Shown here: piece by piece, positions 1-64,000 of the stretch
How positions within the stretch are numbered: position 1 is the first letter of the stretch
Layout: each line of letters starts with the position of its first letter
NCBI GenBank assembly: GCA_029974015.1
Contig: JARKUF010000004.1
Location: 124,001-188,000 of the forward strand
DNA length: 64,000 nt
Origin: Spirochaetota bacterium
GTDB lineage: Bacteria; Spirochaetota; UBA4802; JAGODF01
Reading direction: 5' to 3'
Notes under the pieces: generated by a model
What the model saw: the letters and a program-made list of their open reading frames with translations, nothing else
Database searches by the model: none
What the model was told of the DNA's origin: nothing
Translations under genes and position numbers: made by a program

Positions 1-1
1 G

Positions 2-328
2 AAAAATATGATAAAGAAACGATTGAATCCACTAAGCGCCCTTTTCCTCTCCAGGAAGATAGCGAATCTTCTTGGCCTTCCCTGGATGAAGATATTCCTT
101 GGGATTATGATGGCAGGGCCGAGGACCGCGGTGAAGATGGCCAGAATGGCCCAGGGTTTCAAGGCCTTCGAGGTTGGGACCATGGACGGCGACAATGTGA
201 AGGGAATACTTCCCCTGGGGCAGATTACCGGAATCATCAAGGACACGCCCACGGTGAAGGCCGTCGTTACGCGTATTATCGAAGACGCAAAAAAAGTTAT
301 GATGGATGTGGAGAAAAAGATAAAATAA
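2..328 (+). CDS. Nitronate monooxygenase / FabK-like flavin oxidoreductase, C-terminal end (partial)
   Basis: The reading frame is open to the left edge, so only the last ~108 residues are present. The tail (EVGTMDGDNVKGILPLGQ, then GIIKDTPTVKAVVTRIIED) is the usual C-terminus of the FMN-dependent TIM-barrel family that holds nitronate monooxygenase (2-nitropropane dioxygenase) and enoyl-ACP reductase FabK. There the segment covers the active site and ends in a helix. The next gene is also a flavin-dependent reductase on the same strand 85 bp downstream, so the two may act in one lipid or enoate pathway. The substrate cannot be told from this fragment. Confidence 0.65.
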   Translation, partial: KNMIKKRLNPLSALFLSRKIANLLGLPWMKIFLGIMMAGPRTAVKMARMAQGFKAFEVGTMDGDNVKGILPLGQITGIIKDTPTVKAVVTRIIEDAKKVMMDVEKKIK

Positions 329-413
329 CCCGTTTCGGCGCTGCGGAGCGGGGCTCGCGCCGAACCGCCCATTATGTGAGGATAATAAACATCCTGGTAT
401 AAGGAGGACCGCA

Positions 414-2417
414 ATGTTCGATATGCTGTTCAGCCCCATCACCATCAATAAATTGGAAATCAAAAACAGGATAGCCTATCCCTCGCTGGGGCTCCTCTAT
501 TCTTTGGACGGAAAGCTCAACGACAAGTACAGGTACTTTTACCAGGAACGCGCCAGGGGAGGGGCCGGTATTGTCACCGTGGGGCCCGTGGGTTTTGATT
601 TTGTGGGAAGCGGTCCCGTGGCGCTCCAGATCGGGACCGATGAGGCGATCAAGGATTTCGCCGAACTCACGGGGATGATAAAGGACGCCGGTGCTAAGGC
701 CTGGATCCAGCTTTTCCACGCCGGAGCGTATTCATATTCCAAACTGCTGGGAGGTGAGGACCCCGTCGCACCATCGGCCATCTACTCCGATTACAGCAAA
801 ACGGTGCCGCGGGAAATGACCGTGGACGATATAAGGGCCACCCAGAAATCCTTCGTCGATGCCGCGGCCCGCGCTAAGGAGGCGGGTTTCGACGGGGTGG
901 AGATCATCGCCTCGGCAGGATACCTCATCACACAGTTTATTTCGCCGCTGAAAAACCAGAGGACCGACGAATACGGAGGTTCGTTTGAGAACAGGATGCG
1001 CTTTCCCAGGGAGATCATCGAGATGATGCGCGAGCGCCTGGGAAATGAGTATCCGATTTCAATCCGCATGGCGGGTAATGACTTCGTGCGCGGCAGCAAC
1101 ACCGACGAGGACACACCCGCCGTGGCCAGGGTCTACGAGAAGGCCGGCGTGGACCTCATCAATGTCACAGGGGGCTGGCACGAGTCGCGGGTCCCCCAGC
1201 TTCCAATGGAATTGCCACGGGCGATATTTTCGTACCTGGCCCTCAATATCAAGCGTTCGGTGAATATCCCGGTCATTGCATCCAATCGCATTACCGATCC
1301 GTACCTGGCCGAGCAAATTCTCAGGGACGGGATCGCCGACATGGTGAATCTGGGGCGCGTCCTCATTGCGGACCCGTTCTGGCCCGAGAAGGCAAGGGAG
1401 GGGCGGGTTGAAGAGATTCTTCCCTGCATCGCTTGCTCACAGGGGTGCACGGACCAGCTTTTCAGCGCCAAACCTGTTTTCTGTCTGGCAAACCCCAGGG
1501 CAGGATTCGAGGGGGAGCGCGTGGTAAAAAAAACTTCCGCCCCCAAAAAGGTAATGGTGATAGGCGCCGGCCCCGGGGGCCTGGAGGCGGCCATTACAGC
1601 CGCCGAAGCAGGGCATCGCGTGGAGCTCTATGAAAAAACTGACGAGATAGGGGGGCAGCTCAGAATAGCCGGAACTCCTCCACATAAGGGGGAGATCTGG
1701 GAGTTGGCCCGTTATTTCGACGTTATGTTGGATAAATACGATGTGGACGTTTTTCTTGAAACGGAAGTTACTCCGGAGCTGATAAAGGAAACGGCGCCCG
1801 AATATATAATCGCCGCGGAAGGGGCGGAACCCCTCATGCCTCCTATTGAGGGGATAGGAGAGCCTCCGGCGGTCTCGGCCTGGGAAGTGCTCCGGAACGA
1901 TCCTCCACTCGGCACGAAGATCGCCGTAATCGGCGGGGGCGCTGTTGGCCTTGAGACTGCGGAGTTTTTAGGCATGAAGGGCACCCTTTCTCCGGAGGCG
2001 CTGTATTTTCTTTTCCGATACGAGGCCGAGAGCATCGAGCGCCTCAGGGAGCTGGTTACGAAAGGCACCAAGGATATCACCCTCTTTGAAATGATGCCGA
2101 AGGTGGGGAAGGGAGTGGGGAAATCGACGAAGTGGGTGCTCCTGGGGAACATAGAAAAACTTAACATCAGGGTCATTACCGGAGCGAAGGTCCTCTCGGT
2201 GAAAGGCGGCGAAGTAGTGTACGAGATTGGCGGGAAGCGTGAAAGCGAAAAGTTCGATAGCGTGGTAAACGCTGTGGGGTCGCGGTCCGTGAAGAATGTC
2301 GCATCAAAACTGGAAGGCCTTGGTATTCCATACAAGGTTGTAGGGGACAGCGTGAGGCCCGCTCAGATCAACGACGCCATTCACGAGGGGTTTCTGGCGG
2401 CCATGGAGATAGGCTAG
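414..2417 (+). CDS. Old-yellow-enzyme family reductase with Fe-S cluster and FAD/NAD domains (2-enoate / 2,4-dienoyl-CoA reductase type)
   Basis: This 667-aa protein has three parts. Residues ~1-335 form an OYE-type FMN TIM barrel. Next comes a cysteine cluster (Cys ~338, 341, 345, 357; CxxCxxxC plus a distal Cys) that binds [4Fe-4S] in this family. Two dinucleotide folds follow, GAGPGG near residue 384 and GGGAVG near residue 507. This is the layout of 2,4-dienoyl-CoA reductase FadH and clostridial 2-enoate reductase. The length and the helical insert after the second glycine motif resemble 2-enoate reductase more. It would pass NAD(P)H electrons through FAD and Fe-S to FMN and reduce an activated C=C bond. 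A strong AAGGAGG lies 7 bp before the ATG. The exact substrate is not determinable. Confidence 0.85.
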   Translation: MFDMLFSPITINKLEIKNRIAYPSLGLLYSLDGKLNDKYRYFYQERARGGAGIVTVGPVGFDFVGSGPVALQIGTDEAIKDFAELTGMIKDAGAKAWIQLFHAGAYSYSKLLGGEDPVAPSAIYSDYSKTVPREMTVDDIRATQKSFVDAAARAKEAGFDGVEIIASAGYLITQFISPLKNQRTDEYGGSFENRMRFPREIIEMMRERLGNEYPISIRMAGNDFVRGSNTDEDTPAVARVYEKAGVDLINVTGGWHESRVPQLPMELPRAIFSYLALNIKRSVNIPVIASNRITDPYLAEQILRDGIADMVNLGRVLIADPFWPEKAREGRVEEILPCIACSQGCTDQLFSAKPVFCLANPRAGFEGERVVKKTSAPKKVMVIGAGPGGLEAAITAAEAGHRVELYEKTDEIGGQLRIAGTPPHKGEIWELARYFDVMLDKYDVDVFLETEVTPELIKETAPEYIIAAEGAEPLMPPIEGIGEPPAVSAWEVLRNDPPLGTKIAVIGGGAVGLETAEFLGMKGTLSPEALYFLFRYEAESIERLRELVTKGTKDITLFEMMPKVGKGVGKSTKWVLLGNIEKLNIRVITGAKVLSVKGGEVVYEIGGKRESEKFDSVVNAVGSRSVKNVASKLEGLGIPYKVVGDSVRPAQINDAIHEGFLAAMEIG

Positions 2418-2426
2418 GCCCGGAGA

Positions 2427-3134
2427 TCAAGTTGGTTTTTTCCTGAGTTCCAGCATCACTTCGGCGTCTGATTTTCGGGCGTATCGCGGCGTCACTTCAT
2501 CGTAATTGTGGTATGCGCCCGGGTTTTTTTCAAAGGCCCGCCGGGCCAGAGCGCAGGCGACGGCCCCGGAAGGACGGACTTCAGCAGGGATGTCGCAGTC
2601 CGGCGAGGCGGCGTGTATCTTCCCGGAGTATTTTTCGATCCCGTATCCCGCCACCAGAAGCTTTCCTTTTCCATCATAGCCTTCGAGGAGGGCGTCGATG
2701 GGGTAATCCCCGGGAGGTACAATTGTTTCAAGCTCAAGGTGACCGGATGTTTTACGGTAGAGGGCGCCGAAGACTCGTCCCTTTTTCGCGTCAAAGGCTG
2801 ATAGGATGATGTCCCCTTCCATGGAGGTGAGCGACGCTGCATAGATGAGGGGGCTGTCCAGGGGAACAAGGGGGATTTCGAGGACCTGTGCAAGCATTCT
2901 CGCCGTGGCTACGGCGATGCGAAGGCCTGTGAATGAGCCGGGGCCCGCCCCAACGCCCAGGAGGTCCAGATCTTTTTCGGTTATGCCCGCCTCCCTGAGC
3001 GCGGCGTCAATATTGTTGAAGAGCGTCACTGAGTGGGAAGCGGATGTCGGTGCGGTTTTGTCCGATACAAACCCGGAAGCGTCAACGGCGACGATCTCAG
3101 TTCCGGTGGCGGCGTCAATTGTCAGGACGTTCAA
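2427..3134 (-). CDS. tsaB: tRNA threonylcarbamoyladenosine biosynthesis protein TsaB
   Basis: A 235-aa ASKHA-fold protein. Its N-terminus (LTIDAATGTEIVAV) and the GVGAGPGSFTGLRIAVATA motif are diagnostic of TsaB, the non-catalytic partner that holds TsaD and TsaE in the complex making t6A37 in ANN-decoding tRNAs. The start is TTG at 3134, supported by AAGGAG eight bases upstream. The ORF overlaps the 3' end of tsaE by 20 bp, so the two are translationally coupled. It converges on the flavoenzyme gene with only a 9-bp gap and no visible terminator. tsaD is not in the window. Confidence 0.93.
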   Translation of the reverse strand: MNVLTIDAATGTEIVAVDASGFVSDKTAPTSASHSVTLFNNIDAALREAGITEKDLDLLGVGAGPGSFTGLRIAVATARMLAQVLEIPLVPLDSPLIYAASLTSMEGDIILSAFDAKKGRVFGALYRKTSGHLELETIVPPGDYPIDALLEGYDGKGKLLVAGYGIEKYSGKIHAASPDCDIPAEVRPSGAVACALARRAFEKNPGAYHNYDEVTPRYARKSDAEVMLELRKKPT

Positions 3135-3546
3135 TGGTGATGCTCCTTATGCTTTCCTCAAGGTATTCTAAGGTGATGCGAAGGGCGGTTTCCGGGAGCC
3201 TTCCGGCGGCCCGGTCGGCCCATTCTACTACGGAAACTCCATCTCCCTCCCAGTACTCCTCGAAGTAAAGCGCGTCGAGTTCCCGGGGATTGTCAATCCG
3301 ATACAGATCGAAGTGGTAGAAGGGGAGTATGTTCTCGTATATTTCCAGAAGGGTAAAGGTGGGGCTCGTTATCTCTTCGGAGATCCCCAGGCCCCGGGCG
3401 ATTCCCTTGGCGAGGACTGTTTTTCCCGTCCCCAGGTCTCCGTAAAGAGCGAAGAGGTCTCCCGGGCGGGCCTTTAGGCCGAGGTTTCGTCCAGTTTCGA
3501 AAGTCTCGCTGCTGGAGTGTGATCTAATTTTTTCAATTACAGGCAT
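3115..3546 (-). CDS. tsaE: tRNA threonylcarbamoyladenosine biosynthesis ATPase TsaE
   Basis: A 143-aa P-loop protein with Walker A GDLGTGKTVLAKGIARGLG, followed by SPTFTLLEIYE and FYHFDLYRI, the signature of the TsaE family. TsaE hydrolyses ATP to cycle the TsaB-TsaD complex during t6A synthesis. It lies directly upstream of tsaB and overlaps it. The 403-bp gap between this start and divergent cstA is filled mostly by two pieces of the dispersed repeat described in this window, so its promoter must lie in or beside repeat DNA. Confidence 0.93.
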   Translation of the reverse strand: MPVIEKIRSHSSSETFETGRNLGLKARPGDLFALYGDLGTGKTVLAKGIARGLGISEEITSPTFTLLEIYENILPFYHFDLYRIDNPRELDALYFEEYWEGDGVSVVEWADRAAGRLPETALRITLEYLEESIRSITIERPDN

Positions 3547-3573
3547 TTATCCTAACATACCGTATTTCCTGTC

Positions 3574-3620
3574 CGACGAAGGCGGGCGGGGAAACCTAAT
3601 TTTTGTGTCAGTTTTTTAAG
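3574..3620. repeat. Dispersed hairpin element, partial copy
   Basis: Right half of the central hairpin (GAAGGCGGGCGGGGAAACC) followed by the TTTTTGTGTCAG arm typical of the second subtype. It lies in the tsaE/cstA divergent gap. The left half is missing. Confidence 0.6.
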
Positions 3621-3694
3621 TTAAAGCTCTTTCGATAAGACAGTTGGGCCTTTATGATATTGTGAGGGGAGCTTAAAATCTGTAAATAATAAAA

Positions 3695-3787
3695 GGGAAC
3701 TTCTAAAAAAATTAATGGGTAGTCACAAAAACTTCGTTTTCACGCCTGACGAAGGCGGGCGGGAAAACCAAAATATTAGAGGTTGCC
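3695..3787. repeat. Dispersed hairpin element, composite copy
   Basis: Begins with the GGGAACTTCTAAAAAAATT terminal repeat, continues with GTAGTCACAAAAA, then the central GAAGGCGGGCGGGAAAACC arm, and ends in ATTAGAGGTTGCC. It sits between divergent tsaE and cstA. Confidence 0.8.
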
Positions 3788-3949
3788 GTTAGAAAGTCTT
3801 CATCTCTTATCCATATATTTCTTGCCATTACCGGCGGTTCCCAATTTTATGCACAACTGGAGCGGGGAATACCCGCCGAGGTTTTACGTTCATCGAACAG
3901 CGGACGCGTACCCCCCATCCCGAAGTATTGGTACTCACAGGAGGCAATC

Positions 3950-5560
3950 ATGGGGTCGATATGGCTTATTCTCATCGCTGTATTGGTTTTTTTTGCCGGG
4001 TATGTGCTCTACGGCGGTTTTCTTGCCTGTCACTTGGGCATTGACCGCGAACGGAAAACACCCGCCCACACCATGAACGATGGGGTGGACTATGTCCCGG
4101 CAAGGGCGCCGGTGCTTTTAGGGCACCACTTCGCCTCAATCGCGGGGGCGGCCCCCATCATCGGCCCCATTGTGGCTGTCGCATTCGGCTGGGTCCCGGT
4201 GATGCTCTGGATCCTCGTAGGGGGCGTCTTCATGGGTGCGGTCCACGATTTCACCTCCCTTGTGGCTTCAGTGCGCCATAACGGCCAGTCCATAGGTGAG
4301 GTTATCGAGGAAGAAATCGGTAAAAGAGGAAAAACTTTTTTCCTCATTTTTTCCTGGTCCACCCTTATCCTAATTGTGGCGGTCTTTATCATCGTGGTGG
4401 GTGAAACCTTCGAAAAGATACCCGCCTCCGCAAGCGCCTCGGTCCTCTTTATTTTTGTTGCCGTTTTATTCGGCCTTCTGCTCTACAAGTTTAAGCTTTC
4501 CCTGATATGGTCTACGATAATAGGAGTTGTGCTGCTTGCCGCGGCCCTTTATGTGGGATTTATCTTCCCGGTCCAGCTTCCCGCCCTTGCGTGGTACATC
4601 ATTCTGATGGTGTACATCTTCATCGCTTCTGTTGCCCCGGTCTGGATACTCCTCCAGCCCCGGGACTATTTAAACTCATTCATCTTGTACGCGCTTATGG
4701 CGCTGGGTCTTGCTGGAATTATTATCGCAAATCCTGAAATTCAAATGCCGGCTTTCACTTCGTTTAAAATCGAGTCCCTGGGTTATCTTTTCCCTATTCT
4801 TTTTGTCACCGTCGCATGCGGAGCTATTTCCGGTTTCCATTCCCTGGTCGCTTCGGGCACTACGGCCAAACAGCTTAACAACGAAAAGGACGCCAGGATT
4901 GTGGGGTATGGCGGTATGCTCATTGAATCGGTCCTGGCCGTTGTTGCCCTCATTACAGCGGCAATGCTCGTGTCAGCCGAGTACACGAGCATGAAGGGTA
5001 ATCCCATTGAAATCTTTTCACATGGACTGGGAACGATGATGACCCGTTTTGGAATCGAATATGGCGCGGGGAAGACTTTCGCTTCATTAGCGGTATCGGC
5101 TTTCGCCCTTACGTCCCTTGATACGGCAACGAGGCTTGCCCGGTTCGCCATGCAGGAATTTTTTCACAAAGATGGGGCGCCCGAGGAACAACAGCCTTTA
5201 CTCAGCCGGAACCGATATATCGCCACGTTAATTGGCGTCATTTTGGCCGGCGCGCTTGTGGTGAGCGGGCAGGGCCTTAAGATATGGCCAATTTTCGGAT
5301 CGGCCAACCAGCTTCTTGCCGCTCTGGCGCTTCTCTCGGTGACGGCGTGGCTCAGCCGTCATAAAAAGTCGAATTGGTTCGTAAAAATTCCAATGATAGC
5401 TATGTTTATAATCACCCTTTCCGCCCTGGCTATTATGGTTTATCAAAATATAATGAATGGAGGTTATGTGCTTGCTTCTGTTGCAGCGATACTTTTTTTA
5501 TTAGCTATTTTTCTTGCCATTGAAACACGAACTAGATTGAGGGACGCTCGCGGTTCCTGA
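3950..5560 (+). CDS. cstA: Carbon starvation protein CstA family transporter
   Basis: A 536-aa polytopic inner-membrane protein with about 13-14 hydrophobic segments. The hallmark DGVDYVPARAPVLLGHHFAS followed by AGAAPIIGPIVAVAFGW marks the CstA family. Enterobacterial members import peptides or pyruvate and are induced on carbon limitation. At 536 residues it is shorter than E. coli CstA (~700), like many non-enterobacterial members that lack part of the C-terminal region. AGGAGG lies 7 bp before the ATG. A clear intrinsic terminator follows at 5570. No sensor-kinase pair is nearby. Confidence 0.9.
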   Translation: MGSIWLILIAVLVFFAGYVLYGGFLACHLGIDRERKTPAHTMNDGVDYVPARAPVLLGHHFASIAGAAPIIGPIVAVAFGWVPVMLWILVGGVFMGAVHDFTSLVASVRHNGQSIGEVIEEEIGKRGKTFFLIFSWSTLILIVAVFIIVVGETFEKIPASASASVLFIFVAVLFGLLLYKFKLSLIWSTIIGVVLLAAALYVGFIFPVQLPALAWYIILMVYIFIASVAPVWILLQPRDYLNSFILYALMALGLAGIIIANPEIQMPAFTSFKIESLGYLFPILFVTVACGAISGFHSLVASGTTAKQLNNEKDARIVGYGGMLIESVLAVVALITAAMLVSAEYTSMKGNPIEIFSHGLGTMMTRFGIEYGAGKTFASLAVSAFALTSLDTATRLARFAMQEFFHKDGAPEEQQPLLSRNRYIATLIGVILAGALVVSGQGLKIWPIFGSANQLLAALALLSVTAWLSRHKKSNWFVKIPMIAMFIITLSALAIMVYQNIMNGGYVLASVAAILFLLAIFLAIETRTRLRDARGS

Positions 5561-5569
5561 CTCTTTCCG

Positions 5570-5599
5570 GGCCCCTCCATTTCCGGGAGGGGCCTTTTT
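5570..5599 (+). terminator. Intrinsic terminator of cstA
   Basis: A 9-bp GC stem, GGCCCCTCC with GGAGGGGCC, around a 7-nt loop, followed at once by TTTTT. It starts 9 bp after the cstA stop codon. Confidence 0.85.
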
Positions 5600-5809
5600 G
5601 GTTTTACACAGAAAAAAACCTTGCCTTTTTTCAGGGTCTGTTTCGAATTCTATGCGGAGCGATTGGTATAGACATGAGCTCTGGGACCCGCGGTACTTCA
5701 ATATTTCATCGCGTTTGATGGCAGCCGGGGATTGTCCCGTAATTCAAGGTCCTTTATTTGCGCACATACGAAGGCAGTGCCGACATATTTCTTTACGAAG
5801 GAGATACAC

Positions 5810-6670
5810 GTGAAAAAAGCGACTGTAGGCATCATCGGCGGTTCAGGGCTGTACGATATTGAAGGAGTGAATGTAATCGATGAAGTTACAATTGAGACAG
5901 CCTGGGGAAAACCCTCTGACTCCATTGTCATAGCCGAATCCGATGGTGTGCGCGCGGCATTTTTGCCGCGTCATGGGCGGGGACATTTTATCCTTCCCCA
6001 TGAGATTAATTTTTGCGCGAACATCGCCGCCCTTAAGATGCTTGGTGTTAACGAGATTTTCGCCTTCTCAGCCGTTGGCAGCCTCCAGGAAAGGATCCGC
6101 CCACTCGATTTTGTCATGCCGAGCCAGATCATCGACAGGACTAAAGCCAGGCATGGGACTTTTTTCGGGGATGGAGTCGCCGCCCATATCGCGTTTGCAC
6201 ATCCCTTTTGTGAACGTCTCCAGAATATAGTGGAAAACCCTGCCAGACGGCTTGGCCTCACTATGCACCGCGACGAGATTCTCATCTGCATGGAAGGCCC
6301 CGCTTTCTCCACCCGGGCCGAGAGCGAACTTTACCGGTCCTGGGGCGCTGGCCTTATAAACATGAGCGCTGTGCCAGAGGCGAAGCTCGCGAGGGAGGCG
6401 GAAATCTGCTACTGCATGATCTGCATGTGCACCGATTACGATTGCTGGAAGGAGGACGAAAAGCATGTAAATGTTGAAATGCTGATCGAAAACCTGAACA
6501 GCAACGCGAGGGCGGCGAAGGACCTTGTGAAGGTGCTGTTGAAAGAGGCGGGCAGTGAGCGGACATGCGAGTGCGGCGATACGGTGAAGTACGCCGCCAT
6601 CACTGCCCCGGAAAAGCGCAATCCCGGGACAGTTGCGAAGCTGAAGACTATTTTGCCTAAATATTTTTGA
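5810..6670 (+). CDS. mtnP: S-methyl-5'-thioadenosine phosphorylase
   Basis: A 286-aa purine nucleoside phosphorylase of the MTAP branch. It has the N-terminal phosphate-binding GIIGGSGLYDIEG, the FLPRHGRGH motif, EGPAFSTRAESELYR, NMSAVPEAKLAREAEICY, and TDYDCWKE. In MTAP the two aspartates of TDYD select 6-amino purines (adenine). It phosphorolyses methylthioadenosine from polyamine or SAM metabolism to adenine and methylthioribose-1-phosphate. I choose the GTG at 5810 because GAAGGAG precedes it and the length then matches the family. An in-frame ATG at 5732 would add 26 unrelated residues. No methionine-salvage genes adjoin it. Confidence 0.93.
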   Translation: MKKATVGIIGGSGLYDIEGVNVIDEVTIETAWGKPSDSIVIAESDGVRAAFLPRHGRGHFILPHEINFCANIAALKMLGVNEIFAFSAVGSLQERIRPLDFVMPSQIIDRTKARHGTFFGDGVAAHIAFAHPFCERLQNIVENPARRLGLTMHRDEILICMEGPAFSTRAESELYRSWGAGLINMSAVPEAKLAREAEICYCMICMCTDYDCWKEDEKHVNVEMLIENLNSNARAAKDLVKVLLKEAGSERTCECGDTVKYAAITAPEKRNPGTVAKLKTILPKYF

Positions 6671-6751
6671 TTGTGAACATGTTTCTTCCCGGGTGTCTGC
6701 TCGATAATTGTGCCGCTCAATTAAAAAAAACAGTTTAGCGTAATTTAGCTT

Positions 6752-7573
6752 TTATTTAAGCATCGCCACATACTCCGGCACGATATCCCTGGTGAAAAGC
6801 TCCATGCCCTCGAAAGTTTTCGCGTGCTTCAGCATATCGCGAATCACCCCAAAAGGTAGCGTTGCGATATGGGAGCCTGCCAGGGCCGCCTCCCGGGCCT
6901 GGCGCGGATTTCGCAGAGAGGCAGCGATCACCTCGACGCCGAACTCGTAGAGCCCAAGGATATCAACGCACTGCTCTACAAGGTCGATGCCGGACACGAC
7001 GCCGTCATCATCCAATAATACCTCATCTCGCTTAATCCCTTCAGCGGGGAAGTAGTCTGTTTTCTCGAACTTCATGCCTGCGTTTTTTCGAAGCATGTCG
7101 TCGATTCTCCCGGCAAAGGGGCTCACGTAGGCCGCTCCGGCCTTGGCAGCGAGGAGGGCCTGTTCCGGTGTGAAAATCAGGGTGCAGTTGACGGGAATAC
7201 CCTGCTCCGACAGGGCGCAGACTGCCTGTAGTCCGTCGAAGTGCGTTATGTCATCGTTCTTGAATGCGGGATTGACGGGGACCTTTATGTTTACGTTTTC
7301 AGCTACATTGTTGAACATATCGTATAATCGTTTTCCCTGTTCTATCATGGCTGACGCCGAGTATTCCGTCACTTCGAGGCTTACGGGAGTGCCCCTTGCC
7401 GTATCGAGAAGCCGTGTGATGTACTCCTTTATGTCGAGTTTTTCCCCCTTAGCGACGAGCTTATCTACGGCTTTTTTCATAAGGGAGGGGTTCGTAGTAA
7501 CGCCATCGCACACCCCCCAAGCGTAAGCTTGCTTGATTTCCTCGAGATCGGCACTGTCAATGAATATCTTCAC
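6752..7573 (-). CDS. Transaldolase, TalC / fructose-6-phosphate aldolase subfamily
   Basis: A 273-aa TIM-barrel class I aldolase. Motifs are KIFIDSADLEEIKQA, GVTTNPSL, the Schiff-base lysine in NIKVPV, and CTLIFTPEQALLAAKAGA followed by YVSPFAGRIDD. This is the short transaldolase subfamily, which either moves a dihydroxyacetone unit in the non-oxidative pentose phosphate pathway or cleaves fructose 6-phosphate. The LIFTPEQALLAA form is more usual for true transaldolases. The start is GTG at 7573 with GGAGGAATTCAC directly before it. The longer frame to 7642 lacks a ribosome-binding site. It converges on mtnP. Confidence 0.9.
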   Translation of the reverse strand: MKIFIDSADLEEIKQAYAWGVCDGVTTNPSLMKKAVDKLVAKGEKLDIKEYITRLLDTARGTPVSLEVTEYSASAMIEQGKRLYDMFNNVAENVNIKVPVNPAFKNDDITHFDGLQAVCALSEQGIPVNCTLIFTPEQALLAAKAGAAYVSPFAGRIDDMLRKNAGMKFEKTDYFPAEGIKRDEVLLDDDGVVSGIDLVEQCVDILGLYEFGVEVIAASLRNPRQAREAALAGSHIATLPFGVIRDMLKHAKTFEGMELFTRDIVPEYVAMLK

Positions 7574-7776
7574 GTGAATTCCTCCATGGTGTTTAAAATT
7601 GATGTATGATCTTCTAAACGGGCGGCATTTTCTTCTTTTCACGGCCTAATTATATGGCAACGAAATTTCAACTATTTTATGGAAAGCGGCCTTTTTTCTA
7701 ATTTCCAATAATGGAGAGCTTTGTCTGTGGGCCGCAGGGACCCTTTTTCGTTATAGACAGCGCCAGCCATAATGTG

Positions 7777-7805
7777 TTGACAGGTTCAATAGAAAGGTAT
7801 ATCTT
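7777..7805 (+). promoter_or_regulatory. Sigma-70-like promoter upstream of the SH3-like lipoprotein
   Basis: TTGACA, 17-bp spacer, TATCTT. Transcription from here would cross a full copy of the dispersed repeat before the lipoprotein start at 8079, giving a structured leader of about 270 nt. Confidence 0.45.
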
Positions 7806-7865
7806 TAAAATCTATAGCTTTTTGGATCCTTAAAAAGCAAATTTTGAGAGTCCCAAATAATATAA

Positions 7866-7984
7866 GGGGACCTCAAAAATTTAATTTTTGAGGCGCCCAT
7901 GAATTATAACTACTGGCATACTCAGGACCTGGGTTTTCCCGCCCGCCGAAGGCGGGCGGGAAAACCTGATTATTAGAGATTGCC
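7866..7984. repeat. Dispersed hairpin element, full copy
   Basis: About 119 bp: GGGGACCTC plus an AT palindrome, the conserved linker AACTACTGGCATACTCAGGA, the central hairpin GTTTTCCCGCCCGCC/GGCGGGCGGGAAAAC, and the end TTATTAGAGATTGCC. It sits between divergent genes. Confidence 0.9.
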
Positions 7985-8062
7985 ATAACAGCAGGCAAGA
8001 TAAGCACTTAGCTTTTTCCGCCCGTCTTGGGCGGAAGGGGAACATAAGTATTATTGGTTGCC
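7985..8062. repeat. Dispersed hairpin element, half copy abutting the full one
   Basis: A second hairpin (TTTCCGCCC-GTCTT-GGGCGGAA) ending in ATTATTGGTTGCC, placed directly after the full copy. It ends 16 bp before the lipoprotein start codon. Confidence 0.7.
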
Positions 8063-8078
8063 TTTGGGGTTGAATGCC

Positions 8079-8810
8079 ATGAAACGTCCAGTGACTTTCC
8101 TTCTATTGTTGATGATATCTTTGTCATGTAAATCTGTCCAGCGTGATGATGCCGCTTTGGAGGTCATTCCAGCGGAAAAGAAAGCCCACGTTTTCAAATT
8201 CGTCTCACCTCCCGGCGGGGCAAAGGTACACCCCGTTCCAGGGGCTTTAAATGCCGGCGCTTTTGATCTCCCGAGGAATGTGAAAGTAAGGGTACTTGGA
8301 GAGTATCGCGACATTTCCTCTCCGTCCGGTAAAATTGAAAAATGGTCCCGGATTGAATTTGAAAGCGGTTCGCAAATTAAGACGGGTTGGATCCGCGATG
8401 AAAGCCTTTTGGGAGAAGAAATCCGGGCAACGGAAAAGGACGAGTCCTTCATCTACAATATCGACAAAACACGTCGACCCGCAGGAATAGTGACCGGGAA
8501 ATTTATGGTCGCTGAATGCGTTTACAATCCGGGTTATGAAAAGAACCCTTACTTTTTTTTGGGTTCCCGAAAACAGCATATAAGCTTCAATGAGGACGGA
8601 AGGTGTGATATCGAAATAAACACCTGTGGGGGCCTTACTCCCGATGAAGGTTCCTTTGTGCAGACGGGAAATACAATAAGCGCCGAAATTGGAAGGGAGA
8701 GCATTCTTGTCGAAATTCTCAACAGTGACACATTGCTTGTCCGCACAGGCGCAGGATTTATTTCATGCAATGTTTGCCGCGAGGTTTATCTGGTGCGTAC
8801 AGACGAATAA
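8079..8810 (+). CDS. Putative lipoprotein with bacterial SH3-like domain
   Basis: A 243-residue protein starting MKRPVTFLLLLMISLSCKS, a signal peptide with a lipobox-like ISLSC, so probably lipid-anchored. Residues ~45-115 read like a bacterial SH3 (SH3b) domain: GAKVHPVPG, a central beta pattern with KVRVLGEY, WSRIEF, then TGWIRDESL. The C-terminal ~110 residues look beta-rich and contain four cysteines. I recognise no family for that part. The ATG at 8079 is preferred because the signal peptide begins there. Upstream lie a promoter-like site and a double copy of the dispersed repeat. A periplasmic binding role is inferred. Confidence 0.7.
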   Translation: MKRPVTFLLLLMISLSCKSVQRDDAALEVIPAEKKAHVFKFVSPPGGAKVHPVPGALNAGAFDLPRNVKVRVLGEYRDISSPSGKIEKWSRIEFESGSQIKTGWIRDESLLGEEIRATEKDESFIYNIDKTRRPAGIVTGKFMVAECVYNPGYEKNPYFFLGSRKQHISFNEDGRCDIEINTCGGLTPDEGSFVQTGNTISAEIGRESILVEILNSDTLLVRTGAGFISCNVCREVYLVRTDE

Positions 8811-8857
8811 AGGGCAGAGTTAAGAAAAGGCGATTATGCACTAATTTAGGCACGGGC

Positions 8858-8889
8858 AAAAAGGGAACGGCTTGGCCCGTTCCCCTTTT
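8858..8889. terminator. Bidirectional intrinsic terminator
   Basis: GGGAACGG paired with CCGTTCCC around a 6-nt loop, flanked by an A-run on the left and a T-run on the right. It lies between the convergent lipoprotein genes ending at 8810 and 8935, so it can serve both. Confidence 0.75.
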
Positions 8890-8934
8890 GGCGGTTTACA
8901 ATATGCAACAGCATTAAACTGCGTTCTGCTTTTA

Positions 8935-10167
8935 TTAACGTTCCAGCATCTGCATGCTGTTGATCCAGGAGCTTCTTGTATTTCTCCATTCGTTGCTCTG
9001 GGCGCTGAACAGGATATTGCTTTCGCATTCTCTGAGAAGCACCGACAGGTCCCTTACGGAGCGTGCGCTCCTCACTCTGTTTACCCAAGCGCCCCTTGAA
9101 CTGGAGAGCCAACTGCTGTTCTGGGCGCTACCAAGTAAATTTACTTCGAATTCAAAGACAAGCTGCTTCATGCGTTCGAGATTTCCCGAGGAACTTCGTA
9201 CGTCGTTTAGCCATGTTGACCGCCTGGTTCTCCAATTGGCGGTTTGTGCAGAATAGCTGATGCTGGTTTCCAGTTGGATCAGGAGGTCTCCAAAATTGCC
9301 GGTGCCTCCCCCCATCATCTGCGCCGATTCGTTTACGGAAAGTTGGTAACTACCCAAAGTGTTGGAGCTGTAACCCCGAACGGCGATTATGTATAATCCC
9401 GGGGAAAGGGACATGATGATTTTTGCGTTCAATCCGTCACCGCCGTCGTCGTCGGTAGTGATGGTTGCCCCGGAACTGTTGCGTAGTTCCAGAAAAGGGT
9501 CGAATGATGAATCGGTCCTGATTGCATTGATCTCAACGGCCGCGGCTTTCCGAAGGTTTAACGAATAATTGTCGACTTGGCCGGGATTGGATATTGAGCC
9601 ATAGACGGAAGATCCGAGGTTGATTGTCCCTCTTGCAGTCGCCGAAAAAGTTGGCGTTTGTGTTCCTCCGCGGCCAGAGGAAGGTGGTACGGAAGTCGAA
9701 TAACTTTCAATGATGGGCGCTGCAAGGGTGCCGCGGGCAAAGGAGAGAACATCGCCGGAGTTGACTGAAATGATCCTCATGTTGATGTTCTTCTTTCCTG
9801 AGATTATGGGGACCAGAATTAGCTTTGCTCCGGAAAGTTTCCCAATTTTTGACCTCTGCTCTTCGTCCACCATGCCGGACTCGCTGAAGGTCCATTCTTT
9901 GGATATCTGTTCTACAAGGCTCCTTTCAACTATCTGAAAACGCTTGTCCTCGAAAACTATGTCCAGGACTTCGTCGTCGAGGTCGGAAAGCTCCTGTGTT
10001 TTTTGCTGGGTTTTTGTCATGAAGGGAAATACGGCAATACGCTGGTTCTTCTCTCCCCGATATTTCTTCAACAGGCTTGTCGTGTTGCTCCTGACAACAT
10101 CCTTGTTTGTCGCACAGCTCATGATGGCGAATACTAAAAATAATCCAAGTACTTTTACTCTTCTCAT
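8935..10167 (-). CDS. Lipoprotein: CsgG/FlgO-like domain, PPC domain and three C-terminal SAQ-W repeats
   Basis: A 410-aa protein with an N-terminal lipoprotein signal (FLVFAIMSCATN). Residues ~30-160 resemble the CsgG/FlgO-type periplasmic fold (RIAVFPFMTKTQQKT, VLDIVFEDKRFQIVERSLVE, GAKLILVPII). Residues ~175-290 form a bacterial pre-peptidase C-terminal (PPC) beta domain (VDNYSLNLRKAAAVEI, DSSFDPFLELRNSSGATITT, GLYIIAVRGYSS). The last ~115 residues hold three repeats of about 40 residues, each with SAQxxxW...R..W, absent from families I know. The ATG at 10167 follows AGAGGTGA; the longer frame to 10206 lacks a site. Function is unknown, probably an outer-membrane-anchored envelope protein. 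Confidence 0.75.
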   Translation of the reverse strand: MRRVKVLGLFLVFAIMSCATNKDVVRSNTTSLLKKYRGEKNQRIAVFPFMTKTQQKTQELSDLDDEVLDIVFEDKRFQIVERSLVEQISKEWTFSESGMVDEEQRSKIGKLSGAKLILVPIISGKKNINMRIISVNSGDVLSFARGTLAAPIIESYSTSVPPSSGRGGTQTPTFSATARGTINLGSSVYGSISNPGQVDNYSLNLRKAAAVEINAIRTDSSFDPFLELRNSSGATITTDDDGGDGLNAKIIMSLSPGLYIIAVRGYSSNTLGSYQLSVNESAQMMGGGTGNFGDLLIQLETSISYSAQTANWRTRRSTWLNDVRSSSGNLERMKQLVFEFEVNLLGSAQNSSWLSSSRGAWVNRVRSARSVRDLSVLLRECESNILFSAQSNEWRNTRSSWINSMQMLER

Positions 10168-10270
10168 TGTTTCACCTCTTCGTGTAGTTTGAATTGCTGT
10201 TCTCATTACCGGATGTCCATTGGGTAAATACGTCTGAGTAATGTGTGAGATCCAATTGTTACCATATTAT

Positions 10271-10390
10271 GGCAACCTCTAATAATTGGGTTTTCCCGCC
10301 CGCCGAAGGCGGGCGGGAAAACCCAATTCCTGAGTATGCCAGTAGTTACAATTCAGGGGAACCTCAAAAATTAAATTTTTAGAGGTTACC
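10271..10390. repeat. Dispersed hairpin element, full copy (reverse orientation)
   Basis: The best copy at about 120 bp. GGCAACCTCTAATAATT at the left end and AAATTTTTAGAGGTTACC at the right end form terminal inverted repeats. The inner hairpin is perfect over AATTGGGTTTTCCCGCCCGCC and its complement. It lies in the gap between htrA and the downstream lipoprotein gene. Confidence 0.92.
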
Positions 10391-10495
10391 TTATGATAAT
10401 CAATTATAATCTAAAGACACAATTTATATCAATGGTTGGGAAAAATCAACTGTTTTATGTGGGGGGGGACGAGGGTTGGATTATCCATAAAGGGT

Positions 10496-11905
10496 TTAGT
10501 AATCCCCCCTTCGGAGTATCACATATTTATTTACACCGGCCCGTTTGATGAGCATTAGAAGACGCTTCTTATCGGCGTGTTCCGCCATGACGGAACGGTA
10601 TTCCTTTGTCCCGGGGACCGGTTTCCTTTCCACTTCCCGCACGAGATCGCCGACGCGTACACCCGCAAGAGATGCCGGAGATCCTTCTTTAAGCTTCGTC
10701 GCCACGACGCCGCTCTGGTCGCTTATCCTGTAGCGGTATGCAAGTTCCTCATTGAGATCTTTCACGGTTATGCCGATATCATCGTATCTCTCAGCGATGG
10801 TTATTTTTTCGGGGCCCTGCCTGTCGGGGAGGACGCCTATAGGCATGGTTAAGTCCAAGGTTTTTCCGTCGCGGAATACGGTGACTTTTGCGCTGGTGCC
10901 GGGTTTTTTCCTTGCCGCGAGCCTGCGAAGTTGGGCCGCATCGTGTATTTCCTTTTCATCTAATTTCATGATGATGTCGCCCACCCTGATGTCGGACTTT
11001 TCAGCCGGAGAACTTTTCATGATATCGGATACTAGGGCGCCGCTTTCTCCTTCGTAGCGGAACGAGCGGGACATTTCCCTCGTCATATCCTGAATGTAAA
11101 CCCCGAGCCATCCCCTCACCACCTTTCCTTCGGAGATTAGTTCTTCCACAACCTGTTTCACCATGTTCGAGGGAATGGCGAAGCCGATCCCCAGGGAACC
11201 GCCTCCACGGGAGTAGATGGCGGTGTTAATACCTATGAGCTCTCCCCTTATGTTCACCAGGGCGCCGCCGGAGTTTCCGGGGTTTATGGCGGCGTCGGTT
11301 TGGATGTAGTCCTCGTAATCGGCGAGTCCCATGTTCCGGCGCCCTGTTGCACTGACAATGCCCATGGTTACGGTATGGGAAAAACCGAAAGGATTTCCTA
11401 TAGCTATGACAATCTCTCCGACACGCATTTTATCGGAGTCCCCGGTTTTCAATGCGGAGAGGCCCTCCGGGGAAGTTTCGATTTTAAGAACCGCGATGTC
11501 CGAAGCGGGGTCTGTGCCCACAAGGGCGCACGGAAATTCGCGTTTGTCCGGAAGAGTGATGATGATGTCACGTGTGTCTTTAATTACGTGGTTGTTGGTG
11601 ATGATATATCCTTTTGCGTTGAATATGACGCCGGACCCTCTAGAGGTGCGTTTTCCAATGGCACGGGGCACTTCTCCGGTTTTGGTTTTTTTCCCCTCAA
11701 TTGTTTCGTATCCATGTGGCTGCGGGTCCCTGACGGCCGAAATATTCACTACGGCTGGGGTCGCCTTTTTTGACACTTCTATGAGTGTTTCGTTTAAATC
11801 TTTGAGGGACGGCCCCTTGGGTCCCTGCCCATCCGGGGCCTTTGATGGAGCGGGAAGGGCGATAAGGACCGCCATTAACATCAATGTCAGGTGTGCTGTT
11901 TTCAT
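10496..11905 (-). CDS. htrA: HtrA/DegP-type periplasmic serine protease with two PDZ domains
   Basis: A 469-aa trypsin-fold protease of the Do family. A signal peptide (residues 1-23) exports it. The catalytic triad is visible as His106 (TNNHV), Asp136 (ASDIAVLKI) and Ser212 (NPGNSGG). Two PDZ domains follow, at roughly residues 265-355 and 375-465. It should act in periplasmic protein quality control. The order protease-PDZ-PDZ and the length match DegP/DegQ. No sigma-E-type or two-component regulators adjoin it, and the ribosome-binding site is weak. The gene is separated from the downstream lipoprotein gene by a copy of the dispersed repeat. Confidence 0.95.
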   Translation of the reverse strand: MKTAHLTLMLMAVLIALPAPSKAPDGQGPKGPSLKDLNETLIEVSKKATPAVVNISAVRDPQPHGYETIEGKKTKTGEVPRAIGKRTSRGSGVIFNAKGYIITNNHVIKDTRDIIITLPDKREFPCALVGTDPASDIAVLKIETSPEGLSALKTGDSDKMRVGEIVIAIGNPFGFSHTVTMGIVSATGRRNMGLADYEDYIQTDAAINPGNSGGALVNIRGELIGINTAIYSRGGGSLGIGFAIPSNMVKQVVEELISEGKVVRGWLGVYIQDMTREMSRSFRYEGESGALVSDIMKSSPAEKSDIRVGDIIMKLDEKEIHDAAQLRRLAARKKPGTSAKVTVFRDGKTLDLTMPIGVLPDRQGPEKITIAERYDDIGITVKDLNEELAYRYRISDQSGVVATKLKEGSPASLAGVRVGDLVREVERKPVPGTKEYRSVMAEHADKKRLLMLIKRAGVNKYVILRRGDY

Positions 11906-12049
11906 TGTAGTTTTTCGCCCAATGGGCAGGTGCGCCGCCCACCGTTGGCACGATGCTGGTATTTCAACCTAAGTAATGATGGCATGTAAAGTAATTTTTT
12001 ATTCTCAGAGAGATAGATATTTAAACGGTAGTGAACTTTTTAAAAGGGC

Positions 12050-12153
12050 TCTCCCGCCCACCAAGGCATCTTTTAAAATCAGTTTTCCCAGTTCGCCGAA
12101 GGCGGGCGGGGAAACCTGACTTTTGTGACTGTTCTTAATTTTTATGGGTTCCC
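12050..12153. repeat. Dispersed hairpin element, degenerate copy
   Basis: Contains GCCGAAGGCGGGCGGGGAAACC, then CTTTTGTGACTGTTCTT, ending in TTTTTATGGGTTCCC. This is the second subtype with the TTTTGTGACTG arm. It sits between divergent htrA and argB. Confidence 0.7.
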
Positions 12154-12173
12154 GGAAGATGCCGTTAATGTAT

Positions 12174-12203
12174 TTGACAGAAATGAGCGCAGTGTCGTAT
12201 CTG
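12174..12203 (+). promoter_or_regulatory. Possible argB promoter
   Basis: TTGACA, 18-bp spacer, TATCTG, about 40 bp upstream of the argB start. The -35 is consensus and the -10 is weak. No ARG box was recognised. Confidence 0.35.
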
Positions 12204-12204
12204 A

Positions 12205-13104
<900 letters not shown>

Positions 13105-13136
13105 GGAGCGTTTAGTTTACGCAGGTCCCTCGTTCC

Positions 13137-14123
13137 CTAATCTGCGCTTGAAATAATCAGAGTGTTTGCTGCGGCAGCGTCGTCCATTGCCTTTTTTTTC
13201 GTGTCCTTCCAGATGCTCTTGAAGTACTCTGCTGATATGCTGAAATAAGCTGTTAGAGGGAAAGCCGCGATAAACGTGAAGGCCGCGAGATACCCCAGCC
13301 CCACAATACCCCTGAGAAATGTAACGAACCGCTGGAGATACATCGAAGGAGACACGAGGTCTGCCCCTGGGAGCACTCGAATTGCAATATCGGAAAGGGT
13401 CGACCTCATGCTCATCCTGTTTACCATGTCGGGATAGGCAAACTGAATTTTCCACTGTGCAGCCTTTGTAATGCCCACGGAATATTGGATGAAAAAGTAG
13501 ACGATTTGCAGTAAAAGGAAAAACAGGGCCATGGATATGAGCGTGTAAATTATCAGGGTAATCCACTTTGCTCTGATGATAAGCGTAAGGCCGTTGATCG
13601 TTTCCTTTACGTTCTTCGTTTCTCCTGTCAGGGGCGGCGCGATGATGATAAGACACGCCATCAGAAGAAGACAGGCGAAGTTTACAAGAAAAAAAGGTAT
13701 TGTGAGAATTGCGGTGATTACCGGGCCCGCATAGGGGATGTACGAAACCGCTGAGATGCCCGTTTCGATGAATATAACCAGGGCGAACAGTACCGCCGCC
13801 GCGACAGTGAGTCCGAGAACATAGTGAAACCGGAGGGCCGTGAGTTTGATAGACCGGCTCGTGGTTTTTTCGGAACCTTCATTGAAGGCGGAGATGCGGT
13901 ACACTCCCGAGTATGCCGCCAGTATCGTGGTAAAGGCGAAAAATACCCCCAGATTCTGAAAGAAGTAGTACAAGAAACCGCTCTGGGGAACCAGACCTGA
14001 CAAATATGCGAAGACCAAAAATATTGACATCGCAATTCCCGTGAAAAGCCAGGTAAGCAGAAAGCTCTTCTTGAAGGTTTTGAATGTAAAACTTCGCCTG
14101 ATACCGTGACCGAACAATTTCAT
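13137..14123 (-). CDS. Polytopic membrane protein of unknown function
   Basis: A 328-aa protein with about six hydrophobic segments (first at residues ~20-45) and a charged cytoplasmic-like start MKLFGHGIRRSFTFKTFKKSF. The repeated long hydrophobic hairpins and a soluble stretch near residues 215-260 resemble DUF975/YckC-like or glycerophosphoryl-diester-associated membrane proteins, but I cannot assign a family. The ATG at 14123 begins just before the first membrane segment. The longer frame to 14219 adds unrelated residues, and no good ribosome-binding site is present for either. It converges on argB with a 32-bp gap. Confidence 0.7.
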   Translation of the reverse strand: MKLFGHGIRRSFTFKTFKKSFLLTWLFTGIAMSIFLVFAYLSGLVPQSGFLYYFFQNLGVFFAFTTILAAYSGVYRISAFNEGSEKTTSRSIKLTALRFHYVLGLTVAAAVLFALVIFIETGISAVSYIPYAGPVITAILTIPFFLVNFACLLLMACLIIIAPPLTGETKNVKETINGLTLIIRAKWITLIIYTLISMALFFLLLQIVYFFIQYSVGITKAAQWKIQFAYPDMVNRMSMRSTLSDIAIRVLPGADLVSPSMYLQRFVTFLRGIVGLGYLAAFTFIAAFPLTAYFSISAEYFKSIWKDTKKKAMDDAAAANTLIISSAD

Positions 14124-14255
14124 AATATTTGACCGTGGTGCGTTTTTTTCCCGCCAGGGCGGGGCCGACGTGAGGGGACAACAGAAAGTATGATAAGAAA
14201 AGATTTGCAAAAAAATCAAACCTTTTTAGCCTTACATTAAAAAAAGGCGGCTTAA

Positions 14256-15059
14256 ATGCCATACATAGATACCCATGCTCATTTTGACCTCTGCATTGAG
14301 GAAGGGACCGGCGTTGAAGAAGATCTCGTCGCCGGGTTGGGGATGAACGGCATTTATAGGGCCGTTCATGTTACAATCGACACGGGAGGGTTCTCCTGGG
14401 CCCTTGCATTTGCCCGCCGCCACGCAGATCGGGGGGTCCTTTTTACGCTGGGAATTCACCCTTCCTCAAAGGGCGATGACGGGGAGTTTGGGAAGCTTGA
14501 ACGCTTCACGGCGGGGGTCATGGAATCCGATGATGCGCCACTCCTTTTCGGTATTGGGGAGGCGGGCCTCGATTATTACCGCATGCGCCAGACGAAAGAC
14601 GCCCAGATCCGCTCTTTCGAGCGCCAGATACAACTCGCAAAGAAGTGGGACCTTCCGATTATCGTACACTCCCGGGACGCAGCAGAGGAGTCCCTGGCGC
14701 TCCTTGGGAAATACGCCCCCCTGCGGGGTATTATGCACTGTTTTTCCGAGGGAAGCGCCATGGCCCGCAGGTTCCTTGATCTCGGCCTTCACCTTTCTTT
14801 TGCCGGGAACGTTACGTATCGGGCCGCCCTGCCTCTCCAGGAATCGGCCGCCTATGTGCCGGAAGACAGGCTCCTCCTCGAAACCGATGCGCCTTTTTTA
14901 ACTCCAGTGCCCCTTCGGGGAAAGAAAAACAGGCCGGATTATGTGGTGCACACCTACGCTTATGTAGCGGAGCTCCGGGGTACGACACGTGAACATTTAG
15001 CCGGAAAAATTGCTGATAATTTCAAGACCCTCCTCCCGGCGGGGAAGGACGGCGATTGA
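14256..15059 (+). CDS. TatD family metal-dependent hydrolase (first of two)
   Basis: A 267-aa TIM-barrel hydrolase. The TatD pattern is complete: DTHAHFD (two metal His), the GIHPSS segment, GIGEAGLDYY (metal Glu), IVHSRDA, GIMHCFS, and LLETDAPFLTP (metal Asp). TatD proteins act as metal-dependent DNases or D-aminoacyl-type hydrolases in vivo roles that remain debated. Its stop is 10 bp before nadB on the same strand, so the two are probably cotranscribed. A second TatD paralog is encoded at 25813. Confidence 0.92.
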   Translation: MPYIDTHAHFDLCIEEGTGVEEDLVAGLGMNGIYRAVHVTIDTGGFSWALAFARRHADRGVLFTLGIHPSSKGDDGEFGKLERFTAGVMESDDAPLLFGIGEAGLDYYRMRQTKDAQIRSFERQIQLAKKWDLPIIVHSRDAAEESLALLGKYAPLRGIMHCFSEGSAMARRFLDLGLHLSFAGNVTYRAALPLQESAAYVPEDRLLLETDAPFLTPVPLRGKKNRPDYVVHTYAYVAELRGTTREHLAGKIADNFKTLLPAGKDGD

Positions 15060-15069
15060 GGGCGGTATC

Positions 15070-16761
15070 ATGAATTCAGCGACTTACAGGTCCGATTTTC
15101 TCGTCATAGGAAGCGGCATAGCCGGGCTCACCTTTGCCATCAAGGCTTCCGCGCTCGGTACAGTGCACCTCGTTACGAAGAAGAAAGACTCCGACTCCAA
15201 TACCAACTACGCACAGGGCGGCATCGCCACAGTGATGGACCCCGGCGACTCAGTGGAGAACCACGTGGCCGACACGCTAAAGGCCGGAGCGGGGCTCTGC
15301 AATGAGGACGCCGTGAGGCTCATTGTGGAAAGCGGGCCCGAGAGGATCGCCGAGCTCATCGAATGGGGCATGCGCTTCACTACCCGTATCGATGAAGATG
15401 GAAAAGAGGTGCTGGACCTCGGAAGGGAAGGGGGCCATTCAAAGAACCGTATCGTCCATGCCCGGGACCTCACGGGGAAGGAGCTGGAACGGGCCTTACT
15501 GGAGAAGATCGCGGGGATAAGCGCCATTCGCGTCTTTGAGGACCATACCGCCGTGGACATCCTGACGGAGCACCAGCTTGGGTTTTCCTCGACCGACAGG
15601 CAACGCTCCCGGTCCCGGGACGATATCACTTGCTACGGCGCATATATCCTTGAAAATGCCACAGGGGACGTCCACCTCTTTACGGCCTCTGTCACAATGC
15701 TGGCCACGGGAGGTGTGGGGCAAATTTACCAGCACACGACTAACCCCGAGATTGCCACGGGGGACGGGATAGCCATGGCCTTCCGTGCAGGGGCCCTTGT
15801 ATCGGACATGGAATTCATCCAGTTTCATCCCACGTCTTTGTATTTAGAAGGGCGGGAAGGCAGGTTTTTTCTGATAAGCGAGGCCGTGAGGGGGGAAGGG
15901 GCGGTCCTTACAAACCTTCGAGGGCGACGATTCATGGAAGGGGTCCATCCCATGAAGGAGCTGGCCCCCAGGGACGTAGTGGCGCGGACCATCGATGCGG
16001 AGTTGAAAAAATCGGGCGATAAGTTTGTGCTCCTGGACATTTCGTTTAAAGGAGAAGTATTCCTTAAAAAGCGTTTTCCGCAGATTTACGAGCGGTGCAA
16101 AGAGGAGGGGATTGATATTGCCAGAGGGCCAATTCCCGTAGTGCCGGCAGCGCACTATCTCTGCGGCGGGGTGGTGACGGACAGCAATGGAAGGAGCTCC
16201 GTTAGGAACCTTTTCGTTTCCGGGGAATCCGCATGTACGGGGGTCCATGGGGCCAATCGCCTGGCAAGCAACTCCCTTCTGGAGGGGATAGTCTACTCCC
16301 ACCGTGCTTGGTGCCACATCGCTGAAAACCGGGGGCTTTTGGCTTCCGGGAGCGATGCGCCTAATTTTCCCGCCTGGAACAAGGAGGGGACCTTCGATCT
16401 GGAGGAGTGGATCCTTATCCAGCACAACAAGGAGGACGTAAAGCGCCTGATGTGGGACTACGTGGGAATTGTGCGAACGAACCTGAGGCTCCAGCGGGCC
16501 CGGCGCCGTCTCAAGATTTTTTCAGAAGAGATAAACGATTATTACCGGAGGAGCACTCTTTCGCCTGAACTAGTGGAGTTGAGAAACCTGGCAACCGTGG
16601 CGGGGCTGATAATTGAAGGGGCCCTCTGGAGGAAGGAGAGCCGGGGCCTCCATTACAATACCGACTACCCGGACATGGACGATAGCTACAGGAAAAACAT
16701 CGTTATGCGTTCCAACGGAGATACGGTCCTTCGACCGCTTTCGGGCTTTCTTTTTTCGTAA
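15070..16761 (+). CDS. nadB: L-aspartate oxidase
   Basis: A 563-aa FAD enzyme of the succinate dehydrogenase/fumarate reductase flavoprotein group. It has VIGSGIAGLTFAIKAS (FAD), SDSNTNYAQGGIATVMD, MEFIQFHPTSLY, GEGAVLTNLRGRRFM, and AAHYLCGGVVTD then SGESACTGVHGANRLASNS. The NTNYAQGGIA form is typical of NadB rather than SdhA. It oxidises aspartate to iminoaspartate for NadA, the first step of de novo NAD synthesis. The start at 15070 is set by GAGGGCGG. nadA and nadC are not in the window. Confidence 0.95.
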   Translation: MNSATYRSDFLVIGSGIAGLTFAIKASALGTVHLVTKKKDSDSNTNYAQGGIATVMDPGDSVENHVADTLKAGAGLCNEDAVRLIVESGPERIAELIEWGMRFTTRIDEDGKEVLDLGREGGHSKNRIVHARDLTGKELERALLEKIAGISAIRVFEDHTAVDILTEHQLGFSSTDRQRSRSRDDITCYGAYILENATGDVHLFTASVTMLATGGVGQIYQHTTNPEIATGDGIAMAFRAGALVSDMEFIQFHPTSLYLEGREGRFFLISEAVRGEGAVLTNLRGRRFMEGVHPMKELAPRDVVARTIDAELKKSGDKFVLLDISFKGEVFLKKRFPQIYERCKEEGIDIARGPIPVVPAAHYLCGGVVTDSNGRSSVRNLFVSGESACTGVHGANRLASNSLLEGIVYSHRAWCHIAENRGLLASGSDAPNFPAWNKEGTFDLEEWILIQHNKEDVKRLMWDYVGIVRTNLRLQRARRRLKIFSEEINDYYRRSTLSPELVELRNLATVAGLIIEGALWRKESRGLHYNTDYPDMDDSYRKNIVMRSNGDTVLRPLSGFLFS

Positions 16762-16775
16762 AACCGGGGATGCTG

Positions 16776-17135
16776 CTATCTGCCGCGTTGAATCATGCCG
16801 AGGGCTTCTTCGTTGGTATCGAAAATATCGACAAAATCAGAAATTCCCACGATGTCCATGACCTTTCTGAAATGGTTGGAAAGCCCCACGAAAGAGACCT
16901 TTCCACCAATATCCTGAAGGTCCTGGATGATGTTGATGAGGGACGCAATACCGGCTGAGTTGATGTACTTTGTTTTCTCGAAGTTGATGATGACGTTCTT
17001 CGGCGTGTGCTTTTCCTTGAGCTCGGAGTAGGTTTTCAAAACATCGCTGTCGGAATCCGACGTCATGTCGCCTTCGATGATAAGTACCGGGATATTTTCC
17101 ACAACATCTGAAGAAATGGTGTAAGCTTCCATCAT
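16776..17135 (-). CDS. STAS-domain anti-sigma factor antagonist (first of two)
   Basis: A 119-aa protein that is essentially one STAS domain: VLIIEGDMTSDSDSDVL, VIINFEKTKYINSAGIASLI, GGKVSFVGLSNHFRKVMDIVG. The serine of NSAG is at the position phosphorylated in SpoIIAA-type antagonists (canonical D-S-x-G, here N-S-A-G). Such proteins release a sigma factor or other target from a kinase-type anti-sigma factor. I set the start at ATG 17135. The frame runs on to 17192, but that extension lies in the dispersed repeat and has no ribosome-binding site. It converges with nadB. No kinase or PP2C phosphatase is adjacent. Confidence 0.88.
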   Translation of the reverse strand: MMEAYTISSDVVENIPVLIIEGDMTSDSDSDVLKTYSELKEKHTPKNVIINFEKTKYINSAGIASLINIIQDLQDIGGKVSFVGLSNHFRKVMDIVGISDFVDIFDTNEEALGMIQRGR

Positions 17136-17184
17136 TGGTTCCAACCCCGTCAGCAATGAATGGTTCGAAATTATAATAACTTTT

Positions 17185-17219
17185 GGAACCATAAAAAAAA
17201 TAAATTTTTTATGGTTCCC
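17185..17219. repeat. Dispersed hairpin element, left-end palindrome only
   Basis: GGAACCATAAAA... and its complement ...ATGGTTCCC form an AT-centred palindrome like the left end of full copies. It lies 32 bp before the next full copy. Confidence 0.7.
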
Positions 17220-17250
17220 GTAAATTGGAACAACCGGCGAAATCAGTACT

Positions 17251-17370
17251 GGGACCCTCTAAAAATTAAATTTTTGAGTTTCCCAAAAAATGTAACTACT
17301 GGCATACTCAGGACTTAGGATTTCCCGCCCGCCTTCGGCGGGCGGGAAATCCTAAGTTTTAGAGGTTGCC
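17251..17370. repeat. Dispersed hairpin element, full copy
   Basis: Left end GGGACCCTCTAAAAATT, linker GTAACTACTGGCATACTCAGG, and a perfect hairpin CTTAGGATTTCCCGCCCGCC with its complement, ending GTTTTAGAGGTTGCC. Relative to the copy at 10271 the stem flank changes from GGGTTTT to AGGATTT with matching changes on the other arm. It is followed to ~17408 by another small hairpin (GTGTTTCCGCCCG / GCGGGAAACAC). Confidence 0.92.
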
Positions 17371-17508
17371 TACTTGTGTTTCCGCCCGCATTAGGCGGGA
17401 AACACAATAGAAGCTGTCTATAGTAAATTGTATAACCTGGTTGTCAAGTAATTCTATTGTAGAATATAGCACAAAAAAACCGATCTGGCCATAAACGGGC
17501 CAACGTGC

Positions 17509-17537
17509 TTGACAAGGAGGGGTGCTCTCGGTATACG
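17509..17537 (+). promoter_or_regulatory. Probable trpS promoter
   Basis: TTGACA, 17-bp spacer, TATACG, about 60 bp before the trpS start. I see no T-box motif and no clear trp leader. Confidence 0.5.
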
Positions 17538-17596
17538 CACCAGTGGAAGCATGCTTCAGGTTTGTAGACGTAAACACGTCGGTTAAGAGGTCGATC

Positions 17597-18568
17597 ATGG
17601 CGCGCATATTATCGGGCATCCAGCCCTCGGGGACCCTTCACATTGGCAATTATTTTGCGATGATGAAGAAGATGATAGAATTTCAGGACAAACACGAACT
17701 TTTCTGCTTTATCGTGAACTACCATGCCATGACGAGCCTCCATGACCCGAAGGAGCTTGCGGAAAACACGCTGGCTGCGGCCATGGATTTTCTCGCCCTG
17801 GGCCTCGACCCGGACAGGTGCCATTTCTGGACACAGTCCGATGTCCCGGAAGTGACTGAGCTTACCTGGATCCTCGGCTGTCACACCTCCCTGGGCCTGC
17901 TCGAAAGGAGCCACAGCTACAAGGACAAGCTTGCCAGGGGGCTGACGGCGAGCTGCGGTCTTTTTACTTATCCCGTCTTAATGGCCGCAGATATCCTTTT
18001 GTACCAGGCGAATATCATCCCCGTGGGAAAGGACCAGAAACAGCACATTGAAATCACCCGTGACATCGCCGAGAGGTTCAATCTGGTCTATGGGGAAACT
18101 TTTGTCCTTCCGGAGCCTTTGATCTCCGACGACATCGCCGTGGTTCCCGGAATAGACGGCCAGAAGATGTCGAAAAGCTACGGTAACACCATCAACATCT
18201 TCGAGGAGGAGGGAACACTTAAAAAGAAGGTGATGAAAATCAAGACCGACTCCACTCCCGTAGAGGACCCGAAGGACCCGGATACCTGCACCCTCTTTGC
18301 CCTCTATCGGCTTTTCGCCGATGAAAATACTCTCGCTGGCCTGCGCGAGCGCTATGTGAAAGGCGGCCTTGGATACGGCGTAGTGAAGAAGGAGCTTTTG
18401 GGGCTTATCCGGGACTACTTTGCTCCCTTCAGGGAGCGCCGCGCCGCACTCGAAAAGGACCGAGGGGCCGTGGCGGAAATACTGAAGAAGGGAGCGGAAA
18501 AGACGAGGGCCGTGGCGGCGGTGACCCTCGACCTGGTGAGGGAAAGGACGGGACTTAGATATTTTTGA
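17597..18568 (+). CDS. trpS: Tryptophanyl-tRNA synthetase
   Basis: A 323-aa class I aminoacyl-tRNA synthetase charging tRNA-Trp. The ATP-binding HIGH variant is TLHIGNY, the KMSKS loop is GQKMSKSYGN, and MAADILLYQANIIPVGKDQK is the TrpRS-specific segment that binds tryptophan. Length is normal for the compact bacterial form. The ATG at 17597 follows AAGAGGTCG; the frame upstream to 17522 is not TrpRS-like. Its stop codon directly abuts the stop codon of the convergent STAS gene (18568/18569), with no room for a conventional terminator. Confidence 0.96.
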   Translation: MARILSGIQPSGTLHIGNYFAMMKKMIEFQDKHELFCFIVNYHAMTSLHDPKELAENTLAAAMDFLALGLDPDRCHFWTQSDVPEVTELTWILGCHTSLGLLERSHSYKDKLARGLTASCGLFTYPVLMAADILLYQANIIPVGKDQKQHIEITRDIAERFNLVYGETFVLPEPLISDDIAVVPGIDGQKMSKSYGNTINIFEEEGTLKKKVMKIKTDSTPVEDPKDPDTCTLFALYRLFADENTLAGLRERYVKGGLGYGVVKKELLGLIRDYFAPFRERRAALEKDRGAVAEILKKGAEKTRAVAAVTLDLVRERTGLRYF

Positions 18569-18907
18569 TCATCGAGACGCGAAGCGGGCGAGGAACTCTT
18601 CCGCGGAGAGAATGGTGAGGAACTTGTCCATTTTCGCTATTTTAAAGATCCTGTTTATGTTCTCGTTCAGGTTGTAGCATATAAGATCAATCCGGTTTTT
18701 CAGCGTTATGTTTTTGAAACGTACGAAGGAGACGATGGCGGCGGAGTCGATGTAGGTGCAGTCCTTCATCATCATGGCGATTGTGGAGGGGTTGAGCTCC
18801 ACCTGCTTGTAAAATACCGACTCGAGCTCGGGGACCTGGTAGATGTCGAGCCTCCCTATGAGGCTGATGATGACGAGATGGTTTTCCTTGTAGACATCAA
18901 TTTTCAT
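18569..18907 (-). CDS. STAS-domain anti-sigma factor antagonist (second of two)
   Basis: A 112-aa single STAS domain: HLVIISLIGRLDIYQVPELE, MMMKDCTYIDSAAIVSFVRF, IDLICYNLNENINRIFKIAKMDKFL. The switch serine is present, but the motif reads DSAA rather than DSxG. It differs from the STAS protein at 16776 and probably has another partner. The ribosome-binding site is weak. The final codons abut trpS. A role in a partner-switching stress or motility pathway is inferred from the fold only. Confidence 0.87.
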   Translation of the reverse strand: MKIDVYKENHLVIISLIGRLDIYQVPELESVFYKQVELNPSTIAMMMKDCTYIDSAAIVSFVRFKNITLKNRIDLICYNLNENINRIFKIAKMDKFLTILSAEEFLARFASR

Positions 18908-19144
18908 GGTGTATGGCTTTCATGGCCTCTTGTATTATTCAAACCTGCTTCGTTTCCGGTTGCTTTCAGGGGCTAGGTGCTTGGACTGCAAAGTTCGCTT
19001 CATTTCACAGTGTATCGCGCTTTCTCGGTTTTTCATGTTTTTCGTTAAATTCTTATCGGCGGAAGGGCAAAAAATATTGACACAGAATGCTTTTTCCAGG
19101 TGAATTGATAGCATTGGATACCACTACTTCTGAGAGGGATGGGT

Positions 19145-19384
19145 ATGGAAAAGAACATAGGTAAAGTGGATGCGTTTATTCGGTTCTTGCTTGGCGTGTC
19201 GTTTCTGCTGAACATCTTCGCGCTGGATACCGGAGTCATCGGGACCATCGTGCTCCTGGTCCTCGGGTTGGGATTAATCGCCTCATCGATAACCGGGTAC
19301 TGCTGGCTTTATTCTCTGCTGAAAATCGACACTAATGCATCACCCCTGGAGGAAGAAAAACCCGAAGCTGAAGCCTCCCACTGA
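19145..19384 (+). CDS. Small DUF2892-type membrane protein
   Basis: A 79-aa protein with two closely spaced membrane helices (residues ~15-35 and ~38-58) and an acidic tail. The opening MEKNIGKVDAFIRFLLG and the TGYCWLYSLLKI segment match the DUF2892 (YgaP-like inner membrane) family, in which the GxC...LY segment is typical. In some relatives this domain is fused to rhodanese, but here it stands alone. The start at 19145 is chosen because GAGAGGG lies 6 bp upstream. The ATG at 19139 would overlap that site. Confidence 0.8.
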   Translation: MEKNIGKVDAFIRFLLGVSFLLNIFALDTGVIGTIVLLVLGLGLIASSITGYCWLYSLLKIDTNASPLEEEKPEAEASH

Positions 19385-19406
19385 GATTGGATAGCGCACC
19401 CATTTA

Positions 19407-19438
19407 TGAAAAGCCCGTGCGAATGCGCGGGCTTTTCA
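19407..19438. terminator. Bidirectional intrinsic terminator
   Basis: TGAAAAGCCCG paired with CGGGCTTTTCA around a short loop, with T-rich sequence on both sides. It lies between the convergent DUF2892 gene and the methyltransferase gene. Confidence 0.85.
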
Positions 19439-19498
19439 TTTTAAGCAGGGCAGGATTTTTTGCCTGATTATGAAGAGGGCAATATACCCCATAAGCGG

Positions 19499-20206
19499 CT
19501 AAGCCTTCTTCACAGCGTACAGAACCACGCTTTTTGGAAAGAACCAGTTGAGGAAGCGCTCCACGCGGCGCATGTTGTCCGAATAAAGGCCCATGGTGAG
19601 GAAGCGATGGTACGCCTTCGTGAAAGGATGATCGGCGAGATGTAGCCCTACGGTACAGCGTATCATCCACCAGATTGTGTGGAGGGCGTGACGATGGCCG
19701 ATGCCGTAGATCTCCAGTCCGCAATCCCGCATGATTTTCGCGAGCTTTTTCGGCGTGTATTTTCGAATGTGGCCTCCGGGCGAGGAAAAGTACTCGTAGG
19801 TGAGGGCGTCGTAGACAAGTTCGCTGAAAAAAGTGGGGACCGTAATGGCTATGGTCCCGCCTTTTTTTAATACCCTCACGGCCTCACGGCAGGCCTGGCG
19901 GTCGTCGGGGACATGCTCCATCACCTCGGCGCAGATGATCCTGTCGAAGGTTTCATCTTTAAACGGCAGGCGCAGGGCGTCCCCCACATGGGTTATATAT
20001 GAAGATGCGGGATGGGCCTGGCCGGCCTTTTTTATCTGCGCCAGGGAGAAGCGCGCCTTCAGGAGCGATTCCATGTCCATGTCCATGCTGAAGACATGGG
20101 CGCCCCGCTTGATATATTCGAAACTGTGGCGTCCGAAGCCGCATCCGGCGTCCAGGGCGATGTCGCCGGGTTTTACGCCCAGGAGGTCGAAATCAACGGT
20201 AAGCAC
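19499..20206 (-). CDS. Class I SAM-dependent methyltransferase
   Basis: A 235-aa Rossmann methyltransferase. Motif I is ALDAGCGFGRHSFEYIKRG, motif II an acidic MDMDMESL, and motif IV FDRIICAEVMEHVPDD, typical of Methyltransf_11. The C-terminal ~80 residues (YTPKKLAKIMRDCGLEI onward) look membrane-proximal and hydrophobic. It is the last gene of a four-gene operon with two glycosyltransferases and overlaps the preceding GT4 gene by 14 bp. A terminator follows. It probably methylates a sugar or lipid-linked glycan, which is inferred from context. Confidence 0.88.
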   Translation of the reverse strand: MLTVDFDLLGVKPGDIALDAGCGFGRHSFEYIKRGAHVFSMDMDMESLLKARFSLAQIKKAGQAHPASSYITHVGDALRLPFKDETFDRIICAEVMEHVPDDRQACREAVRVLKKGGTIAITVPTFFSELVYDALTYEYFSSPGGHIRKYTPKKLAKIMRDCGLEIYGIGHRHALHTIWWMIRCTVGLHLADHPFTKAYHRFLTMGLYSDNMRRVERFLNWFFPKSVVLYAVKKA

Positions 20207-21431
20207 GGATGACCTCCTCGTACACCTTCACCATCTCCTTCGCGGCGTTTTCCCAGGTGAAGGCGGCAAGGACGCGCTTTCTCGCCGCCTTCCCTATCTC
20301 TTCGCGCTTTGCGGGGTTTTCGACCAAAAAATCAATGGCGTCGGCGATTGCCTGGGGATCACGGGGAGGCACTACCATAGCGGTCTCCATGTGCTTACCC
20401 ACCACCTCAGGGAGCGCCCCGGCGGTTGAGGCGATTACGGGAAGCTCGCAGGCCATCGCTTCCGCGGCCGGAAAACCGAAGCCTTCATAGAGGGACGGCG
20501 AGAGGGCGATTTCGGACCGGTTGTAAAGCTCTACCAGCTTCTCGTTAGTAACTTTCCCCATGAACGTTATGCGATCGTTGATTCCAAATTTGTCGATCCA
20601 GTGGGGGACGAACCTCCGGTTCGGCGCGCCTCCATCCACGATGTTCAGGTGGACGCGGTTTCTCGTCAGACTTATGGCCCTCAAGATGTAGGAGACGCCC
20701 TTTTTCCGGTCTTCAACGTTCCCCACGAAGATGACGCTGTTTTTTATCTTCTTCACGCCGGGGATGGGGTGAAATATCGATGAATCGAGGCCGTTGTACA
20801 CAACGCTTTGCTTATTTAAGGGTGTGCCGAAGGCTTCGTGGATTTCCCGCTTCGCGTCATGGGAGACGGTGATGATGTGGTCCATCCGATTGGTGACTAT
20901 TTTTTGCATTATGAGGGGGTAGTAGAGCACTCGCTTCATTCGGAGCGAGAAGTCCGAGGGGTATTCGAACCAGGTGCTCCGGTCCACCGTCAGAGGGTGA
21001 TGGAGTGTCGATACGAAAGGAATGCCCAGGAGCTTGATAAGAAGAAAGCCGTACCCGAGGCACTGGTTGTCGTGGATGATGTCGAAGCGGTGTTCCTTAA
21101 CCAGCTCTTTTAGCTTCAGGAAAGCCCGAAATGAAAAAGTTTCGATCTCAGGAAAGATGCCGAGCTTTGACGCTACGAACTCGTAAAAGTTCAGGGGCTG
21201 TAACGTGGCGAAAGGCTTGTGGGGCTTGATGTAATTTTTTGTTATGTTAAAATAGTTGTGATTGCTGATACGATGCAGCGTTACTCCTTCCATCTCGAAG
21301 GGATATGGAGGCCCCACGATGGCGTGGACTTCATGTCCCATCTTCACAAGTTCGCGGGCCACATACATAAGATAAACACCCTGGCCACCGCAGTAAGGAT
21401 TCCCCCTGTAGCTTAGCAGGCATATCTTCAT
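20193..21431 (-). CDS. GT4-family glycosyltransferase
   Basis: A 412-aa retaining glycosyltransferase of the GT-B fold. The N-terminal glycine loop (YRGNPYCGGQGVYL), HHPLTVDR, YNGLDSSIF, VGNVEDRKKG, and the EX7E nucleotide-sugar site in SLYEGFGFPAAEAMA are all present. It is about half identical by eye to the next upstream GT4 (21428), so the pair arose by tandem duplication. Start and stop codons overlap by 4 bp. It should build a lipid-linked or envelope glycan. Donor and acceptor are unknown. Confidence 0.9.
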   Translation of the reverse strand: MKICLLSYRGNPYCGGQGVYLMYVARELVKMGHEVHAIVGPPYPFEMEGVTLHRISNHNYFNITKNYIKPHKPFATLQPLNFYEFVASKLGIFPEIETFSFRAFLKLKELVKEHRFDIIHDNQCLGYGFLLIKLLGIPFVSTLHHPLTVDRSTWFEYPSDFSLRMKRVLYYPLIMQKIVTNRMDHIITVSHDAKREIHEAFGTPLNKQSVVYNGLDSSIFHPIPGVKKIKNSVIFVGNVEDRKKGVSYILRAISLTRNRVHLNIVDGGAPNRRFVPHWIDKFGINDRITFMGKVTNEKLVELYNRSEIALSPSLYEGFGFPAAEAMACELPVIASTAGALPEVVGKHMETAMVVPPRDPQAIADAIDFLVENPAKREEIGKAARKRVLAAFTWENAAKEMVKVYEEVIRAYR

Positions 21432-22672
21432 CGGTTGCTCCTGTATGCGGCGATTGTATCTTTGTAGACTTCGAGGGTGTTTTTAGCTGCGACGGGCCAC
21501 GAAAAGTTTTCAACGGCGCGCTTCCTTCCGGCCTTCCCCATCTTCTGCCGCAGTTTTTTGTCCTTCATAAGGCCCATGATGGCGTCAGCCAGGGCGCGGG
21601 GGTCCTTTGGGGGAACGAGGATACCCGTTTCGCCGTGCTTCATCACTTCCTTCAGGGCCCCGGAGGTTGTGGAGACCACTGGCGTTTCGCAGGCCATGCC
21701 CTCGGCGGCGGGAAGGCCGAAGCCTTCATGGAGTGAAGCCACAACCACCATGGTGGCCGTGCAGTAGAGGCGCACAAGGGTAGCCATGTCCACCTTGCCG
21801 GTGAAAGTGATCCGGTCCTCGACATGAAATTTTTTCGCCAGATCCCACGCTCCGATGCGTTGGGGAGGGCCATCGTCCACAATTTTAAGCTTAATTTTTT
21901 CCGGGAGCAGGGTAAGCGCCTCAAGGAGATAGCGGATACCCTTCTTGTAGTCTTCGGTATTTCCCACAAAGAGAAGGGAATTCTCTTCACGCTTTTCTCC
22001 TCCGTGGCTGAAAACCTCCACGTCGAGGCCATTGTATACCACAGAAATTTTTTCCCGTTCAAGGCCGAAGGCCTTAACAAGCTCTTCGACGCCCTCAAGA
22101 GAAGAGGTTATTACGCGGTCAAGGCGGTTGATGACGGTCCTCTGCATGGTCAAGGGGTAAAAGAGGGTTGTCGTAACGTACTCCCAGAAGGTCGCATCGC
22201 GTATGAAATCCGCTTCACGGTCCTTCGTCAGGGGGTGGTGTACAGTGGTGATGATGGGCACGCCGAAGCCCTTCATGGGAAGGAGTCCCCATCCCAGGCA
22301 CTGGACATCATGGATGATGTCGTAGCGCCGCGTTTTAAGCAGCTTTCGAGTCAGGTTGAAGGCCCTGAGGCTGAAGGTCTCCATCTCCGGAAAAATGTGG
22401 AAGCGCGTGAGGAAGTAGTCCACGAAGTTCATCGGAGATAGCAGGCGTGTGAGTTTTTCATATCCGAAATGTTCCGTGCGGATGCTCCAGATGTTCAGGT
22501 TCTCCGTACGGTAGACCTTTGCCCATTTTTCCATGGGGTCCGGGTATGGCGGGCCCACGATGACGTCTATCTCGACTCCGAGCTTTGCGAGCTCCCGGGT
22601 CAGATAGTAAAGATAGATGCCCTGGCCCCCGCAGAAGGGGTTGCCGCGGTAACAGAGAAAAAGGGCGCGCAT
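21428..22672 (-). CDS. GT4-family glycosyltransferase (tandem paralog)
   Basis: A 414-aa GT-B enzyme with CYRGNPFCGGQGIYL, VGPPYPDPMEKW, HHPLTKDRE, YNGLDVEVF, VGNTEDYKKG, and the EX7E site SLHEGFGLPAAEGMA. The ATG at 22672 is preceded by AGGAG. The longer frame to 22834 merely reads the upstream gene in another frame. It is second in the operon (membrane protein, GT4, GT4, methyltransferase). The same landmarks in the two paralogs and their order suggest sequential addition of two related sugars (inference). Confidence 0.9.
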   Translation of the reverse strand: MRALFLCYRGNPFCGGQGIYLYYLTRELAKLGVEIDVIVGPPYPDPMEKWAKVYRTENLNIWSIRTEHFGYEKLTRLLSPMNFVDYFLTRFHIFPEMETFSLRAFNLTRKLLKTRRYDIIHDVQCLGWGLLPMKGFGVPIITTVHHPLTKDREADFIRDATFWEYVTTTLFYPLTMQRTVINRLDRVITSSLEGVEELVKAFGLEREKISVVYNGLDVEVFSHGGEKREENSLLFVGNTEDYKKGIRYLLEALTLLPEKIKLKIVDDGPPQRIGAWDLAKKFHVEDRITFTGKVDMATLVRLYCTATMVVVASLHEGFGLPAAEGMACETPVVSTTSGALKEVMKHGETGILVPPKDPRALADAIMGLMKDKKLRQKMGKAGRKRAVENFSWPVAAKNTLEVYKDTIAAYRSNR

Positions 22673-22682
22673 TTCGCTCCTG

Positions 22683-23144
22683 CTATTTTTTGTCGGCCGG
22701 GAGAGTGGCCCGGGTCGTGATGATTGCCAGGCCCACCCAGAAGACCATACCCAGGACCACAATGGTGAAAACCGCGGCGGGCAGGGCAAGGGCCCAGTAG
22801 CTCTTGAGATATACTCCGTAGGCGAAGAGAGCAAGAAGTGCCAGGGTCACCAGGCACAGGAGGAAAGCTTTGGGTTTTGCATAATCTTTTTTTTCTACTA
22901 TTTCTGGCATGGGAGGGGCCACCTTAATTGTTAATATGGTCCACCCTATCCAGAACCCCGTGCCCAGGATGATGAGGACGAGGAACCCCAGGGGGACCGC
23001 GACGGCATAGTAAGCGTTATCGGCCAGGAGCGAGGAGAAAATTCCTCCAGCGATGGGGCCGTAAAACGAATGGTAGAAGAAAAGCCCGGCCAGGGCCGTC
23101 GACACAAGCAGGGCGATAAATCCGTAAATTTTTGCGCGTGGCAT
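22683..23144 (-). CDS. Four-helix membrane protein with internal duplication
   Basis: A 153-aa integral membrane protein with four predicted helices arranged as two similar halves. Each half ends in a matching segment (ILGTGFWIGWTILTIKVAPP and VLGMVFWVGLAIITTRATLP), so it arose by duplication of a two-helix unit. No family is recognised. It is first in the glycosyltransferase operon, 10 bp before the GT4 start, and might serve as a membrane anchor or as part of glycan export. That role is inferred from position only. Confidence 0.72.
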   Translation of the reverse strand: MPRAKIYGFIALLVSTALAGLFFYHSFYGPIAGGIFSSLLADNAYYAVAVPLGFLVLIILGTGFWIGWTILTIKVAPPMPEIVEKKDYAKPKAFLLCLVTLALLALFAYGVYLKSYWALALPAAVFTIVVLGMVFWVGLAIITTRATLPADKK

Positions 23145-23282
23145 AGCGTTTTCCTTAGTTAGACAATTTCACATAGACAGAGTTAAATTTCATCCCTTCA
23201 AACTTGGCCTTTTGCGAAAAGGTTGAGAGCTGCTATTGATTATATTTCACCCGCATGTAGCGGTGAGTAGCTGTGTCGAAGT

Positions 23283-24242
23283 TTAAAATTCCAAAACCAC
23301 TTTGATAACATTCTCCTCGCGCCGCACGGAAATCTCAAAGGCTTGTTGGATTTTTTCAAAAGGCATGGAATGTGTCACCAGGGGTGACACGTCCACGGCC
23401 CCCGTCATAATCATATCCAGGGCGTAGGGATAGTCGATACCAAGGTCCGGCCCAACGGAGGCGACCATGCGAAGTTCCTTTCGAAAGAAGGTGTTGAACG
23501 CGAGCTTCGGCGACTCCTCCAGGCAGATGCCGAAGAACGCAACCAGGCCGCCGTGCCGGGCGATGTCGAAGCAGCGGTTTATCACCTCGGACTTCTGTCC
23601 GAAGGCGTCGATGACGATGTCGGCCATGTTCCCGTCTGTGAGTTCCTTAACCTTCTCGTCGAGGTTTTCCTTATCGGGGTTGATAGTCGCATGGGCGCCC
23701 ATTTTTCTTGCAGTATCGAGGCGGTAGCCCAAAGGGTCAACGGCTATGACGCGGCGCGCGCCCTGGCGCTTCATCTGGGACGTGAAGAGGAGTCCGATGG
23801 GCCCCTGTCCCATCACCACTACATTTTTTGCATAGGGCCTGTCGATGCGGAAGACCGCATGGGATACGCAGCCGAGGACCTGGGTCATAAGGAGGTGGTT
23901 GATGTCGATGGGACTTGTATCGGGCAGTTTCTGGAGCCGTTCAGGGTCTGCGACATGGCATTCCTTATACCCGTCCAGTCCTGGAGGATAGTACATCACG
24001 CGCTCCCCTTCATGGAAGATGGGGTTTCTCGATTTATATACCGTGCCGCAACACTCGTGTCCAGGGTACCCCGGAGGGAGGGGGTACGACGCAGGGTTGA
24101 AGTCGTTATAGAAATAAGGGAAATCGGAACCGCAGAGGGCAGTTCGGGACAGGCGGACCATGACCTTTCCATCCGGGAGGTTTGGCTCCTTTTCGTCGAA
24201 AACCTCGAATGTGCGAGGCGCCGTGATTCTTGCAGCTTTCAT
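23283..24242 (-). CDS. Zinc-dependent medium-chain alcohol dehydrogenase family protein
   Basis: A 319-aa MDR-family oxidoreductase. The catalytic zinc ligands are Cys37 (ALCGSD) and His62-Glu63 (GHECCG), and the NAD(P) fold is VVVMGQGPIGLLFTSQMKRQGA. The lobe with four cysteines that holds structural zinc in classical ADHs is absent; the segment reads RVMYYPPGLDGYKECHV. It resembles polyol or threonine dehydrogenase-like members. The ATG at 24242 is favoured by a GAGG upstream, over the ATG at 24260. It is divergent from pth, with a dispersed repeat between them. Substrate unknown. Confidence 0.88.
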   Translation of the reverse strand: MKAARITAPRTFEVFDEKEPNLPDGKVMVRLSRTALCGSDFPYFYNDFNPASYPLPPGYPGHECCGTVYKSRNPIFHEGERVMYYPPGLDGYKECHVADPERLQKLPDTSPIDINHLLMTQVLGCVSHAVFRIDRPYAKNVVVMGQGPIGLLFTSQMKRQGARRVIAVDPLGYRLDTARKMGAHATINPDKENLDEKVKELTDGNMADIVIDAFGQKSEVINRCFDIARHGGLVAFFGICLEESPKLAFNTFFRKELRMVASVGPDLGIDYPYALDMIMTGAVDVSPLVTHSMPFEKIQQAFEISVRREENVIKVVLEF

Positions 24243-24343
24243 GATTGTTTCAAGCCTCATAGCAAAGCTAAAGTCGGCGTTTTCCCTGTCAATCCAATTA
24301 TGAAGTGTGCTATAGCAGATAGCCTTTTTAAGGTTTGATTTAG

Positions 24344-24431
24344 GGCAACTTCTAATAATTGGGAAATCTGAGTTTTTGTGACTGCCCTTATGTTTTCCCG
24401 CCCATTTTCGGCAGGCGGGAAAACATAATTA
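24344..24431. repeat. Dispersed hairpin element, second subtype
   Basis: GGGCAACTTCTAATAATTGGG, then TTTTTGTGACTGCCCTTA, then the hairpin TTATGTTTTCCCGCC / GGCGGGAAAACATAA, whose flank (TTATG/CATAA) is unique yet complementary. It lies between the divergent dehydrogenase and pth genes. Confidence 0.85.
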
Positions 24432-24595
24432 CTTAATGCGCAAAAAGAGTTGACATCTAAAAAAATGGCTCCAAAAAAATTGATATGAGCATTTGCGCCC
24501 TGCTTCGGGGATGTTTGAGCACGTGCAGCAAAGCAGGTTTTCAAATATCTTGAGCGCTGTCTTGCGAGGCTTAAAAAAATAAAAAACGTATTCAC

Positions 24596-25138
24596 ATGAA
24601 GATACTTGCGTGCCTGGGAAACCCGGGAAAAAAATATGCACGAAACAGGCACAATGCCGGTTTTATGGCCGGAGAATTTCTCGCCCGGAAGTATGACATT
24701 CGCCTTAATGAGAAGCGGTTCTCTTCAATATGCGGAATCGGCGAGGTGGCGGGGCAGAAAACGATGCTCCTTCTTCCCCAGACCTACATGAACAACAGCG
24801 GGGTGGCGGTGAAGGCCGCTATGGAATACTATTCGGTGGCGCCCGACTCCCTCGTTGTGGTCCATGATGATATTGAACTTCCCTTTGGTCAGGTCCGCGA
24901 AAAGTTGGGGGGAGGCCACAAGGGGCAAAACGGAATTCGTTCCATCATCCAGCATGCCGGTACTGCGGACTTCCATAGAATACGCATTGGCGTGGGAAGG
25001 CCTTCTATCCCGGAGATGGCCGTGGCGGACTATCTTCTCTCAAACTTCAATGTCGATGAGCTGGAGCGCATGGAGGAGATACTAGCTATGGTGCAATCAA
25101 AGGCAGAGGCGATAATTATGGCAACTTCAAATAATTAG
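24596..25138 (+). CDS. pth: Peptidyl-tRNA hydrolase
   Basis: A 180-aa Pth1 enzyme that releases peptides from prematurely dissociated peptidyl-tRNA. The catalytic His19 (RHNAGF), Asn66 (YMNNSG) and Asp91/92 (HDDIELPFG), plus GGGHKGQNGIRS and RIRIGVGRP, are all present. The last residues ATSNN and the stop codon are read from the truncated dispersed element at 25120, so the natural C-terminus appears replaced by repeat sequence. The catalytic core is intact and the total length is still near normal (~185-190). It probably leads an operon with the small protein, yjbQ and tatD. Confidence 0.95.
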   Translation: MKILACLGNPGKKYARNRHNAGFMAGEFLARKYDIRLNEKRFSSICGIGEVAGQKTMLLLPQTYMNNSGVAVKAAMEYYSVAPDSLVVVHDDIELPFGQVREKLGGGHKGQNGIRSIIQHAGTADFHRIRIGVGRPSIPEMAVADYLLSNFNVDELERMEEILAMVQSKAEAIIMATSNN

Positions 25139-25147
25139 GTTTACCCG
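25120..25147. repeat. Dispersed hairpin element, truncated copy inside the pth 3' end
   Basis: GGCAACTTCAAATAATTAGG then TTTACCCG, matching the first ~28 bp of the element. It encodes the final five codons and stop of pth and forms the whole spacer to the next gene. Confidence 0.75.
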
Positions 25148-25378
25148 TTGATTGAATTGAACAATATGGTTGTAGAAAGAATCAAACAGTTATCAAAGAT
25201 GCGCAGTATTTCTCAAATGGCAAAATTTTCCACTGGGGAGCGTGTTTCCTTTGATGTTGACGGGAGGGTCCTTACGGGAACGATTATCAGGCTAAACCAG
25301 AAAACCGTATCGGTGAATACCGAGGATGGAGGAAAATGGAAAGTGGCCCCGGGATTTTTGAACTCACTGATTGAATAG
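25148..25378 (+). CDS. Small conserved protein with an SH3/KOW-like beta segment
   Basis: A 76-aa protein. Residues ~27-72 (FSTGERVSFDVDGRVLTGTI then RLNQKTVSVNTEDGGKWKVA) form a compact beta pattern seen in small conserved bacterial proteins of unknown function. The first ~20 residues should form a helix. The start may be TTG at 25148 or ATG at 25166; neither has a clear Shine-Dalgarno, so translation may be coupled to pth. It is followed 13 bp later by yjbQ. Possibly an RNA- or protein-binding module; the function is not known. Confidence 0.7.
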   Translation: MIELNNMVVERIKQLSKMRSISQMAKFSTGERVSFDVDGRVLTGTIIRLNQKTVSVNTEDGGKWKVAPGFLNSLIE

Positions 25379-25391
25379 GAGGAGCTGAAAA

Positions 25392-25811
25392 ATGAAATCG
25401 CTCACGGAACATCTCACCTTTACTACAAAAGGCCGGCGGGAGTATATAAATATCACCCGCCAGGTGGAGGACCTCGTGAGGAAAAGCGGCATTCAGGAAG
25501 GTCTATGCCTGGTCAATGCGATGCACATAACCGCATCGGTCTTCATCAATGACAATGAGAGCGGCCTCATACAGGATTTTGACGACTTTCTCGAAGGGCT
25601 GGCGCCACATGAGCCTGTCTCGAAATATCGGCATAACCGCACCGGGGAGGACAATGGAGACGCCCACATTAAACGCACCATCATGGGCAGGGAGGTGGTG
25701 GTGGCGGTTACGAAGGGAAGACTGGACTTCGGCCCCTGGGAACAGATTTTCTACGGTGAATTCGACGGACGCCGCCCCAAACGCGTTCTGGTAAAGATTA
25801 TCGGGGAATGA
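25392..25811 (+). CDS. yjbQ: YjbQ family (UPF0047) protein
   Basis: A 139-aa protein of the YjbQ/UPF0047 family: [32 protein letters not shown], then a segment ending in [20 protein letters not shown] and [13 protein letters not shown]. The conserved His and Asp/Glu residues of that beta barrel are visible. Family members have a weak thiamine-phosphate synthase activity in E. coli mutants, but the main role is unknown. AGGAGG lies 8 bp before the ATG. The stop at 25811 is one base before the tatD start, so the two are coupled. Confidence 0.92.
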
Positions 25812-25812
25812 C

Positions 25813-26583
25813 ATGCGCCTCGTGGATGTCCACTGCCACCTGGAGAGCGGCCTATATGAAGGGCGCCTCGATTCTATCATAGAGGAGGCTGAGGCGGCGG
25901 GGCTGGTGAAGTTGATAACCTGCGCCATCACACCCGGGCAGTGGGAATTGTCACGATCTCTTGGAGAGCGCTATCCTTCCGTTGCGTATGCCCTGGGGGT
26001 CCATCCATGGTATATCAGGGAAAGCGATTTTGATGCGCTGGAATCGCTCCCGGAAGCGGCCCTTCGCGGAGCCGTTGCTATTGGCGAGGCGGGCCTCGAC
26101 AGAAAAGTTGAAACGCCCCATTTTGATGTACAGCTTCGCCTTTTAACCCGCCAGCTTATTATCGCCCGGCAACTCAATCTGCCGGTGATTCTCCATTGCA
26201 GGGGTGCTTACAATGAGCTCATCACATGCCTGCGGCATGTGGGGCTCCCGGAATCCGGCGGGATAATCCATTCCTTCTCCGGAAGCCTGGAAATCGCTAA
26301 TGAATTGATGCGCCTGGGCATGAGCTTTTCCATGGGCGGGGTGCTAACCTACCGCAACAGCAAAAAGAGGAACGAAGTCCTGAAGCGCATCTATCCGGAC
26401 CATTTTATGCTGGAAACGGACAGCCCGGACATACCCCCCGTTGAGGTGAAGGGGGCGCTCCATGTCCCGGCTAATATTTTATACAATCTGAGGGCCGCCG
26501 CGGAAATTTTAGGGGAGCCAGAGGAAAAAATCGCTGAAAAAACGACGAGCAATGCCTTTAGTATGTTTCATCTTGGCGGATAA
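25813..26583 (+). CDS. TatD family metal-dependent hydrolase (second of two)
   Basis: A 256-aa TatD-type TIM barrel: VDVHCHLES (metal His), YALGVHPWYI, AIGEAGLDRK (metal Glu), VILHCRGAYNE, GIIHSFSGS, and FMLETDSPDIPP (metal Asp). All metal ligands are present. It is divergent from the paralog at 14256, sharing mainly the motifs, and is shorter in its middle loop. It closes the pth operon. Family members are exonucleases or hydrolases of uncertain substrate. Confidence 0.92.
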   Translation: MRLVDVHCHLESGLYEGRLDSIIEEAEAAGLVKLITCAITPGQWELSRSLGERYPSVAYALGVHPWYIRESDFDALESLPEAALRGAVAIGEAGLDRKVETPHFDVQLRLLTRQLIIARQLNLPVILHCRGAYNELITCLRHVGLPESGGIIHSFSGSLEIANELMRLGMSFSMGGVLTYRNSKKRNEVLKRIYPDHFMLETDSPDIPPVEVKGALHVPANILYNLRAAAEILGEPEEKIAEKTTSNAFSMFHLGG

Positions 26584-26629
26584 TAATCACGGGTGACGAT
26601 AAACATCGTACCCTGTGTACGTTGGGGTA

Positions 26630-26797
26630 TCAGCTATGTCTGGGGCTATGCCAGTCACATTTGGAGCACTTGAGTTCCCTATACTTATAGAATTCCCCTT
26701 TCATGTTTTTAACCACCTGGGCCAAGACGAGGGCCTCGCATCTGGGGCAGTGCTTTGCGATCAGCTCATAATCCGCGGACATTTGATAGTTCATCAT
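26630..26797 (-). CDS. 55-aa zinc-ribbon protein
   Basis: A small gene read from the minus strand. It opens MMNYQMSADYELIAKHCPRC and ends CSKCDWHSPRHS. Two CxxC pairs 31 residues apart (CPRC and CSKC) form a zinc ribbon. GGGAGGACGT directly precedes the ATG, a strong ribosome-binding site that supports real translation. It converges on tatD with a 46-bp gap. The fold suggests binding of nucleic acid or protein. No family name can be given. Confidence 0.72.
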   Translation of the reverse strand: MMNYQMSADYELIAKHCPRCEALVLAQVVKNMKGEFYKYRELKCSKCDWHSPRHS

Positions 26798-26851
26798 ACG
26801 TCCTCCCGTTCACATCAATCTCTGTAATGGTCTTTTGGAAGTATCTGTTTA

Positions 26852-26969
26852 GGGAACCTCTAAAAATTATATTTTTAAGGTTCCCTAAAATGTAACTTCA
26901 GGCAAATTCAAAACTTGTATTTTTCCGCCTGTGTTTGGCAGGGGGAAAACCTGATTAATAAAAGTTGCC
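26852..26969. repeat. Dispersed hairpin element, full but diverged copy
   Basis: GGGAACCTCTAAAAATT and its AT palindrome, linker TGTAACTTCAGGCAAATTCA, a decayed central hairpin (TTTTTCCGCC / GGGGGAAAA), and the end TAATAAAAGTTGCC. It lies upstream of the zinc-ribbon gene. Confidence 0.85.
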
Positions 26970-27057
26970 AGAAATTATTTATCCAAAACCACATTACCCC
27001 TATTTTAATATCGTCAAAAAATAGCAACTTGTGAATTTTTGTCATCTTTTTTTCTTT

Positions 27058-27174
27058 GGAAATCTCTAAAAATTATTTTTTTATGTTCCCATTAACTATA
27101 ATAACTGACAAACTCAGCACTTTGGCTTTCCCGCCCGCTGAAGGCTGGCGGGAAAGCCAATTTTTGAGGTTGTC
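27058..27174. repeat. Dispersed hairpin element, full copy
   Basis: GGAAATCTCTAAAAATT, linker ATAACTGACAAACTCAGCAC, hairpin TTGGCTTTCCCGCCCGC / GCTGGCGGGAAAGCCAA with a covarying GGC/GCC flank, and the end TTTTTGAGGTTGTC. A further half copy follows to ~27240. Apart from these repeats I see no gene in 26798-27282. Confidence 0.85.
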
Positions 27175-27282
27175 TGCTGGTAAAATCAATACTCATGTTT
27201 CGCGCCCGCCTTCGGATGCGGAAAAACTAAATAGAGGAAGCCCTTTGTTAATAGTGGGATATGTAATTTTTTAATATGTATC

Positions 27283-27312
27283 AAAAAAAAGGGAGAGGCG
27301 TTTGCCTCTCCC
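27283..27312 (-). terminator. Terminator of tRNA-Leu
   Basis: A perfect 9-bp stem GGGAGAGGC/GCCTCTCCC with a 4-nt loop, followed on the minus strand by eight T. It begins five bases after the tRNA 3' end. Confidence 0.9.
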
Positions 27313-27316
27313 TTTT

Positions 27317-27400
27317 TGCCCAGGACGGGACTTGAACCCATACGGAAAATTTCCACATGGCCCTCAACCATGCGTGTCTACCAAATTCCACCACCTGGGC
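27317..27400 (-). tRNA. tRNA-Leu (anticodon GAG)
   Basis: Read on the minus strand: acceptor GCCCAGG pairs with CCTGGGC, discriminator A, D-loop with GGTAGACACGC, anticodon stem CATGG/CCATG around TTGAGGG (anticodon GAG, reading CUC/CUU), a long variable arm as in class II tRNAs, and the T-loop GGTTCAAGTCC. CCA is not encoded. It lies 31 bp downstream of dedA on the same strand. Confidence 0.93.
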
Positions 27401-27431
27401 CGAATTATTTAGTAGCGTATGTCCTGATATA

Positions 27432-28121
27432 TTATATCATTTCATTGTCAACATTATTTTTTCTAAAATTTCCAGAGTATAACCCATCAATTTGCTCTCC
27501 CTCTTGCCTCGCTTTTTTTAATTTCCTGTATGAGAGAAAACCTTCGATTGCGATGAAAGCAATGACTATGAAGACGAGAATGGCGATGCCGTGCTGTATC
27601 CGCTGGACCATTTTGACAGCGTAATCGATGTTCTCGCCGAGATAGTATACGAAATATATGACAACAGGAACACTAATTAGAGCGGCCAGAAAATCATAAG
27701 TGAAGAAAACGATATATCGAATTTTCATAAGGCCCGCAGTAAAGTAAATAGGGGCCCTTAGTCCCGGCATAAACCTGGCGGCAAAGACGACCTTACTGCC
27801 ATGTTCGTTAAGTCTGTTTTCGATGTAGTGCAAAACGGAATCGCTGAACACCCGTCGAAATAAACTTGTTTTTTTTATCGGATCGCCGAATCTCCTTCCA
27901 AGAGAAAACAAAACGGTGTCTCCGATGATAATTCCGGCGAAGGCGACGGCTATCATGAGATATACGTTCCCGTATCCGTAATAAGATGCAATCCCCGCAG
28001 CGATGAGGGTGATGTCTTCTGGGATGGGTAGTCCGAATCCGCAAATCAGCAGCGCAAAAAATACCAGCATGTAAGGCAGGAACATATGTCCATTGAAAAG
28101 CTGGTGGATTATATCGGTCAT
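27432..28121 (-). CDS. DedA family membrane protein
   Basis: A 229-aa integral membrane protein of the DedA/VTT (SNARE-associated Golgi) family. Typical signs are FGLPIPEDITLIAAG, GDTVLFSLGRRFGD, and ARFMPGLRAPIYFTAG, with the conserved Glu and Arg residues used for proton-coupled transport. DedA proteins act as undecaprenyl-phosphate or phospholipid translocases and keep membrane energetics normal. The start is ATG 28121 or TTG 28130; neither has a clean Shine-Dalgarno. The 5' leader holds a GTGATACC/GGTATCAC hairpin. It sits between the two tRNA genes. Confidence 0.9.
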   Translation of the reverse strand: MTDIIHQLFNGHMFLPYMLVFFALLICGFGLPIPEDITLIAAGIASYYGYGNVYLMIAVAFAGIIIGDTVLFSLGRRFGDPIKKTSLFRRVFSDSVLHYIENRLNEHGSKVVFAARFMPGLRAPIYFTAGLMKIRYIVFFTYDFLAALISVPVVIYFVYYLGENIDYAVKMVQRIQHGIAILVFIVIAFIAIEGFLSYRKLKKARQEGEQIDGLYSGNFRKNNVDNEMI

Positions 28122-28209
28122 ATTTCCCAAGAGGGGTCTCTCGGTGATACCGGAGAGTCGAGGGGTATCACAATTGGTGATGGTACATCCCCGGTCCCGG
28201 GGATTTGAT

Positions 28210-28280
28210 CTGAGGGACTAGGATTCGAACCTAGATTAACGGGGCCAGAACCCGTCGTCCTGCCGTTGAACGATCCCTCA
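28210..28280 (-). tRNA. tRNA-Gln (anticodon CTG)
   Basis: Minus strand, 71 nt: acceptor TGAGGGA/TCCCTCA with the U1-A72 pair typical of bacterial tRNA-Gln, D-arm TCGTTCAACGGCAGGAC, anticodon stem ACGGG/CCCGT around TTCTGGC (anticodon CTG), and the T-arm CTAGGTTCGAATCCTAG. Discriminator G; CCA not encoded. A small ATCCCCG/CGGGGAT hairpin follows its 3' end. Confidence 0.93.
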
Positions 28281-28294
28281 AAAAAAGCAGAGTC

Positions 28295-28322
28295 AATGTA
28301 AACGTAGCACGGCTTTTGTCAA
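28295..28322 (-). promoter_or_regulatory. Promoter of tRNA-Gln
   Basis: TTGACA, 16-bp spacer, TACATT, ending about 14 bp before the mature tRNA 5' end. Position and -35 match make this a convincing sigma-70-type promoter. Confidence 0.7.
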
Positions 28323-28423
28323 TCACATCATTTTGAAAAAATTCTGTAAAACCGAAGAGTTCATGCGAAATGTAGTTTACATTTCATGGATGCGTTGGCG
28401 TACTTTCATGGAAAACGGTGATC

Positions 28424-29062
28424 ATGGAATCAAGCTACTTTATCCCGACGGTTTTTTTTACCCTTTTTTTCGTGGTGGATCCACTGGGCCTCATCCCCGT
28501 CTTCATCTCCCTCCTTTTCGGATATCCGGCGCCGCAACGGAAGAAGATCATAATCAAGTCGACAGTCATATCGATAGCGATATCGCTATTTTTCATCATC
28601 TTCGGGAAATATCTTCTGGAGTTTTTAGGCATCTCATCGGGAACTTTCCTCGTGGCCGGCGGCATTCTCCTCTTCTTTATCGCGATGGAAATGCTAATGG
28701 GAAAACCTTCACGGTTGAACATGCAGGATATATCATCCAATGAAGCTGAAGGATGGAAGGATGATATATCCGTGTTTCCCCTGGCGATACCGTTTCTCTG
28801 CGGGCCCGGGAACATCGCGGCCCTCCTGATGTTCTCCTCTCAGTCCTGGGGTGATCCGCTTCGTCTCGGTATCCTGGCACTTGTTTCAACTTCGGTGTTT
28901 TTTATCGCCGCAGCGGTTATGTTTTTTTCTGCAGGGATCGAAAGGCTCATGGGGGAGACTGGGATTACGATTACAGGTAGGCTAATTGGACTGATACTTT
29001 CGGCCCTTTCGGTGCAGTTCATTGTCAACGGTCTCAAATCGATGCGTGTGCTGGCGGAGTGA
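28424..29062 (+). CDS. MarC family (UPF0056) membrane protein
   Basis: A 212-aa protein with six membrane helices. FFVVDPLGLIPVFISL near the start, GGILLFFIAMEMLMG in the middle and FPLAIPFLCGPGNIAALLM are the two matched MarC repeats, each with its conserved P-x-G or G-P-G. MarC proteins were once linked to multiple antibiotic resistance, a link later withdrawn. Their transport substrate is unknown. The ATG at 28424 sits in GTGATCATG. A GTG six bases earlier is an alternative start. It converges on the next gene with a 5-bp gap. Confidence 0.9.
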   Translation: MESSYFIPTVFFTLFFVVDPLGLIPVFISLLFGYPAPQRKKIIIKSTVISIAISLFFIIFGKYLLEFLGISSGTFLVAGGILLFFIAMEMLMGKPSRLNMQDISSNEAEGWKDDISVFPLAIPFLCGPGNIAALLMFSSQSWGDPLRLGILALVSTSVFFIAAAVMFFSAGIERLMGETGITITGRLIGLILSALSVQFIVNGLKSMRVLAE

Positions 29063-29067
29063 TTATC

Positions 29068-29736
29068 TCAACGGCGCCGGGCGGTCCAGGAATATTCGGT
29101 TCCGTCCCGGTGAAAGCGTCCTGAGATTGATTTTCCGTCGGCGCTGAACTCACCGCGGTAACGCTGGACGAACATCGAGGGGGCCCCTACGCGCTTCATC
29201 TCCCGGTCCGTAGTTACGGAGCGTACAAAGCGGATTGTCTTTCCTTTTATTTCGAGCGACCTGAGGTGCTCATTGGCGCCAGCGCCCCATTTCGGAAACC
29301 TTAATGTTCCCATAGGGCCCGTTTTGCTCTGGCGCAGGTAGAGATACCCCTGGTGTCCCGCAGCATTGATTCTGTATGCCCCTTCCCAGTGCATGGGTGT
29401 TCCCTGAGTCTCTTTTGATAGTTCACCATTACGTTTAAATTCAATGGTATCTACAGTAGAAAGGGAAATGACGGCCAGGCCGCGGTTCATTTTGTCAGCA
29501 AGGGCCTCCTTTTTTGTGATATGGATGCGCACAGCTTTCAGGCAAAGGGCATAGCTCCCCGACGAGGCCAAAAGCCGGATGCTGTAAAATTTACCTTCTG
29601 TATTCCGTATGACGGCTTCACGGGACGTCAATAGTGCCGTGATGGCGGGAAGGAGGATAAGTGCAGTGAGGATGCAGATGGTTGTTTTGTATGTTCGCTT
29701 TTGGCGGTTTTCCAGTTCTTTTTCTTCCGGTAGCAT
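29068..29736 (-). CDS. Membrane-anchored protein of unknown function
   Basis: A 222-aa protein with a short charged start, one membrane helix (residues ~18-36), and then ~185 residues predicted outside the membrane. That part is beta-rich (GKFYSIRLLASSGSYALCL, GAYRINAAGHQGYLYLRQ, YRGEFSADGKSISGRFH). The tail resembles calycin- or META-like small beta domains in which an oxidised-product term such as SGRF is common, but I cannot assign a family. GAGAGG lies upstream of the ATG. It converges on the MarC gene. Confidence 0.65.
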   Translation of the reverse strand: MLPEEKELENRQKRTYKTTICILTALILLPAITALLTSREAVIRNTEGKFYSIRLLASSGSYALCLKAVRIHITKKEALADKMNRGLAVISLSTVDTIEFKRNGELSKETQGTPMHWEGAYRINAAGHQGYLYLRQSKTGPMGTLRFPKWGAGANEHLRSLEIKGKTIRFVRSVTTDREMKRVGAPSMFVQRYRGEFSADGKSISGRFHRDGTEYSWTARRR

Positions 29737-29917
29737 CAGTGAACCTCTCGTTACTTCTATTTTATCACATTATTATGTCACCGTCAACCATCTTATTTAT
29801 ACATAGTTATGCATTTTTTTTGTCGTGTGGTCGTTTTTTATAAATTATTTTTAATAAATTTCATCTCATATGCGTATTCCTTATAGAGTCAAGAATTGAA
29901 GAACTATGGGAGATAAG

Positions 29918-30430
29918 ATGATGCTAAGAACAACTATCAATATGGATAAAACCATTTACTCAAAAATTGATATGGCAGCGAAAAAACTTAAAAAATCAAA
30001 GCGTTCGATAGTTATTATGCTTCTTACACGTGTGCGGCACAATATAAACAGTTATCCAGGGGATTTTTCCCTTGTGAAGTACCAGTCTCGCGTTCAGGGT
30101 GGGGATTGGCATTGTTTCACAATTGTATTCAAAAAACAGGAAAATGAAATTGTGTCGGATTTTCGCAGGCTGGGGAAGTTGTCGGTTTCATTTTTTGTCA
30201 AAAAAGCAACGGAAGAATATTTGTATGAACTTTTAGAGGAAGGTGGAAATAGCCATAACTATGTAGAATTAGATTGCTATGCCATCGGTGAACGACGGGA
30301 AAACGGTATTATTTGTTGGGAGTTCTATTGGGGAGCACCGCAACAAACAGAAAAAAGCCAAAGAACAACAATCCAACGCCTACTACATCATAACCCGAAA
30401 TCACGCAGGCCTTTTCCATCAAAAAAATAA
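29918..30430 (+). CDS. Ribbon-helix-helix-like protein in an AT-rich patch
   Basis: A 170-residue protein. The first ~40 residues (MLRTTINMDKTIYSKIDMAA, then helical KKLKKSKRSIVIML) match a MetJ/Arc-type ribbon-helix-helix DNA-binding fold. The remainder (residues ~50-170) is unassigned and has a lysine/arginine-rich tail. Base use is clearly more AT-rich than in neighbouring genes, suggesting recent acquisition. GGGAGATAAG precedes the paired ATGs at 29918 and 29921. No toxin-like partner adjoins, so it may be a lone regulator. Confidence 0.6.
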   Translation: MMLRTTINMDKTIYSKIDMAAKKLKKSKRSIVIMLLTRVRHNINSYPGDFSLVKYQSRVQGGDWHCFTIVFKKQENEIVSDFRRLGKLSVSFFVKKATEEYLYELLEEGGNSHNYVELDCYAIGERRENGIICWEFYWGAPQQTEKSQRTTIQRLLHHNPKSRRPFPSKK

Positions 30431-30462
30431 TTCAACCTTTACGATAAACGCATTCTTTATAC

Positions 30463-30490
30463 TTGACTGCCATATATGACAGGGGATACT
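30463..30490 (+). promoter_or_regulatory. Sigma-70-like promoter
   Basis: TTGACT, 16-bp spacer, GATACT, about 30 bp before the start of the four-helix protein at 30520. Confidence 0.45.
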
Positions 30491-30519
30491 TCGCATTAGT
30501 ACCTGAAAAGGAAGCAGGC

Positions 30520-30939
30520 ATGGACAGAAAGTGGCACGATTGGCTGATCGAAAAAACCTCGTTTAGCGAAAGCAACCTTTTTGTGGTGGTTGGATCACTG
30601 ATAACGCTCGTTTCCCTCATCATGCCGTGGTTTAAAAAGGTGTATGTCCTTTCGTATTCGACAGTGTCACCGGGGGAACTGCTCGCAGGGTATCTTTTCT
30701 CAGGCGCCCCTCTTCCCTGGCACACATTGGCCGCAGTTACATGGATACTGGCGCTTTCCATTGTGGCAACATTTGTGAAAAAGCGACTGGCGGCCTTTAT
30801 GGCGTTGATTGCTTTCGGACTTCTGGGAACGAGCCTCTACCTGAACACGGTGCCTTTGGAGAGATTCACCTGGGGACTTGTTGTAACCGCTTCAGGGCTT
30901 GCAGTCATGCTACTTGGTTTTATCGGCAAGGAAGCGTAA
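30520..30939 (+). CDS. Four-helix membrane protein of unknown function
   Basis: A 139-aa protein with a polar start (MDRKWHDWLIEKTSF) and four hydrophobic helices at about residues 24-45, 58-78, 84-104 and 112-134. The loops are short and no family is recognised. The ATG at 30520 is chosen for the AAGGAAGCAGG upstream. The frame also opens at 30463 within the promoter region. Its last 30 bp overlap the 3' end of the convergent pyruvate kinase gene, an unusually deep antiparallel overlap. Confidence 0.65.
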   Translation: MDRKWHDWLIEKTSFSESNLFVVVGSLITLVSLIMPWFKKVYVLSYSTVSPGELLAGYLFSGAPLPWHTLAAVTWILALSIVATFVKKRLAAFMALIAFGLLGTSLYLNTVPLERFTWGLVVTASGLAVMLLGFIGKEA

Positions 30940-31980
30940 ACCGCGCTTCTCCTTTCCAAGGCGGCGCCATCGCTGCGTCGATTCCACGTACTCCGATATC
31001 TTCCTCATCATAATGATGCAATCTACCGGGTATTTTCCCACTGACGTTTCCCCGGAAAGCATAATTACGTCGGAGCCATCGTAGACGGCATTGGCGATGT
31101 CGCTTACGTCAGCACGGCTGGGGCGTGGATTATCCATCATCGATTCAAGCATCTGAGTGGCTGTCACTACCGGTTTTCCAAGGGAGTTGCATTTCTCTAT
31201 CATAGTTTTTTGAAGTTCAGGGAGGAGCCATGGGTCTATTTCCACACCCAGGTCTCCCCGGGCCACCATTATCGCGTCGGTTTCGGCGAGTATCGCATCA
31301 AAATTCTGGATTCCTTCAGGGTTTTCAATCTTCGAAATGATTTTTATACCCGATCCGGCCAGGCGCCCCCTGAGTTCACGGACGTCATCGGCATCACGTG
31401 TGAAGGAATCGGCGATGAAATCCACCCCATGGGATGCCGCAAAATCGAGGTTTGGAATGTCATAGGGCATGGTATATGGATATCCTACTACTGTATCCGG
31501 ATGATTGAGGCCCTTGCGGGAACGGATTACGTCGCCGTAGAGAACACGGCATGATATGCGCCCCTTCTCCACCGATGTAACTTCAAGCCCCACATAAGCA
31601 TCGTCGATGAAGATCTTATGTCCCGGGGCAACGCATTCGTCGAGCTTCTCATAGGTCACGGGAATGCCTTCATCAAAGGAAGACACCTTCGCGTACTCAG
31701 AGCCAGGGGGTTTTGGCAAATCGGTCCTGAGAAGCAGGCTGTCTCCGGCTTTCACTGCCAGGGGCTCCGGCAAATCTCCCAGTCGTATTTTAGGCCCCTT
31801 GATGTCGTAAACGATATAACCACGGGGATTTATCTTTCTTGATGTTTCTATGACTCGTTTGTGGAACTCCGGATCTCCATGGGAGCTGTTGATGCGTACG
31901 CCGGAGAGGCCATTATCATACATCTCCACAAGCCTGTCTATGGAAGCAGGACCAGTGGTGGCGAGAATTTCCGTATTCAT
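30910..31980 (-). CDS. pyk: Pyruvate kinase, short form lacking the C-terminal domain
   Basis: A 356-aa enzyme converting PEP and ADP to pyruvate and ATP. The catalytic residues are in place: Arg29 and Asn31 (VRINSSHG), Lys217 (SKIENPEG), MVARGDLGVEI (Mg2+ and PEP site), and TATQMLESMMDNPRPSRAD. The beta-barrel B domain (residues ~60-155) is present. The protein ends soon after the A domain (~residue 335), so the C domain (~120 residues, home of the allosteric effector site) is missing. It follows the Gld-like ABC genes on the same strand after 57 bp, with GGAGGTCGCGCT before its ATG. Confidence 0.88.
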   Translation of the reverse strand: MNTEILATTGPASIDRLVEMYDNGLSGVRINSSHGDPEFHKRVIETSRKINPRGYIVYDIKGPKIRLGDLPEPLAVKAGDSLLLRTDLPKPPGSEYAKVSSFDEGIPVTYEKLDECVAPGHKIFIDDAYVGLEVTSVEKGRISCRVLYGDVIRSRKGLNHPDTVVGYPYTMPYDIPNLDFAASHGVDFIADSFTRDADDVRELRGRLAGSGIKIISKIENPEGIQNFDAILAETDAIMVARGDLGVEIDPWLLPELQKTMIEKCNSLGKPVVTATQMLESMMDNPRPSRADVSDIANAVYDGSDVIMLSGETSVGKYPVDCIIMMRKISEYVESTQRWRRLGKEKRGLRFLADKTK

Positions 31981-32037
31981 AGCGCGACCTCCGGCAATAG
32001 GGTATAAATTTATCCAAGCATTAAGAATAAGCGGCGA

Positions 32038-33003
32038 TTACTGCTCGAAGTCTTTCGCTTCACGGAAGTACCTTTCAGCGGAGTACTTCGCGAGGTCGAA
32101 GACATATGGCATCGCGCTTGATGTACATAGGAAGGTTTCCTTGTCCTTGCCTCGATAGATAGATAGTTCATGGGTTTTCCCCAGGGCTGTGATCTTAACG
32201 GAGCAGAGGGGAGCGACAAGGACCGCTTTTTCCATATCAGGATACGATTTCACTCGCAAAGGGCTGAAAGAATCAATGACGGCGTTTACGGCATTGACGT
32301 CGGCGTTTTTCTCCGGCCGACCTGCGAATATCCACTTGTCCGGCTGTTTAGGCGGTGCGGGTGCCTTTCCCTTGGCCTTGGGATCAACTGCCTTCGCAGG
32401 TTCCTGCGGTGGCTGTGTTTTAACACGGGTGAGAGAGGTTGTCCTTCCTTTATAGAGTATATCTATGGAATCGATATCGTCACGTTTGATGTCAAAGACC
32501 ACCTTGTCACGAAGCTCATCAAGTTTCTTGTTGAAATCGTAGGAGAGGGTGCCCGATACCTTGAATACCTCGGGGCGTTCAACGAGGCGAATGAAGGTGT
32601 GGGTCGTCTTGTCGCTTTTTCTGCCAATGTAGATGTCCCTGAGTACGGAACCGCCGCGTTTTGCCGTGACACGGAGGGCGCTTTCTGGGGTGAGGTCAAA
32701 ACGCTCATAATGGGGTTTTTTGGAGGTTATGTCAGTAATGGCAAGGTCACGGAGTTTTGCTTCCATCGCATCCATGGTTTTCCCGTCGGCGGGGAAACCC
32801 GCCTCTCCTATTAGCCAGCGGCCGTCCCTTCTGTGAAGCCGTATCGCTTTATCCCCCTTCGTTATGGTGATCTCATCGGCGGATTCCGACCAGGTATTCA
32901 GGCTCGGGAGGTCCGCGGCTCGATCACGGACGGACACGATGGCGTAGACAATTAAAAGGGCGATGATGACGCCCAGGGCGTACAGTATCTTCCTGTTCTT
33001 CAT
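32038..33003 (-). CDS. DUF4340 domain protein
   Basis: A 321-aa protein with an N-terminal membrane anchor (residues 7-24) followed by a large extracytoplasmic region that begins TWSESADEITITKGDKAIRL and WLIGEAGFPADGKTMDAMEA. This is the DUF4340 pattern. Such proteins occur next to GldG-like ABC auxiliary proteins in many phyla. A proline- and lysine-rich linker near residues 205-225 separates two parts. The start codon overlaps the GldG-like stop by one base. It probably works with the ABC complex on the periplasmic side (inferred from linkage). Confidence 0.82.
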   Translation of the reverse strand: MKNRKILYALGVIIALLIVYAIVSVRDRAADLPSLNTWSESADEITITKGDKAIRLHRRDGRWLIGEAGFPADGKTMDAMEAKLRDLAITDITSKKPHYERFDLTPESALRVTAKRGGSVLRDIYIGRKSDKTTHTFIRLVERPEVFKVSGTLSYDFNKKLDELRDKVVFDIKRDDIDSIDILYKGRTTSLTRVKTQPPQEPAKAVDPKAKGKAPAPPKQPDKWIFAGRPEKNADVNAVNAVIDSFSPLRVKSYPDMEKAVLVAPLCSVKITALGKTHELSIYRGKDKETFLCTSSAMPYVFDLAKYSAERYFREAKDFEQ

Positions 33004-35162
33004 CAGGCGTTCTCCTTTTTCCTGGCGTATTCAAGGACGATGGCGTTTTTTCTCCTCTTTCGCCATCCCATCATCGTCACCGCTGTCAGGGAGATAATGA
33101 TTGCCGGAAGGACCAGGATGTTCATCAGTTTAAAAATAATCTTTGCCCAATCTACGGCGTCGGACATGGGGAGCCCGAAGAGCCTCTTGATAAGGCGCGC
33201 CAGGACATTGTCGTCGTTGATCGGATTGATTTCCAGGCCCTTACTCCGCATTTCGGGGACCCCGTAGTTGCCGTTCATGAAATCGACGACGTTTTGAATG
33301 AAGGTCGCGTTGGGGCGGTCTCCTCCGCTACGCTGGGGTTGGTAATCGAACTTGGTAATTTCTGATGATCCGGCAAGAAAAATTTTCCCCGGGCGAAGGG
33401 AATGCTCAAGCACTGAGATTTGGGCCACATTTGACACAGCGTTTGCGTCTTGATGTTTCCCCGGCGCCGCCGTATTGGATGGCGAGGCGATCCTCGCAAT
33501 GTCAACTCCCTTATAGAAGCTTTCAAAGCGCCCTTCCAGGAGGACCGCCAGGTCATAACGGGATCGTTTTTTTTCTTCCGGGGGGAACATCGACCATGGC
33601 ATGAAGTCCCTGGTGAGCCAGCTTCCCGGTGAAGATGTTACAAGGACAGTTTTTTTCGTTCCGGCCTTTGCAAGGTTTGTGTCGTCAACGATCAACGGCG
33701 ATGATTTGACGAAGTACATTTGTTTCAGGTATTTGGTGATTTCATTTTTTCTATTGAGCCCTTCGGCGCCGATCTCAGGGACAAGGTGGAGCGACTCGCC
33801 CCGGTAATAAAGGCATTTCGTATCGAGGACAATCTCCTTCCCCTGGGTGAGACCGTAATGGGCGAGGAGCTTCTCCAGGCCCGTTTCGTTTGGGACCAAT
33901 TGCGGCCCCTGGTTGAAGGGGTTACGCTGGCGCATCTGGTCTTCCCGGAACGATTCCTGGAAAACTATAAGCGAATTCCCCTTCATCAGAAACTGGTCTA
34001 TCTTAAGGAGTTCTTCCTCGGTGAAAGCTAATTTCGGTCCGTTGATCACCAGGGTTTTTATGGTGTCAGGTATTTCTTCAGATGCGAGGTTAATGTTCTT
34101 AAAATCATACATATCTGGCACCAGGGGACGGAAGTTTACCGCCCCTTCCCGCATGTCGGAGAACGACATCTCCCCATGGCCCGTCAGGTAGCCGATAACC
34201 GGGTTTATGCCGATCATGCTTCCGACAATGCTGTTGATGATATCATCCAGGCTGTCGATGATGGAATAGAAAGAAAACATATTCCGGCTGATGAGGTGGA
34301 CCGTCTCGAAGCGTCCCTTGTGTTCCACGACAAGGCCCAGGCGAATTTCCTCGGTCTTCCCGCGGGCATCACGCAGAAAGATTTTTTGAATTCCGAATTC
34401 GTCGGCCCGGGACATGGCCTCTTTGGCTGAATATGGGTCTATCGGATCGAGGAGGTTTATTTTGTTATAATTCTTCACATTGCATTTCTTCACCTGTTCC
34501 TTCACCTTGGAGATCACAACTCCGAGGTCCGGGACGTTTTTCGAGGCAAAGAGGGTTACATTGATCGGGTCTTTCAATCTATGGAGGGCGTCCACTTTCC
34601 CGGCCATCTTCCGTATCATCGAGGTTATCTGATACTCCAGCCCCTCGACACTGGTAAGTGAGTCAAGTCGTTCAACGAGGTCCTCGTGTTCTACCGCCAC
34701 TGCCATGTATGCCTCGCGGACGCTCATCTTGTCGCGCTTGTATTCGCTTACCTTAACGGGACGGACACCGTAATCCTCCAGCTCCTTTTTGTTCTTTTCG
34801 TGGGCCGGGTTTATGAAACGGTATTGAAAATTCCTGTTTCCTGCGCCGGCGTATTCCACGAGGATGTCCGAAAGATAGCGTTGGACATTATTGTACGGGG
34901 CCGGAAGGTCTTCGCTGAAAAATACACGGACAGTAAGCGGGGTCTCAAGAGAGGACACCACCTCGCGGCTCACCTCGCTTAAGGAGTAGGCTCCATTTCC
35001 CGTGAGGTCCAATCGAAAATAAAGCTTCGTTCCCACAAGGTTTATGAGGATGATGATGATGGCGTAGAGGGCAATGAGCCAGTTTTTCCGACGGGAGTCG
35101 TCCATTTCATGTAAGCGCCCGGCGTATCCCTTTATTATGTCAAGTATGGCGTTCGGCTTCAT
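33003..35162 (-). CDS. GldG-like ABC transporter auxiliary protein
   Basis: A 719-aa protein with a membrane helix near each end (residues ~28-46 and ~675-700) and a large periplasmic body. LYFRLDLTGNGAYSLSEVSREVVSSLETPLTVRVFF is the typical opening of the GldG / ABC_transp_aux family; the NPVIGYLTGHGEMSF segment lies in the middle. In Bacteroidota GldA-GldF-GldG form an ABC system tied to gliding. Homologues in other phyla have no known substrate. It overlaps the permease gene by one base and the DUF4340 gene by one base. Confidence 0.85.
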   Translation of the reverse strand: MKPNAILDIIKGYAGRLHEMDDSRRKNWLIALYAIIIILINLVGTKLYFRLDLTGNGAYSLSEVSREVVSSLETPLTVRVFFSEDLPAPYNNVQRYLSDILVEYAGAGNRNFQYRFINPAHEKNKKELEDYGVRPVKVSEYKRDKMSVREAYMAVAVEHEDLVERLDSLTSVEGLEYQITSMIRKMAGKVDALHRLKDPINVTLFASKNVPDLGVVISKVKEQVKKCNVKNYNKINLLDPIDPYSAKEAMSRADEFGIQKIFLRDARGKTEEIRLGLVVEHKGRFETVHLISRNMFSFYSIIDSLDDIINSIVGSMIGINPVIGYLTGHGEMSFSDMREGAVNFRPLVPDMYDFKNINLASEEIPDTIKTLVINGPKLAFTEEELLKIDQFLMKGNSLIVFQESFREDQMRQRNPFNQGPQLVPNETGLEKLLAHYGLTQGKEIVLDTKCLYYRGESLHLVPEIGAEGLNRKNEITKYLKQMYFVKSSPLIVDDTNLAKAGTKKTVLVTSSPGSWLTRDFMPWSMFPPEEKKRSRYDLAVLLEGRFESFYKGVDIARIASPSNTAAPGKHQDANAVSNVAQISVLEHSLRPGKIFLAGSSEITKFDYQPQRSGGDRPNATFIQNVVDFMNGNYGVPEMRSKGLEINPINDDNVLARLIKRLFGLPMSDAVDWAKIIFKLMNILVLPAIIISLTAVTMMGWRKRRKNAIVLEYARKKENA

Positions 35163-35893
35163 TAGACGGTGCTCCTATCGCTGATAATTTTCTCGGTGCC
35201 CATGATGGCAAGCGCCATCACCGAAAGAAAGTAAAGGATATCGCGTGAATCGATGATTCCCCGGGCGATGTTTTTGAAGTGATAGTTTGCGCCTAAGTGT
35301 TGGAAAAAATCTACAAGCTTCACCGGAAGAAAGAAGAGAAAATAGTCAATCAAGGTCAGGGAGACGCAGATTCCCACTCCGATGATAAAAGCCACGATCT
35401 GGTTACGGCTCATGGACGAGGCGAAAACCCCCACTGCGGAGAAAGTGGCCGCCAAAAAAACCGCACCCAAATATCCTCCTATAACAGGGCCGGGGTCGAG
35501 GCTTCCCACCATGGCTACGGTAATCACGTAGATCACTGTAGGGACCAGCATCACGGAGGTGAAGACCGTGGCGGCCAGAAACTTTCCCACGATGACATCG
35601 TAGTTGGTCACGGGGAGGGTCATGAGGATTTCCAGGGAGCCAGTGTGTTTCTCCTCAGAGAAAAGGCGCATGGTTACAGCGGGAACCGCTATGGAGAAGA
35701 TCGCCGGTAGGGCGTGGAAGAACTCCCGCATTTCCGCCTGCCCAAAGAAAAAGAAGGGCGACAGGATGAAAAAGTAAAACCCCGTTGAAAGAAGAAAAGC
35801 GCTGAAAACGATGTACGCGATAGGGGTGGTGAAATAGACAAGGAGCTCCTTGTTCATTATAACCTGCATTTTTTGTATATATGCTCTGTTCAT
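35162..35893 (-). CDS. ABC-2 type permease (GldF-like)
   Basis: A 243-aa membrane protein with six helices: MNKELLVYFTTPIAYIVFSA, AVTMRLFSEEKHTGSLEILM then TLPVTNYDVIVGKFLA. These are the ABC-2 permease features, and the EEKxxGSLExLxTLP loop marks the GldF/NosY/CcmB-like export group. With the ATPase upstream and the GldG-like protein downstream it forms an ABC exporter of unknown cargo. Overlaps of 4 and 1 bp with its neighbours show tight coupling. Confidence 0.88.
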   Translation of the reverse strand: MNRAYIQKMQVIMNKELLVYFTTPIAYIVFSAFLLSTGFYFFILSPFFFFGQAEMREFFHALPAIFSIAVPAVTMRLFSEEKHTGSLEILMTLPVTNYDVIVGKFLAATVFTSVMLVPTVIYVITVAMVGSLDPGPVIGGYLGAVFLAATFSAVGVFASSMSRNQIVAFIIGVGICVSLTLIDYFLFFLPVKLVDFFQHLGANYHFKNIARGIIDSRDILYFLSVMALAIMGTEKIISDRSTV

Positions 35894-36822
35894 TGTTCCC
35901 CTCCCTGTGTAAGTTCCCTGAAGATGTTCTCCAGGGCGAAGGTTTCTCTCTTCATTTCGTAAAGTACCCAGCCTTTTTCCACGCAGAGGCGGAAGATATC
36001 AGGGCGTACTTCCACATCGCCGGGAAGCCGCAGTTCCGCAGACGTGAAATCTGGCGTGCCTTCGACTTCACGAACTTCCAGGATGCCGGGAAGATTTTTC
36101 AAGAGTCCGGCGAGCTCATCGTAGTTTGGGCCCGTGAGGCTTATCCGTATTACCGTTTCATTGTCGAAGGAGGAGCGGAGCTGGTTCACATAGCCGTCCT
36201 GTACAATCCTCCCCTCGCTTATGATAATGACGCGGTCGCATGTGGCTTCCACTTCCGGGAGTATGTGCGTCGAAAGTATCACGGTCTTTTTCTTTCCTAT
36301 CTCTTTTATGATGTTCCGGATCTCTACGATCTGGTTTGGGTCCAGGCCGCTTGTAGGTTCATCGAGAATGAGGATTTCCGGGTCGTGGATGAGGGCGTGG
36401 GCCAGGCCCACGCGCTGGCGGTAGCCTTTGGATAGTTCGCCCACGCTTTTGTGCATGATTTCTTCTATGCCGCAAAGCTCCGCTATCTCCCGGATCCGGG
36501 TGTCGCCTTCCAGTTCACGGAGGTTCCGGACAAATTCCAGGTAGTCTTTCACAATCATGTCGCCATAGATTGGTACTGATTCCGGAAGGTATCCAATGGT
36601 CTTCTTTACTTCAAGGGGGTGCTCATCAATACGGTACTCTCCCATGTTAACCGTCCCCGACGTAGGGGTCAGATAACCGGTGAGCATGCGCATTGTCGTG
36701 GTTTTCCCCGCCCCATTGGGGCCCAGAAGGCCCGTGATTTCCCCCTTCCTGACGGTGAAGGAAATGTCGTTTACGGCGGTGAAATCGCCGTACATTTTCG
36801 TAAGATTGCTGACGCTGATCAT
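35890..36822 (-). CDS. ABC transporter ATP-binding protein (GldA-like)
   Basis: A 310-aa ATPase. Walker A is GLLGPNGAGKTTTMRML, the Q-loop region GYLPESVPIYGDM, the signature LSKGYRQRVGLAHAL, and Walker B PEILILDEPTSGLDPNQ, then the His switch LSTHILPEVEATC. A C-terminal ~90-residue extension after residue ~220 resembles DUF4162 of drug-export ATPases. It energises the ABC-2 permease encoded next. First gene of the gld-like operon. The upstream 270 bp contain weak hairpins after serC but no clear promoter. Confidence 0.92.
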   Translation of the reverse strand: MISVSNLTKMYGDFTAVNDISFTVRKGEITGLLGPNGAGKTTTMRMLTGYLTPTSGTVNMGEYRIDEHPLEVKKTIGYLPESVPIYGDMIVKDYLEFVRNLRELEGDTRIREIAELCGIEEIMHKSVGELSKGYRQRVGLAHALIHDPEILILDEPTSGLDPNQIVEIRNIIKEIGKKKTVILSTHILPEVEATCDRVIIISEGRIVQDGYVNQLRSSFDNETVIRISLTGPNYDELAGLLKNLPGILEVREVEGTPDFTSAELRLPGDVEVRPDIFRLCVEKGWVLYEMKRETFALENIFRELTQGGEQ

Positions 36823-37093
36823 GGGATATTATTCTTCCTCCCGTGTCGTTTATTACCTGATACCACGAAGGTGTTATCAGGCATTAGTATTGTGATAGTA
36901 AAGAGGCGGAAAGGTGATTTCAAACAGATGCTGAAATAATATGTTTTTTTCAAGAATAAAAAGTTACATCCCCTTTAATAATACGTGATGTTTTTGTCTT
37001 TGTTCCATGTTTTTCACTATTGAAAGGAAAACAGTATGATGCCTCTTTCACCGCGCGCCCACTCTTCGAAGGGGACGCGCGGGAAGGGCGGGT

Positions 37094-38179
37094 TTATCCG
37101 TTTTTCTCCATAAAGTTTTTCATGAAATCCACAAGGGCCTTGATTCCCTCAACGGGCATTGCGTTGTACACAGATGCGCGCATTCCTCCCACAGAGCGGT
37201 GGCCCTTCAGTCCGTCCAGGCCCAGCTTCGTCGCCTCGGCGATGAACTTTGCCTCCATATCCTCGTTCTTCATCCGCCACACAATGTTCATTTTGGAGCG
37301 GCTCCCCCTGTCCACCGGATTGCTGTAGTAGCCGCCGCTTTTATCAATAGCGTCATAGAGCATATCAGCCTTCTGGTCCCTGAGTTTCTCGATGGCTGAC
37401 AGCCCTCCGATCGACTTGATCCACTTCAGCGTGAGGTTCATCATCCATATGACGAAGGTGGGTGGTGTATTGTAGAGGGAGTTCTCAGCTATGTGCTGAT
37501 CGTACCGGAGATAGGCCGGCAGGTCCTGGCGTGCCTTAGCAGCGAAGTCTTTTCTCATGACCACAAGCGCCAGCCCTGAGGGGGCCAGGTTCTTCTGGGT
37601 CCCGGCGTAGACAATGCCGAATTTGTTCCAGGGGATGGGGCGGGAGAGTACGTCGGAAGACATATCTGCCGCGATGGGTATGCCCCCCGTATCGGGGAAT
37701 TCCTGCCACTGGATCCCGCCTATCGTTTCGTTGGAGCAGAGATGGGCGTAGACGGCTCCGGGGGTGAACTTAAGTTCTCCCTGGGAGGGTATCTTTGTGT
37801 AGTTGTTGTCTTTTCCATCCCAGATGACATTGGCCTTTCCGAGGACCTTCGCATCGTTGTGGGCTTTCTTCGCCCATGATCCGGTTAGAATATAGTCCGC
37901 GGATTCACCCTGCTTCAAAAACGCCATGGGGACCATGCCGAACTGGAGTGTTGCCCCTCCCTGAAGGAATAAAACATGAAAATCCTCGGGGATTTGGTAT
38001 ACCTCCTTCATGAGGGCGATGGTTTCTTGGTGCAGTGCATCAAATATCTTTCCGCGGTGGCTCATCTCTATGAGGGACATCCCCTTTCCTTCAAAATCGA
38101 CGAGTTTCTTCGAGGCTTCCTCCAGTGTGGGGAGCGGCAGAGTTGATGGACCGGCGGCGAAATTAAAAATTCTTCCCAT
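37094..38179 (-). CDS. serC: Phosphoserine aminotransferase
   Basis: A 361-aa PLP enzyme of fold type I converting 3-phosphohydroxypyruvate to phosphoserine (serine synthesis) and serving in pyridoxine synthesis. Motifs are FNFAAGPSTLPLPTLEEA, SHRGKIFD, LQGGATLQFGMVPMAFL, the PLP lysine Lys196 in VYAGTQKNLAPSG, and GLKGHRSVGGMRASVYNAM near the end. The ATG at 38179 follows GGAGGAACCAC. The frame upstream to 38455 crosses the dispersed repeat and is not SerC-like. No serA or pdx gene is near. Confidence 0.95.
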   Translation of the reverse strand: MGRIFNFAAGPSTLPLPTLEEASKKLVDFEGKGMSLIEMSHRGKIFDALHQETIALMKEVYQIPEDFHVLFLQGGATLQFGMVPMAFLKQGESADYILTGSWAKKAHNDAKVLGKANVIWDGKDNNYTKIPSQGELKFTPGAVYAHLCSNETIGGIQWQEFPDTGGIPIAADMSSDVLSRPIPWNKFGIVYAGTQKNLAPSGLALVVMRKDFAAKARQDLPAYLRYDQHIAENSLYNTPPTFVIWMMNLTLKWIKSIGGLSAIEKLRDQKADMLYDAIDKSGGYYSNPVDRGSRSKMNIVWRMKNEDMEAKFIAEATKLGLDGLKGHRSVGGMRASVYNAMPVEGIKALVDFMKNFMEKNG

Positions 38180-38212
38180 GTGGTTCCTCCATAGCATGGA
38201 TAAATAATGTAA

Positions 38213-38331
38213 GGGAACCCAAAAAATAAAATTTTTTAGGTCCCCAAAAATTGTAAATACTGGCAAAATCAACACTTGCGTTTCCCTGTCCGCCTTGTGC
38301 GGGCGTGGAAACGTAATCATTAGATGTTGCC
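38213..38331. repeat. Dispersed hairpin element, full but diverged copy
   Basis: GGGAACCCAAAAAATAAAA with its palindrome, linker GTAAATACTGGCAAAATCAA, a decayed hairpin TTGCGTTTCC / GGAAACGTAA, and the end ATTAGATGTTGCC. It lies directly upstream of serC. Confidence 0.82.
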
Positions 38332-38661
38332 TTAAGTACATTGGCGCGGGAGCGGCATGTCCAGGAGCGTCATACGGTCCGGGGAGTGTCGGTCCACAGA
38401 CATGATCGATCCTAAAAATGACCCCATTTTCTCGGCAAAAATACAGAATTATCACGCCATGGCAAGTGAAAAAAGGGAAAGATATGAGGTTTTTGCCCGC
38501 CCCACCGGGTGTTCGGTCATGGCAAAGGGCGCTATTTTTTCATTTTGTTTTTACTCTTCGATGTACATGGATGTGCATGCAAAACCGTCTCCGGCCCTTC
38601 GTCCGGATATGCACAGGTTTGTACTTAGATTGTGGGTCTCGGGTTGCGGTGGTGATGGGGC
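38332..38661. other. Non-coding gap between the flagellar cluster and serC
   Basis: 330 bp with no credible gene on either strand. The plus-strand frame through here runs into the next gene antisense. I see no promoter or terminator worth naming. Confidence 0.5.
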
Positions 38662-39663
38662 CTATTTCCCGCCGCGTAATCGGTTGAAAAGCCCGTTGCA
38701 GAAGGGCCCCAGGCTCTCAACGGCGGGCTTCATCTCATATTCCAGGATGTCCGCCAGGGTGATGATGTCATTCCCCTCCAAGGCCTCCAGCATCCGGTTC
38801 AACAGTTCATTCATCGCCGCGTTACTATCCGCCAGATTGATGCCGCCGCTGGTTATTTCGGTGATGTCCACGTTGAAAAGGGGGTTCACCTGGTGGCATA
38901 TACGGAAGTAGCGGTAGATGAAATCGAGAAATCTTTCGATCTTTGCCGATCCTTCGGCGTCCTTCCCGGACTGGTACGCGATGGCGGCTTCCTCCAGATT
39001 TTTTACCTGGTCCGCAATCTCATGTGTGATCTCCTCGATGATAGCCAATACCGTGTCCGGGGAGTCGATACTGAGGAGAATTGTCCTTCGCATGTTTTCG
39101 CTGAGGAGGGCGATCCTAAGCATGTCCCTGAACTCAGTGAATAGCGTACTGCATCCCATGTTAAGCGCGGCCCCGTCGGCCGCGCCGCCCCTGGAGAGGC
39201 CGCTGCGAAACTCCTTGGCCTCTTTGAATATATCTGCGGCGGTCCTGTCGCGAAACTTCAGTTCTTCAACGTTGATTCCCAGCATTGTGAATATTCTGAG
39301 GGTCGTCTCGAGGAGCCAGTCAACTCCGCTTTTCAGCTCCGTTATGTCGGTTTCCGTCACTCCGGTCCCATTTTCTGTATCGCGTATGAAATTGAGTACG
39401 CGGGAGCAGTAGTCGGTCGCCTCGTTTATCGAGTTAATCGCCAGTTCGGCCCTGGAGAGGATGATGCAATTGACCGTGTCAATATTTTCCAGGGGCTTGT
39501 CGGGCATACCGTCCACAGGATAGCGGGTATCGTCCACCCAAGCTTCGGTGAAGATGAGGTCCCGTTCCCGGGCCCATTGGGCCAGCGAATCGACAAGCTG
39601 GGGGAGAGTCGTTTCGTTTTCAAGAGTGAAATCAATGGGATGCCCGTTAATCTGGATTTTCAT
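38662..39663 (-). CDS. Unknown protein linked to fliD: beta-grasp-like N-terminus plus helical body
   Basis: A 333-aa protein with no family I can name. The first ~75 residues (KIQINGHPIDFTLENETTLPQL ... TVNCIILSR, cited here only by ends) follow the beta-beta-alpha-beta order of a small ubiquitin-like (beta-grasp) fold. The rest is almost entirely helical and acidic, ending GLFNRLRGGK. It has no signal peptide, so it is cytoplasmic. The start at 39663 is set by GAGAAGGGAG; the stop of fliD lies 18 bp upstream. Being last in the filament cluster, it could be a chaperone or regulator for FliD or flagellin, by position only. Confidence 0.7.
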   Translation of the reverse strand: MKIQINGHPIDFTLENETTLPQLVDSLAQWARERDLIFTEAWVDDTRYPVDGMPDKPLENIDTVNCIILSRAELAINSINEATDYCSRVLNFIRDTENGTGVTETDITELKSGVDWLLETTLRIFTMLGINVEELKFRDRTAADIFKEAKEFRSGLSRGGAADGAALNMGCSTLFTEFRDMLRIALLSENMRRTILLSIDSPDTVLAIIEEITHEIADQVKNLEEAAIAYQSGKDAEGSAKIERFLDFIYRYFRICHQVNPLFNVDITEITSGGINLADSNAAMNELLNRMLEALEGNDIITLADILEYEMKPAVESLGPFCNGLFNRLRGGK

Positions 39664-39680
39664 TTCTCCCTTCTCCATGA

Positions 39681-41702
39681 TCATTTCTCTTCCTTGCCGC
39701 CGCCCATGTTCTGCTTGAGCCAGTTACCCTGGGCCTTTGAGCCGGATATGGAGCGCTCCATGGAAGAAAATTTTCTTCTGAGCTTGTCTTCGTACTGTCG
39801 GAGGTGTTCCTGATGTCTCGATATTCGTTCGTCCGTGAGCTTGATTGAGCCGCTCTCGTAATCGATCTTTGCCTGTATGATGTTTTTCCCCGGCATGGTG
39901 TACGGCTTGAGCGCCTGCTGTAGCTTATAGGCCATGCCGTTGTCGATCCTGGTGTCGCCGTCGGTGTCGGACCCGAAGAATTCCTTTACGCCGTCGGGAT
40001 TCGACGCTACCACTTCGGAGAGCTTGTTCTCATCGAGGACCAGCTTTCCCGTTTTTATCGTCTCCCAGTCCGCGTTCAGGGCCCCCGTGGAAATTCCAAG
40101 CTGGGTGATGACCTTGATCGGCTCTTCCGCCTTGCTGGGGTAGGCGTTGGTCACCGAGGTCTTCACAGTATTTTCCAATCGGAGGATCGTCATGTCGCCG
40201 ATAAAAAGGCCGGTCTTCATGTTCTTGCGGCCGGGAGATTCATCCCTGCCCGAGCGCTCCACGAAGGTGAGCTCCGCGCTAAAATCGAGGTAGGAGTTGT
40301 ATGCCTCAATGAACTTCTTAACTTTCTCGATAGCGTTCTTCGTGTTCGATTCGATGGTGATCGTGACCGGATGTTCCGAGGCGCGCCTGAGGTTGAGGGT
40401 GACTCCTTCGATGGCGTCGGAGATGCCAGTGTTTTTATCGCGCACGATATCGACGCCGTTTATCTTCAAGCGGGCATTTTTCGCCTTGTTTATGATGTTC
40501 TTCGGCTCGTAGTATCCGGTCCCCTTTTCCGGCGTGAGTATCGCAGCTTTTGAGAAATCGGCGTCACCCTCGTTGCAGTAGAGGATGATCTTTGATATCT
40601 TTTTATCCTTGAAGTCCCTGCCTATTGGTATTTCTTGCTTTCCCTTTGATTTGACATCGATGATGTACAGCTTTTCCAGACGTTTCCCCTCTTCGAGGCA
40701 GACCACTCCGACGCCGGTTATGGTGTCGAAAGGCTCTTTCTTTTTTTTCTCCTCCAGAGGGCGTATCCTCGGTATGTTGTAACTGCGGATGTCGATCCCC
40801 TTAATGATCGTGGTTTCCTCGGGACCCGTTTCCACACGGAACGGCAGTGCCTCTTCTTCCGGTGTTTTCGGTTCTTTGTAAGCGAATTCGAATTCGAGGG
40901 TGCTGTCCTCCTTTACCGGCACTTCCAGGGGCATCACGTATTCACGCCACAGGGTCCCTGTCATCCTTATGCCTTTTCCATCTTTTTCGACATGAAGCTT
41001 GCCGTTCTGTTCTTCAGTCTTTTCTTCGCCCGTGTAAGGAATGAAGTATTTTTGGTCGAATACGAGGTCAGTCCTGGACGGGTGCGACCCTTTTTCACCC
41101 TTGATGAGTCCCGTAGCGTTGAGAGCGGATTTATCTCCAGATAGAAGTATTTCCCCCTTCTTCCCGGGGACTTTCGACTCCAGGGTCAAGGTGTAAAGAT
41201 CGTCCTGGGTGTTCATGATGGTCGTGTTGACGATATCCGCCGCCTCTTCGGCGATGGCGTCGTGGAGTGCGGCGATCTTGCCGCCTCTAAAACGGATGGT
41301 CCTGGTGTCGCCATTGATCGTGAGCTTGATTTTTCCCGCATCCAGCATTTGGCTTTTTTTTACGGGCTCCGTGCTGATCTTGTGGTTGCCCGCGAGTTCC
41401 ATGACCACGATGGAATTGCTGCCTTTCTCTGCGTCCTTACCCGCCGTCGCGTCAAGGACCCCGGGGTCCGAAGAGTTAACGGATTTGTCGAAGTAAGCTG
41501 CCCTGAAACCGTAGAGTTCCTTCGCTGCGTCATGTAAATTCGACACATGTCCTTTCAGGGTCCCCAGGGCCTGCTTTTTAAGGGAAGCGTTTTTCTTCTC
41601 CTGCTCCCATTGAATGATCGGCCTGGATTCGACCTGGACAAGTTTTTTAATAATTTCTTCGGTGTCTACACCGGAGGCCATGCCTCCGAAGGAAATCGGC
41701 AT
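39681..41702 (-). CDS. fliD: Flagellar filament cap protein FliD (long form)
   Basis: A 673-aa FliD (HAP2). The N-terminus PISFGGMASGVDTEEIIKKL, then VQVESRPI, and the C-terminal half (ARLKINGVDIVRDKNTGISD, GVTLNLRRASEHPVTITIES, KKFIEAYNSYLDF, VITQLGISTG) are clear. It caps the filament, which in spirochaetes lies in the periplasm, and helps flagellin assembly. Compared with ~450-500 aa in many bacteria, there is an insert of roughly 150-200 residues (about 225-400) with jelly-roll-like beta sequence. GGGGGAAAG precedes the ATG. A sigma-28-like promoter lies at 41777. Confidence 0.9.
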   Translation of the reverse strand: MPISFGGMASGVDTEEIIKKLVQVESRPIIQWEQEKKNASLKKQALGTLKGHVSNLHDAAKELYGFRAAYFDKSVNSSDPGVLDATAGKDAEKGSNSIVVMELAGNHKISTEPVKKSQMLDAGKIKLTINGDTRTIRFRGGKIAALHDAIAEEAADIVNTTIMNTQDDLYTLTLESKVPGKKGEILLSGDKSALNATGLIKGEKGSHPSRTDLVFDQKYFIPYTGEEKTEEQNGKLHVEKDGKGIRMTGTLWREYVMPLEVPVKEDSTLEFEFAYKEPKTPEEEALPFRVETGPEETTIIKGIDIRSYNIPRIRPLEEKKKKEPFDTITGVGVVCLEEGKRLEKLYIIDVKSKGKQEIPIGRDFKDKKISKIILYCNEGDADFSKAAILTPEKGTGYYEPKNIINKAKNARLKINGVDIVRDKNTGISDAIEGVTLNLRRASEHPVTITIESNTKNAIEKVKKFIEAYNSYLDFSAELTFVERSGRDESPGRKNMKTGLFIGDMTILRLENTVKTSVTNAYPSKAEEPIKVITQLGISTGALNADWETIKTGKLVLDENKLSEVVASNPDGVKEFFGSDTDGDTRIDNGMAYKLQQALKPYTMPGKNIIQAKIDYESGSIKLTDERISRHQEHLRQYEDKLRRKFSSMERSISGSKAQGNWLKQNMGGGKEEK

Positions 41703-41776
41703 ATCTTTCCCCCCATCTCCGTCATTTCGGAGATTCTCCCATCAATATACGGATAAGGACACATTTCTTCAATTAA

Positions 41777-41804
41777 TTATCGACATAATCCCGGATTAAA
41801 TTTA
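41777..41804 (-). promoter_or_regulatory. Sigma-28-type promoter of fliD
   Basis: On the minus strand: TAAA, 16 bp, GTCGATAA. The FliA consensus is TAAA-N15-GCCGATAA, so seven of eight -10 bases match. It lies about 75 bp before the fliD start. Confidence 0.65.
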
Positions 41805-41987
41805 CAGGATATTGGCGTGCGTGCTTGTTTTTAGGGTATAACGGATCCGCCGGGAACACATGATTGGTTCCCGGTGCTATCGGGATGAAACGACATGGAT
41901 ACACCGTGCAGTGCAGGTGCCCGGTGTGCAATAATCACAACTTCTCCCCGCAATGTCCGGGACTTCGCCCGAGGTGAACGACGCCCT

Positions 41988-42347
41988 TTACCGGGATTCG
42001 TCTACGAACATTCCCAGCAGCTCGTGGATGTGCTCGTACACCCGCACCATTTCCCTTGACGGAATTTCCCGTATTACTTCATTATTTCTAGTGTTGATCA
42101 CCTTCATCACCACTCGGCTTATCTTTTCATTGAAGGAGAACGACACCCGCCGATTCATCGACTTCGCGGCGGCATTGAGCGTATCCGTCAGATCTTTCAA
42201 ATTCTGCCTGGAAAGGTCCTGGGGCTTGCTCTCCGGCTTCGTAGGAGCATGGGTGTTTTGCTCCGGAGTTGCAGTTTGCCCGGAACTTTCCTGTAAACCC
42301 TTGTTGACGGGGATGGTCTGTCCCCCGGAAATTCTGTTGATTTCCAT
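41988..42347 (-). CDS. flaG: FlaG family protein
   Basis: A 119-aa protein. Residues ~1-45 are a polar, glutamine- and proline-rich linker. The C-terminal ~70 residues (MNRRVSFSFNEKISRVVMKV then NTRNNEVIREIPSREMVRVY) are the FlaG domain. FlaG controls filament length in some bacteria and is usually encoded between flagellin and fliD, as here. GGAGG lies 6 bp before the ATG. It follows the flagellin terminator at 42414, so it must have its own promoter or read-through. Confidence 0.9.
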   Translation of the reverse strand: MEINRISGGQTIPVNKGLQESSGQTATPEQNTHAPTKPESKPQDLSRQNLKDLTDTLNAAAKSMNRRVSFSFNEKISRVVMKVINTRNNEVIREIPSREMVRVYEHIHELLGMFVDESR

Positions 42348-42413
42348 CGCTTACCTCCGTGTAAGTCCGTTTTACGTCGTGTAATGTCACTCCCACCTTT
42401 TTCCCTCCGTGTT

Positions 42414-42453
42414 AAAAAGGCGGCCTTTCCCCCGGCTCCCTACCGGGGGAAAG
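42414..42453 (-). terminator. Terminator downstream of the second flagellin gene
   Basis: An 11-bp stem CTTTCCCCCGG/CCGGGGGAAAG with a 7-nt loop, followed on the minus strand by GCCGCC and then TTTTT. The T-run is offset by six bases. Confidence 0.7.
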
Positions 42454-42494
42454 ACGTGCATAATGCCAGGGCACTGCGTTGTGCGTCATGATGC

Positions 42495-43337
42495 CTATCC
42501 GAGCAGTTTAAGTACCAGTTGAGGCTTGAAATTCGCCTGAGCCAGCATCGCAGTACCACTCTGGACAAGAATCTGGTTCTTCGTAAACTCAACCATTTCG
42601 GCCGCCATATCCGCATCCCGGATCCTGGAAAAGGCTGCGGTCATGTTCTCATGGGAATAAGCAAGGGCCCTTATGGTGTTTTCCATCCTGTTGTAGTAAG
42701 CGCCCAGGTCTGCCCTTTGCCGGTTCAGTTTGTCCAACGCCGAATCGACGAATCCCACCAGGGCGTTTGCCAGTGCAACGGTGGATAAGGAACGTTTGCT
42801 GTTACCCTCAACAAGGTTGAGCGCACGCGAACTCATCGTGGCGACCACGGCGAGCACGCGCTGGTTCTGATTGGGGCCCACGTGAAAAAACATGCTCCCC
42901 GTCTGGGAATTTCGCGCGTAAATTCCCGTCAGGATCTTTTGCCGGTTGAATTCCGCCGACGTGGCGATTCTGTCCACCTCGTCAATGAGCTGCGATACTT
43001 CAACCTGGATCTGCACCCTGTCCGTGTTCGAGTAAATCCCATTCGCCGCCTGTATCGAGAGCATCCTTATGCGCTGAAGGATGTCGTTGATTTGCTGGAG
43101 CGACCCCTCCGCGACCTGTATAAAAGAAATCCCGTTCTGGGCGTTCTTTTCAGCCTGGAGCAGGCCGTACATCTGGGTCCGCATCTTTTCGGACACGGCC
43201 AGACCGGAAGCGTCATCTCCCGCCCTATTGATCGCCTCGCCTGACGCGAGCTTTTCAATAGCTTTATCAAGCCTTTCCGATACAAGCTTGACCTGCCTGT
43301 TTGCGAATATGGCACTCATGTTGTGGCTGATTCTCAT
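42495..43337 (-). CDS. flaB: FlaB-type core flagellin (second gene)
   Basis: A 280-aa periplasmic flagellin. [60 protein letters not shown] and the C-terminal [20 protein letters not shown] then [16 protein letters not shown] are the conserved D0/D1 ends. The central part is only ~100 residues, as in spirochaete FlaB. The [11 protein letters not shown] segment corresponds to the FHIGANxDQ motif of spirochaete FlaB. The start at 43337 follows GGGAGGG. It lies 343 bp downstream of the first flagellin with a strong hairpin between. I found no sigma-28 box of its own. Confidence 0.93.
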
Positions 43338-43520
43338 TGTGTATCCCTCCCTTGTGGATAATGCGGCGCCGCTATCAGTTTTCTGTATTTCCAGCAGCAC
43401 CGGTTTTTCCCTGTCCACCTCGTGTGGGCAGGGGGCCTTCCGAGAAGGCCGAAGGTATTCTCCTTAGTTGATACAACCCGGATTGCCCAAAATCCGGTTA
43501 AAACTGCCGCCGAACCAGCG

Positions 43521-43564
43521 CTTCGGCGGCCGGTAATGCCTCCCGACATTACCGGCCGCCGAAG
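43521..43564. promoter_or_regulatory. 18-bp perfect inverted repeat between flagellin genes
   Basis: CTTCGGCGGCCGGTAATG and its exact complement enclose an 8-nt loop. No T-run follows on either strand, so it is not a standard terminator. It lies in the leader of the second flagellin or the tail of the first. An RNA processing, stabilising or attenuating role is possible. Confidence 0.8.
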
Positions 43565-43627
43565 CAGCCGATCTGGACTAATCCAGGAGTATCGTTGTTA
43601 CAAAGAGAATCGCCACTTGTTTTCAAA

Positions 43628-43665
43628 GAACCATTCGTTGAATGAACCATTCGCAGAACCATTCG
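43628..43665. repeat. Three direct repeats of GAACCATTCG
   Basis: Exact 10-bp units at 43628, 43644 and 43656, just 3' of the first flagellin gene. Spacing is 16 and 12 bp. Purpose unknown. Confidence 0.75.
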
Positions 43666-43680
43666 ACGTTGCCCGGAGAA

Positions 43681-44526
43681 TTATCCAAGCAGACGCAGAA
43701 TGGATTGGGGTTGCAGGTTCGCCTGCGCCAGCATGGCGGTGCCGCTATGTATCAGGACCGTATTCTTGGTGAAATCCACCATTTCTTCGGCCATGTCGGC
43801 ATCCCGGATCCGGGATTCCGCCGCCTGCACGTTTTCGTAGGCGTTCATAAGCCCCTTGGCGGCCATTTCAAGCCTGTTGTAATAGGCGCCGAGGTCGGAA
43901 CGCTGTTTGGAAATCCTCTGCAGGGCGCTGTCGAGCACGCCAATCGCTTCGTTTGCCCCTCTGGGAGTTGAAAGGCTCAGGCTGATGGTCCCCCCCCTCT
44001 TAAAACCGAGGGCGGCGGCCGTCATGGTTCCTATATAGATCCGCTCACGCTGGTTCTGATTGGGACCCATATGGAACCACATGCTTGCTTGGCCGTTGAT
44101 ACGGGAAAAACTTCCGGTGAGCACCTTGAAGCGGTTGAACTCCGCCTGGGATGCGTTCCGGTCGACTTCGTCGATCAGGGCCGAGACTTCCACCTGGATG
44201 AGCTGTCTGTCCTCCGGCGAGTAGATGCCGTTGGCTGACTGGATGGCGAGCACCCGGATCCGCTGGACAATAGAGGTGGTTTGGTTGAGATACCCCTCCG
44301 CCGTCTGGACGAAGGACATTCCGTCTTCGGTATTTCTCTCCGCCTGCCTCAAACCCTGGATCTGGGTCCTCATCTTCTCGGAAACAGCCAGTCCGGATGC
44401 ATCATCTCCGGCCCTGTTGATGCGCATGCCCGATGAAAGCTTGCGCATGCTGTTGTCCACGTCCCAGTGGGTGAACTTCAACGACCTGTTGGCGTTGATG
44501 GCTGACATGTTGTGGTTGATGATCAT
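43681..44526 (-). CDS. flaB: FlaB-type core flagellin (first gene)
   Basis: A 281-aa flagellin. [80 protein letters not shown] and the end [20 protein letters not shown] then [16 protein letters not shown] are close to spirochaete FlaB. It differs from the second flagellin mostly in the middle. AAAGGAG precedes the ATG at 44526. Its sigma-28-like promoter at 44780 leaves a leader of about 245 nt. Flagellins of this type form the core of the periplasmic filament. Confidence 0.95.
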
Positions 44527-44779
44527 TGTACACTCCTTTGTTCTGTTTTTTGGCTTCCTTGCCGCCCTTTTCCCCGGGCAGTGGGAAAAGGGCATAGATA
44601 CCATTCTCATCCGGTTTAACGGACGGGACGAATGGCAGCTGTTCCAGGCTTGTATCTGGGCTCATATAAGCCTGTAACCAGATACCAAAGGGAAGGTCCA
44701 GTAATCGCCCTGCAACATGCCGTACTGCAACCCCGTTTTCAAAGATCGTCACGTAAGGAGACACCATCTCCTATTCGAA
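44527..44779 (-). promoter_or_regulatory. Long structured leader of the first flagellin gene
   Basis: No gene. It contains a two-part hairpin at about 44657-44690: GTATCTGG/CCAGATAC outside, GGCT/AGCC inside. A leader this long upstream of an abundant protein could serve mRNA stability or translational control. This is inferred only. Confidence 0.4.
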
Positions 44780-44807
44780 GATTCGGCCCCTACGGCTTCA
44801 GTATTTA
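44780..44807 (-). promoter_or_regulatory. Sigma-28-type promoter of the first flagellin gene
   Basis: Minus strand: TAAA, 16 bp, GCCGAATC; six of eight bases match the FliA -10. An AT-rich tract (44810-44930, long A and T runs) lies directly upstream and could act as an UP element. Confidence 0.55.
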
Positions 44808-44931
44808 ACCTGACGTAAAATATTTATATTAATATAAAGGCGTTTATAGCTAAATTTGGATCAAAATCACATGTTTTTATCTTGTTTTGATAATTTTTAA
44901 AAATTTTTAAAAAAATTCAAAAAACTTAAAA

Positions 44932-45012
44932 ATAACCTCTAAAAATTAAAGGGAAGTCACAAAAACCACCCACCTAAGGCAGGCGGAAAAATATAAATAC
45001 TATGACTACCCT
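44932..45012. repeat. Dispersed hairpin element, degenerate copy
   Basis: AACCTCTAAAAATTAAAGGG, AGTCACAAAAACC, then remnants of the hairpin (CCACCCACCTAAGGCAGGCGG). Right end decayed. It lies between the divergent flagellin and TPR-like genes. Confidence 0.6.
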
Positions 45013-45103
45013 TCATGGCCTATTTGATAGCTTTGCCAATAATCTGGTTAAAATACGGGATAGTCCGGGTCAACGTAGCCGTTACAATGTCGGCAAAACG
45101 GTA

Positions 45104-45132
45104 TTGACAGGATGGGCGAAGGGCGATACAAA
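45104..45132 (+). promoter_or_regulatory. Sigma-70-like promoter of the TPR-like gene
   Basis: TTGACA, 17-bp spacer, TACAAA, about 22-31 bp before the two candidate start codons of the gene at 45154. Confidence 0.55.
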
Positions 45133-45153
45133 AGCTAAAGTCTAAAAAACCGG

Positions 45154-45705
45154 ATGACTTCCATGCAGGTTCCGTTCATAAAGAAACTAATACTTGCCGC
45201 AGCCTTCGGCGCCGGGTCATTCCTCATCTTCCCCGGGGACGGCCCAGTAAGGGCACAAGCCCATATCGCCCTTGTGGAGGAGGACCAGGAATTCTGGGAA
45301 AACTTCCTTGGCCAGAAGGAAATTCACAACCGAAACATGCTCTATGCGAGTTACATGGCCTACAGGGAACGTCTTACGGACCTGTCCATCGAGTCGTTCC
45401 AGGAATGTATAAAGCGAAACGAAACAAATTCCCCCGTGAAGGCCCTGTCGATCTACTACATTGGCAAGAACTACTACCTTCTGGGAAGATACGTTGAAGC
45501 GATCCGGTATTTCTCCGAAGCGAGCGGCATGGAGCTGGGACGCTTCAGCCATCTGTCCCATGCTATCATGCTGAATATGGCCATTACTCACCTGAAAATG
45601 AACAATGTGGAACAGTTCAGGAGAATTGTCCAGTCGGTGATCAACAGCGATGAGGAAGGAAAGTACAAAGTGGTGGGCCAGGCGCTGCTGAACCAGATGA
45701 AATGA
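45154..45705 (+). CDS. Secreted TPR-like protein of unknown function
   Basis: A 183-aa protein. A signal peptide spans about residues 5-35 (FIKKLILAAAFGAGSFLIF ... VRAQA). The mature part is helical with tetratricopeptide-like units (KALSIYYIGKNYYLLGRYVE then AIRYFSEA; HAIMLNMAITHLKMNNVEQF). ATG 45154 or 45163 may start it. It begins a divergent unit from the flagellar cluster. Its stop abuts the stop of the convergent ABC ATPase gene (45705/45706). A periplasmic scaffold role is inferred from the fold. Confidence 0.72.
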   Translation: MTSMQVPFIKKLILAAAFGAGSFLIFPGDGPVRAQAHIALVEEDQEFWENFLGQKEIHNRNMLYASYMAYRERLTDLSIESFQECIKRNETNSPVKALSIYYIGKNYYLLGRYVEAIRYFSEASGMELGRFSHLSHAIMLNMAITHLKMNNVEQFRRIVQSVINSDEEGKYKVVGQALLNQMK

Positions 45706-46386
45706 TCAACCTCGCTTTTTCCGTTTTCCGGCAGATGCACGTTCGACTTTTCCGTTTTCCAGATGAAAATGCCCGTCCGCCGCGGATATTATACGCGAAT
45801 CGTGGGTTGCTGCAATGACGCTGATGTTCCTTTCCCGGCTGATCTCCCTGAAAAGCGCAAGTATTTTGTCCCCGTTCTCCTCATCGAGGTTTCCAGTGGG
45901 CTCGTCGGCCAGGATAAGGGAGGGAGAGTTGATAAGGGACCGGGCGATGGCCACGCGCTGTTTTTCCCCTCCGGAAAGCGTCGCCGGGTACTGCCCTATG
46001 ATTTTTTCCAGGTCGAGATACTCCACCAGGTAATCCAGCGTTTTTTTAATTTTCCCGGAGCGGCGGTTCAGTACGGCTGGGAGGGCGATATTGTCCCGTG
46101 CCGTGAGGTTGGGCAGGAGGTTGAAGGTTTGGAAGACATAGCCTATTTCCCGGTTCCTGTATCGGGAGCGATGGATGTCCCCCCAGCCGAATATGTTCTT
46201 TCCACGGTAAAGGACGCGCCCCCCGTCGGGCCGTACAAGGCCTGCAATGACGCCGAAGAGGGTGGTCTTTCCGGATCCGGATTTCCCCGTAAGGGCCTCG
46301 ATGGAACCTGGAGCAATATCCAGGGAGACGCCGTCGAGTATCTTCCTGTTCCCAAAGGAGATATGTACTCTTTCAACTGAAAGCAT
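45706..46386 (-). CDS. ABC transporter ATPase, LolD/MacB type
   Basis: A 226-aa ATPase: Walker A LTGKSGSGKTTLFGVIAGL, Q-loop YVFQTFNLLPNLTARDNIAL, signature LSGGEKQRVAIARSL, Walker B SLILADEPTGNLDEENGD, His switch AATHDSRI. The Q-loop and DEPTGNLD forms place it with LolD, MacB and FtsE, which drive lipoprotein release or mechanotransmission rather than import. No permease adjoins it; the gene upstream is a secreted protein. The basic tail GKRKKRG is unusual. Its membrane partner must be elsewhere. Confidence 0.9.
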   Translation of the reverse strand: MLSVERVHISFGNRKILDGVSLDIAPGSIEALTGKSGSGKTTLFGVIAGLVRPDGGRVLYRGKNIFGWGDIHRSRYRNREIGYVFQTFNLLPNLTARDNIALPAVLNRRSGKIKKTLDYLVEYLDLEKIIGQYPATLSGGEKQRVAIARSLINSPSLILADEPTGNLDEENGDKILALFREISRERNISVIAATHDSRIISAADGHFHLENGKVERASAGKRKKRG

Positions 46387-46396
46387 GGCGATAAAG

Positions 46397-46424
46397 GGAT
46401 CGCCAGGCCCAAGCCTGGCGATCC
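46397..46424. terminator. Hairpin in the gap before the LolD-like gene
   Basis: A perfect 11-bp stem GGATCGCCAGG/CCTGGCGATCC with a 6-nt loop, in the 67-bp gap after the secreted-protein gene. The following run is only CTTTAT, so it may be a weak terminator or attenuator. Confidence 0.45.
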
Positions 46425-46453
46425 GTCGAGGGCGCTATAGTAGTAGGCCTCGG

Positions 46454-47233
46454 TCAGTAGTCAACAGATTTTCCCAGAAAATCGAGCATGAGGCTTTCAG
46501 CGTCCTTTTTCCCTTTGTAGTAGGTTTCCGCCACGTCCAAAAGTACATTATTGACGAAGATCAGGTTCGGTACAAGGAAGTCCCGGCGGAGCTGGTTTCT
46601 AATAGGAAAGGCAGTGTTGTTCTGGATTTCTCCGAGCTTCTTGTTGTCCACGAGCTTCACGGTTTTGCGGAATTTTTCGTTTTGGATGGTATAGTTCACC
46701 AGGAGGTTATGGGTAAAGGTAATGTCGTCGGTCTGTTCGTCCCCCGGGGACGGATCGGTGATGTCCACCTGAACGGCGGAGTTATCGTCATAGTACCTCT
46801 CGAAAATGCTCATTTCCAGCTTAGTGACGGTGTCGCCGGAGTAGTACACTCTGAAAGTTTTCTTTTTTATGCCCGCGATTTTGTGAATATTGAGGGGATT
46901 ACGTATGAACTTGTGGCGCTCTACCTCGAGGTAGTTTCCCTTGTCGTTATCGGCGTATTTGATCGTTGTTTGGAAAGGGACTATGCGGATATTTTTTTTC
47001 AGATCGTCGGTAGTCAGTTTGTAGTCTTTCACTACGGCGAGGATGTCTTTGTTGATTGCCATGATTTGTTTGTTGATCTGGACCCCCTCCTGCTCGATTT
47101 CTTTCGAGGTGAGGGTGTCGCCCTTTGGTCCCTGGGCTTCCGTCTGGGCGAAAATAGCGGGGCTGTTGAACGAAAGCGCGGATATGGCGAACGCGATAAG
47201 GGGCAGCAATAAAAAGAGCGGTTTCCTGTGCAT
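46454..47233 (-). CDS. Secreted protein of unknown function
   Basis: A 259-aa protein with a long signal peptide (HRKPLFLLLPLIAFAISALS, cleavage probably after IFAQ near residue 31). The mature part starts with a helical, glutamate-rich stretch and continues as a beta-rich domain (IRIVPFQTTIKYADNDKGNY, KKTFRVYYSGDTVTKLEMSI, DITFTHNLLVNYTIQN). No family recognised. The ATG at 47233 fits GGGAGGAC better than the ATG at 47236. It shares a strand with the LolD-like ATPase gene and may be cotranscribed with it. Confidence 0.7.
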   Translation of the reverse strand: MHRKPLFLLLPLIAFAISALSFNSPAIFAQTEAQGPKGDTLTSKEIEQEGVQINKQIMAINKDILAVVKDYKLTTDDLKKNIRIVPFQTTIKYADNDKGNYLEVERHKFIRNPLNIHKIAGIKKKTFRVYYSGDTVTKLEMSIFERYYDDNSAVQVDITDPSPGDEQTDDITFTHNLLVNYTIQNEKFRKTVKLVDNKKLGEIQNNTAFPIRNQLRRDFLVPNLIFVNNVLLDVAETYYKGKKDAESLMLDFLGKSVDY

Positions 47234-47328
47234 CATGTCCTCCCTGGCAAATGGCAGATATTCGGTTATTGCGCTGCAATGACAGACTACTACACTATCA
47301 TTTTCGGAAAAAGTCAACCGATAGTTTA

Positions 47329-47452
47329 GGGGAACCTTTAAAAAAATTTTTTGGTTCCAATGCGTAATATTCAGTGGTAAAATCAGCTCTCAGGTTTTCT
47401 TGCCCGTCGAAGGCGGGCGGGAAACACAATACTTATTTTGTAGGAGTATGCC
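47329..47452. repeat. Dispersed hairpin element, full diverged copy ending at a start codon
   Basis: GGGGAACCTTTAAAAAAATT with its palindrome, then TCAGTGGTAAAATCAGCTC, the hairpin with GAAGGCGGGCGGGAAA, and an altered end TTTTGTAGGAGTATGCC. The next base begins the zinc-ribbon gene, so the element end carries its AGGAG site. Confidence 0.8.
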
Positions 47453-47650
47453 ATGCTGCCTCGTCCCATGACTGCGGGAGATTTCACCTGCCTTTGTTGC
47501 GGAAGCCGCCTTGAGCTTAAGCTCGAAGAGCTCAAAATCGGTGAAAACCGGGGGGTATGCCCCATGTGTTCTGAACCGTTCTGCCTCAGGATCAACAGTG
47601 ACGATATGGCCGGGCTCATCGATGCGGAAGAGCAGTTAAGCCGACACTGA
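47453..47650 (+). CDS. 65-aa zinc-ribbon protein
   Basis: A small protein with two CxxC knuckles, CLCC (residues ~13-16) and CPMC (residues ~36-39), plus an extra Cys in EPFCLRI, and an acidic helical tail. It resembles small treble-clef or zinc-ribbon proteins of unknown role. AGGAG lies 7 bp before the ATG, inside the end of the dispersed element. The final 15 bp overlap the convergent HIT gene. Expression evidence would be needed to be sure it is made. Confidence 0.65.
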   Translation: MLPRPMTAGDFTCLCCGSRLELKLEELKIGENRGVCPMCSEPFCLRINSDDMAGLIDAEEQLSRH

Positions 47651-48127
47651 TTCGAAACGCTGTCTTAGCCTGTCCCGGGCCTCCACGGGGTCCACAACGA
47701 CCACCCGCGCCCCCGCTAGGACATCGAGGAACCCCACCTCGTTCTCGTACCTTGGGACGAGATGAAGGTGGACATGGTCTATGCTTGCGCCGCTCCCTTT
47801 CCCGAGATTGTATCCCAGATTAAAGCCCGCGGGAGAAAATTCCGTCTCTAATATTTTCAGGGTTTTCACGGTGAGGCGATGGAGTTCAATGGCTTCGCCA
47901 TCGTCCAAGTCGCTAAGGGCGGTTATATGCCGGTTGGGGACTATCATAAGATGTCCGGGGTTGAAGGGGTAAAGGTTTACCGCCGCGAAGAAGCGATCCC
48001 CCCTGTACACCGTGAGGTCATCTACCTCCGGGTCTCCGTCGCGGAGGGCGCAGAGGACGCATTCGACATCGGGTTTATGGCCCTTTACATACTTAATCTT
48101 TTCAGTATTGAAGAGATAGTCCCTCAT
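47636..48127 (-). CDS. HIT family nucleotide hydrolase/transferase
   Basis: A 163-aa HIT protein. The histidine triad is HVHLHLVPR with His118, His120 and His122. NPGHLMIVPNRHI and FNLGYNLGKGSGASIDHVH are the usual preceding strands. Cys23 and Cys26 (CVLC) plus a later His form the zinc site of the Fhit/Ap4A-phosphorylase-like HIT branch. It likely cleaves diadenosine polyphosphates or AMP conjugates. CGGAGG lies 6 bp before the ATG. Confidence 0.92.
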   Translation of the reverse strand: MRDYLFNTEKIKYVKGHKPDVECVLCALRDGDPEVDDLTVYRGDRFFAAVNLYPFNPGHLMIVPNRHITALSDLDDGEAIELHRLTVKTLKILETEFSPAGFNLGYNLGKGSGASIDHVHLHLVPRYENEVGFLDVLAGARVVVVDPVEARDRLRQRFESVSA

Positions 48128-48257
48128 TGTGAACCTCCGTCACGGACGCCGAAGTGCAGTCGCTCATCGTCCCGGATTTTTCATACTTTGATACCGGTGA
48201 AAAGGTGTATCTCTGGATAAGGCATCAGTAATCATCTTTTTTATGGCATGCGCCGTT

Positions 48258-48475
48258 ACTCTCTGCGTCTCCACGTGAACCCTGCAGTATTCCAAGCTTA
48301 CGCCGTTTCCCTACCCTTTCTTCGCGTCTTTGCGCCTTTGCGTGAAACTTTCCGTGTTCCACGTTTACGTCATTATCCTTTTCCCTTTGCGTCTTTGCGT
48401 AAACCATATTTTATTAAAGAATATGGATTCCCGCCTTCGCGGGAATGACAGACCAGGAAACCTTCGCGTGAACCC
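48258..48475. repeat. Degenerate array of CTTTGCGTCTTTGCG repeats with an embedded hairpin repeat
   Basis: Four variants of the TTTGCGTCTTTGCGTGAA motif at about 48258, 48319, 48381 and 48458. Between the last two, at 48424-48450, lies GGATTCCCGCCTTCGCGGGA, an ATTCCCGC/GCGGGAAT hairpin. Both motifs are widespread intergenic repeats known from spurious translations such as HAKAQRREE and HSREGGNP. No gene is visible here. Confidence 0.8.
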
Positions 48476-48490
48476 TTGCCGTTTTCCAAG

Positions 48491-48577
48491 CGAGCTCTAA
48501 TAATCAGGTTAACCCGCCCCCCGAAGGCAGGCGGGTTAACGTAGTTTTTGTGACTGCCCTTATTTTTTGAGGTCCCC
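48491..48577. repeat. Dispersed hairpin element, second subtype
   Basis: GAGCTCTAATAATCAGG, hairpin GGTTAACCCGCC / GGCGGGTTAAC (a covarying TTAA flank), then GTTTTTGTGACTGCCCTTA and the end TTTTTTGAGGTCCCC. It lies in the gap before the MORN gene. Confidence 0.85.
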
Positions 48578-48811
48578 TTATGTGAAGCACGGGACAAATG
48601 TTGTTTAAAATTATGGAGAAAGCTTCCCGGCTGTCAAGGTCCTTTTCAGGCATTCCTTTCGAAGCTTTAATGGGGCCTCGGCCGACGGCGCATTATCCGC
48701 GCGGCAAGGTCATTTTTTTATTGCCAGAGGCATTCATGCCGGGCAATATGATCGTAAGATTGTCCACTATCAGACACAAATAACTCCAAGACGGAGAAAA
48801 AAGGTACCGCG

Positions 48812-49381
48812 ATGCGATTGCTATGGCCCCTCATCACCCTCGTCTTTTTTTCTATAATGATGCTTTCCTCATGCAAGGGTGGGGAGGATGATGGAGATGC
48901 GGAACCGTTGAAGGCCCCGGGAATCGCCCGCTGCGTGGAAGGTGACTGTCTGAACGGGAGAGGGGTGAAGATCGAGGCCTCGGGGGAACGCTATGAGGGC
49001 GAATGGCAGATGGGTGCCCGCAGCGGCGTGGGGATCGCCGCCTGGCCTGATGGAGCGACCTATATCGGCCAGTGGAGCGGAGACCAGCCCCATGGCAGGG
49101 GGGTCTACATCAAATCCAATGGCGAAAAATATGAGGGTGAGTGGGAAAAGGGAAAGCGCCAGGGCCGCGGCACGGCGCGCTGGCCTGACGGTTCCTCCTA
49201 TACCGGCGATTTTAAAAACGATATGTCCCATGGCAACGGCATTTTCACCGACGTCTCCGGCGCCCGCTATGAGGGGCAATTCCAGGACGGAAAGGCCCAC
49301 GGCAGGGGCGTGCTGACCACGCCGGACGGAAAGAAGGTAGCAGGGCGATGGCATGAAGGAAGGCCGCCTAAAATGATGTGA
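48812..49381 (+). CDS. MORN-repeat lipoprotein
   Basis: A 189-aa protein. A lipoprotein signal ends in LSSC (Cys ~21). After an acidic linker come five MORN units and a sixth partial one, each beginning YEGEW, YIGQW, YTGDF or YEGQF and continuing with G-x-G. MORN repeats form a rigid beta sheet and often bind phospholipid or protein. A surface or periplasmic structural role is likely. A spaced AAAAAGG precedes the ATG. It converges on the UbiA gene, with a partial dispersed element between. Confidence 0.85.
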   Translation: MRLLWPLITLVFFSIMMLSSCKGGEDDGDAEPLKAPGIARCVEGDCLNGRGVKIEASGERYEGEWQMGARSGVGIAAWPDGATYIGQWSGDQPHGRGVYIKSNGEKYEGEWEKGKRQGRGTARWPDGSSYTGDFKNDMSHGNGIFTDVSGARYEGQFQDGKAHGRGVLTTPDGKKVAGRWHEGRPPKMM

Positions 49382-49434
49382 TCTAATGCTAGTAATGGCG
49401 GACCGGCCATAAGGGCAAAAGAAAGCCCTCTTAG

Positions 49435-49510
49435 GGAAAACCTAAGCCCTGAGTATGTCAGTAGCTTCTCTTTATCGGGCCTTCAAAAATTATATTTGTA
49501 AAGGCCCCCT
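49435..49510. repeat. Dispersed hairpin element, partial copy
   Basis: Contains the linker in reverse (CTGAGTATGTCAGTAGCTTC) and the AT palindrome GGGCCTTCAAAAATTATATT with its complement, plus half of the central hairpin. It lies between the convergent MORN and UbiA genes, the only clear convergent site. Confidence 0.7.
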
Positions 49511-50431
49511 TTAATTGAAAGGAAAGAGCTTCTCAAGAATATATGCCGCTCCCAGAAGCGCCTGGGTGAGCAGGATGAACGCTACATTGCTTCCCAGGGC
49601 CGGGACGAGTTTTTCCCTGTCGGCATATTCCCTGGACCCCCGCATGGCCTTGAGGGCAAAGGGAAGCGCGAGGAAGGCAATGAGGCTGTACACCGGCATG
49701 ATGACCGTCCCGGTGAAAATTGTGGCCAGAACACATACGGCTATCCAGACATAGACGCACACTGTGGCCGCCCTGAAAAGCTTTCCCGCCGCCTCCATGC
49801 CGAAGAGGACCGGGCTTGTTTTCCTCCCGCCCTTTTTGTCCGCCTCGACATCGGGAAATTCGTTCAGCAAAAGGAGATTGTGGACAAGGATGCCGCTGGG
49901 CACCGACGCCGCAAGGACCACCCAGTCGTAACGACCAGCCTGTACGAAATAAAACCCCATCACGGGCAGTATCCCCAGACCCAGACCCGGGGACCACTCG
50001 GGCCAGGGTGTTTTCAAAATTACGGGGGTATAGAGGGCCAGGCAGAGGGCCGCCGCCGCTAAAAGGGGTATCAGCATCCAGCCGCTTTCAATCACAAAAT
50101 AGACGCCGATGATAAGCGCGACGAAGGAAGTGACGAGGCCCACCATGAGGGCATGCTTCAGGGGGATTTTCCCCTCGGGGACGAGGCCGCTCCCTCCGCT
50201 GAAGGGCGTCCTTACCACATTAAGGTCTATGCCGCTTTTATAATCGAAATAATCGTTGATGGCGTTCACACTGCCATGCGTCAGAGTGAGCCCCAGGCCC
50301 GCGAGAAGCGCATGCCAGATATTTACGGGGACGTAATACCAGGCGATTGAAGTTCCGAGGAATGTGAGCACCGCGGAGAGCAGGAGAAAATGGGGCCTCG
50401 TTTCCTTTATCCAGAGGACAAGTTTTTTCAT
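49511..50431 (-). CDS. UbiA family prenyltransferase (MenA-like)
   Basis: A 306-aa integral membrane prenyltransferase with eight or nine helices. The two Mg2+-pyrophosphate motifs are NAINDYFDYKSGID (N56/D60) and NEFPDVEADKKGGRKT. The NDYFDYxSGID and FPDxEAD forms resemble 1,4-dihydroxy-2-naphthoate octaprenyltransferase (MenA), which makes demethylmenaquinone, more than UbiA. It lies 7 bp after znuB on the same strand, so it is cotranscribed with zinc uptake. No other men gene is seen, so the MenA assignment is tentative. Confidence 0.85.
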   Translation of the reverse strand: MKKLVLWIKETRPHFLLLSAVLTFLGTSIAWYYVPVNIWHALLAGLGLTLTHGSVNAINDYFDYKSGIDLNVVRTPFSGGSGLVPEGKIPLKHALMVGLVTSFVALIIGVYFVIESGWMLIPLLAAAALCLALYTPVILKTPWPEWSPGLGLGILPVMGFYFVQAGRYDWVVLAASVPSGILVHNLLLLNEFPDVEADKKGGRKTSPVLFGMEAAGKLFRAATVCVYVWIAVCVLATIFTGTVIMPVYSLIAFLALPFALKAMRGSREYADREKLVPALGSNVAFILLTQALLGAAYILEKLFPFN

Positions 50432-50438
50432 GGTTTCT

Positions 50439-51239
50439 TTATTGCCTTTTTAGTTTTTTTATTCCCAGGGCCGTAAGGTACACCGCGGTGCCGAGGGTCA
50501 CCATCGTCGCCCCTGGAGGAGTGTAGTATGAAATAAAAAGCCCTCCCCCCATGACGGCAGAGGTAAAGATCACGCCCCAGAGAACCACCTTCCGGAAGTC
50601 GTTTGTGATAAGGAGCCCGAAGCTCGCCGGGAGTACCACAAGAGCCGACACGAGGATGATTCCCACAATCTTGATGCTGATAACGATGATCACCGCCAGG
50701 AACACGAGGAGCACCGTATCAAGGGTGCCGGTCTTCACGCCGCTCACCGCCGCGACCTCTTCATCGAAGGTCATAAAGAGGATTCGGTGAATGTAGAGGG
50801 CGATAAAAGGGAGGAAGAGCAGCATGACCGCCGCGGTGACAGCGATGTCCGTTACGTTGACGCCCTGGATATTTCCGAAAAGGTAACCCTGGAGGTCGAA
50901 GGTGTAGGCCCGCCGGAGGCTTATGAGAAGAGCCCCCAGGGCCATGGAGAAGGCGAAAAAAATGCCTATTCCGGCGTCGTAGGATACATTGCCGTGCCTT
51001 ACTATTTTTCCTATGAGAAGGGCCGTGGCCACGCAGAACGCGAGGGCGGCGATGAAGGGGTCCGTGCCGAAGAACACCCCGAGGGCCACGCCGCCGAAGG
51101 CGGTGTGGGCGATCCCCGCCCCGAGGAAGGTCATCTTCCGGAGCACCACAAAGAAAGAAAGGACCCCGAAAAGGACGCTCAAAAGCAGGGCCATGATGAG
51201 AGCGTTTCTGAAAAACTCCATTGAGAGCAGGTCGAGCAT
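50439..51239 (-). CDS. znuB: Zinc/manganese ABC transporter permease
   Basis: A 266-aa ABC-3 family permease with eight or nine helices: FFRNALIMALLLSVLFGVLS, MTFLGAGIAHTAFGGVALGV, KIVGIILVSALVVLPA. These are the ZnuB/TroC/MntB features. It forms the membrane channel with ZnuC and ZnuA. It starts on the last base of znuC. Zinc is more likely than manganese, given ZnuA and operon order, but not certain. Confidence 0.9.
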   Translation of the reverse strand: MLDLLSMEFFRNALIMALLLSVLFGVLSFFVVLRKMTFLGAGIAHTAFGGVALGVFFGTDPFIAALAFCVATALLIGKIVRHGNVSYDAGIGIFFAFSMALGALLISLRRAYTFDLQGYLFGNIQGVNVTDIAVTAAVMLLFLPFIALYIHRILFMTFDEEVAAVSGVKTGTLDTVLLVFLAVIIVISIKIVGIILVSALVVLPASFGLLITNDFRKVVLWGVIFTSAVMGGGLFISYYTPPGATMVTLGTAVYLTALGIKKLKRQ

Positions 51240-52009
51240 CAGTCCTCCCTGCAGGTGGGGCAGTCTTTATCGTGTTTGATAAAATGTATGTTCCTGCCGA
51301 AAATCTTTTCCATCTCTTCGCCGTCGATGCAGTCGGCGGGGCGGCCGTGGAAATGCAGCCGCCTCTTGACGCAGGCGAGGCGGTCCACCACGGCGGAGAC
51401 GGTGCCGATGTCGTGGGACACCATAAGGATGGTTAGGCCGCGTCTGTCCCGCAGTTCCCGGAGGAGATCGTAGAACCCGTCCTGGGCGACGGCGTCGAGG
51501 CCAGTGGCGGGCTCGTCCAGCATTAGTATCCTTGGCTTCAGGGCAAGTGCCCGGGCGATGAGGACCCTCTGCTTCTGCCCCCCTGAAAGGCTCCCGAAGT
51601 GGTGGCGGCGGTGGTCCAGCATCTCGACCCTGGAGAGCGATTCCTCAATGAGGGAGCGGTCCTCCCTGGAGAGGCGCTCCAGGAAGGGTTTGCGGGAAAA
51701 GCGGGCCATTGCCACCACGTCGAAGACGCTCACGGGAAAGCCCGGATCGTAGCTGGTCGACTGGGGAAGGTATCCGAAGACGCCGGTACCCTGTATTTGA
51801 GCCGGGGATTTCCCAAACACCTCGACGGTCCCTCTGAAATATTCTTTGAAGCCCATGATGGATCTGAGAAGCGTGCTCTTGCCGCTTCCATTGGGCCCCA
51901 CTATCGACATGATCTCTCGTTCTTCCACGGCGAGATTGATGTCCTCGAGGACGACCAGTCCATTGTAGCGGACCCACATGTTTTTTATTTCGATGGCGGG
52001 AATGCCCAT
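51239..52009 (-). CDS. znuC: Zinc/manganese ABC transporter ATPase
   Basis: A 256-aa ATPase: Walker A VGPNGSGKSTLLRSIMG, Q-loop YLPQSTSYDPGFPVSVFDVV (typical of ZnuC/MntB ATPases), signature LSGGQKQRVLIARAL, Walker B PRILMLDEPATGLDAVAQ, His switch MVSHDIGTV. The C-terminal HFHGRPADCID and the end HDKDCPTCRED carry His and Cys residues that could bind metal. It energises the permease encoded next. Confidence 0.92.
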   Translation of the reverse strand: MGIPAIEIKNMWVRYNGLVVLEDINLAVEEREIMSIVGPNGSGKSTLLRSIMGFKEYFRGTVEVFGKSPAQIQGTGVFGYLPQSTSYDPGFPVSVFDVVAMARFSRKPFLERLSREDRSLIEESLSRVEMLDHRRHHFGSLSGGQKQRVLIARALALKPRILMLDEPATGLDAVAQDGFYDLLRELRDRRGLTILMVSHDIGTVSAVVDRLACVKRRLHFHGRPADCIDGEEMEKIFGRNIHFIKHDKDCPTCRED

Positions 52010-52021
52010 CGGCGTTCTCCT

Positions 52022-52867
52022 CTACTCGCCCGCCAGGGCGTCCGCTAAGGTTTTCGCGTTCGTTTCCATGAGGTCAATATACGTAGCCTTTCCCGGAATG
52101 CCGGGGCCTCCAATGCTGTCGAGCTTCACGAGGCGTCCGCCGATTTCACGCACCAGGGACTCCGCCAATGCGCTTTTCACGTTCAGGTCTACCACGACGG
52201 CCTTCACGCCTTCACGGCGGGAACGTTCAATCAAGTCTTTGAATTGGCCCATCGAGGGGGAGGCGCCATGGCCGCTTTCAATGGTCCCTGTGACGATCAA
52301 TCCATAATCCGCGGCAAAGTAGTTCCATGAAGGGTGCCACTGTACGAAGGGCCGTCCCTTGAGTCCCCTAAAAAGACGGGCGATGCGTTCCTCAAGTGCG
52401 TCGAGCTTTTTTTCATACGATTGCAGATTTGCCTGGTACGCCGCTGCGCCCGCGGGATTTATGGCGGTCAGGCGGTCTTTCGCCAGGGAGGCTATTGCCC
52501 TGGCCTTCCTCACCGAGAGCCATATATGGGGATTGCCGTCTTCCATGAGGCCGATTAGATACGCGCGCGCCGTTTTCCCGGGCATGAGGCGTTCCAGCCA
52601 TCCGTCGAATTCCGGGTGGATGCCGGTGAAAAGAGCCGCCTCCTGGAGCTTCTTCACCGTGGCAATGTCGGGTTCAAAGGAATGGGGATTGGCGTTGGGC
52701 GGAACAGCGTGCATTACATTTGCGGTGTCACCCGCAATATTCTGGATGATGTCGGCCACGGGAAAAACCGACGTGGCGATGAGGAGGCCCTCCCGGGCAG
52801 GGCCTTTCGCACAGGAGAAGTGTGAGAGCGCGAGAAAGGCTGCGATAATAATTGGAATTCTTTTCAT
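52022..52867 (-). CDS. znuA: Metal ABC transporter substrate-binding lipoprotein
   Basis: A 281-aa cluster A-I binding protein. The signal peptide ends in a lipobox-like SHFSC (Cys ~19). ATSVFPVADIIQNIAGD, VPPNANPHSFEPD (metal His), FTGIHPEFDGWLE, NPHIWLSVRKA (metal His), and FVQWHPSWNYFAADYGL (metal His) match ZnuA/PsaA. The loop after the first His is short and lacks a His-rich stretch. The ATG at 52867 follows GGAGATAAACACA. Its own promoter lies at 52887. Confidence 0.9.
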   Translation of the reverse strand: MKRIPIIIAAFLALSHFSCAKGPAREGLLIATSVFPVADIIQNIAGDTANVMHAVPPNANPHSFEPDIATVKKLQEAALFTGIHPEFDGWLERLMPGKTARAYLIGLMEDGNPHIWLSVRKARAIASLAKDRLTAINPAGAAAYQANLQSYEKKLDALEERIARLFRGLKGRPFVQWHPSWNYFAADYGLIVTGTIESGHGASPSMGQFKDLIERSRREGVKAVVVDLNVKSALAESLVREIGGRLVKLDSIGGPGIPGKATYIDLMETNAKTLADALAGE

Positions 52868-52886
52868 TGTGTTTATCTCCATTGCT

Positions 52887-52916
52887 TTTATCACGCCCGG
52901 CCGGCCAATCTGTCAA
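52887..52916 (-). promoter_or_regulatory. znuACB promoter
   Basis: Minus strand: TTGACA, 18-bp spacer, GATAAA, about 20-25 bp before the znuA start. The spacer contains the palindrome GGCCGGCC. I did not recognise a Zur box. A GGAGGAGGC/GCCTCCTCC hairpin (about 52927-52952) lies upstream, after the barrel gene. Confidence 0.6.
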
Positions 52917-52964
52917 GCGATTTAGCGGAGGAGGCAGTGCTCCGCCTCCTCCGGTCCCTTTGTC

Positions 52965-54539
52965 TTAGAATGTTCCGCTGGCGAAAAGTTCCGCCACGGT
53001 GTTTTCACACTCGGCCTGTGTGAGATGGCGTGCAGCCCTCGCTGAGAAGTATACTCCTCCCATGGCTAAAGTCATTTTTCCTGCGAGAATAAACCCGCTT
53101 TCCCTGATGAAACTGCCCGGTATGCGGGAGTTTCTCAGAGGCAGCAGGCTTTCGTATGCCGGATTTCCTTCCGCGATGAAGGCGCGGGTGATGGAAAGGG
53201 AAAGGGAGGAGGTCCGTCGATAATGGGCTGATACAGCGGCGGTGCCGGTCCGCGAGGCGGCCGAGCCTGAACGCTTCAGATATGTCCCCGTAAATGAAAG
53301 CGAAAGGAATTTCCAGGGGCGGACCGCGAGGCGCTGTCGCCACCGGCGGCGCGCGCCGGGGTCGTTGCCGCTGCGGCTGGAGACCGCAGCTTCGAACCTG
53401 CATAGCTCCAGCCATCGATGGCTGATATCGACAAAGGCGCATTCCCGCTTTGCCATGGGACGCTCATGGTCGCGGGGCCCTGTTGCGGTTTTTCTCTCCG
53501 AGGAAGCCGAGACGCCAATTTTCAAGAAACTCCGGGGTGTGAGGGTCCCGTCAAGAAAGAGCCCCGTGCCGGTGTATTCCCCCACCGAAGCTCCATAGGG
53601 GCTGTAGTAATGCTGGTCGGCGTCTTTCCAGATAAGGGAAAGCCTTACACAGGAGGACATGAGGCCCATTCCTCCCAGATATGCGGAACCGCCGTTGGAG
53701 GCGCTGCTTCCATCATCGTTGTAAAAACGCGTCTGAGCCGTTACCCTCTCGAAGAAAAGGGCTATAAAATCGTCCCTATACTCGGCGGTGAAGCCTCCAC
53801 CTGCGAACCGCTCCGCGCCGCCTGCGACGCTGAAAGAATCTCCCCGGGGCGTGAAAACGCCGTTGCCGAGCCCGTATGCCTGGACCGTCAGAAGCCCGAA
53901 TAAGTTGGCGGCGAGAAGCGCCCCGGGAGTATGGATATGGACCGGTTCGATGTACAAACGGTCCCTACGGTCGCGGTTTTCCATGGACGTGCCCGATGCT
54001 GCCGTGCCCCGGGATTCATACTCCTCCTGTGTGGCATGACGTTCCCGGAGGGAGTAGAACGCCCGCAGAGAGAAGGAGATATCATCTCCCTCGATTCCGA
54101 ATTCGAAGGCGACGCCGTTGAAGGCAAAGTATGGGTTTCCGCTATTACAGGGTATGAATGTATCGCCCTCATGTATCGACCCGCGCCGGGAAAAGAGGTC
54201 AGGCTGCCACGCGCTCCTTTTCCCCAAGAGGAGCCCCTTGCCGAAATGCGCGTGGAAATTGCCCGCGGCGAAGGAAAAATTTGGGCCCAGGTCCCTTAGA
54301 AAAATATTCCATGTTCCGCGGGAGATGCCGGTTTTCGTATCGCGCGTGTGGGCCGCGCTGGCGGCGCTCTTTTCGCTGAATTTCAGGAAGATGCGTTCCC
54401 GGTGGAACTCCCGGGTTTTCTCCTCGAAATCGACGGCGTCCCGGCGGTACTCGCCCTGGAGCCTTGCCGAATAATCCCCTCCGGCGGCAAAGGCGACGCG
54501 GACGGCTAAAAGAAAAACCGCCGTCATCGGGAAGCGCAT
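52965..54539 (-). CDS. Predicted outer-membrane beta-barrel protein (third gene of the cassette)
   Basis: A 524-aa secreted protein with signal peptide RFPMTAVFLLAVRVAFAAGG. The body alternates short beta strands rich in aromatic, Gly and Ser residues, as in outer-membrane barrels. NFHAHFGKGLLLGKRSAWQP resembles the FGQGLLL segment of the barrel region of some Bacteroidota helix-hairpin-helix proteins, as I remember them. The last residues end in Phe (SGTF), as barrel proteins often do. It overlaps the HhH protein gene by 16 bp. Function unknown. Confidence 0.7.
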   Translation of the reverse strand: MRFPMTAVFLLAVRVAFAAGGDYSARLQGEYRRDAVDFEEKTREFHRERIFLKFSEKSAASAAHTRDTKTGISRGTWNIFLRDLGPNFSFAAGNFHAHFGKGLLLGKRSAWQPDLFSRRGSIHEGDTFIPCNSGNPYFAFNGVAFEFGIEGDDISFSLRAFYSLRERHATQEEYESRGTAASGTSMENRDRRDRLYIEPVHIHTPGALLAANLFGLLTVQAYGLGNGVFTPRGDSFSVAGGAERFAGGGFTAEYRDDFIALFFERVTAQTRFYNDDGSSASNGGSAYLGGMGLMSSCVRLSLIWKDADQHYYSPYGASVGEYTGTGLFLDGTLTPRSFLKIGVSASSERKTATGPRDHERPMAKRECAFVDISHRWLELCRFEAAVSSRSGNDPGARRRWRQRLAVRPWKFLSLSFTGTYLKRSGSAASRTGTAAVSAHYRRTSSLSLSITRAFIAEGNPAYESLLPLRNSRIPGSFIRESGFILAGKMTLAMGGVYFSARAARHLTQAECENTVAELFASGTF

Positions 54540-55846
54540 ATCTTCCTCGCCGCCTTTTTTTCCGATTCATTGAGATACGCCAGGCCGCCGATTTTTTCTG
54601 AGAGTTTTTCCCTCGTCATCTCTTTCGCGAGTTCCGCGACACGGAGGGCGGAGCCGGCCTTCACGCCTCCATTTACCAGCTCCTGAAAGAGGGCTTTCCG
54701 AGCCCTGCGCGTGTAAAATGGGAGAAAAGCTTTTCGCTTCGCGTCGGCCCCGCGCACGGGCCGGTGTTTTTTTCGGGATTGTTCCCTTTCGGGGTCCGGC
54801 GCTATGTTCTCCAGACAGGGCTTCAGGCGGCTGAATTCAGCGGGCAAAACCCCCATCTGGATGAGGGCCAGGCGGCTCAGGGGTCCGAAGGATTGTCTGT
54901 ATTTCACCAGGCGTTCCGCGACATGGCCGTCTATGCCGACGTTTCGCAACTCGTCAATGGTGCAGGTTTCGAGGTCGAGTTTAACATCGCAGGCAGCGCG
55001 CCTCCTGGGAGCGGCGTATCGGATTTCCTCAAGCGGCGGCGTTACGCTTAAAACGGTTACGCTCAGGGAGTGGGTCGGGCCCAGATAGCCGTGGTATCGA
55101 AGCCCGTAAGACACCATCGTTCCCTTGAAGAGCAAAATGACGGCGCCGGCCAATGAATGGGTTTCCCGCGACCAGCCCCCCGTGACCGCGAGGAAGGGCA
55201 TAATGTTTGCCGACACGGTAACTGTGTTCACAGGCCCAAAGTATGTGCCGTTGATATTCCACGCAGCAGCGAAACCCCTCACGGGCCGGAGGGCGATACC
55301 GGCGCACCATTCCGGAAAGTGAAGGTCCCGCCCGTCCCTGGAAATGAGAGAGCGCAGGTTCTCCTGCTGATACGCGATGTCAATCCAGGGGAAGGGCGTT
55401 AACGCAACCGCGGCCCGGACGTCCCAGAGCTCCAAGGTGATATCGGCGGCGTCCGTGTCGATTCTGAGCCTGTCGTATGATATTCCTCCTCCTATTTTGA
55501 GCGGGCCCCAGGGCATAAACCCCGCGGCGGCTTCTACCGTATCTTCCCGGTATTCTTCAATCCCGAAGCTCCTCCATGAGACAAGGGCGCCGGCGCGGGG
55601 CGCCGCGGCGCCCGCCGATACATATCCGGCATGGAGCCCTTCCAGCCCGTAGGGGCGGGAGTACGACATGTCGAGGAAAAGAGGAGCGCTGCCGGGAAGG
55701 AAAGCGGGGGAGAGATGCGGCCCCGCCGCGGAATGCTCAACAGCGGCGCGCTGGTAGGGGAAGAGCGCGGCCGGATGTGAGTGCCGATACGTGAAGGCCG
55801 TGGAACTCAGGGACAGGGAGACGAAGAGTATCAAGGATACAGTCAT
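54524..55846 (-). CDS. Outer-membrane-like protein with ComEA-type helix-hairpin-helix (second gene of the cassette)
   Basis: A 440-aa secreted protein. After the signal peptide (TVSLILFVSLSLSSTAF), residues ~30-270 are beta-rich and glycine/aromatic-rich, like a barrel or beta-sheet membrane domain (GGGISYDRLRIDTDAADITL). Residues ~285-345 (TCTIDELRNVGIDGHVAERL then VKYRQSFGPLSRLALIQMGV) form a helix-hairpin-helix like that of DNA-binding ComEA. The C-terminal ~95 residues are basic and helical. It overlaps its neighbours by 4 and 16 bp. Linking a DNA-binding motif to an envelope protein suggests nucleic-acid handling (hypothesis). Confidence 0.7.
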   Translation of the reverse strand: MTVSLILFVSLSLSSTAFTYRHSHPAALFPYQRAAVEHSAAGPHLSPAFLPGSAPLFLDMSYSRPYGLEGLHAGYVSAGAAAPRAGALVSWRSFGIEEYREDTVEAAAGFMPWGPLKIGGGISYDRLRIDTDAADITLELWDVRAAVALTPFPWIDIAYQQENLRSLISRDGRDLHFPEWCAGIALRPVRGFAAAWNINGTYFGPVNTVTVSANIMPFLAVTGGWSRETHSLAGAVILLFKGTMVSYGLRYHGYLGPTHSLSVTVLSVTPPLEEIRYAAPRRRAACDVKLDLETCTIDELRNVGIDGHVAERLVKYRQSFGPLSRLALIQMGVLPAEFSRLKPCLENIAPDPEREQSRKKHRPVRGADAKRKAFLPFYTRRARKALFQELVNGGVKAGSALRVAELAKEMTREKLSEKIGGLAYLNESEKKAARKICASR

Positions 55847-56865
55847 CTGTAACGGCTCACGATGAGATACACTGTTTCCCGCTGGGAGCGGCGCAGTGAG
55901 GGGCTCGCCGCTTCAATCATGGCGAGATACAGTCCCGTTCCCGCGGTCCTGCCCCTCCCCCGGAGGTCCCAGGAAAGGGAACGGTTTCCCGGGGGGATAT
56001 TGCGCTGCAGCGGCGATTCGTGGACCATCATTCCCCCGGGTGTGAAGACGCGGAGCCGCAGGGATACGGGATGGAAAACCGTGAGAGGGATTGTACATTC
56101 GCCGTGAAAAGGGTGGCCGGGGACCACTGTAATCTTTTTGCGGGGAATGTTGATGAGGTCGCCACCCCGCCCCACAGCAGAGATGATGTTAGGGCGGCCG
56201 GGGGTTTGAAACGCCGTAACGGCAAAATCTTCTTTCGTGTTTCTGTCCTCCGTTCCGATGCGGGCAATGCTCTGATGGGACGCCAGTCCGCGGAGGCCTA
56301 TATCGACCATGGAAAATTGGGGGTTTTCTCCCGAGAAAGGTTCCCACTGTCCTGCGGCCCGCGCATATTCGAGGTACTGGAGCATCGTGCTGTTGGGCGA
56401 CTCATCGCGGTTTGAGAATGCGACGAAATCGATGATTCCGCCGTTTTTTGGATCGTCGTCGGTGTCGATGGCGACGACGCAATCGGTGTTCCAGAGGCTG
56501 CTCGGATAGTTGTTGCAGTAGATGTCGAGGACACCGTTGCGATTGGTATCGCCGGTGAGGTCGGTCTCATCCGGGATACCCGGCGCCGTGAGATGCACTA
56601 CGGCGAAGCGGTCATCATAAGGGGTTTCCGGGAGGTCGCAGCCGTGGAGGGTTATGGGGTCTTCGGACAGGGGCTCGTTGGTGCCATAGTACATGGTTAC
56701 ATAGAGGCGGGATATGTCGATCCGTTCGCCGCACTCGCCCAGAAAGAAAAGCTCAACCCAGTCATCGCCTGAAGTCCCCGGCGCGACCTCGTTTATAAGC
56801 AGGGTCCCCGCAGAGAGGTTTACCGCAACAATGATAATGATGAATGCTGTTCCTATCTTCCTCAT
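55843..56865 (-). CDS. Secreted lamin-tail-like protein with FlgD-type C-terminal domain (first gene of the cassette)
   Basis: A 340-aa secreted protein. The signal peptide spans residues 1-19. LLINEVAPGTSGDDWVELFF at the start of the mature part, then GIIDFVAFSNRDESPNSTML, and repeated Asp-rich turns match the lamin-tail (LTD) domain of secreted bacterial proteins. The C-terminal ~95 residues (SLRLRVFTPGGMMVHESPLQ, GNRSLSWDLRGRGRTAGTGL) match the FlgD-like Ig fold used as a sorting or structural domain. GAGGAAAAACA precedes the ATG. It leads the cassette. Confidence 0.72.
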   Translation of the reverse strand: MRKIGTAFIIIIVAVNLSAGTLLINEVAPGTSGDDWVELFFLGECGERIDISRLYVTMYYGTNEPLSEDPITLHGCDLPETPYDDRFAVVHLTAPGIPDETDLTGDTNRNGVLDIYCNNYPSSLWNTDCVVAIDTDDDPKNGGIIDFVAFSNRDESPNSTMLQYLEYARAAGQWEPFSGENPQFSMVDIGLRGLASHQSIARIGTEDRNTKEDFAVTAFQTPGRPNIISAVGRGGDLINIPRKKITVVPGHPFHGECTIPLTVFHPVSLRLRVFTPGGMMVHESPLQRNIPPGNRSLSWDLRGRGRTAGTGLYLAMIEAASPSLRRSQRETVYLIVSRYR

Positions 56866-56897
56866 TGTTTTTCCTCAGCAAGGCTGTCAAAAACCAG

Positions 56898-57000
56898 GCT
56901 TTTCCCAACATCTAATATTTATGCTCCCCCGCCTCTGGCGGGCGGGAGAGCACAAGTCCGGATTATGTCAGCAGTTATATTTTTTTTGGCCCCGGTTGAG
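56898..57000. repeat. Dispersed hairpin element, composite degenerate copy
   Basis: TCCCAACATCTAATATTTA, hairpin TGCTCCCCCGCC / GGGCGGGAGAGCA, then TCCGGATTATGTCAGCAGTT, and a following TTGAGTTTTTGTGGCTGCC arm. It lies between the divergent cassette and hemerythrin genes. Confidence 0.7.
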
Positions 57001-57099
57001 TTTTTGTGGCTGCCTATTAGGGATACGTATTTTGAATGGCTTATATAAAAAATTTTTTTGTTCAGGGGGCTTCCCCGTACAGGGGCGGTCGGAAAAGCT

Positions 57100-57128
57100 T
57101 TGACAGAGCGGGGAATGGATGATACATT
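57100..57128 (+). promoter_or_regulatory. Promoter of the hemerythrin operon
   Basis: TTGACA, 17-bp spacer, TACATT, about 43 bp before the hemerythrin start. Confidence 0.6.
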
Positions 57129-57171
57129 TAGCTTTGATTGGGGTTGCTATCATTAAGGAAAGGGTGAAAGT

Positions 57172-57579
57172 ATGGATTTTATTACATGGACGGATGAATT
57201 TAGCGTTGGAGTGGGAAAGTTTGACGCTGAACACCGGAATCTGGTAAATTTTATCAATAAGCTCAACAATGCCCTGAAGATTGGAAGCGCACAGAAGACC
57301 ATCGAAGAGATACTGGGGGGGCTTATCAGGTATACCGCCATTCATTTCAAGCATGAGGAAGATTATATGGTATTGTACGATTACCCCGCTTATGAGGCAC
57401 ACCGGAAGGAACACCAGGACCTCACCGCCCAGGTCGCCGATTTCTACGAGCGCTTTTGCGCCGGGAAGACGACCTTCTCTCTTGAGCTCTTGAATTTTTT
57501 GAAGGACTGGCTGACGAAACATATCCTTGGAAGCGACAGGGCTTACAGGGATTTCTTTAATGGAAAGGGCGTAAATTGA
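57172..57579 (+). CDS. Bacteriohemerythrin
   Basis: A 135-aa four-helix bundle with a di-iron site. The ligand pattern is complete: HRNLVNFINKL with its preceding FDAEH, HFKHEEDYM (two His, Glu), HRKEHQDL (two His), and the C-terminal HILGSDRAY (His, Asp). Hemerythrins bind O2 reversibly and deliver or sense it. With no signal peptide it is cytoplasmic. The stop codon overlaps the TTG start of the next gene (TTGA), so translation is coupled. Confidence 0.93.
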   Translation: MDFITWTDEFSVGVGKFDAEHRNLVNFINKLNNALKIGSAQKTIEEILGGLIRYTAIHFKHEEDYMVLYDYPAYEAHRKEHQDLTAQVADFYERFCAGKTTFSLELLNFLKDWLTKHILGSDRAYRDFFNGKGVN

Positions 57580-60500
57580 AATTCAAGTTTCTGTGCACGC
57601 TTCTTTTCTGCGCCTTGCACATCTCCGGTTTTCCCGGTGAAGATTTCACCGCCCGGGAGCATAAGGTCATGGAAAGCTTCCGCAAAGGAGATTACTTCGG
57701 CCTTTACGAAAATATCGAAGCCCTGCTTTTTGACCACCCCTTCCGTCCCGAGGCGTTTCTTTATTATTACGATATCGCCCGCATGGCCGATGTCCTGGGC
57801 CGCCAAAGGGCCGAAGCGACCCTGGATGCCCTTTTATCAAGGCTTGACGAAACGCCCGAAGTGGCAAACGCTAATATCATCCGCCTCAATCTTACCCTTG
57901 AGAAAGAAAAAGTAATTTCACCCCGCGATACAAAGGGCGCCGCTAAGCTGGGTGAGATGCTTGGGCCCCTGAGAAAGTGGGTTGTTTTCGGGCCCTATAA
58001 AAAATACGGCCCCGGGGACCTGTATCATCCATTTCCGCCGGAAGGGGCCCTGTCGCTGAAAACACGGGTGAGCGCCGGCAGGACCATTGATATCGACAAT
58101 CCCGGCGGAATTTTAAAATTCGGAAGATATATCTACCCCGCCGAGGGCATTGCTTACGCGGCGACATCGTTTCGGATTTCCGGAGAGGTGAAAGTCCGCG
58201 TCTACTCCGGGGCCGAGTATGCGCTCTTCATAAACGGCAGGCATGTCCTCACCAATGGCGGGGGCGATACGTCTCGCCTCTGCCGTGTTATACGAATACA
58301 GGGCACCGACGAAGTTACCCTCATGCTAAAAATCCGTAAGCTGCGTTCCTGGGACGCCAGGGTCATAGTCACCGACGTGGAGGACAGGGTCCTCAGGCCG
58401 GTCCTGGAACTTGACCGATTTTATCGTTCCGGGTTTCGCCATGTGGAGGAACCGGACCACCCCTTTGCCGCGTTCATGGCGTTGGAGGACCAGGGCCGGA
58501 AGGCTTTTGCCCTTGCTTCGTTTTTTGACGAGCTTGAGAGCGATGAATCCATAGAGCTGTATAGGAAAGCCGCAGAAAGCAGGAAGGACGCCATGAGCGC
58601 GTACTTCCTGGCCTCGGCCCTTCTCGGATACAGCGGCAATGACGCTGCATCGGCGCGGTTTTTAGAAGGATGGAGGATGATGGGGGAGGCCGCCAGAGAT
58701 CCGGGCCTGGTGCCCGCCCTGCACCGGCGTTTTAGAAAAATATACGATTCCCGCGATTACCTGAAGGCCCTGGAGTACGGCAAGAGCAAGTATGGTAAGA
58801 TGAGGAATTATTTCCCATTCCGGCGGGATTACCTCCGCCTCATGCGCCTCATGGGTTACAGAAAGGAGTTCGAGGAGGAGAGCGAGAAGCTCAGGGCCGA
58901 TTTTCCGTCGTCGATTTTTTCTTTCCAGGAAGAGGCGGAATATTGGGAGAAGCACGAACCCTTGAAAGCGGCGTCGATCTACGAAGAGCTCCTCAAAAAA
59001 ACATACGACAGAAAAAGCCTGAAGGCACTGGTGAATCTGTACCGTCGACGCTCCATGAACCGGGAGGCCCTGGGGGCCATTGAAAAATACGGTCTTCCCG
59101 GGGACCTCTCCAGGGACAGGGTTTCCCTTCTGGTGGACCTGGGGGAATACGAGGCTGCAAAGGACCTCGCCTTCAAGAAGCTCCTGGAACGAGAGGACCC
59201 CTATTATTATCTACAGCTTGGATACATTGACCAGCTTCGGGGAGACGATCCGCTGATGCACTGGAAGCGATATTTGTCGCTGAAACCTTCGTATTTCACC
59301 TTGAATGAATACGGCACCTTCCTCGAAAAGGGGGCCCCCGCCGTACCTCTGGGCGATATCAACGGCGCCGGGGCCCTCGCGGCGGTGGAGCGCTGGAAAA
59401 AGAGCGAATCCGCGGCAGGCGCATCGTCCAGCGTGCTGTACCGGGGCCGTGTGTACGAACTTCTTCGGGACGGAGGGAGCAGGGTACACTGCGAGGAGGT
59501 GATCGCACTGGAGGACCGGAAGGGAATCGAGAAATGGGGGGAGTACAGGGTCCCCTATCGCGGAAGTTTCACGCCGGTTAGGGTGAGGGTGCACCGCTCC
59601 GATGGAGGCTACACGGAATCGTACGGCGTCCAGGACGTGGATGGCACTAAATATATCAACCTCCCTTCACTCGAGGAACATTCCCTGGTCCACCTGGAAT
59701 ACTATGTGGAAAACCCCGTAGGCGGTCCCGCCTATTCTTCGTTCTTCTGCACTCCGAGAACGGAAATAGCGAATTATGACGAACCACTTGAAAAATTCCA
59801 CTTCACCCTCCTGGCCCCGCCGGAGATGCGTGTGAACGTCAGGGCGCCTGAAGGCGCGAAAGTCCGGGAAGGCCAACGTGACGGCATGAAATCGTATTCG
59901 TTTTCCGTGGAAAACGTCCCCGCAATCACGCGGGAGAGCTACGTTGGAAGCAAGTTTCGGGTCCTTCCCTGGTACGCTTTCTCGACCATGGAAAGCATCG
60001 GCGATTTTGCGACATGGTACCGCGGCCGCCTTGGGGGGCTCCTTGACGCGGACTCCGATTTCTGCCGTCGGCAGTTTTCGGGCCGGGGAGAAGCCCTCGT
60101 GCATGAGGTGTACGAATACGTGGCGCGCAAGGTGGACCTCGACGGGACCTACCTCTATTATCCGAAGAAGGCTTCGGACGTACTTTACCGCAAAAGCGGC
60201 ACTGCCGAAGACAGAGTGGTCCTTGCAAAATCAATACTGGCGCGCCTGGGTATGATTTCCTTCATCGCCTTTGCCCGGAGGATGGAACAGCCGGACATCG
60301 GGGGCACAGTTTTACCTGAAAGCTTTACCGATATTCTTTTATTCGTACCCATCACGACGGAGCGTGGGCTCTGGCTTGATTTTTCCAGCATGGAGTACGC
60401 CTGCGGCGATGTGTCTCCCGGCCTGGACGATACCGAGGCCCTGGTTTTACATACGGGGGGCCATGAATACAGGAGGATAAAGGGCGGTAAGGACGCCGAA

Positions 60501-61121
60501 GTGACCGGCAGATACCATGTTACCCTGACACGCGAGGGAAATGCTGAGATAGAGGGGTCCCTGGAATTTTCCGGCACACTGGGAGAGTTTCGAAAAAACT
60601 TTAAAAACGCTTGGGAGCAAGAGAAGGGCGCCCGGATATATTTCTCTTCCCTCATTCCTTCCCTGGAGTTGGAAAAGTTCACTGTGGAGCGTCTTGAAGA
60701 GCATCGAAAACCTTTCAAAATCACCATGACTGGAGGGGCCTTCGGCTTGGGGACCCCGGGGAGGAAACGCCTCCTGTTCAGGACATCCTTGGTGGCCAGC
60801 AATGCTTACAAGTATATCCGGTACTCATCGCGCCATCACGCGCTTGTGGTCAGGGAAGACCTTATGGAGGACGATATTTACGAGTATCGACTCCCCGAGG
60901 GGACCGCCTCCGTTTCAGCGCCGGAGGATTTTTCTCTGGGGGGACGCTTCGGCTACGCGGAAATAAAAATCAGATGCGCCGGAACATCCGGCCCAATCAC
61001 TGTGATGAAAAAAATTCACCTGAAAAAGGGCGTGATTTCGCCCCATGACTATGGTGAATTCATGGATTTCTGCATGAAGATAAAGGACGCGGAATATAAA
61101 AATATTACTGCGGGGTTATGA
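57576..61121 (+). CDS. Secreted TPR / DUF3857 / transglutaminase-like protein lacking the catalytic residues
   Basis: An 1181-aa protein with a signal peptide (residues 1-18). Residues ~20-200 and ~300-560 contain TPR-like helical repeats; residues ~620-715 match DUF3857; residues ~865-960 are the transglutaminase-like core. In that family the active Cys sits in a GxCxDxA-type motif and the His in an F-x-H-V strand. Here the places read GTAEDR and SFTDILLF, so both Cys and His appear lost. It is probably a scaffold or binding protein. The start is TTG at 57576 with GGAAAGGGCG upstream, overlapping the hemerythrin stop. Confidence 0.78.
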   Translation: MKFKFLCTLLFCALHISGFPGEDFTAREHKVMESFRKGDYFGLYENIEALLFDHPFRPEAFLYYYDIARMADVLGRQRAEATLDALLSRLDETPEVANANIIRLNLTLEKEKVISPRDTKGAAKLGEMLGPLRKWVVFGPYKKYGPGDLYHPFPPEGALSLKTRVSAGRTIDIDNPGGILKFGRYIYPAEGIAYAATSFRISGEVKVRVYSGAEYALFINGRHVLTNGGGDTSRLCRVIRIQGTDEVTLMLKIRKLRSWDARVIVTDVEDRVLRPVLELDRFYRSGFRHVEEPDHPFAAFMALEDQGRKAFALASFFDELESDESIELYRKAAESRKDAMSAYFLASALLGYSGNDAASARFLEGWRMMGEAARDPGLVPALHRRFRKIYDSRDYLKALEYGKSKYGKMRNYFPFRRDYLRLMRLMGYRKEFEEESEKLRADFPSSIFSFQEEAEYWEKHEPLKAASIYEELLKKTYDRKSLKALVNLYRRRSMNREALGAIEKYGLPGDLSRDRVSLLVDLGEYEAAKDLAFKKLLEREDPYYYLQLGYIDQLRGDDPLMHWKRYLSLKPSYFTLNEYGTFLEKGAPAVPLGDINGAGALAAVERWKKSESAAGASSSVLYRGRVYELLRDGGSRVHCEEVIALEDRKGIEKWGEYRVPYRGSFTPVRVRVHRSDGGYTESYGVQDVDGTKYINLPSLEEHSLVHLEYYVENPVGGPAYSSFFCTPRTEIANYDEPLEKFHFTLLAPPEMRVNVRAPEGAKVREGQRDGMKSYSFSVENVPAITRESYVGSKFRVLPWYAFSTMESIGDFATWYRGRLGGLLDADSDFCRRQFSGRGEALVHEVYEYVARKVDLDGTYLYYPKKASDVLYRKSGTAEDRVVLAKSILARLGMISFIAFARRMEQPDIGGTVLPESFTDILLFVPITTERGLWLDFSSMEYACGDVSPGLDDTEALVLHTGGHEYRRIKGGKDAEVTGRYHVTLTREGNAEIEGSLEFSGTLGEFRKNFKNAWEQEKGARIYFSSLIPSLELEKFTVERLEEHRKPFKITMTGGAFGLGTPGRKRLLFRTSLVASNAYKYIRYSSRHHALVVREDLMEDDIYEYRLPEGTASVSAPEDFSLGGRFGYAEIKIRCAGTSGPITVMKKIHLKKGVISPHDYGEFMDFCMKIKDAEYKNITAGL

Positions 61122-61217
61122 CTGGCTCTTGCTTCCGGTCTTGCGGGCTTTTTTCCTTCTTTTAATTTGCCTTTTCGCCTTCGCACGTTTTTCCCGGGCA
61201 TTATACTGCTTGCTCAT
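61116..61217 (-). CDS. 33-aa lysine/arginine-rich protein
   Basis: A very small minus-strand gene that opens MSKQYNAREKRAKAKRQ and ends KKARKTGSKSQS. GGGAGGGACCCCC directly precedes the ATG, a strong ribosome-binding site. Nearly half the residues are Lys or Arg, which suggests RNA or ribosome binding. I recall similar short basic proteins opening MSK-YN-R-KR in other bacteria, but cannot check. Its last 6 bp overlap the end of the convergent 1181-aa gene. Confidence 0.65.
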   Translation of the reverse strand: MSKQYNAREKRAKAKRQIKRRKKARKTGSKSQS

Positions 61218-61251
61218 GGGGGTCCCTCCCAAAAATGTTGTTTTAATAAAT

Positions 61252-61321
61252 GGACAGCCACAAAAGATAGGTTTTCCCGCCAGCCGAAGGCGGCGGAAAA
61301 ACCTATCTTTTAGAAGTTGCC
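61252..61321. repeat. Dispersed hairpin element, short copy
   Basis: GGACAGCCACAAAAGATAGG leads into the hairpin AAAAGATAGGTTTTCCCGCC with a near-perfect complement, ending CTTTTAGAAGTTGCC. The AGATAGG/CCTATCT flank is unique to this copy yet complementary. Confidence 0.85.
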
Positions 61322-61403
61322 AGTAGTATTAAATAATGCCTTATAAGGCCGGGTAGGCCGGTTTTTGTCAATTTAATTTCGATACACTGCGTACTTCCCG
61401 GCA

Positions 61404-62198
61404 TCACCGGCGTCCGATGTCGTAAAGCACCTTGATCCCCTTCATGGTTAGAAGGGGATCGATGATGCAGGAGAAGCCTAAGTTCCCGGCGAATCGTCCG
61501 GAGAAGCCGCCGGTAAGGACTACGGTGAATTCCCTACCGTAGAACGCCATTATCTTTCGCACGAAGCCTTCCATCATCCCCTGCCAGCCGTGGAAAAACC
61601 CCGATTGGATGCAGTCTGTGGTGTTGTGCCCCACCGGGGAAGGGGGTTTCTCGATGGGGACCTCCATGAGCCTGGAGGTCCGGCGGGCCAGATGCTCCAT
61701 GGTGCTCCCGATTCCAGGGGCGATGGCGCCGCCGTCGAAGGCGCCGTCGGCCAAGAGGACCGATATCGTGGTGGCGGTGCCCATGTCGATGACGATGACG
61801 TCGCCGCCGTGGAGATGCCACGCCGCCGCGGCATTGACTATGCGGTCCGGTCCGAGCATCTCCGGGCGTTCGTAGTTGAGCCGGATGTTCATTGGCATGC
61901 CGCGGTTGATTTCGAGCGCCTTGAGGGAAAACCCGCGTCGGGCCGCTTCGTGGTAGGCTCCGTTCACTTCGGTGACTGCGCTGGAGAACACGAAGCCTTC
62001 TATCCTGCATTCACTGCGTCCTCCGCGTTCGCGGAGATGGCCGATGCCGTCAAGGGATGCCTGTATTTTTTCGACAATGGTTTCGGCTTTTTCGTCGCGG
62101 AGCGTGTCGTACCGGAGCGTGTTAAAAGGGATGATCCCGTCGAGCCGGTACATTCCCAGGGTCGTGGAGGTATTGCCGATGTCGAAGCCAAGGATCAT
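61404..62198 (-). CDS. coaX: Type III pantothenate kinase
   Basis: A 264-aa ASKHA-fold kinase. LGFDIGNTSTTLGMYRLDG (phosphate loop), ERPEMLGPDRIVNAAAAWHL (pantothenate-binding GxDR), IVIDMGTATTISVLLADGAF then GGAIAPGI are the CoaX signatures. It phosphorylates pantothenate in the first step of CoA synthesis, needs a monovalent cation, and is not inhibited by CoA. The ATG at 62198 is where family similarity begins. A TTG at 62222 is a possible upstream start. It lies just after the HEAT gene on the same strand. Confidence 0.93.
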   Translation of the reverse strand: MILGFDIGNTSTTLGMYRLDGIIPFNTLRYDTLRDEKAETIVEKIQASLDGIGHLRERGGRSECRIEGFVFSSAVTEVNGAYHEAARRGFSLKALEINRGMPMNIRLNYERPEMLGPDRIVNAAAAWHLHGGDVIVIDMGTATTISVLLADGAFDGGAIAPGIGSTMEHLARRTSRLMEVPIEKPPSPVGHNTTDCIQSGFFHGWQGMMEGFVRKIMAFYGREFTVVLTGGFSGRFAGNLGFSCIIDPLLTMKGIKVLYDIGRR

Positions 62199-62229
62199 GG
62201 CAGAGTTCCGGCGGCGGTGCAAAGAAGGA

Positions 62230-63267
62230 TTAGTCTCCCTTTATGGCTTCGGCCTTCTCCAGGCGGACTTTGAGCGAATAGTAGGCCTTCTGGGCTTCCT
62301 TCCGCACCACCCTGTTCCCGTCCTTGTTCATGGCCTTCTCCAGCCCGGCCAGGGCTTCGTGGTCGAAGATTTTTTCCAAGGCGCGGATGGCTTCGATGCG
62401 AACGTCGAAGTACGGATCTTCCAGGAGGCGGACCATGGAATGGACGGCCTTCCTGTCTCGCAAAAGCCCAAGGGCCTTAACGGCTTCGAGCCTTATGTTC
62501 TTGAACTCGTCGGTACACGCTTTCTGGAGAAGCGGGATTCCCTCCCGAATGCGCTTTATGCCGATTTGGATTGTGGTCTCCCGGCGTACCGCTTCTCCCT
62601 CGGTCATGCGCTTCACGAGGAGCATAAAGGGTGCGTCGCTCACTGCGTTGAGGGCCTTCTCGGTGCCGATTTTTTTCAGGGAGTCCTGGGCGGCCTTCCT
62701 CACCTCGTAGTTATTGTCGATGAGGGAGCCGATGAGGGGGTCAACGCAGGGTTCGGTACCGATCTCGCCGAGGGACTTCACCGCTTCGAGGCGGATATGA
62801 GAGTTTCGCTCTTCGAGTTTGTCGATGAGGTGCTTGTCGGAATAGGGGTCCTTCACGGCCCCCATGGTTCGTATCGCCTCAATCTGGACGATCTGCCGCT
62901 TGTCCTGGAGTGCCAGGTATAGGATTTTTGATATCTCGGCGTTGTCGCTTTTCCCTTTGCTGGCGATAAGGCGAAGGGCCTCGATCTTGTCGCGCTGGGA
63001 CCCGTTTATGATGATGCTACGGAGGTTTCCCATGATGTTGGTACCGCCAAGCTCGCCGAATTTCAGCGTGGCGATGGCCTGGACCTTGGGGTCAGGGTCC
63101 TTTAAGAGCACCTTCAGCTTTTCAATAATTTTTTCATCTTTTTTCCTGGAGAGGGTCAGAAGCGCCGCAAGGCGGATGTCCGCTTTCCTGTGGGAAACGA
63201 GCTTGAGGAGTCCGTCCACGTCGTCGTTGTCGATGAGTTTTTCAAGGTTTGGAGTGAAAAGTCCCAT
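62230..63267 (-). CDS. HEAT-repeat protein
   Basis: A 345-aa protein made almost entirely of HEAT/PBS-lyase-type helical pairs of about 30-31 residues. Units such as DPKVQAIATLKFGELG, NSHIRLEAVKSLGEIG, FKNIRLEAVKALGLLR and YFDVRIEAIRALEKIF recur about nine or ten times. There is no signal peptide, so it is cytoplasmic. Such solenoids bind proteins. The partner is unknown. It precedes coaX with a 31-bp gap. Confidence 0.85.
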   Translation of the reverse strand: MGLFTPNLEKLIDNDDVDGLLKLVSHRKADIRLAALLTLSRKKDEKIIEKLKVLLKDPDPKVQAIATLKFGELGGTNIMGNLRSIIINGSQRDKIEALRLIASKGKSDNAEISKILYLALQDKRQIVQIEAIRTMGAVKDPYSDKHLIDKLEERNSHIRLEAVKSLGEIGTEPCVDPLIGSLIDNNYEVRKAAQDSLKKIGTEKALNAVSDAPFMLLVKRMTEGEAVRRETTIQIGIKRIREGIPLLQKACTDEFKNIRLEAVKALGLLRDRKAVHSMVRLLEDPYFDVRIEAIRALEKIFDHEALAGLEKAMNKDGNRVVRKEAQKAYYSLKVRLEKAEAIKGD

Positions 63268-63370
63268 GGTTATACCTGGTATGCGTCAGTTGTGGTTGAT
63301 GAAAAATTTCTCCCATTATCGCCGTATGCGCCCCTTTAGTCAATAATTTATCCTTCGTATTAATGATAAA

Positions 63371-63461
63371 TGGCATCCCCCAAAAATGGCTTTTTTCGCC
63401 TGCCAAAAGCAGGCGGGGAAACCTGAGTTTTGAGACTACCCTCATTTTTTGGGGGTTCCAT
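63371..63461. repeat. Dispersed hairpin element, second subtype, diverged
   Basis: CATCCCCCAAAAATGG, hairpin CGCCTGCCAAAAGCAGGCGG, then CCTGAGTTTTGAGACTACCC and the end TTTTTTGGGGGTTCC. It lies between selB and the HEAT gene. Confidence 0.8.
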
Positions 63462-63558
63462 TCATTTTTAGGGATTTCCAAATGTAAACCGTGCGATTCG
63501 AGGGATTTGTTACGTTTTCGATGATAGGCCGGAGTGCCGCGCTGCTTTAGAAGGGAAA

Positions 63559-63999
63559 TCATACCTTCATGCGGAAATCGCCTATGCGCCTGATGAGGCC
63601 GTCGGTTTCAATACGGTTGAGGAGGGGGATGATATATTTCCTGCTGAGGCCCGTTGCGTCCCTTACCTCGGGGATCGATATTTTGTCTTTCCCGTCAAAA
63701 AGGGCAATGACCGATGTTTTCAGCGCTTCATAGGTATCACGGTGATACACGATATCCCCGTCAAGGCTAATTGCAAAGCCCAGGCGCAGGAGGTCCCTGA
63801 CGGCGCTTTTTACCTTTTCATCGGCAAGGCGTTCGAGCTCCATCCCCTCCTTCCCGGCCGCTGCCAGGGAGTCGAGGGTTTTTTTTTTGTCCGGGGGAAG
63901 GGTGTCGGCCGTGATGGAGGCGCCGGAAAAATATCGCCCTTCCTTTTCAACCACCGGTGATGAATGTACCACGGCGGGGAGGAGGAGTTTTACCACATC
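63559..63999 (-). CDS. selB: Selenocysteine-specific elongation factor SelB, C-terminal end (partial)
   Basis: The frame is open to the right edge; 146 codons are visible. The last ~100 residues are winged-helix repeats. The final one (ISIPEVRDATGLSRKYIIPL then LNRIETDGLIRRIGDFRMKV) closely follows the SelB C-terminal winged helix (xxFRDxxGxSRKYxIPLLExxDxxGxTRRxGDxR), which binds the SECIS hairpin of selenoprotein mRNAs. If right, the organism inserts selenocysteine. The GTPase part lies outside the window. Confidence 0.8.
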   Translation of the reverse strand, partial: DVVKLLLPAVVHSSPVVEKEGRYFSGASITADTLPPDKKKTLDSLAAAGKEGMELERLADEKVKSAVRDLLRLGFAISLDGDIVYHRDTYEALKTSVIALFDGKDKISIPEVRDATGLSRKYIIPLLNRIETDGLIRRIGDFRMKV

Positions 64000-64000
64000 C

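Follow-up and report, generated by a model that had tools for sequence, protein, structure and literature searches.

The window, by which we mean the whole stretch of 64,000 nucleotides analysed here, carries on its minus strand three open reading frames coding for proteins of 340, 440 and 524 amino acids, with the 4- and 16-base overlaps that had been noted. Judged by eye, each protein begins with a hydrophobic segment resembling a signal peptide. The features of the locus are the following.

55843..56865, minus strand: gene 1, secreted lamin-tail-domain protein, 340 aa (open reading frame; alignment; present across the order)
56326..56808, minus strand: lamin-tail domain, residues 20-180 (profile-profile match, Pfam LTD in relatives)
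56506..56571, minus strand: strongly conserved acidic stretch DETDxTGDTNGNGxxDVYCNNY (invariant or nearly invariant alignment columns)
55846..56145, minus strand: C-terminal FlgD-Ig or type-9-sorting-like domain, residues 241-340 (weak matches; profiles of relatives)
55843..55846, minus strand: overlap of genes 1 and 2, 4 bases
54524..55846, minus strand: gene 2, PorV-like barrel with helix-hairpin-helix (HhH) and basic helical tail, 440 aa (open reading frame, model, PDB match)
55049..55681, minus strand: predicted 14-strand beta-barrel, residues 56-266 (DSSP of the model; hhalign)
55544..55567, minus strand: signature FGIxxYRE within the barrel (conserved columns in two alignments; common across phyla)
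54815..54985, minus strand: HhH of HHH_3/ComEA type, residues 288-344 (profile matches; helices in the model)
54530..54736, minus strand: predicted C-terminal helical domain, residues 371-439 (model)
54524..54539, minus strand: overlap of genes 2 and 3, 16 bases
52965..54539, minus strand: gene 3, predicted large outer-membrane beta-barrel of about 24 strands, 524 aa (model)
54219..54263, minus strand: signature GNFHAHFGKGLLLGK, residues 93-107 of protein 3 (alignment; common to HhH-barrel proteins of other families)

This cassette is a genuine conserved unit, beyond chance. Among 40 neighbourhoods drawn from 41 of the 46 genomes of one Spirochaetota order, 38 hold genes 1, 2 and 3 together, in the same order and on one strand, the remaining two being interrupted by contig ends; the median gaps are -4 bases between genes 1 and 2 and -16 bases between genes 2 and 3. 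Mean column identity in the alignments is 57% for protein 1, the best conserved of the three, 41% for protein 2 and 35% for protein 3. Gene 2 found no match in 250 other Spirochaetota genomes. In a search covering Spirochaetota and a few further records, the gene order was found to recur in remote relatives, which belong to two further families of Spirochaetota and, in one case, to an unplaced bacterium; of the Bacteroidota, Parabacteroides keeps the gene 2-3 pair alone. The genes flanking the cassette differ between neighbourhoods. In the window it is adjoined by znuACB, and a link to zinc was rejected because that neighbourhood is not conserved. The literature searched describes no equivalent of this conserved three-gene unit, in agreement with the original prediction.

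Domains and folds of the three proteins

The lamin-tail-like domain announced for protein 1 proved genuine. Undetected when the window protein is searched singly, it appears when hhalign compares the family alignment with a set built around those LTD regions that Pfam recognises in relatives (3.6e-16 and 1.3e-9); the comparison has a probability of 99.5 and E 3e-22. The region is very acidic, with a median net charge of -21, and its conserved acidic stretch probably forms a calcium site. The FlgD-type Ig end is likewise seen in relatives, which match FlgD_ig at their C-terminal end (3.8e-9); in the window family the corresponding part gives weak matches, to CHU_C in three members and to FlgD_ig in two, and its profile aligns with the C-terminus of the relatives. 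The relatives from loci L169 and L106 match the sorting domain of the type 9 secretion system (T9SS), TIGR04183, at 34.3 and 23.8 bits (curated cut-off 23), a similarity that is weak within the window family itself. No nuclease domain was found in protein 1, and the lamin-tail protein had no match in plasmids. Secreted nucleases such as ExeM carry lamin-tail domains, although ExeM still degraded extracellular DNA in vivo when its LTD was missing (PMC6085458); such domains are also tied to DNA-degradation loci.

The domain of protein 2 described at first as a beta-rich envelope domain is indeed beta-rich, and is more exactly, in the model (pLDDT 86.5), a 14-strand barrel. The best PDB match of this model in Foldseek is 6h3i_F, the PorV chain of a T9SS translocon entry (E 1e-8), and the barrel aligns with a PorV_fam-related protein of Parabacteroides (hhalign E 5e-12); modelling thus confirms a PorV/FadL-like outer-membrane fold. 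The NCBIfam model PorV_fam NF033709 does not match the window protein, and its matches to the gene-2 homologues of L169 (1.1e-5) and P. distasonis (7.6e-9) lie below the cut-off.

The barrel is followed by the HhH and by a tail that carries, from residue 353 onward, a net charge of +14; HhH and tail together have a pI above 8 in all but one of the 35 members. HHH_3 was found in all protein 2 homologues except one (34/35), the window protein taken alone falling below the Pfam cut-off. The ComEA-like character proposed for this domain stands: its profile matches the ComEA chains 8dss (3.7e-6) and 8dfk (1.7e-4) in the PDB, the model forms helices there, and the L169 homologue reaches 60.1 bits on the ComEA repeat model TIGR00426, whose cut-off is 53.1. 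Sequence comparison therefore supports a ComEA-type ancestry. Hairpin glycine pairs are the usual DNA-contacting feature of HhH domains. Both glycines of either hairpin are kept in none of the 35 HhH domains of the window family, and the HhH of the Bacteroidales gene-3 homologues is equally degenerate; the L169 form retains a ComEA-like hairpin. In the relatives L106, L169 and L170 the domain closes gene 2, opens gene 3 or does both; its place of action would seem to be the gap between the two barrels. The tail of protein 2 also gave weak DnaB-helicase-like matches, at chance level, and a reading along these lines was discarded.

Structure prediction of proteins 2 and 3 returned both the HhH and the barrels, that of protein 3 being modelled with 24 long strands (pLDDT 88.9, pTM 0.84). 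The protein 3 family aligns with HhH-barrel proteins of other families (hhalign E 1e-15), and tblastn from L170 reaches Bacteroidales homologues, best in Phocaeicola (2e-16) and also in P. distasonis (4e-10); the L169 homologue has no phage match. The fold matches of protein 3 in the PDB are siderophore receptors and FimD/PapC ushers, with TonB-dependent receptors at the top, at TM-scores of 0.35-0.51 in the query frame, and no single specific fold relative is found among them. A TonB-dependent transporter, that is, a 22-strand barrel with an N-terminal plug, was rejected for protein 3, which has 24 long strands, no plug in the model and no Pfam match. An outer-membrane location of the cassette products is supported.

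Possible polymer uptake or surface display

The original prediction saw here an apparatus for nucleic-acid capture or uptake, a reading that is supported in part. We lean, tentatively and short of an even chance, towards a complex of the outer membrane that captures and takes up a ligand, most likely DNA. The operon, the folds, homology, conservation and the presence of ComEC are shown, while the functional steps and the ligand are inferred. Protein 1, probably stabilised by calcium, would be exported to the surface, where protein 2, as its similarity to PorV suggests, could hold it with its barrel by the FlgD/T9SS-like C-terminal domain. The large transmembrane barrel of protein 3 would lie alongside, a candidate conduit. 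From the topology of the barrel, the part of protein 2 that follows it, HhH and basic tail, is expected to hang in the periplasm beneath the two barrels, where it might act as a built-in ComEA pulling the polymer inward, to be passed onward by a ComEC encoded elsewhere.

In favour of uptake are the ComEA-type HhH, its placement in relatives, the high pI of HhH and tail, the occurrence of lamin-tail domains in secreted nucleases, the presence of ComEC and a parallel in Riemerella anatipestifer: besides ComEC and DprA, transformation there depends on three proteins, one at the surface, one an outer-membrane barrel and one with an HhH (PMC8459023). Against it are the loss of the hairpin glycines, the acidity of the lamin-tail domain, the absence of a nuclease domain, the variable flanks and the lack of any operon link of the cassette to comEC or dprA. 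ComEC is found in 43 of the 46 genomes of the order; this co-occurrence is uninformative alone because some genomes that lack the cassette, such as G064 and G146, also have ComEC. Separate short ComEA-like reading frames are almost absent from these 46 genomes. Gene 2 gives the sole HHH_3 match of the window genome, which has no separate ComEA-type match; its ComEC, showing the Competence domain only, is encoded on a different contig, G000:C23, and this contig has no HHH_3 match. A more specific proposal, a DNA uptake machine independent of type IV pili, in which a barrel derived from PorV and equipped with a ComEA domain would work with a large conduit barrel and a lamin-tail surface receptor delivered in T9SS-like fashion, in Spirochaetota and partly in gut Bacteroidota, appears to us somewhat unlikely.

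The PorV relationship and an SprA-like translocon relative in these genomes, neither of them part of the original prediction, give a protein-export reading a weight similar to that of uptake. Protein 1 would then be cargo of an SprA-like translocon, displayed at the surface in a type-9-like manner with no involvement of DNA, the PorV-like barrel its anchor, protein 3 a partner barrel and the HhH a protein-protein adapter between barrels; we regard this as possible, again short of an even chance. In its favour are the fold of protein 2, matched best by the PorV chain of the SprA complex, the loss of the DNA-contact glycine pairs and the sorting domains above cut-off of L169 and L106. The cassette cluster of L169 includes a PorV_fam-related gene (1.5e-15), and in the Spirochaetota loci L175 and L176 a protein ending in CHU_C is accompanied by several barrels, one of them PorV/FadL-like, with neither HhH nor LTD. 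SprA-like proteins, some 1,900 aa long and unexpected in these genomes, occur in 42 of the 46 and in about a quarter of the sampled Spirochaetota genomes; their homology rests on TIGR04189, with collinear partial matches in the window genome's copy (121 bits, cut-off 200), and phmmer found no match for the protein in the PDB. Against display, members of the window family themselves resemble sorting domains weakly, and cassette and SprA-like gene track inexactly, G064 and G146 having the latter without the former and G032 and G097 the reverse. GldM gave no match in the 46 genomes, its control being silent too, and the PorU sortase model NF033707 was matched solely at its C-terminal positions 959-1094, many of these matches lying in short reading frames of FlgD size. 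The choice of a ComEA-type domain is also left unexplained by display. Cassette and SprA-like gene share a contig, within about 15-25 kb, in G162 and G107, a linkage in two genomes that we judged not clearly beyond chance.

Rather unlikely, finally, is another ligand (glycan, metal chelate or lipid) bound or taken up by a lid and barrel comparable to SusCD, or a structural role in the envelope, with the basic periplasmic tail for instance linking outer membrane and peptidoglycan: the TonB-dependent receptors among the fold matches of protein 3, the adjoining znuACB, the basic periplasmic tail of protein 2 and the fact that FadL-family barrels carry hydrophobic ligands speak for it, but protein 3 has no plug and fold matches that single out no family, the znu neighbourhood is not conserved, and no carbohydrate-binding domain was detected in the cassette proteins.

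Relation to known systems

The cassette is a compact conserved candidate for a passage of DNA or other large polymers through the outer membrane that does not follow the type-IV-pilus model. With the T9SS (PorV/SprA, 6h3i) it shares the 14-strand PorV/FadL-type barrel of protein 2, the sorting-domain-like end of the surface protein of relatives and a candidate SprA-like protein in the genome. It differs in that GldM was not found (the control being silent) and PorU was not detected as such; PorV has no HhH tail, and we know of no T9SS counterpart of gene 3. The SprA secretion component was reportedly found only in Bacteroidetes in a 2016 survey; the SprA-like protein, if confirmed, would widen this range. 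ExeM-type nucleases are, like protein 1, secreted LTD proteins, whereas protein 1 has no nuclease domain.

In Bacteroidales, a protein annotated 'helix-hairpin-helix domain-containing protein' (WP_121956131.1, Parabacteroides distasonis) is a gene 3 homologue preceded by a gene-2 homologue. This version bears the HhH at the N-terminus of the gene 3 product, whereas the window has it on gene 2, and has no adjoining lamin-tail gene; it is a half cassette open to deletion in a laboratory anaerobe.

The genetics of Riemerella had earlier pointed to a surface protein, a barrel and an HhH protein (RA0C_RS04920, RS04915 and RS02645; PMC8459023), as in the cassette. The domains differ: the Riemerella surface protein has DUF5689/DUF5017 domains, unlike protein 1, its barrel has a carboxypeptidase-regulatory-like domain, unlike the cassette barrels, and its HhH protein is separate, predicted periplasmic and encoded elsewhere. 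ComEA itself (TIGR01259/TIGR00426; 8dss, 8dfk) shares with the cassette an HHH_3-type domain and the periplasmic side on which this is expected to lie; in the window family the hairpin glycine pairs have been lost, and the HhH has become covalently part of an outer-membrane barrel.

Layout and distribution of the cassette

In this genome of 3.26 Mb, three minus-strand genes overlap by 4 bases (genes 1 and 2) and 16 bases (genes 2 and 3):

55843-56865, minus strand: gene 1, open reading frame of the lamin-tail protein
54524-55846, minus strand: gene 2, open reading frame of the barrel protein with a helix-hairpin-helix (HhH)
52965-54539, minus strand: gene 3, open reading frame of the large barrel protein

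Coordinates and overlaps match those of the original prediction, and the cassette that it proposed is confirmed, the finding being larger than was claimed. Protein 2 has matches in 41 genomes, every one inside the 46 sampled from the order, and in none of the 250 other Spirochaetota genomes sampled; the named relatives are uncultured Spirochaetota. All three genes keep order and strand in 38 of 40 fetched neighbourhoods (a contig end interrupts the remaining two), with median spacings of -4 and -16 bases, and the flanking genes differ from lineage to lineage. Protein 1 is the most conserved, with a mean column identity of 57% against 41% for protein 2 and 35% for protein 3. The literature searched, within the limits of that library, describes no system of this composition.

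Divergent from the cassette, window positions 57172-61121 encode a hemerythrin-like protein, then a 1181-aa protein with DUF3857/DUF3858 domains. Elsewhere in the genome, a gene for a lytic transglycosylase is found with a small secreted partner (L183:2047-5260) close to a SprA-like gene; six other genomes (L038, L040, L041, L043, L048, L049) have a similar-looking pair some 3-5 kb downstream of the cassette.

Domains, folds and remote relatives

Searched singly against Pfam, the window proteins gave one meaningful match, the HhH of protein 2 (2.6e-4, below cut-off), and the predicted domains were therefore testable only via relatives. The lamin-tail domain expected in protein 1 is supported by profile comparison with Pfam-recognised regions of relatives (E 3e-22), and its putative FlgD-type end by a link to their FlgD_ig, CHU_C and Por_Secre_tail domains; an acidic stretch of the alignment, DETDxTGDTNGNGxxDVYCNNY, looks like a calcium site. 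The model of protein 2 (pLDDT 86.5) places 14 strands between residues 56 and 266, the HhH at 297-344 and a second helical domain at 371-439. Its top PDB match is chain F of 6h3i (E 1e-8), which we take to be PorV in a type 9 translocon entry; OmpG and FadL come next, and TM-scores are modest (0.44/0.55). Protein 3 is modelled, as anticipated, as a barrel, of about 24 strands (pLDDT 88.9, pTM 0.84), matching siderophore receptors and FimD/PapC ushers with no one clear relative.

The same arrangement of genes is found at three loci outside the order, homology being backed by hhalign (gene 2, E 2e-28; gene 3, E 1e-15). In L169 (Spirochaetota family f9), two lamin-tail-type genes precede a gene-2 homologue with a ComEA-type HhH (TIGR00426, 60.1 bits, cut-off 53.1) and a gene-3 homologue that itself carries an HhH at the N-terminus; the cluster also contains a PorV_fam-related gene, and its extra lamin-tail protein has a type A sorting domain of the type 9 secretion system (T9SS; 34.3 bits, cut-off 23). 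L170 (family f29) combines a lamin-tail and FlgD-Ig protein, whose reading frame has no clean start within the contig, with an HhH in gene 2 and two in gene 3. L106, from an unplaced bacterium, encodes a lamin-tail protein, next a barrel that lacks an HhH, and last an HhH joined to a barrel; the barrel of this third protein, without the GNxxxxFGxGL motif, may be non-homologous to gene 3. Among Bacteroidales, gene 3 has its homologue in the HhH protein of Parabacteroides, Bacteroides, Phocaeicola and Prevotella, and Parabacteroides keeps the gene 2-3 pair, with a gene-2 homologue that lacks the HhH sitting ahead of this gene. Depending on the locus, then, gene 2 ends with an HhH, gene 3 begins with one, or both are true, an arrangement suggesting that the domain acts in the periplasm between the two barrels. 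Barrel-only cousins of gene 3 (L171:7259-9028, L172:9627-11411, L173:337-2070), with a GNYxxxFGQGxLxGG-type motif and without HhH, have two genes nearby, one conserved and exonuclease-like, the other OmpA-like.

Two possible readings: surface display or nucleic-acid capture

Two readings are nearly equal. The nucleic-acid capture or uptake originally proposed comes first by a small margin, since it explains the HhH and leaves room for a display step; plain PorV-type surface display, without DNA, is about as likely. Display is favoured by the PorV fold of protein 2, by the sorting-domain-like ends of protein 1 relatives, by other Spirochaetota loci that combine CHU_C-ended proteins with PorV/FadL-like and additional barrels, and by SprA-like proteins, some 1,900 aa in length, which occur in 42 of the order's 46 genomes and in 82 of the 296 Spirochaetota genomes sampled (TIGR04189 matches under the curated cut-off but collinear). 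However, PorU was not detected as such, GldM was not found in the 46 genomes (the control was equally silent), and the SprA-like gene and the cassette co-occur imperfectly. A 2016 survey had placed T9SS in Bacteroidetes only (PMC4793230).

The SprA/Sov-like giant protein of the window genome lies at about 121421-127159 of contig C34 (G000:C34; L183:9422-15160; TIGR04189 121 bits, cut-off 200). The other Spirochaetota loci just mentioned (L175:2-9629, L176:357-5951), without HhH or lamin tail, encode a CHU_C/FlgD-ended protein, a PorV/FadL-like barrel and at least two large proteins that resemble barrels, one of which begins with a carbohydrate-binding-like region.

Nucleic-acid capture draws on the ComEA ancestry of the HhH, on the basic HhH-plus-tail (pI >8 in 34/35 members), on gene 2 being the sole HHH_3 match of the window genome, with a short separate HHH_3 reading frame in only three or so genomes, and on the lamin-tail domains carried by secreted nucleases (ExeM, PMC6085458). 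Association with comEC cuts both ways: ComEC is present in 43 of the 46 genomes, yet persists where the cassette is absent. Also counted against DNA are the hairpins, neither of which keeps both glycines in any member listed of the window family (35 members), the equally degenerate HhH of the Bacteroidales homologues, the acidic lamin-tail region (median net charge -21) and the lack of a nuclease in the cassette. In the window genome's ComEC (L198:8294-10288, G000:C23), the Competence domain was detected and the metallo-beta-lactamase domain was not. Genetics in Riemerella counts in favour of nucleic-acid uptake: transformation there depends on each of three components, a protein at the surface, a barrel in the outer membrane and a protein with an HhH (PMC8459023), and the cassette has the same three kinds.
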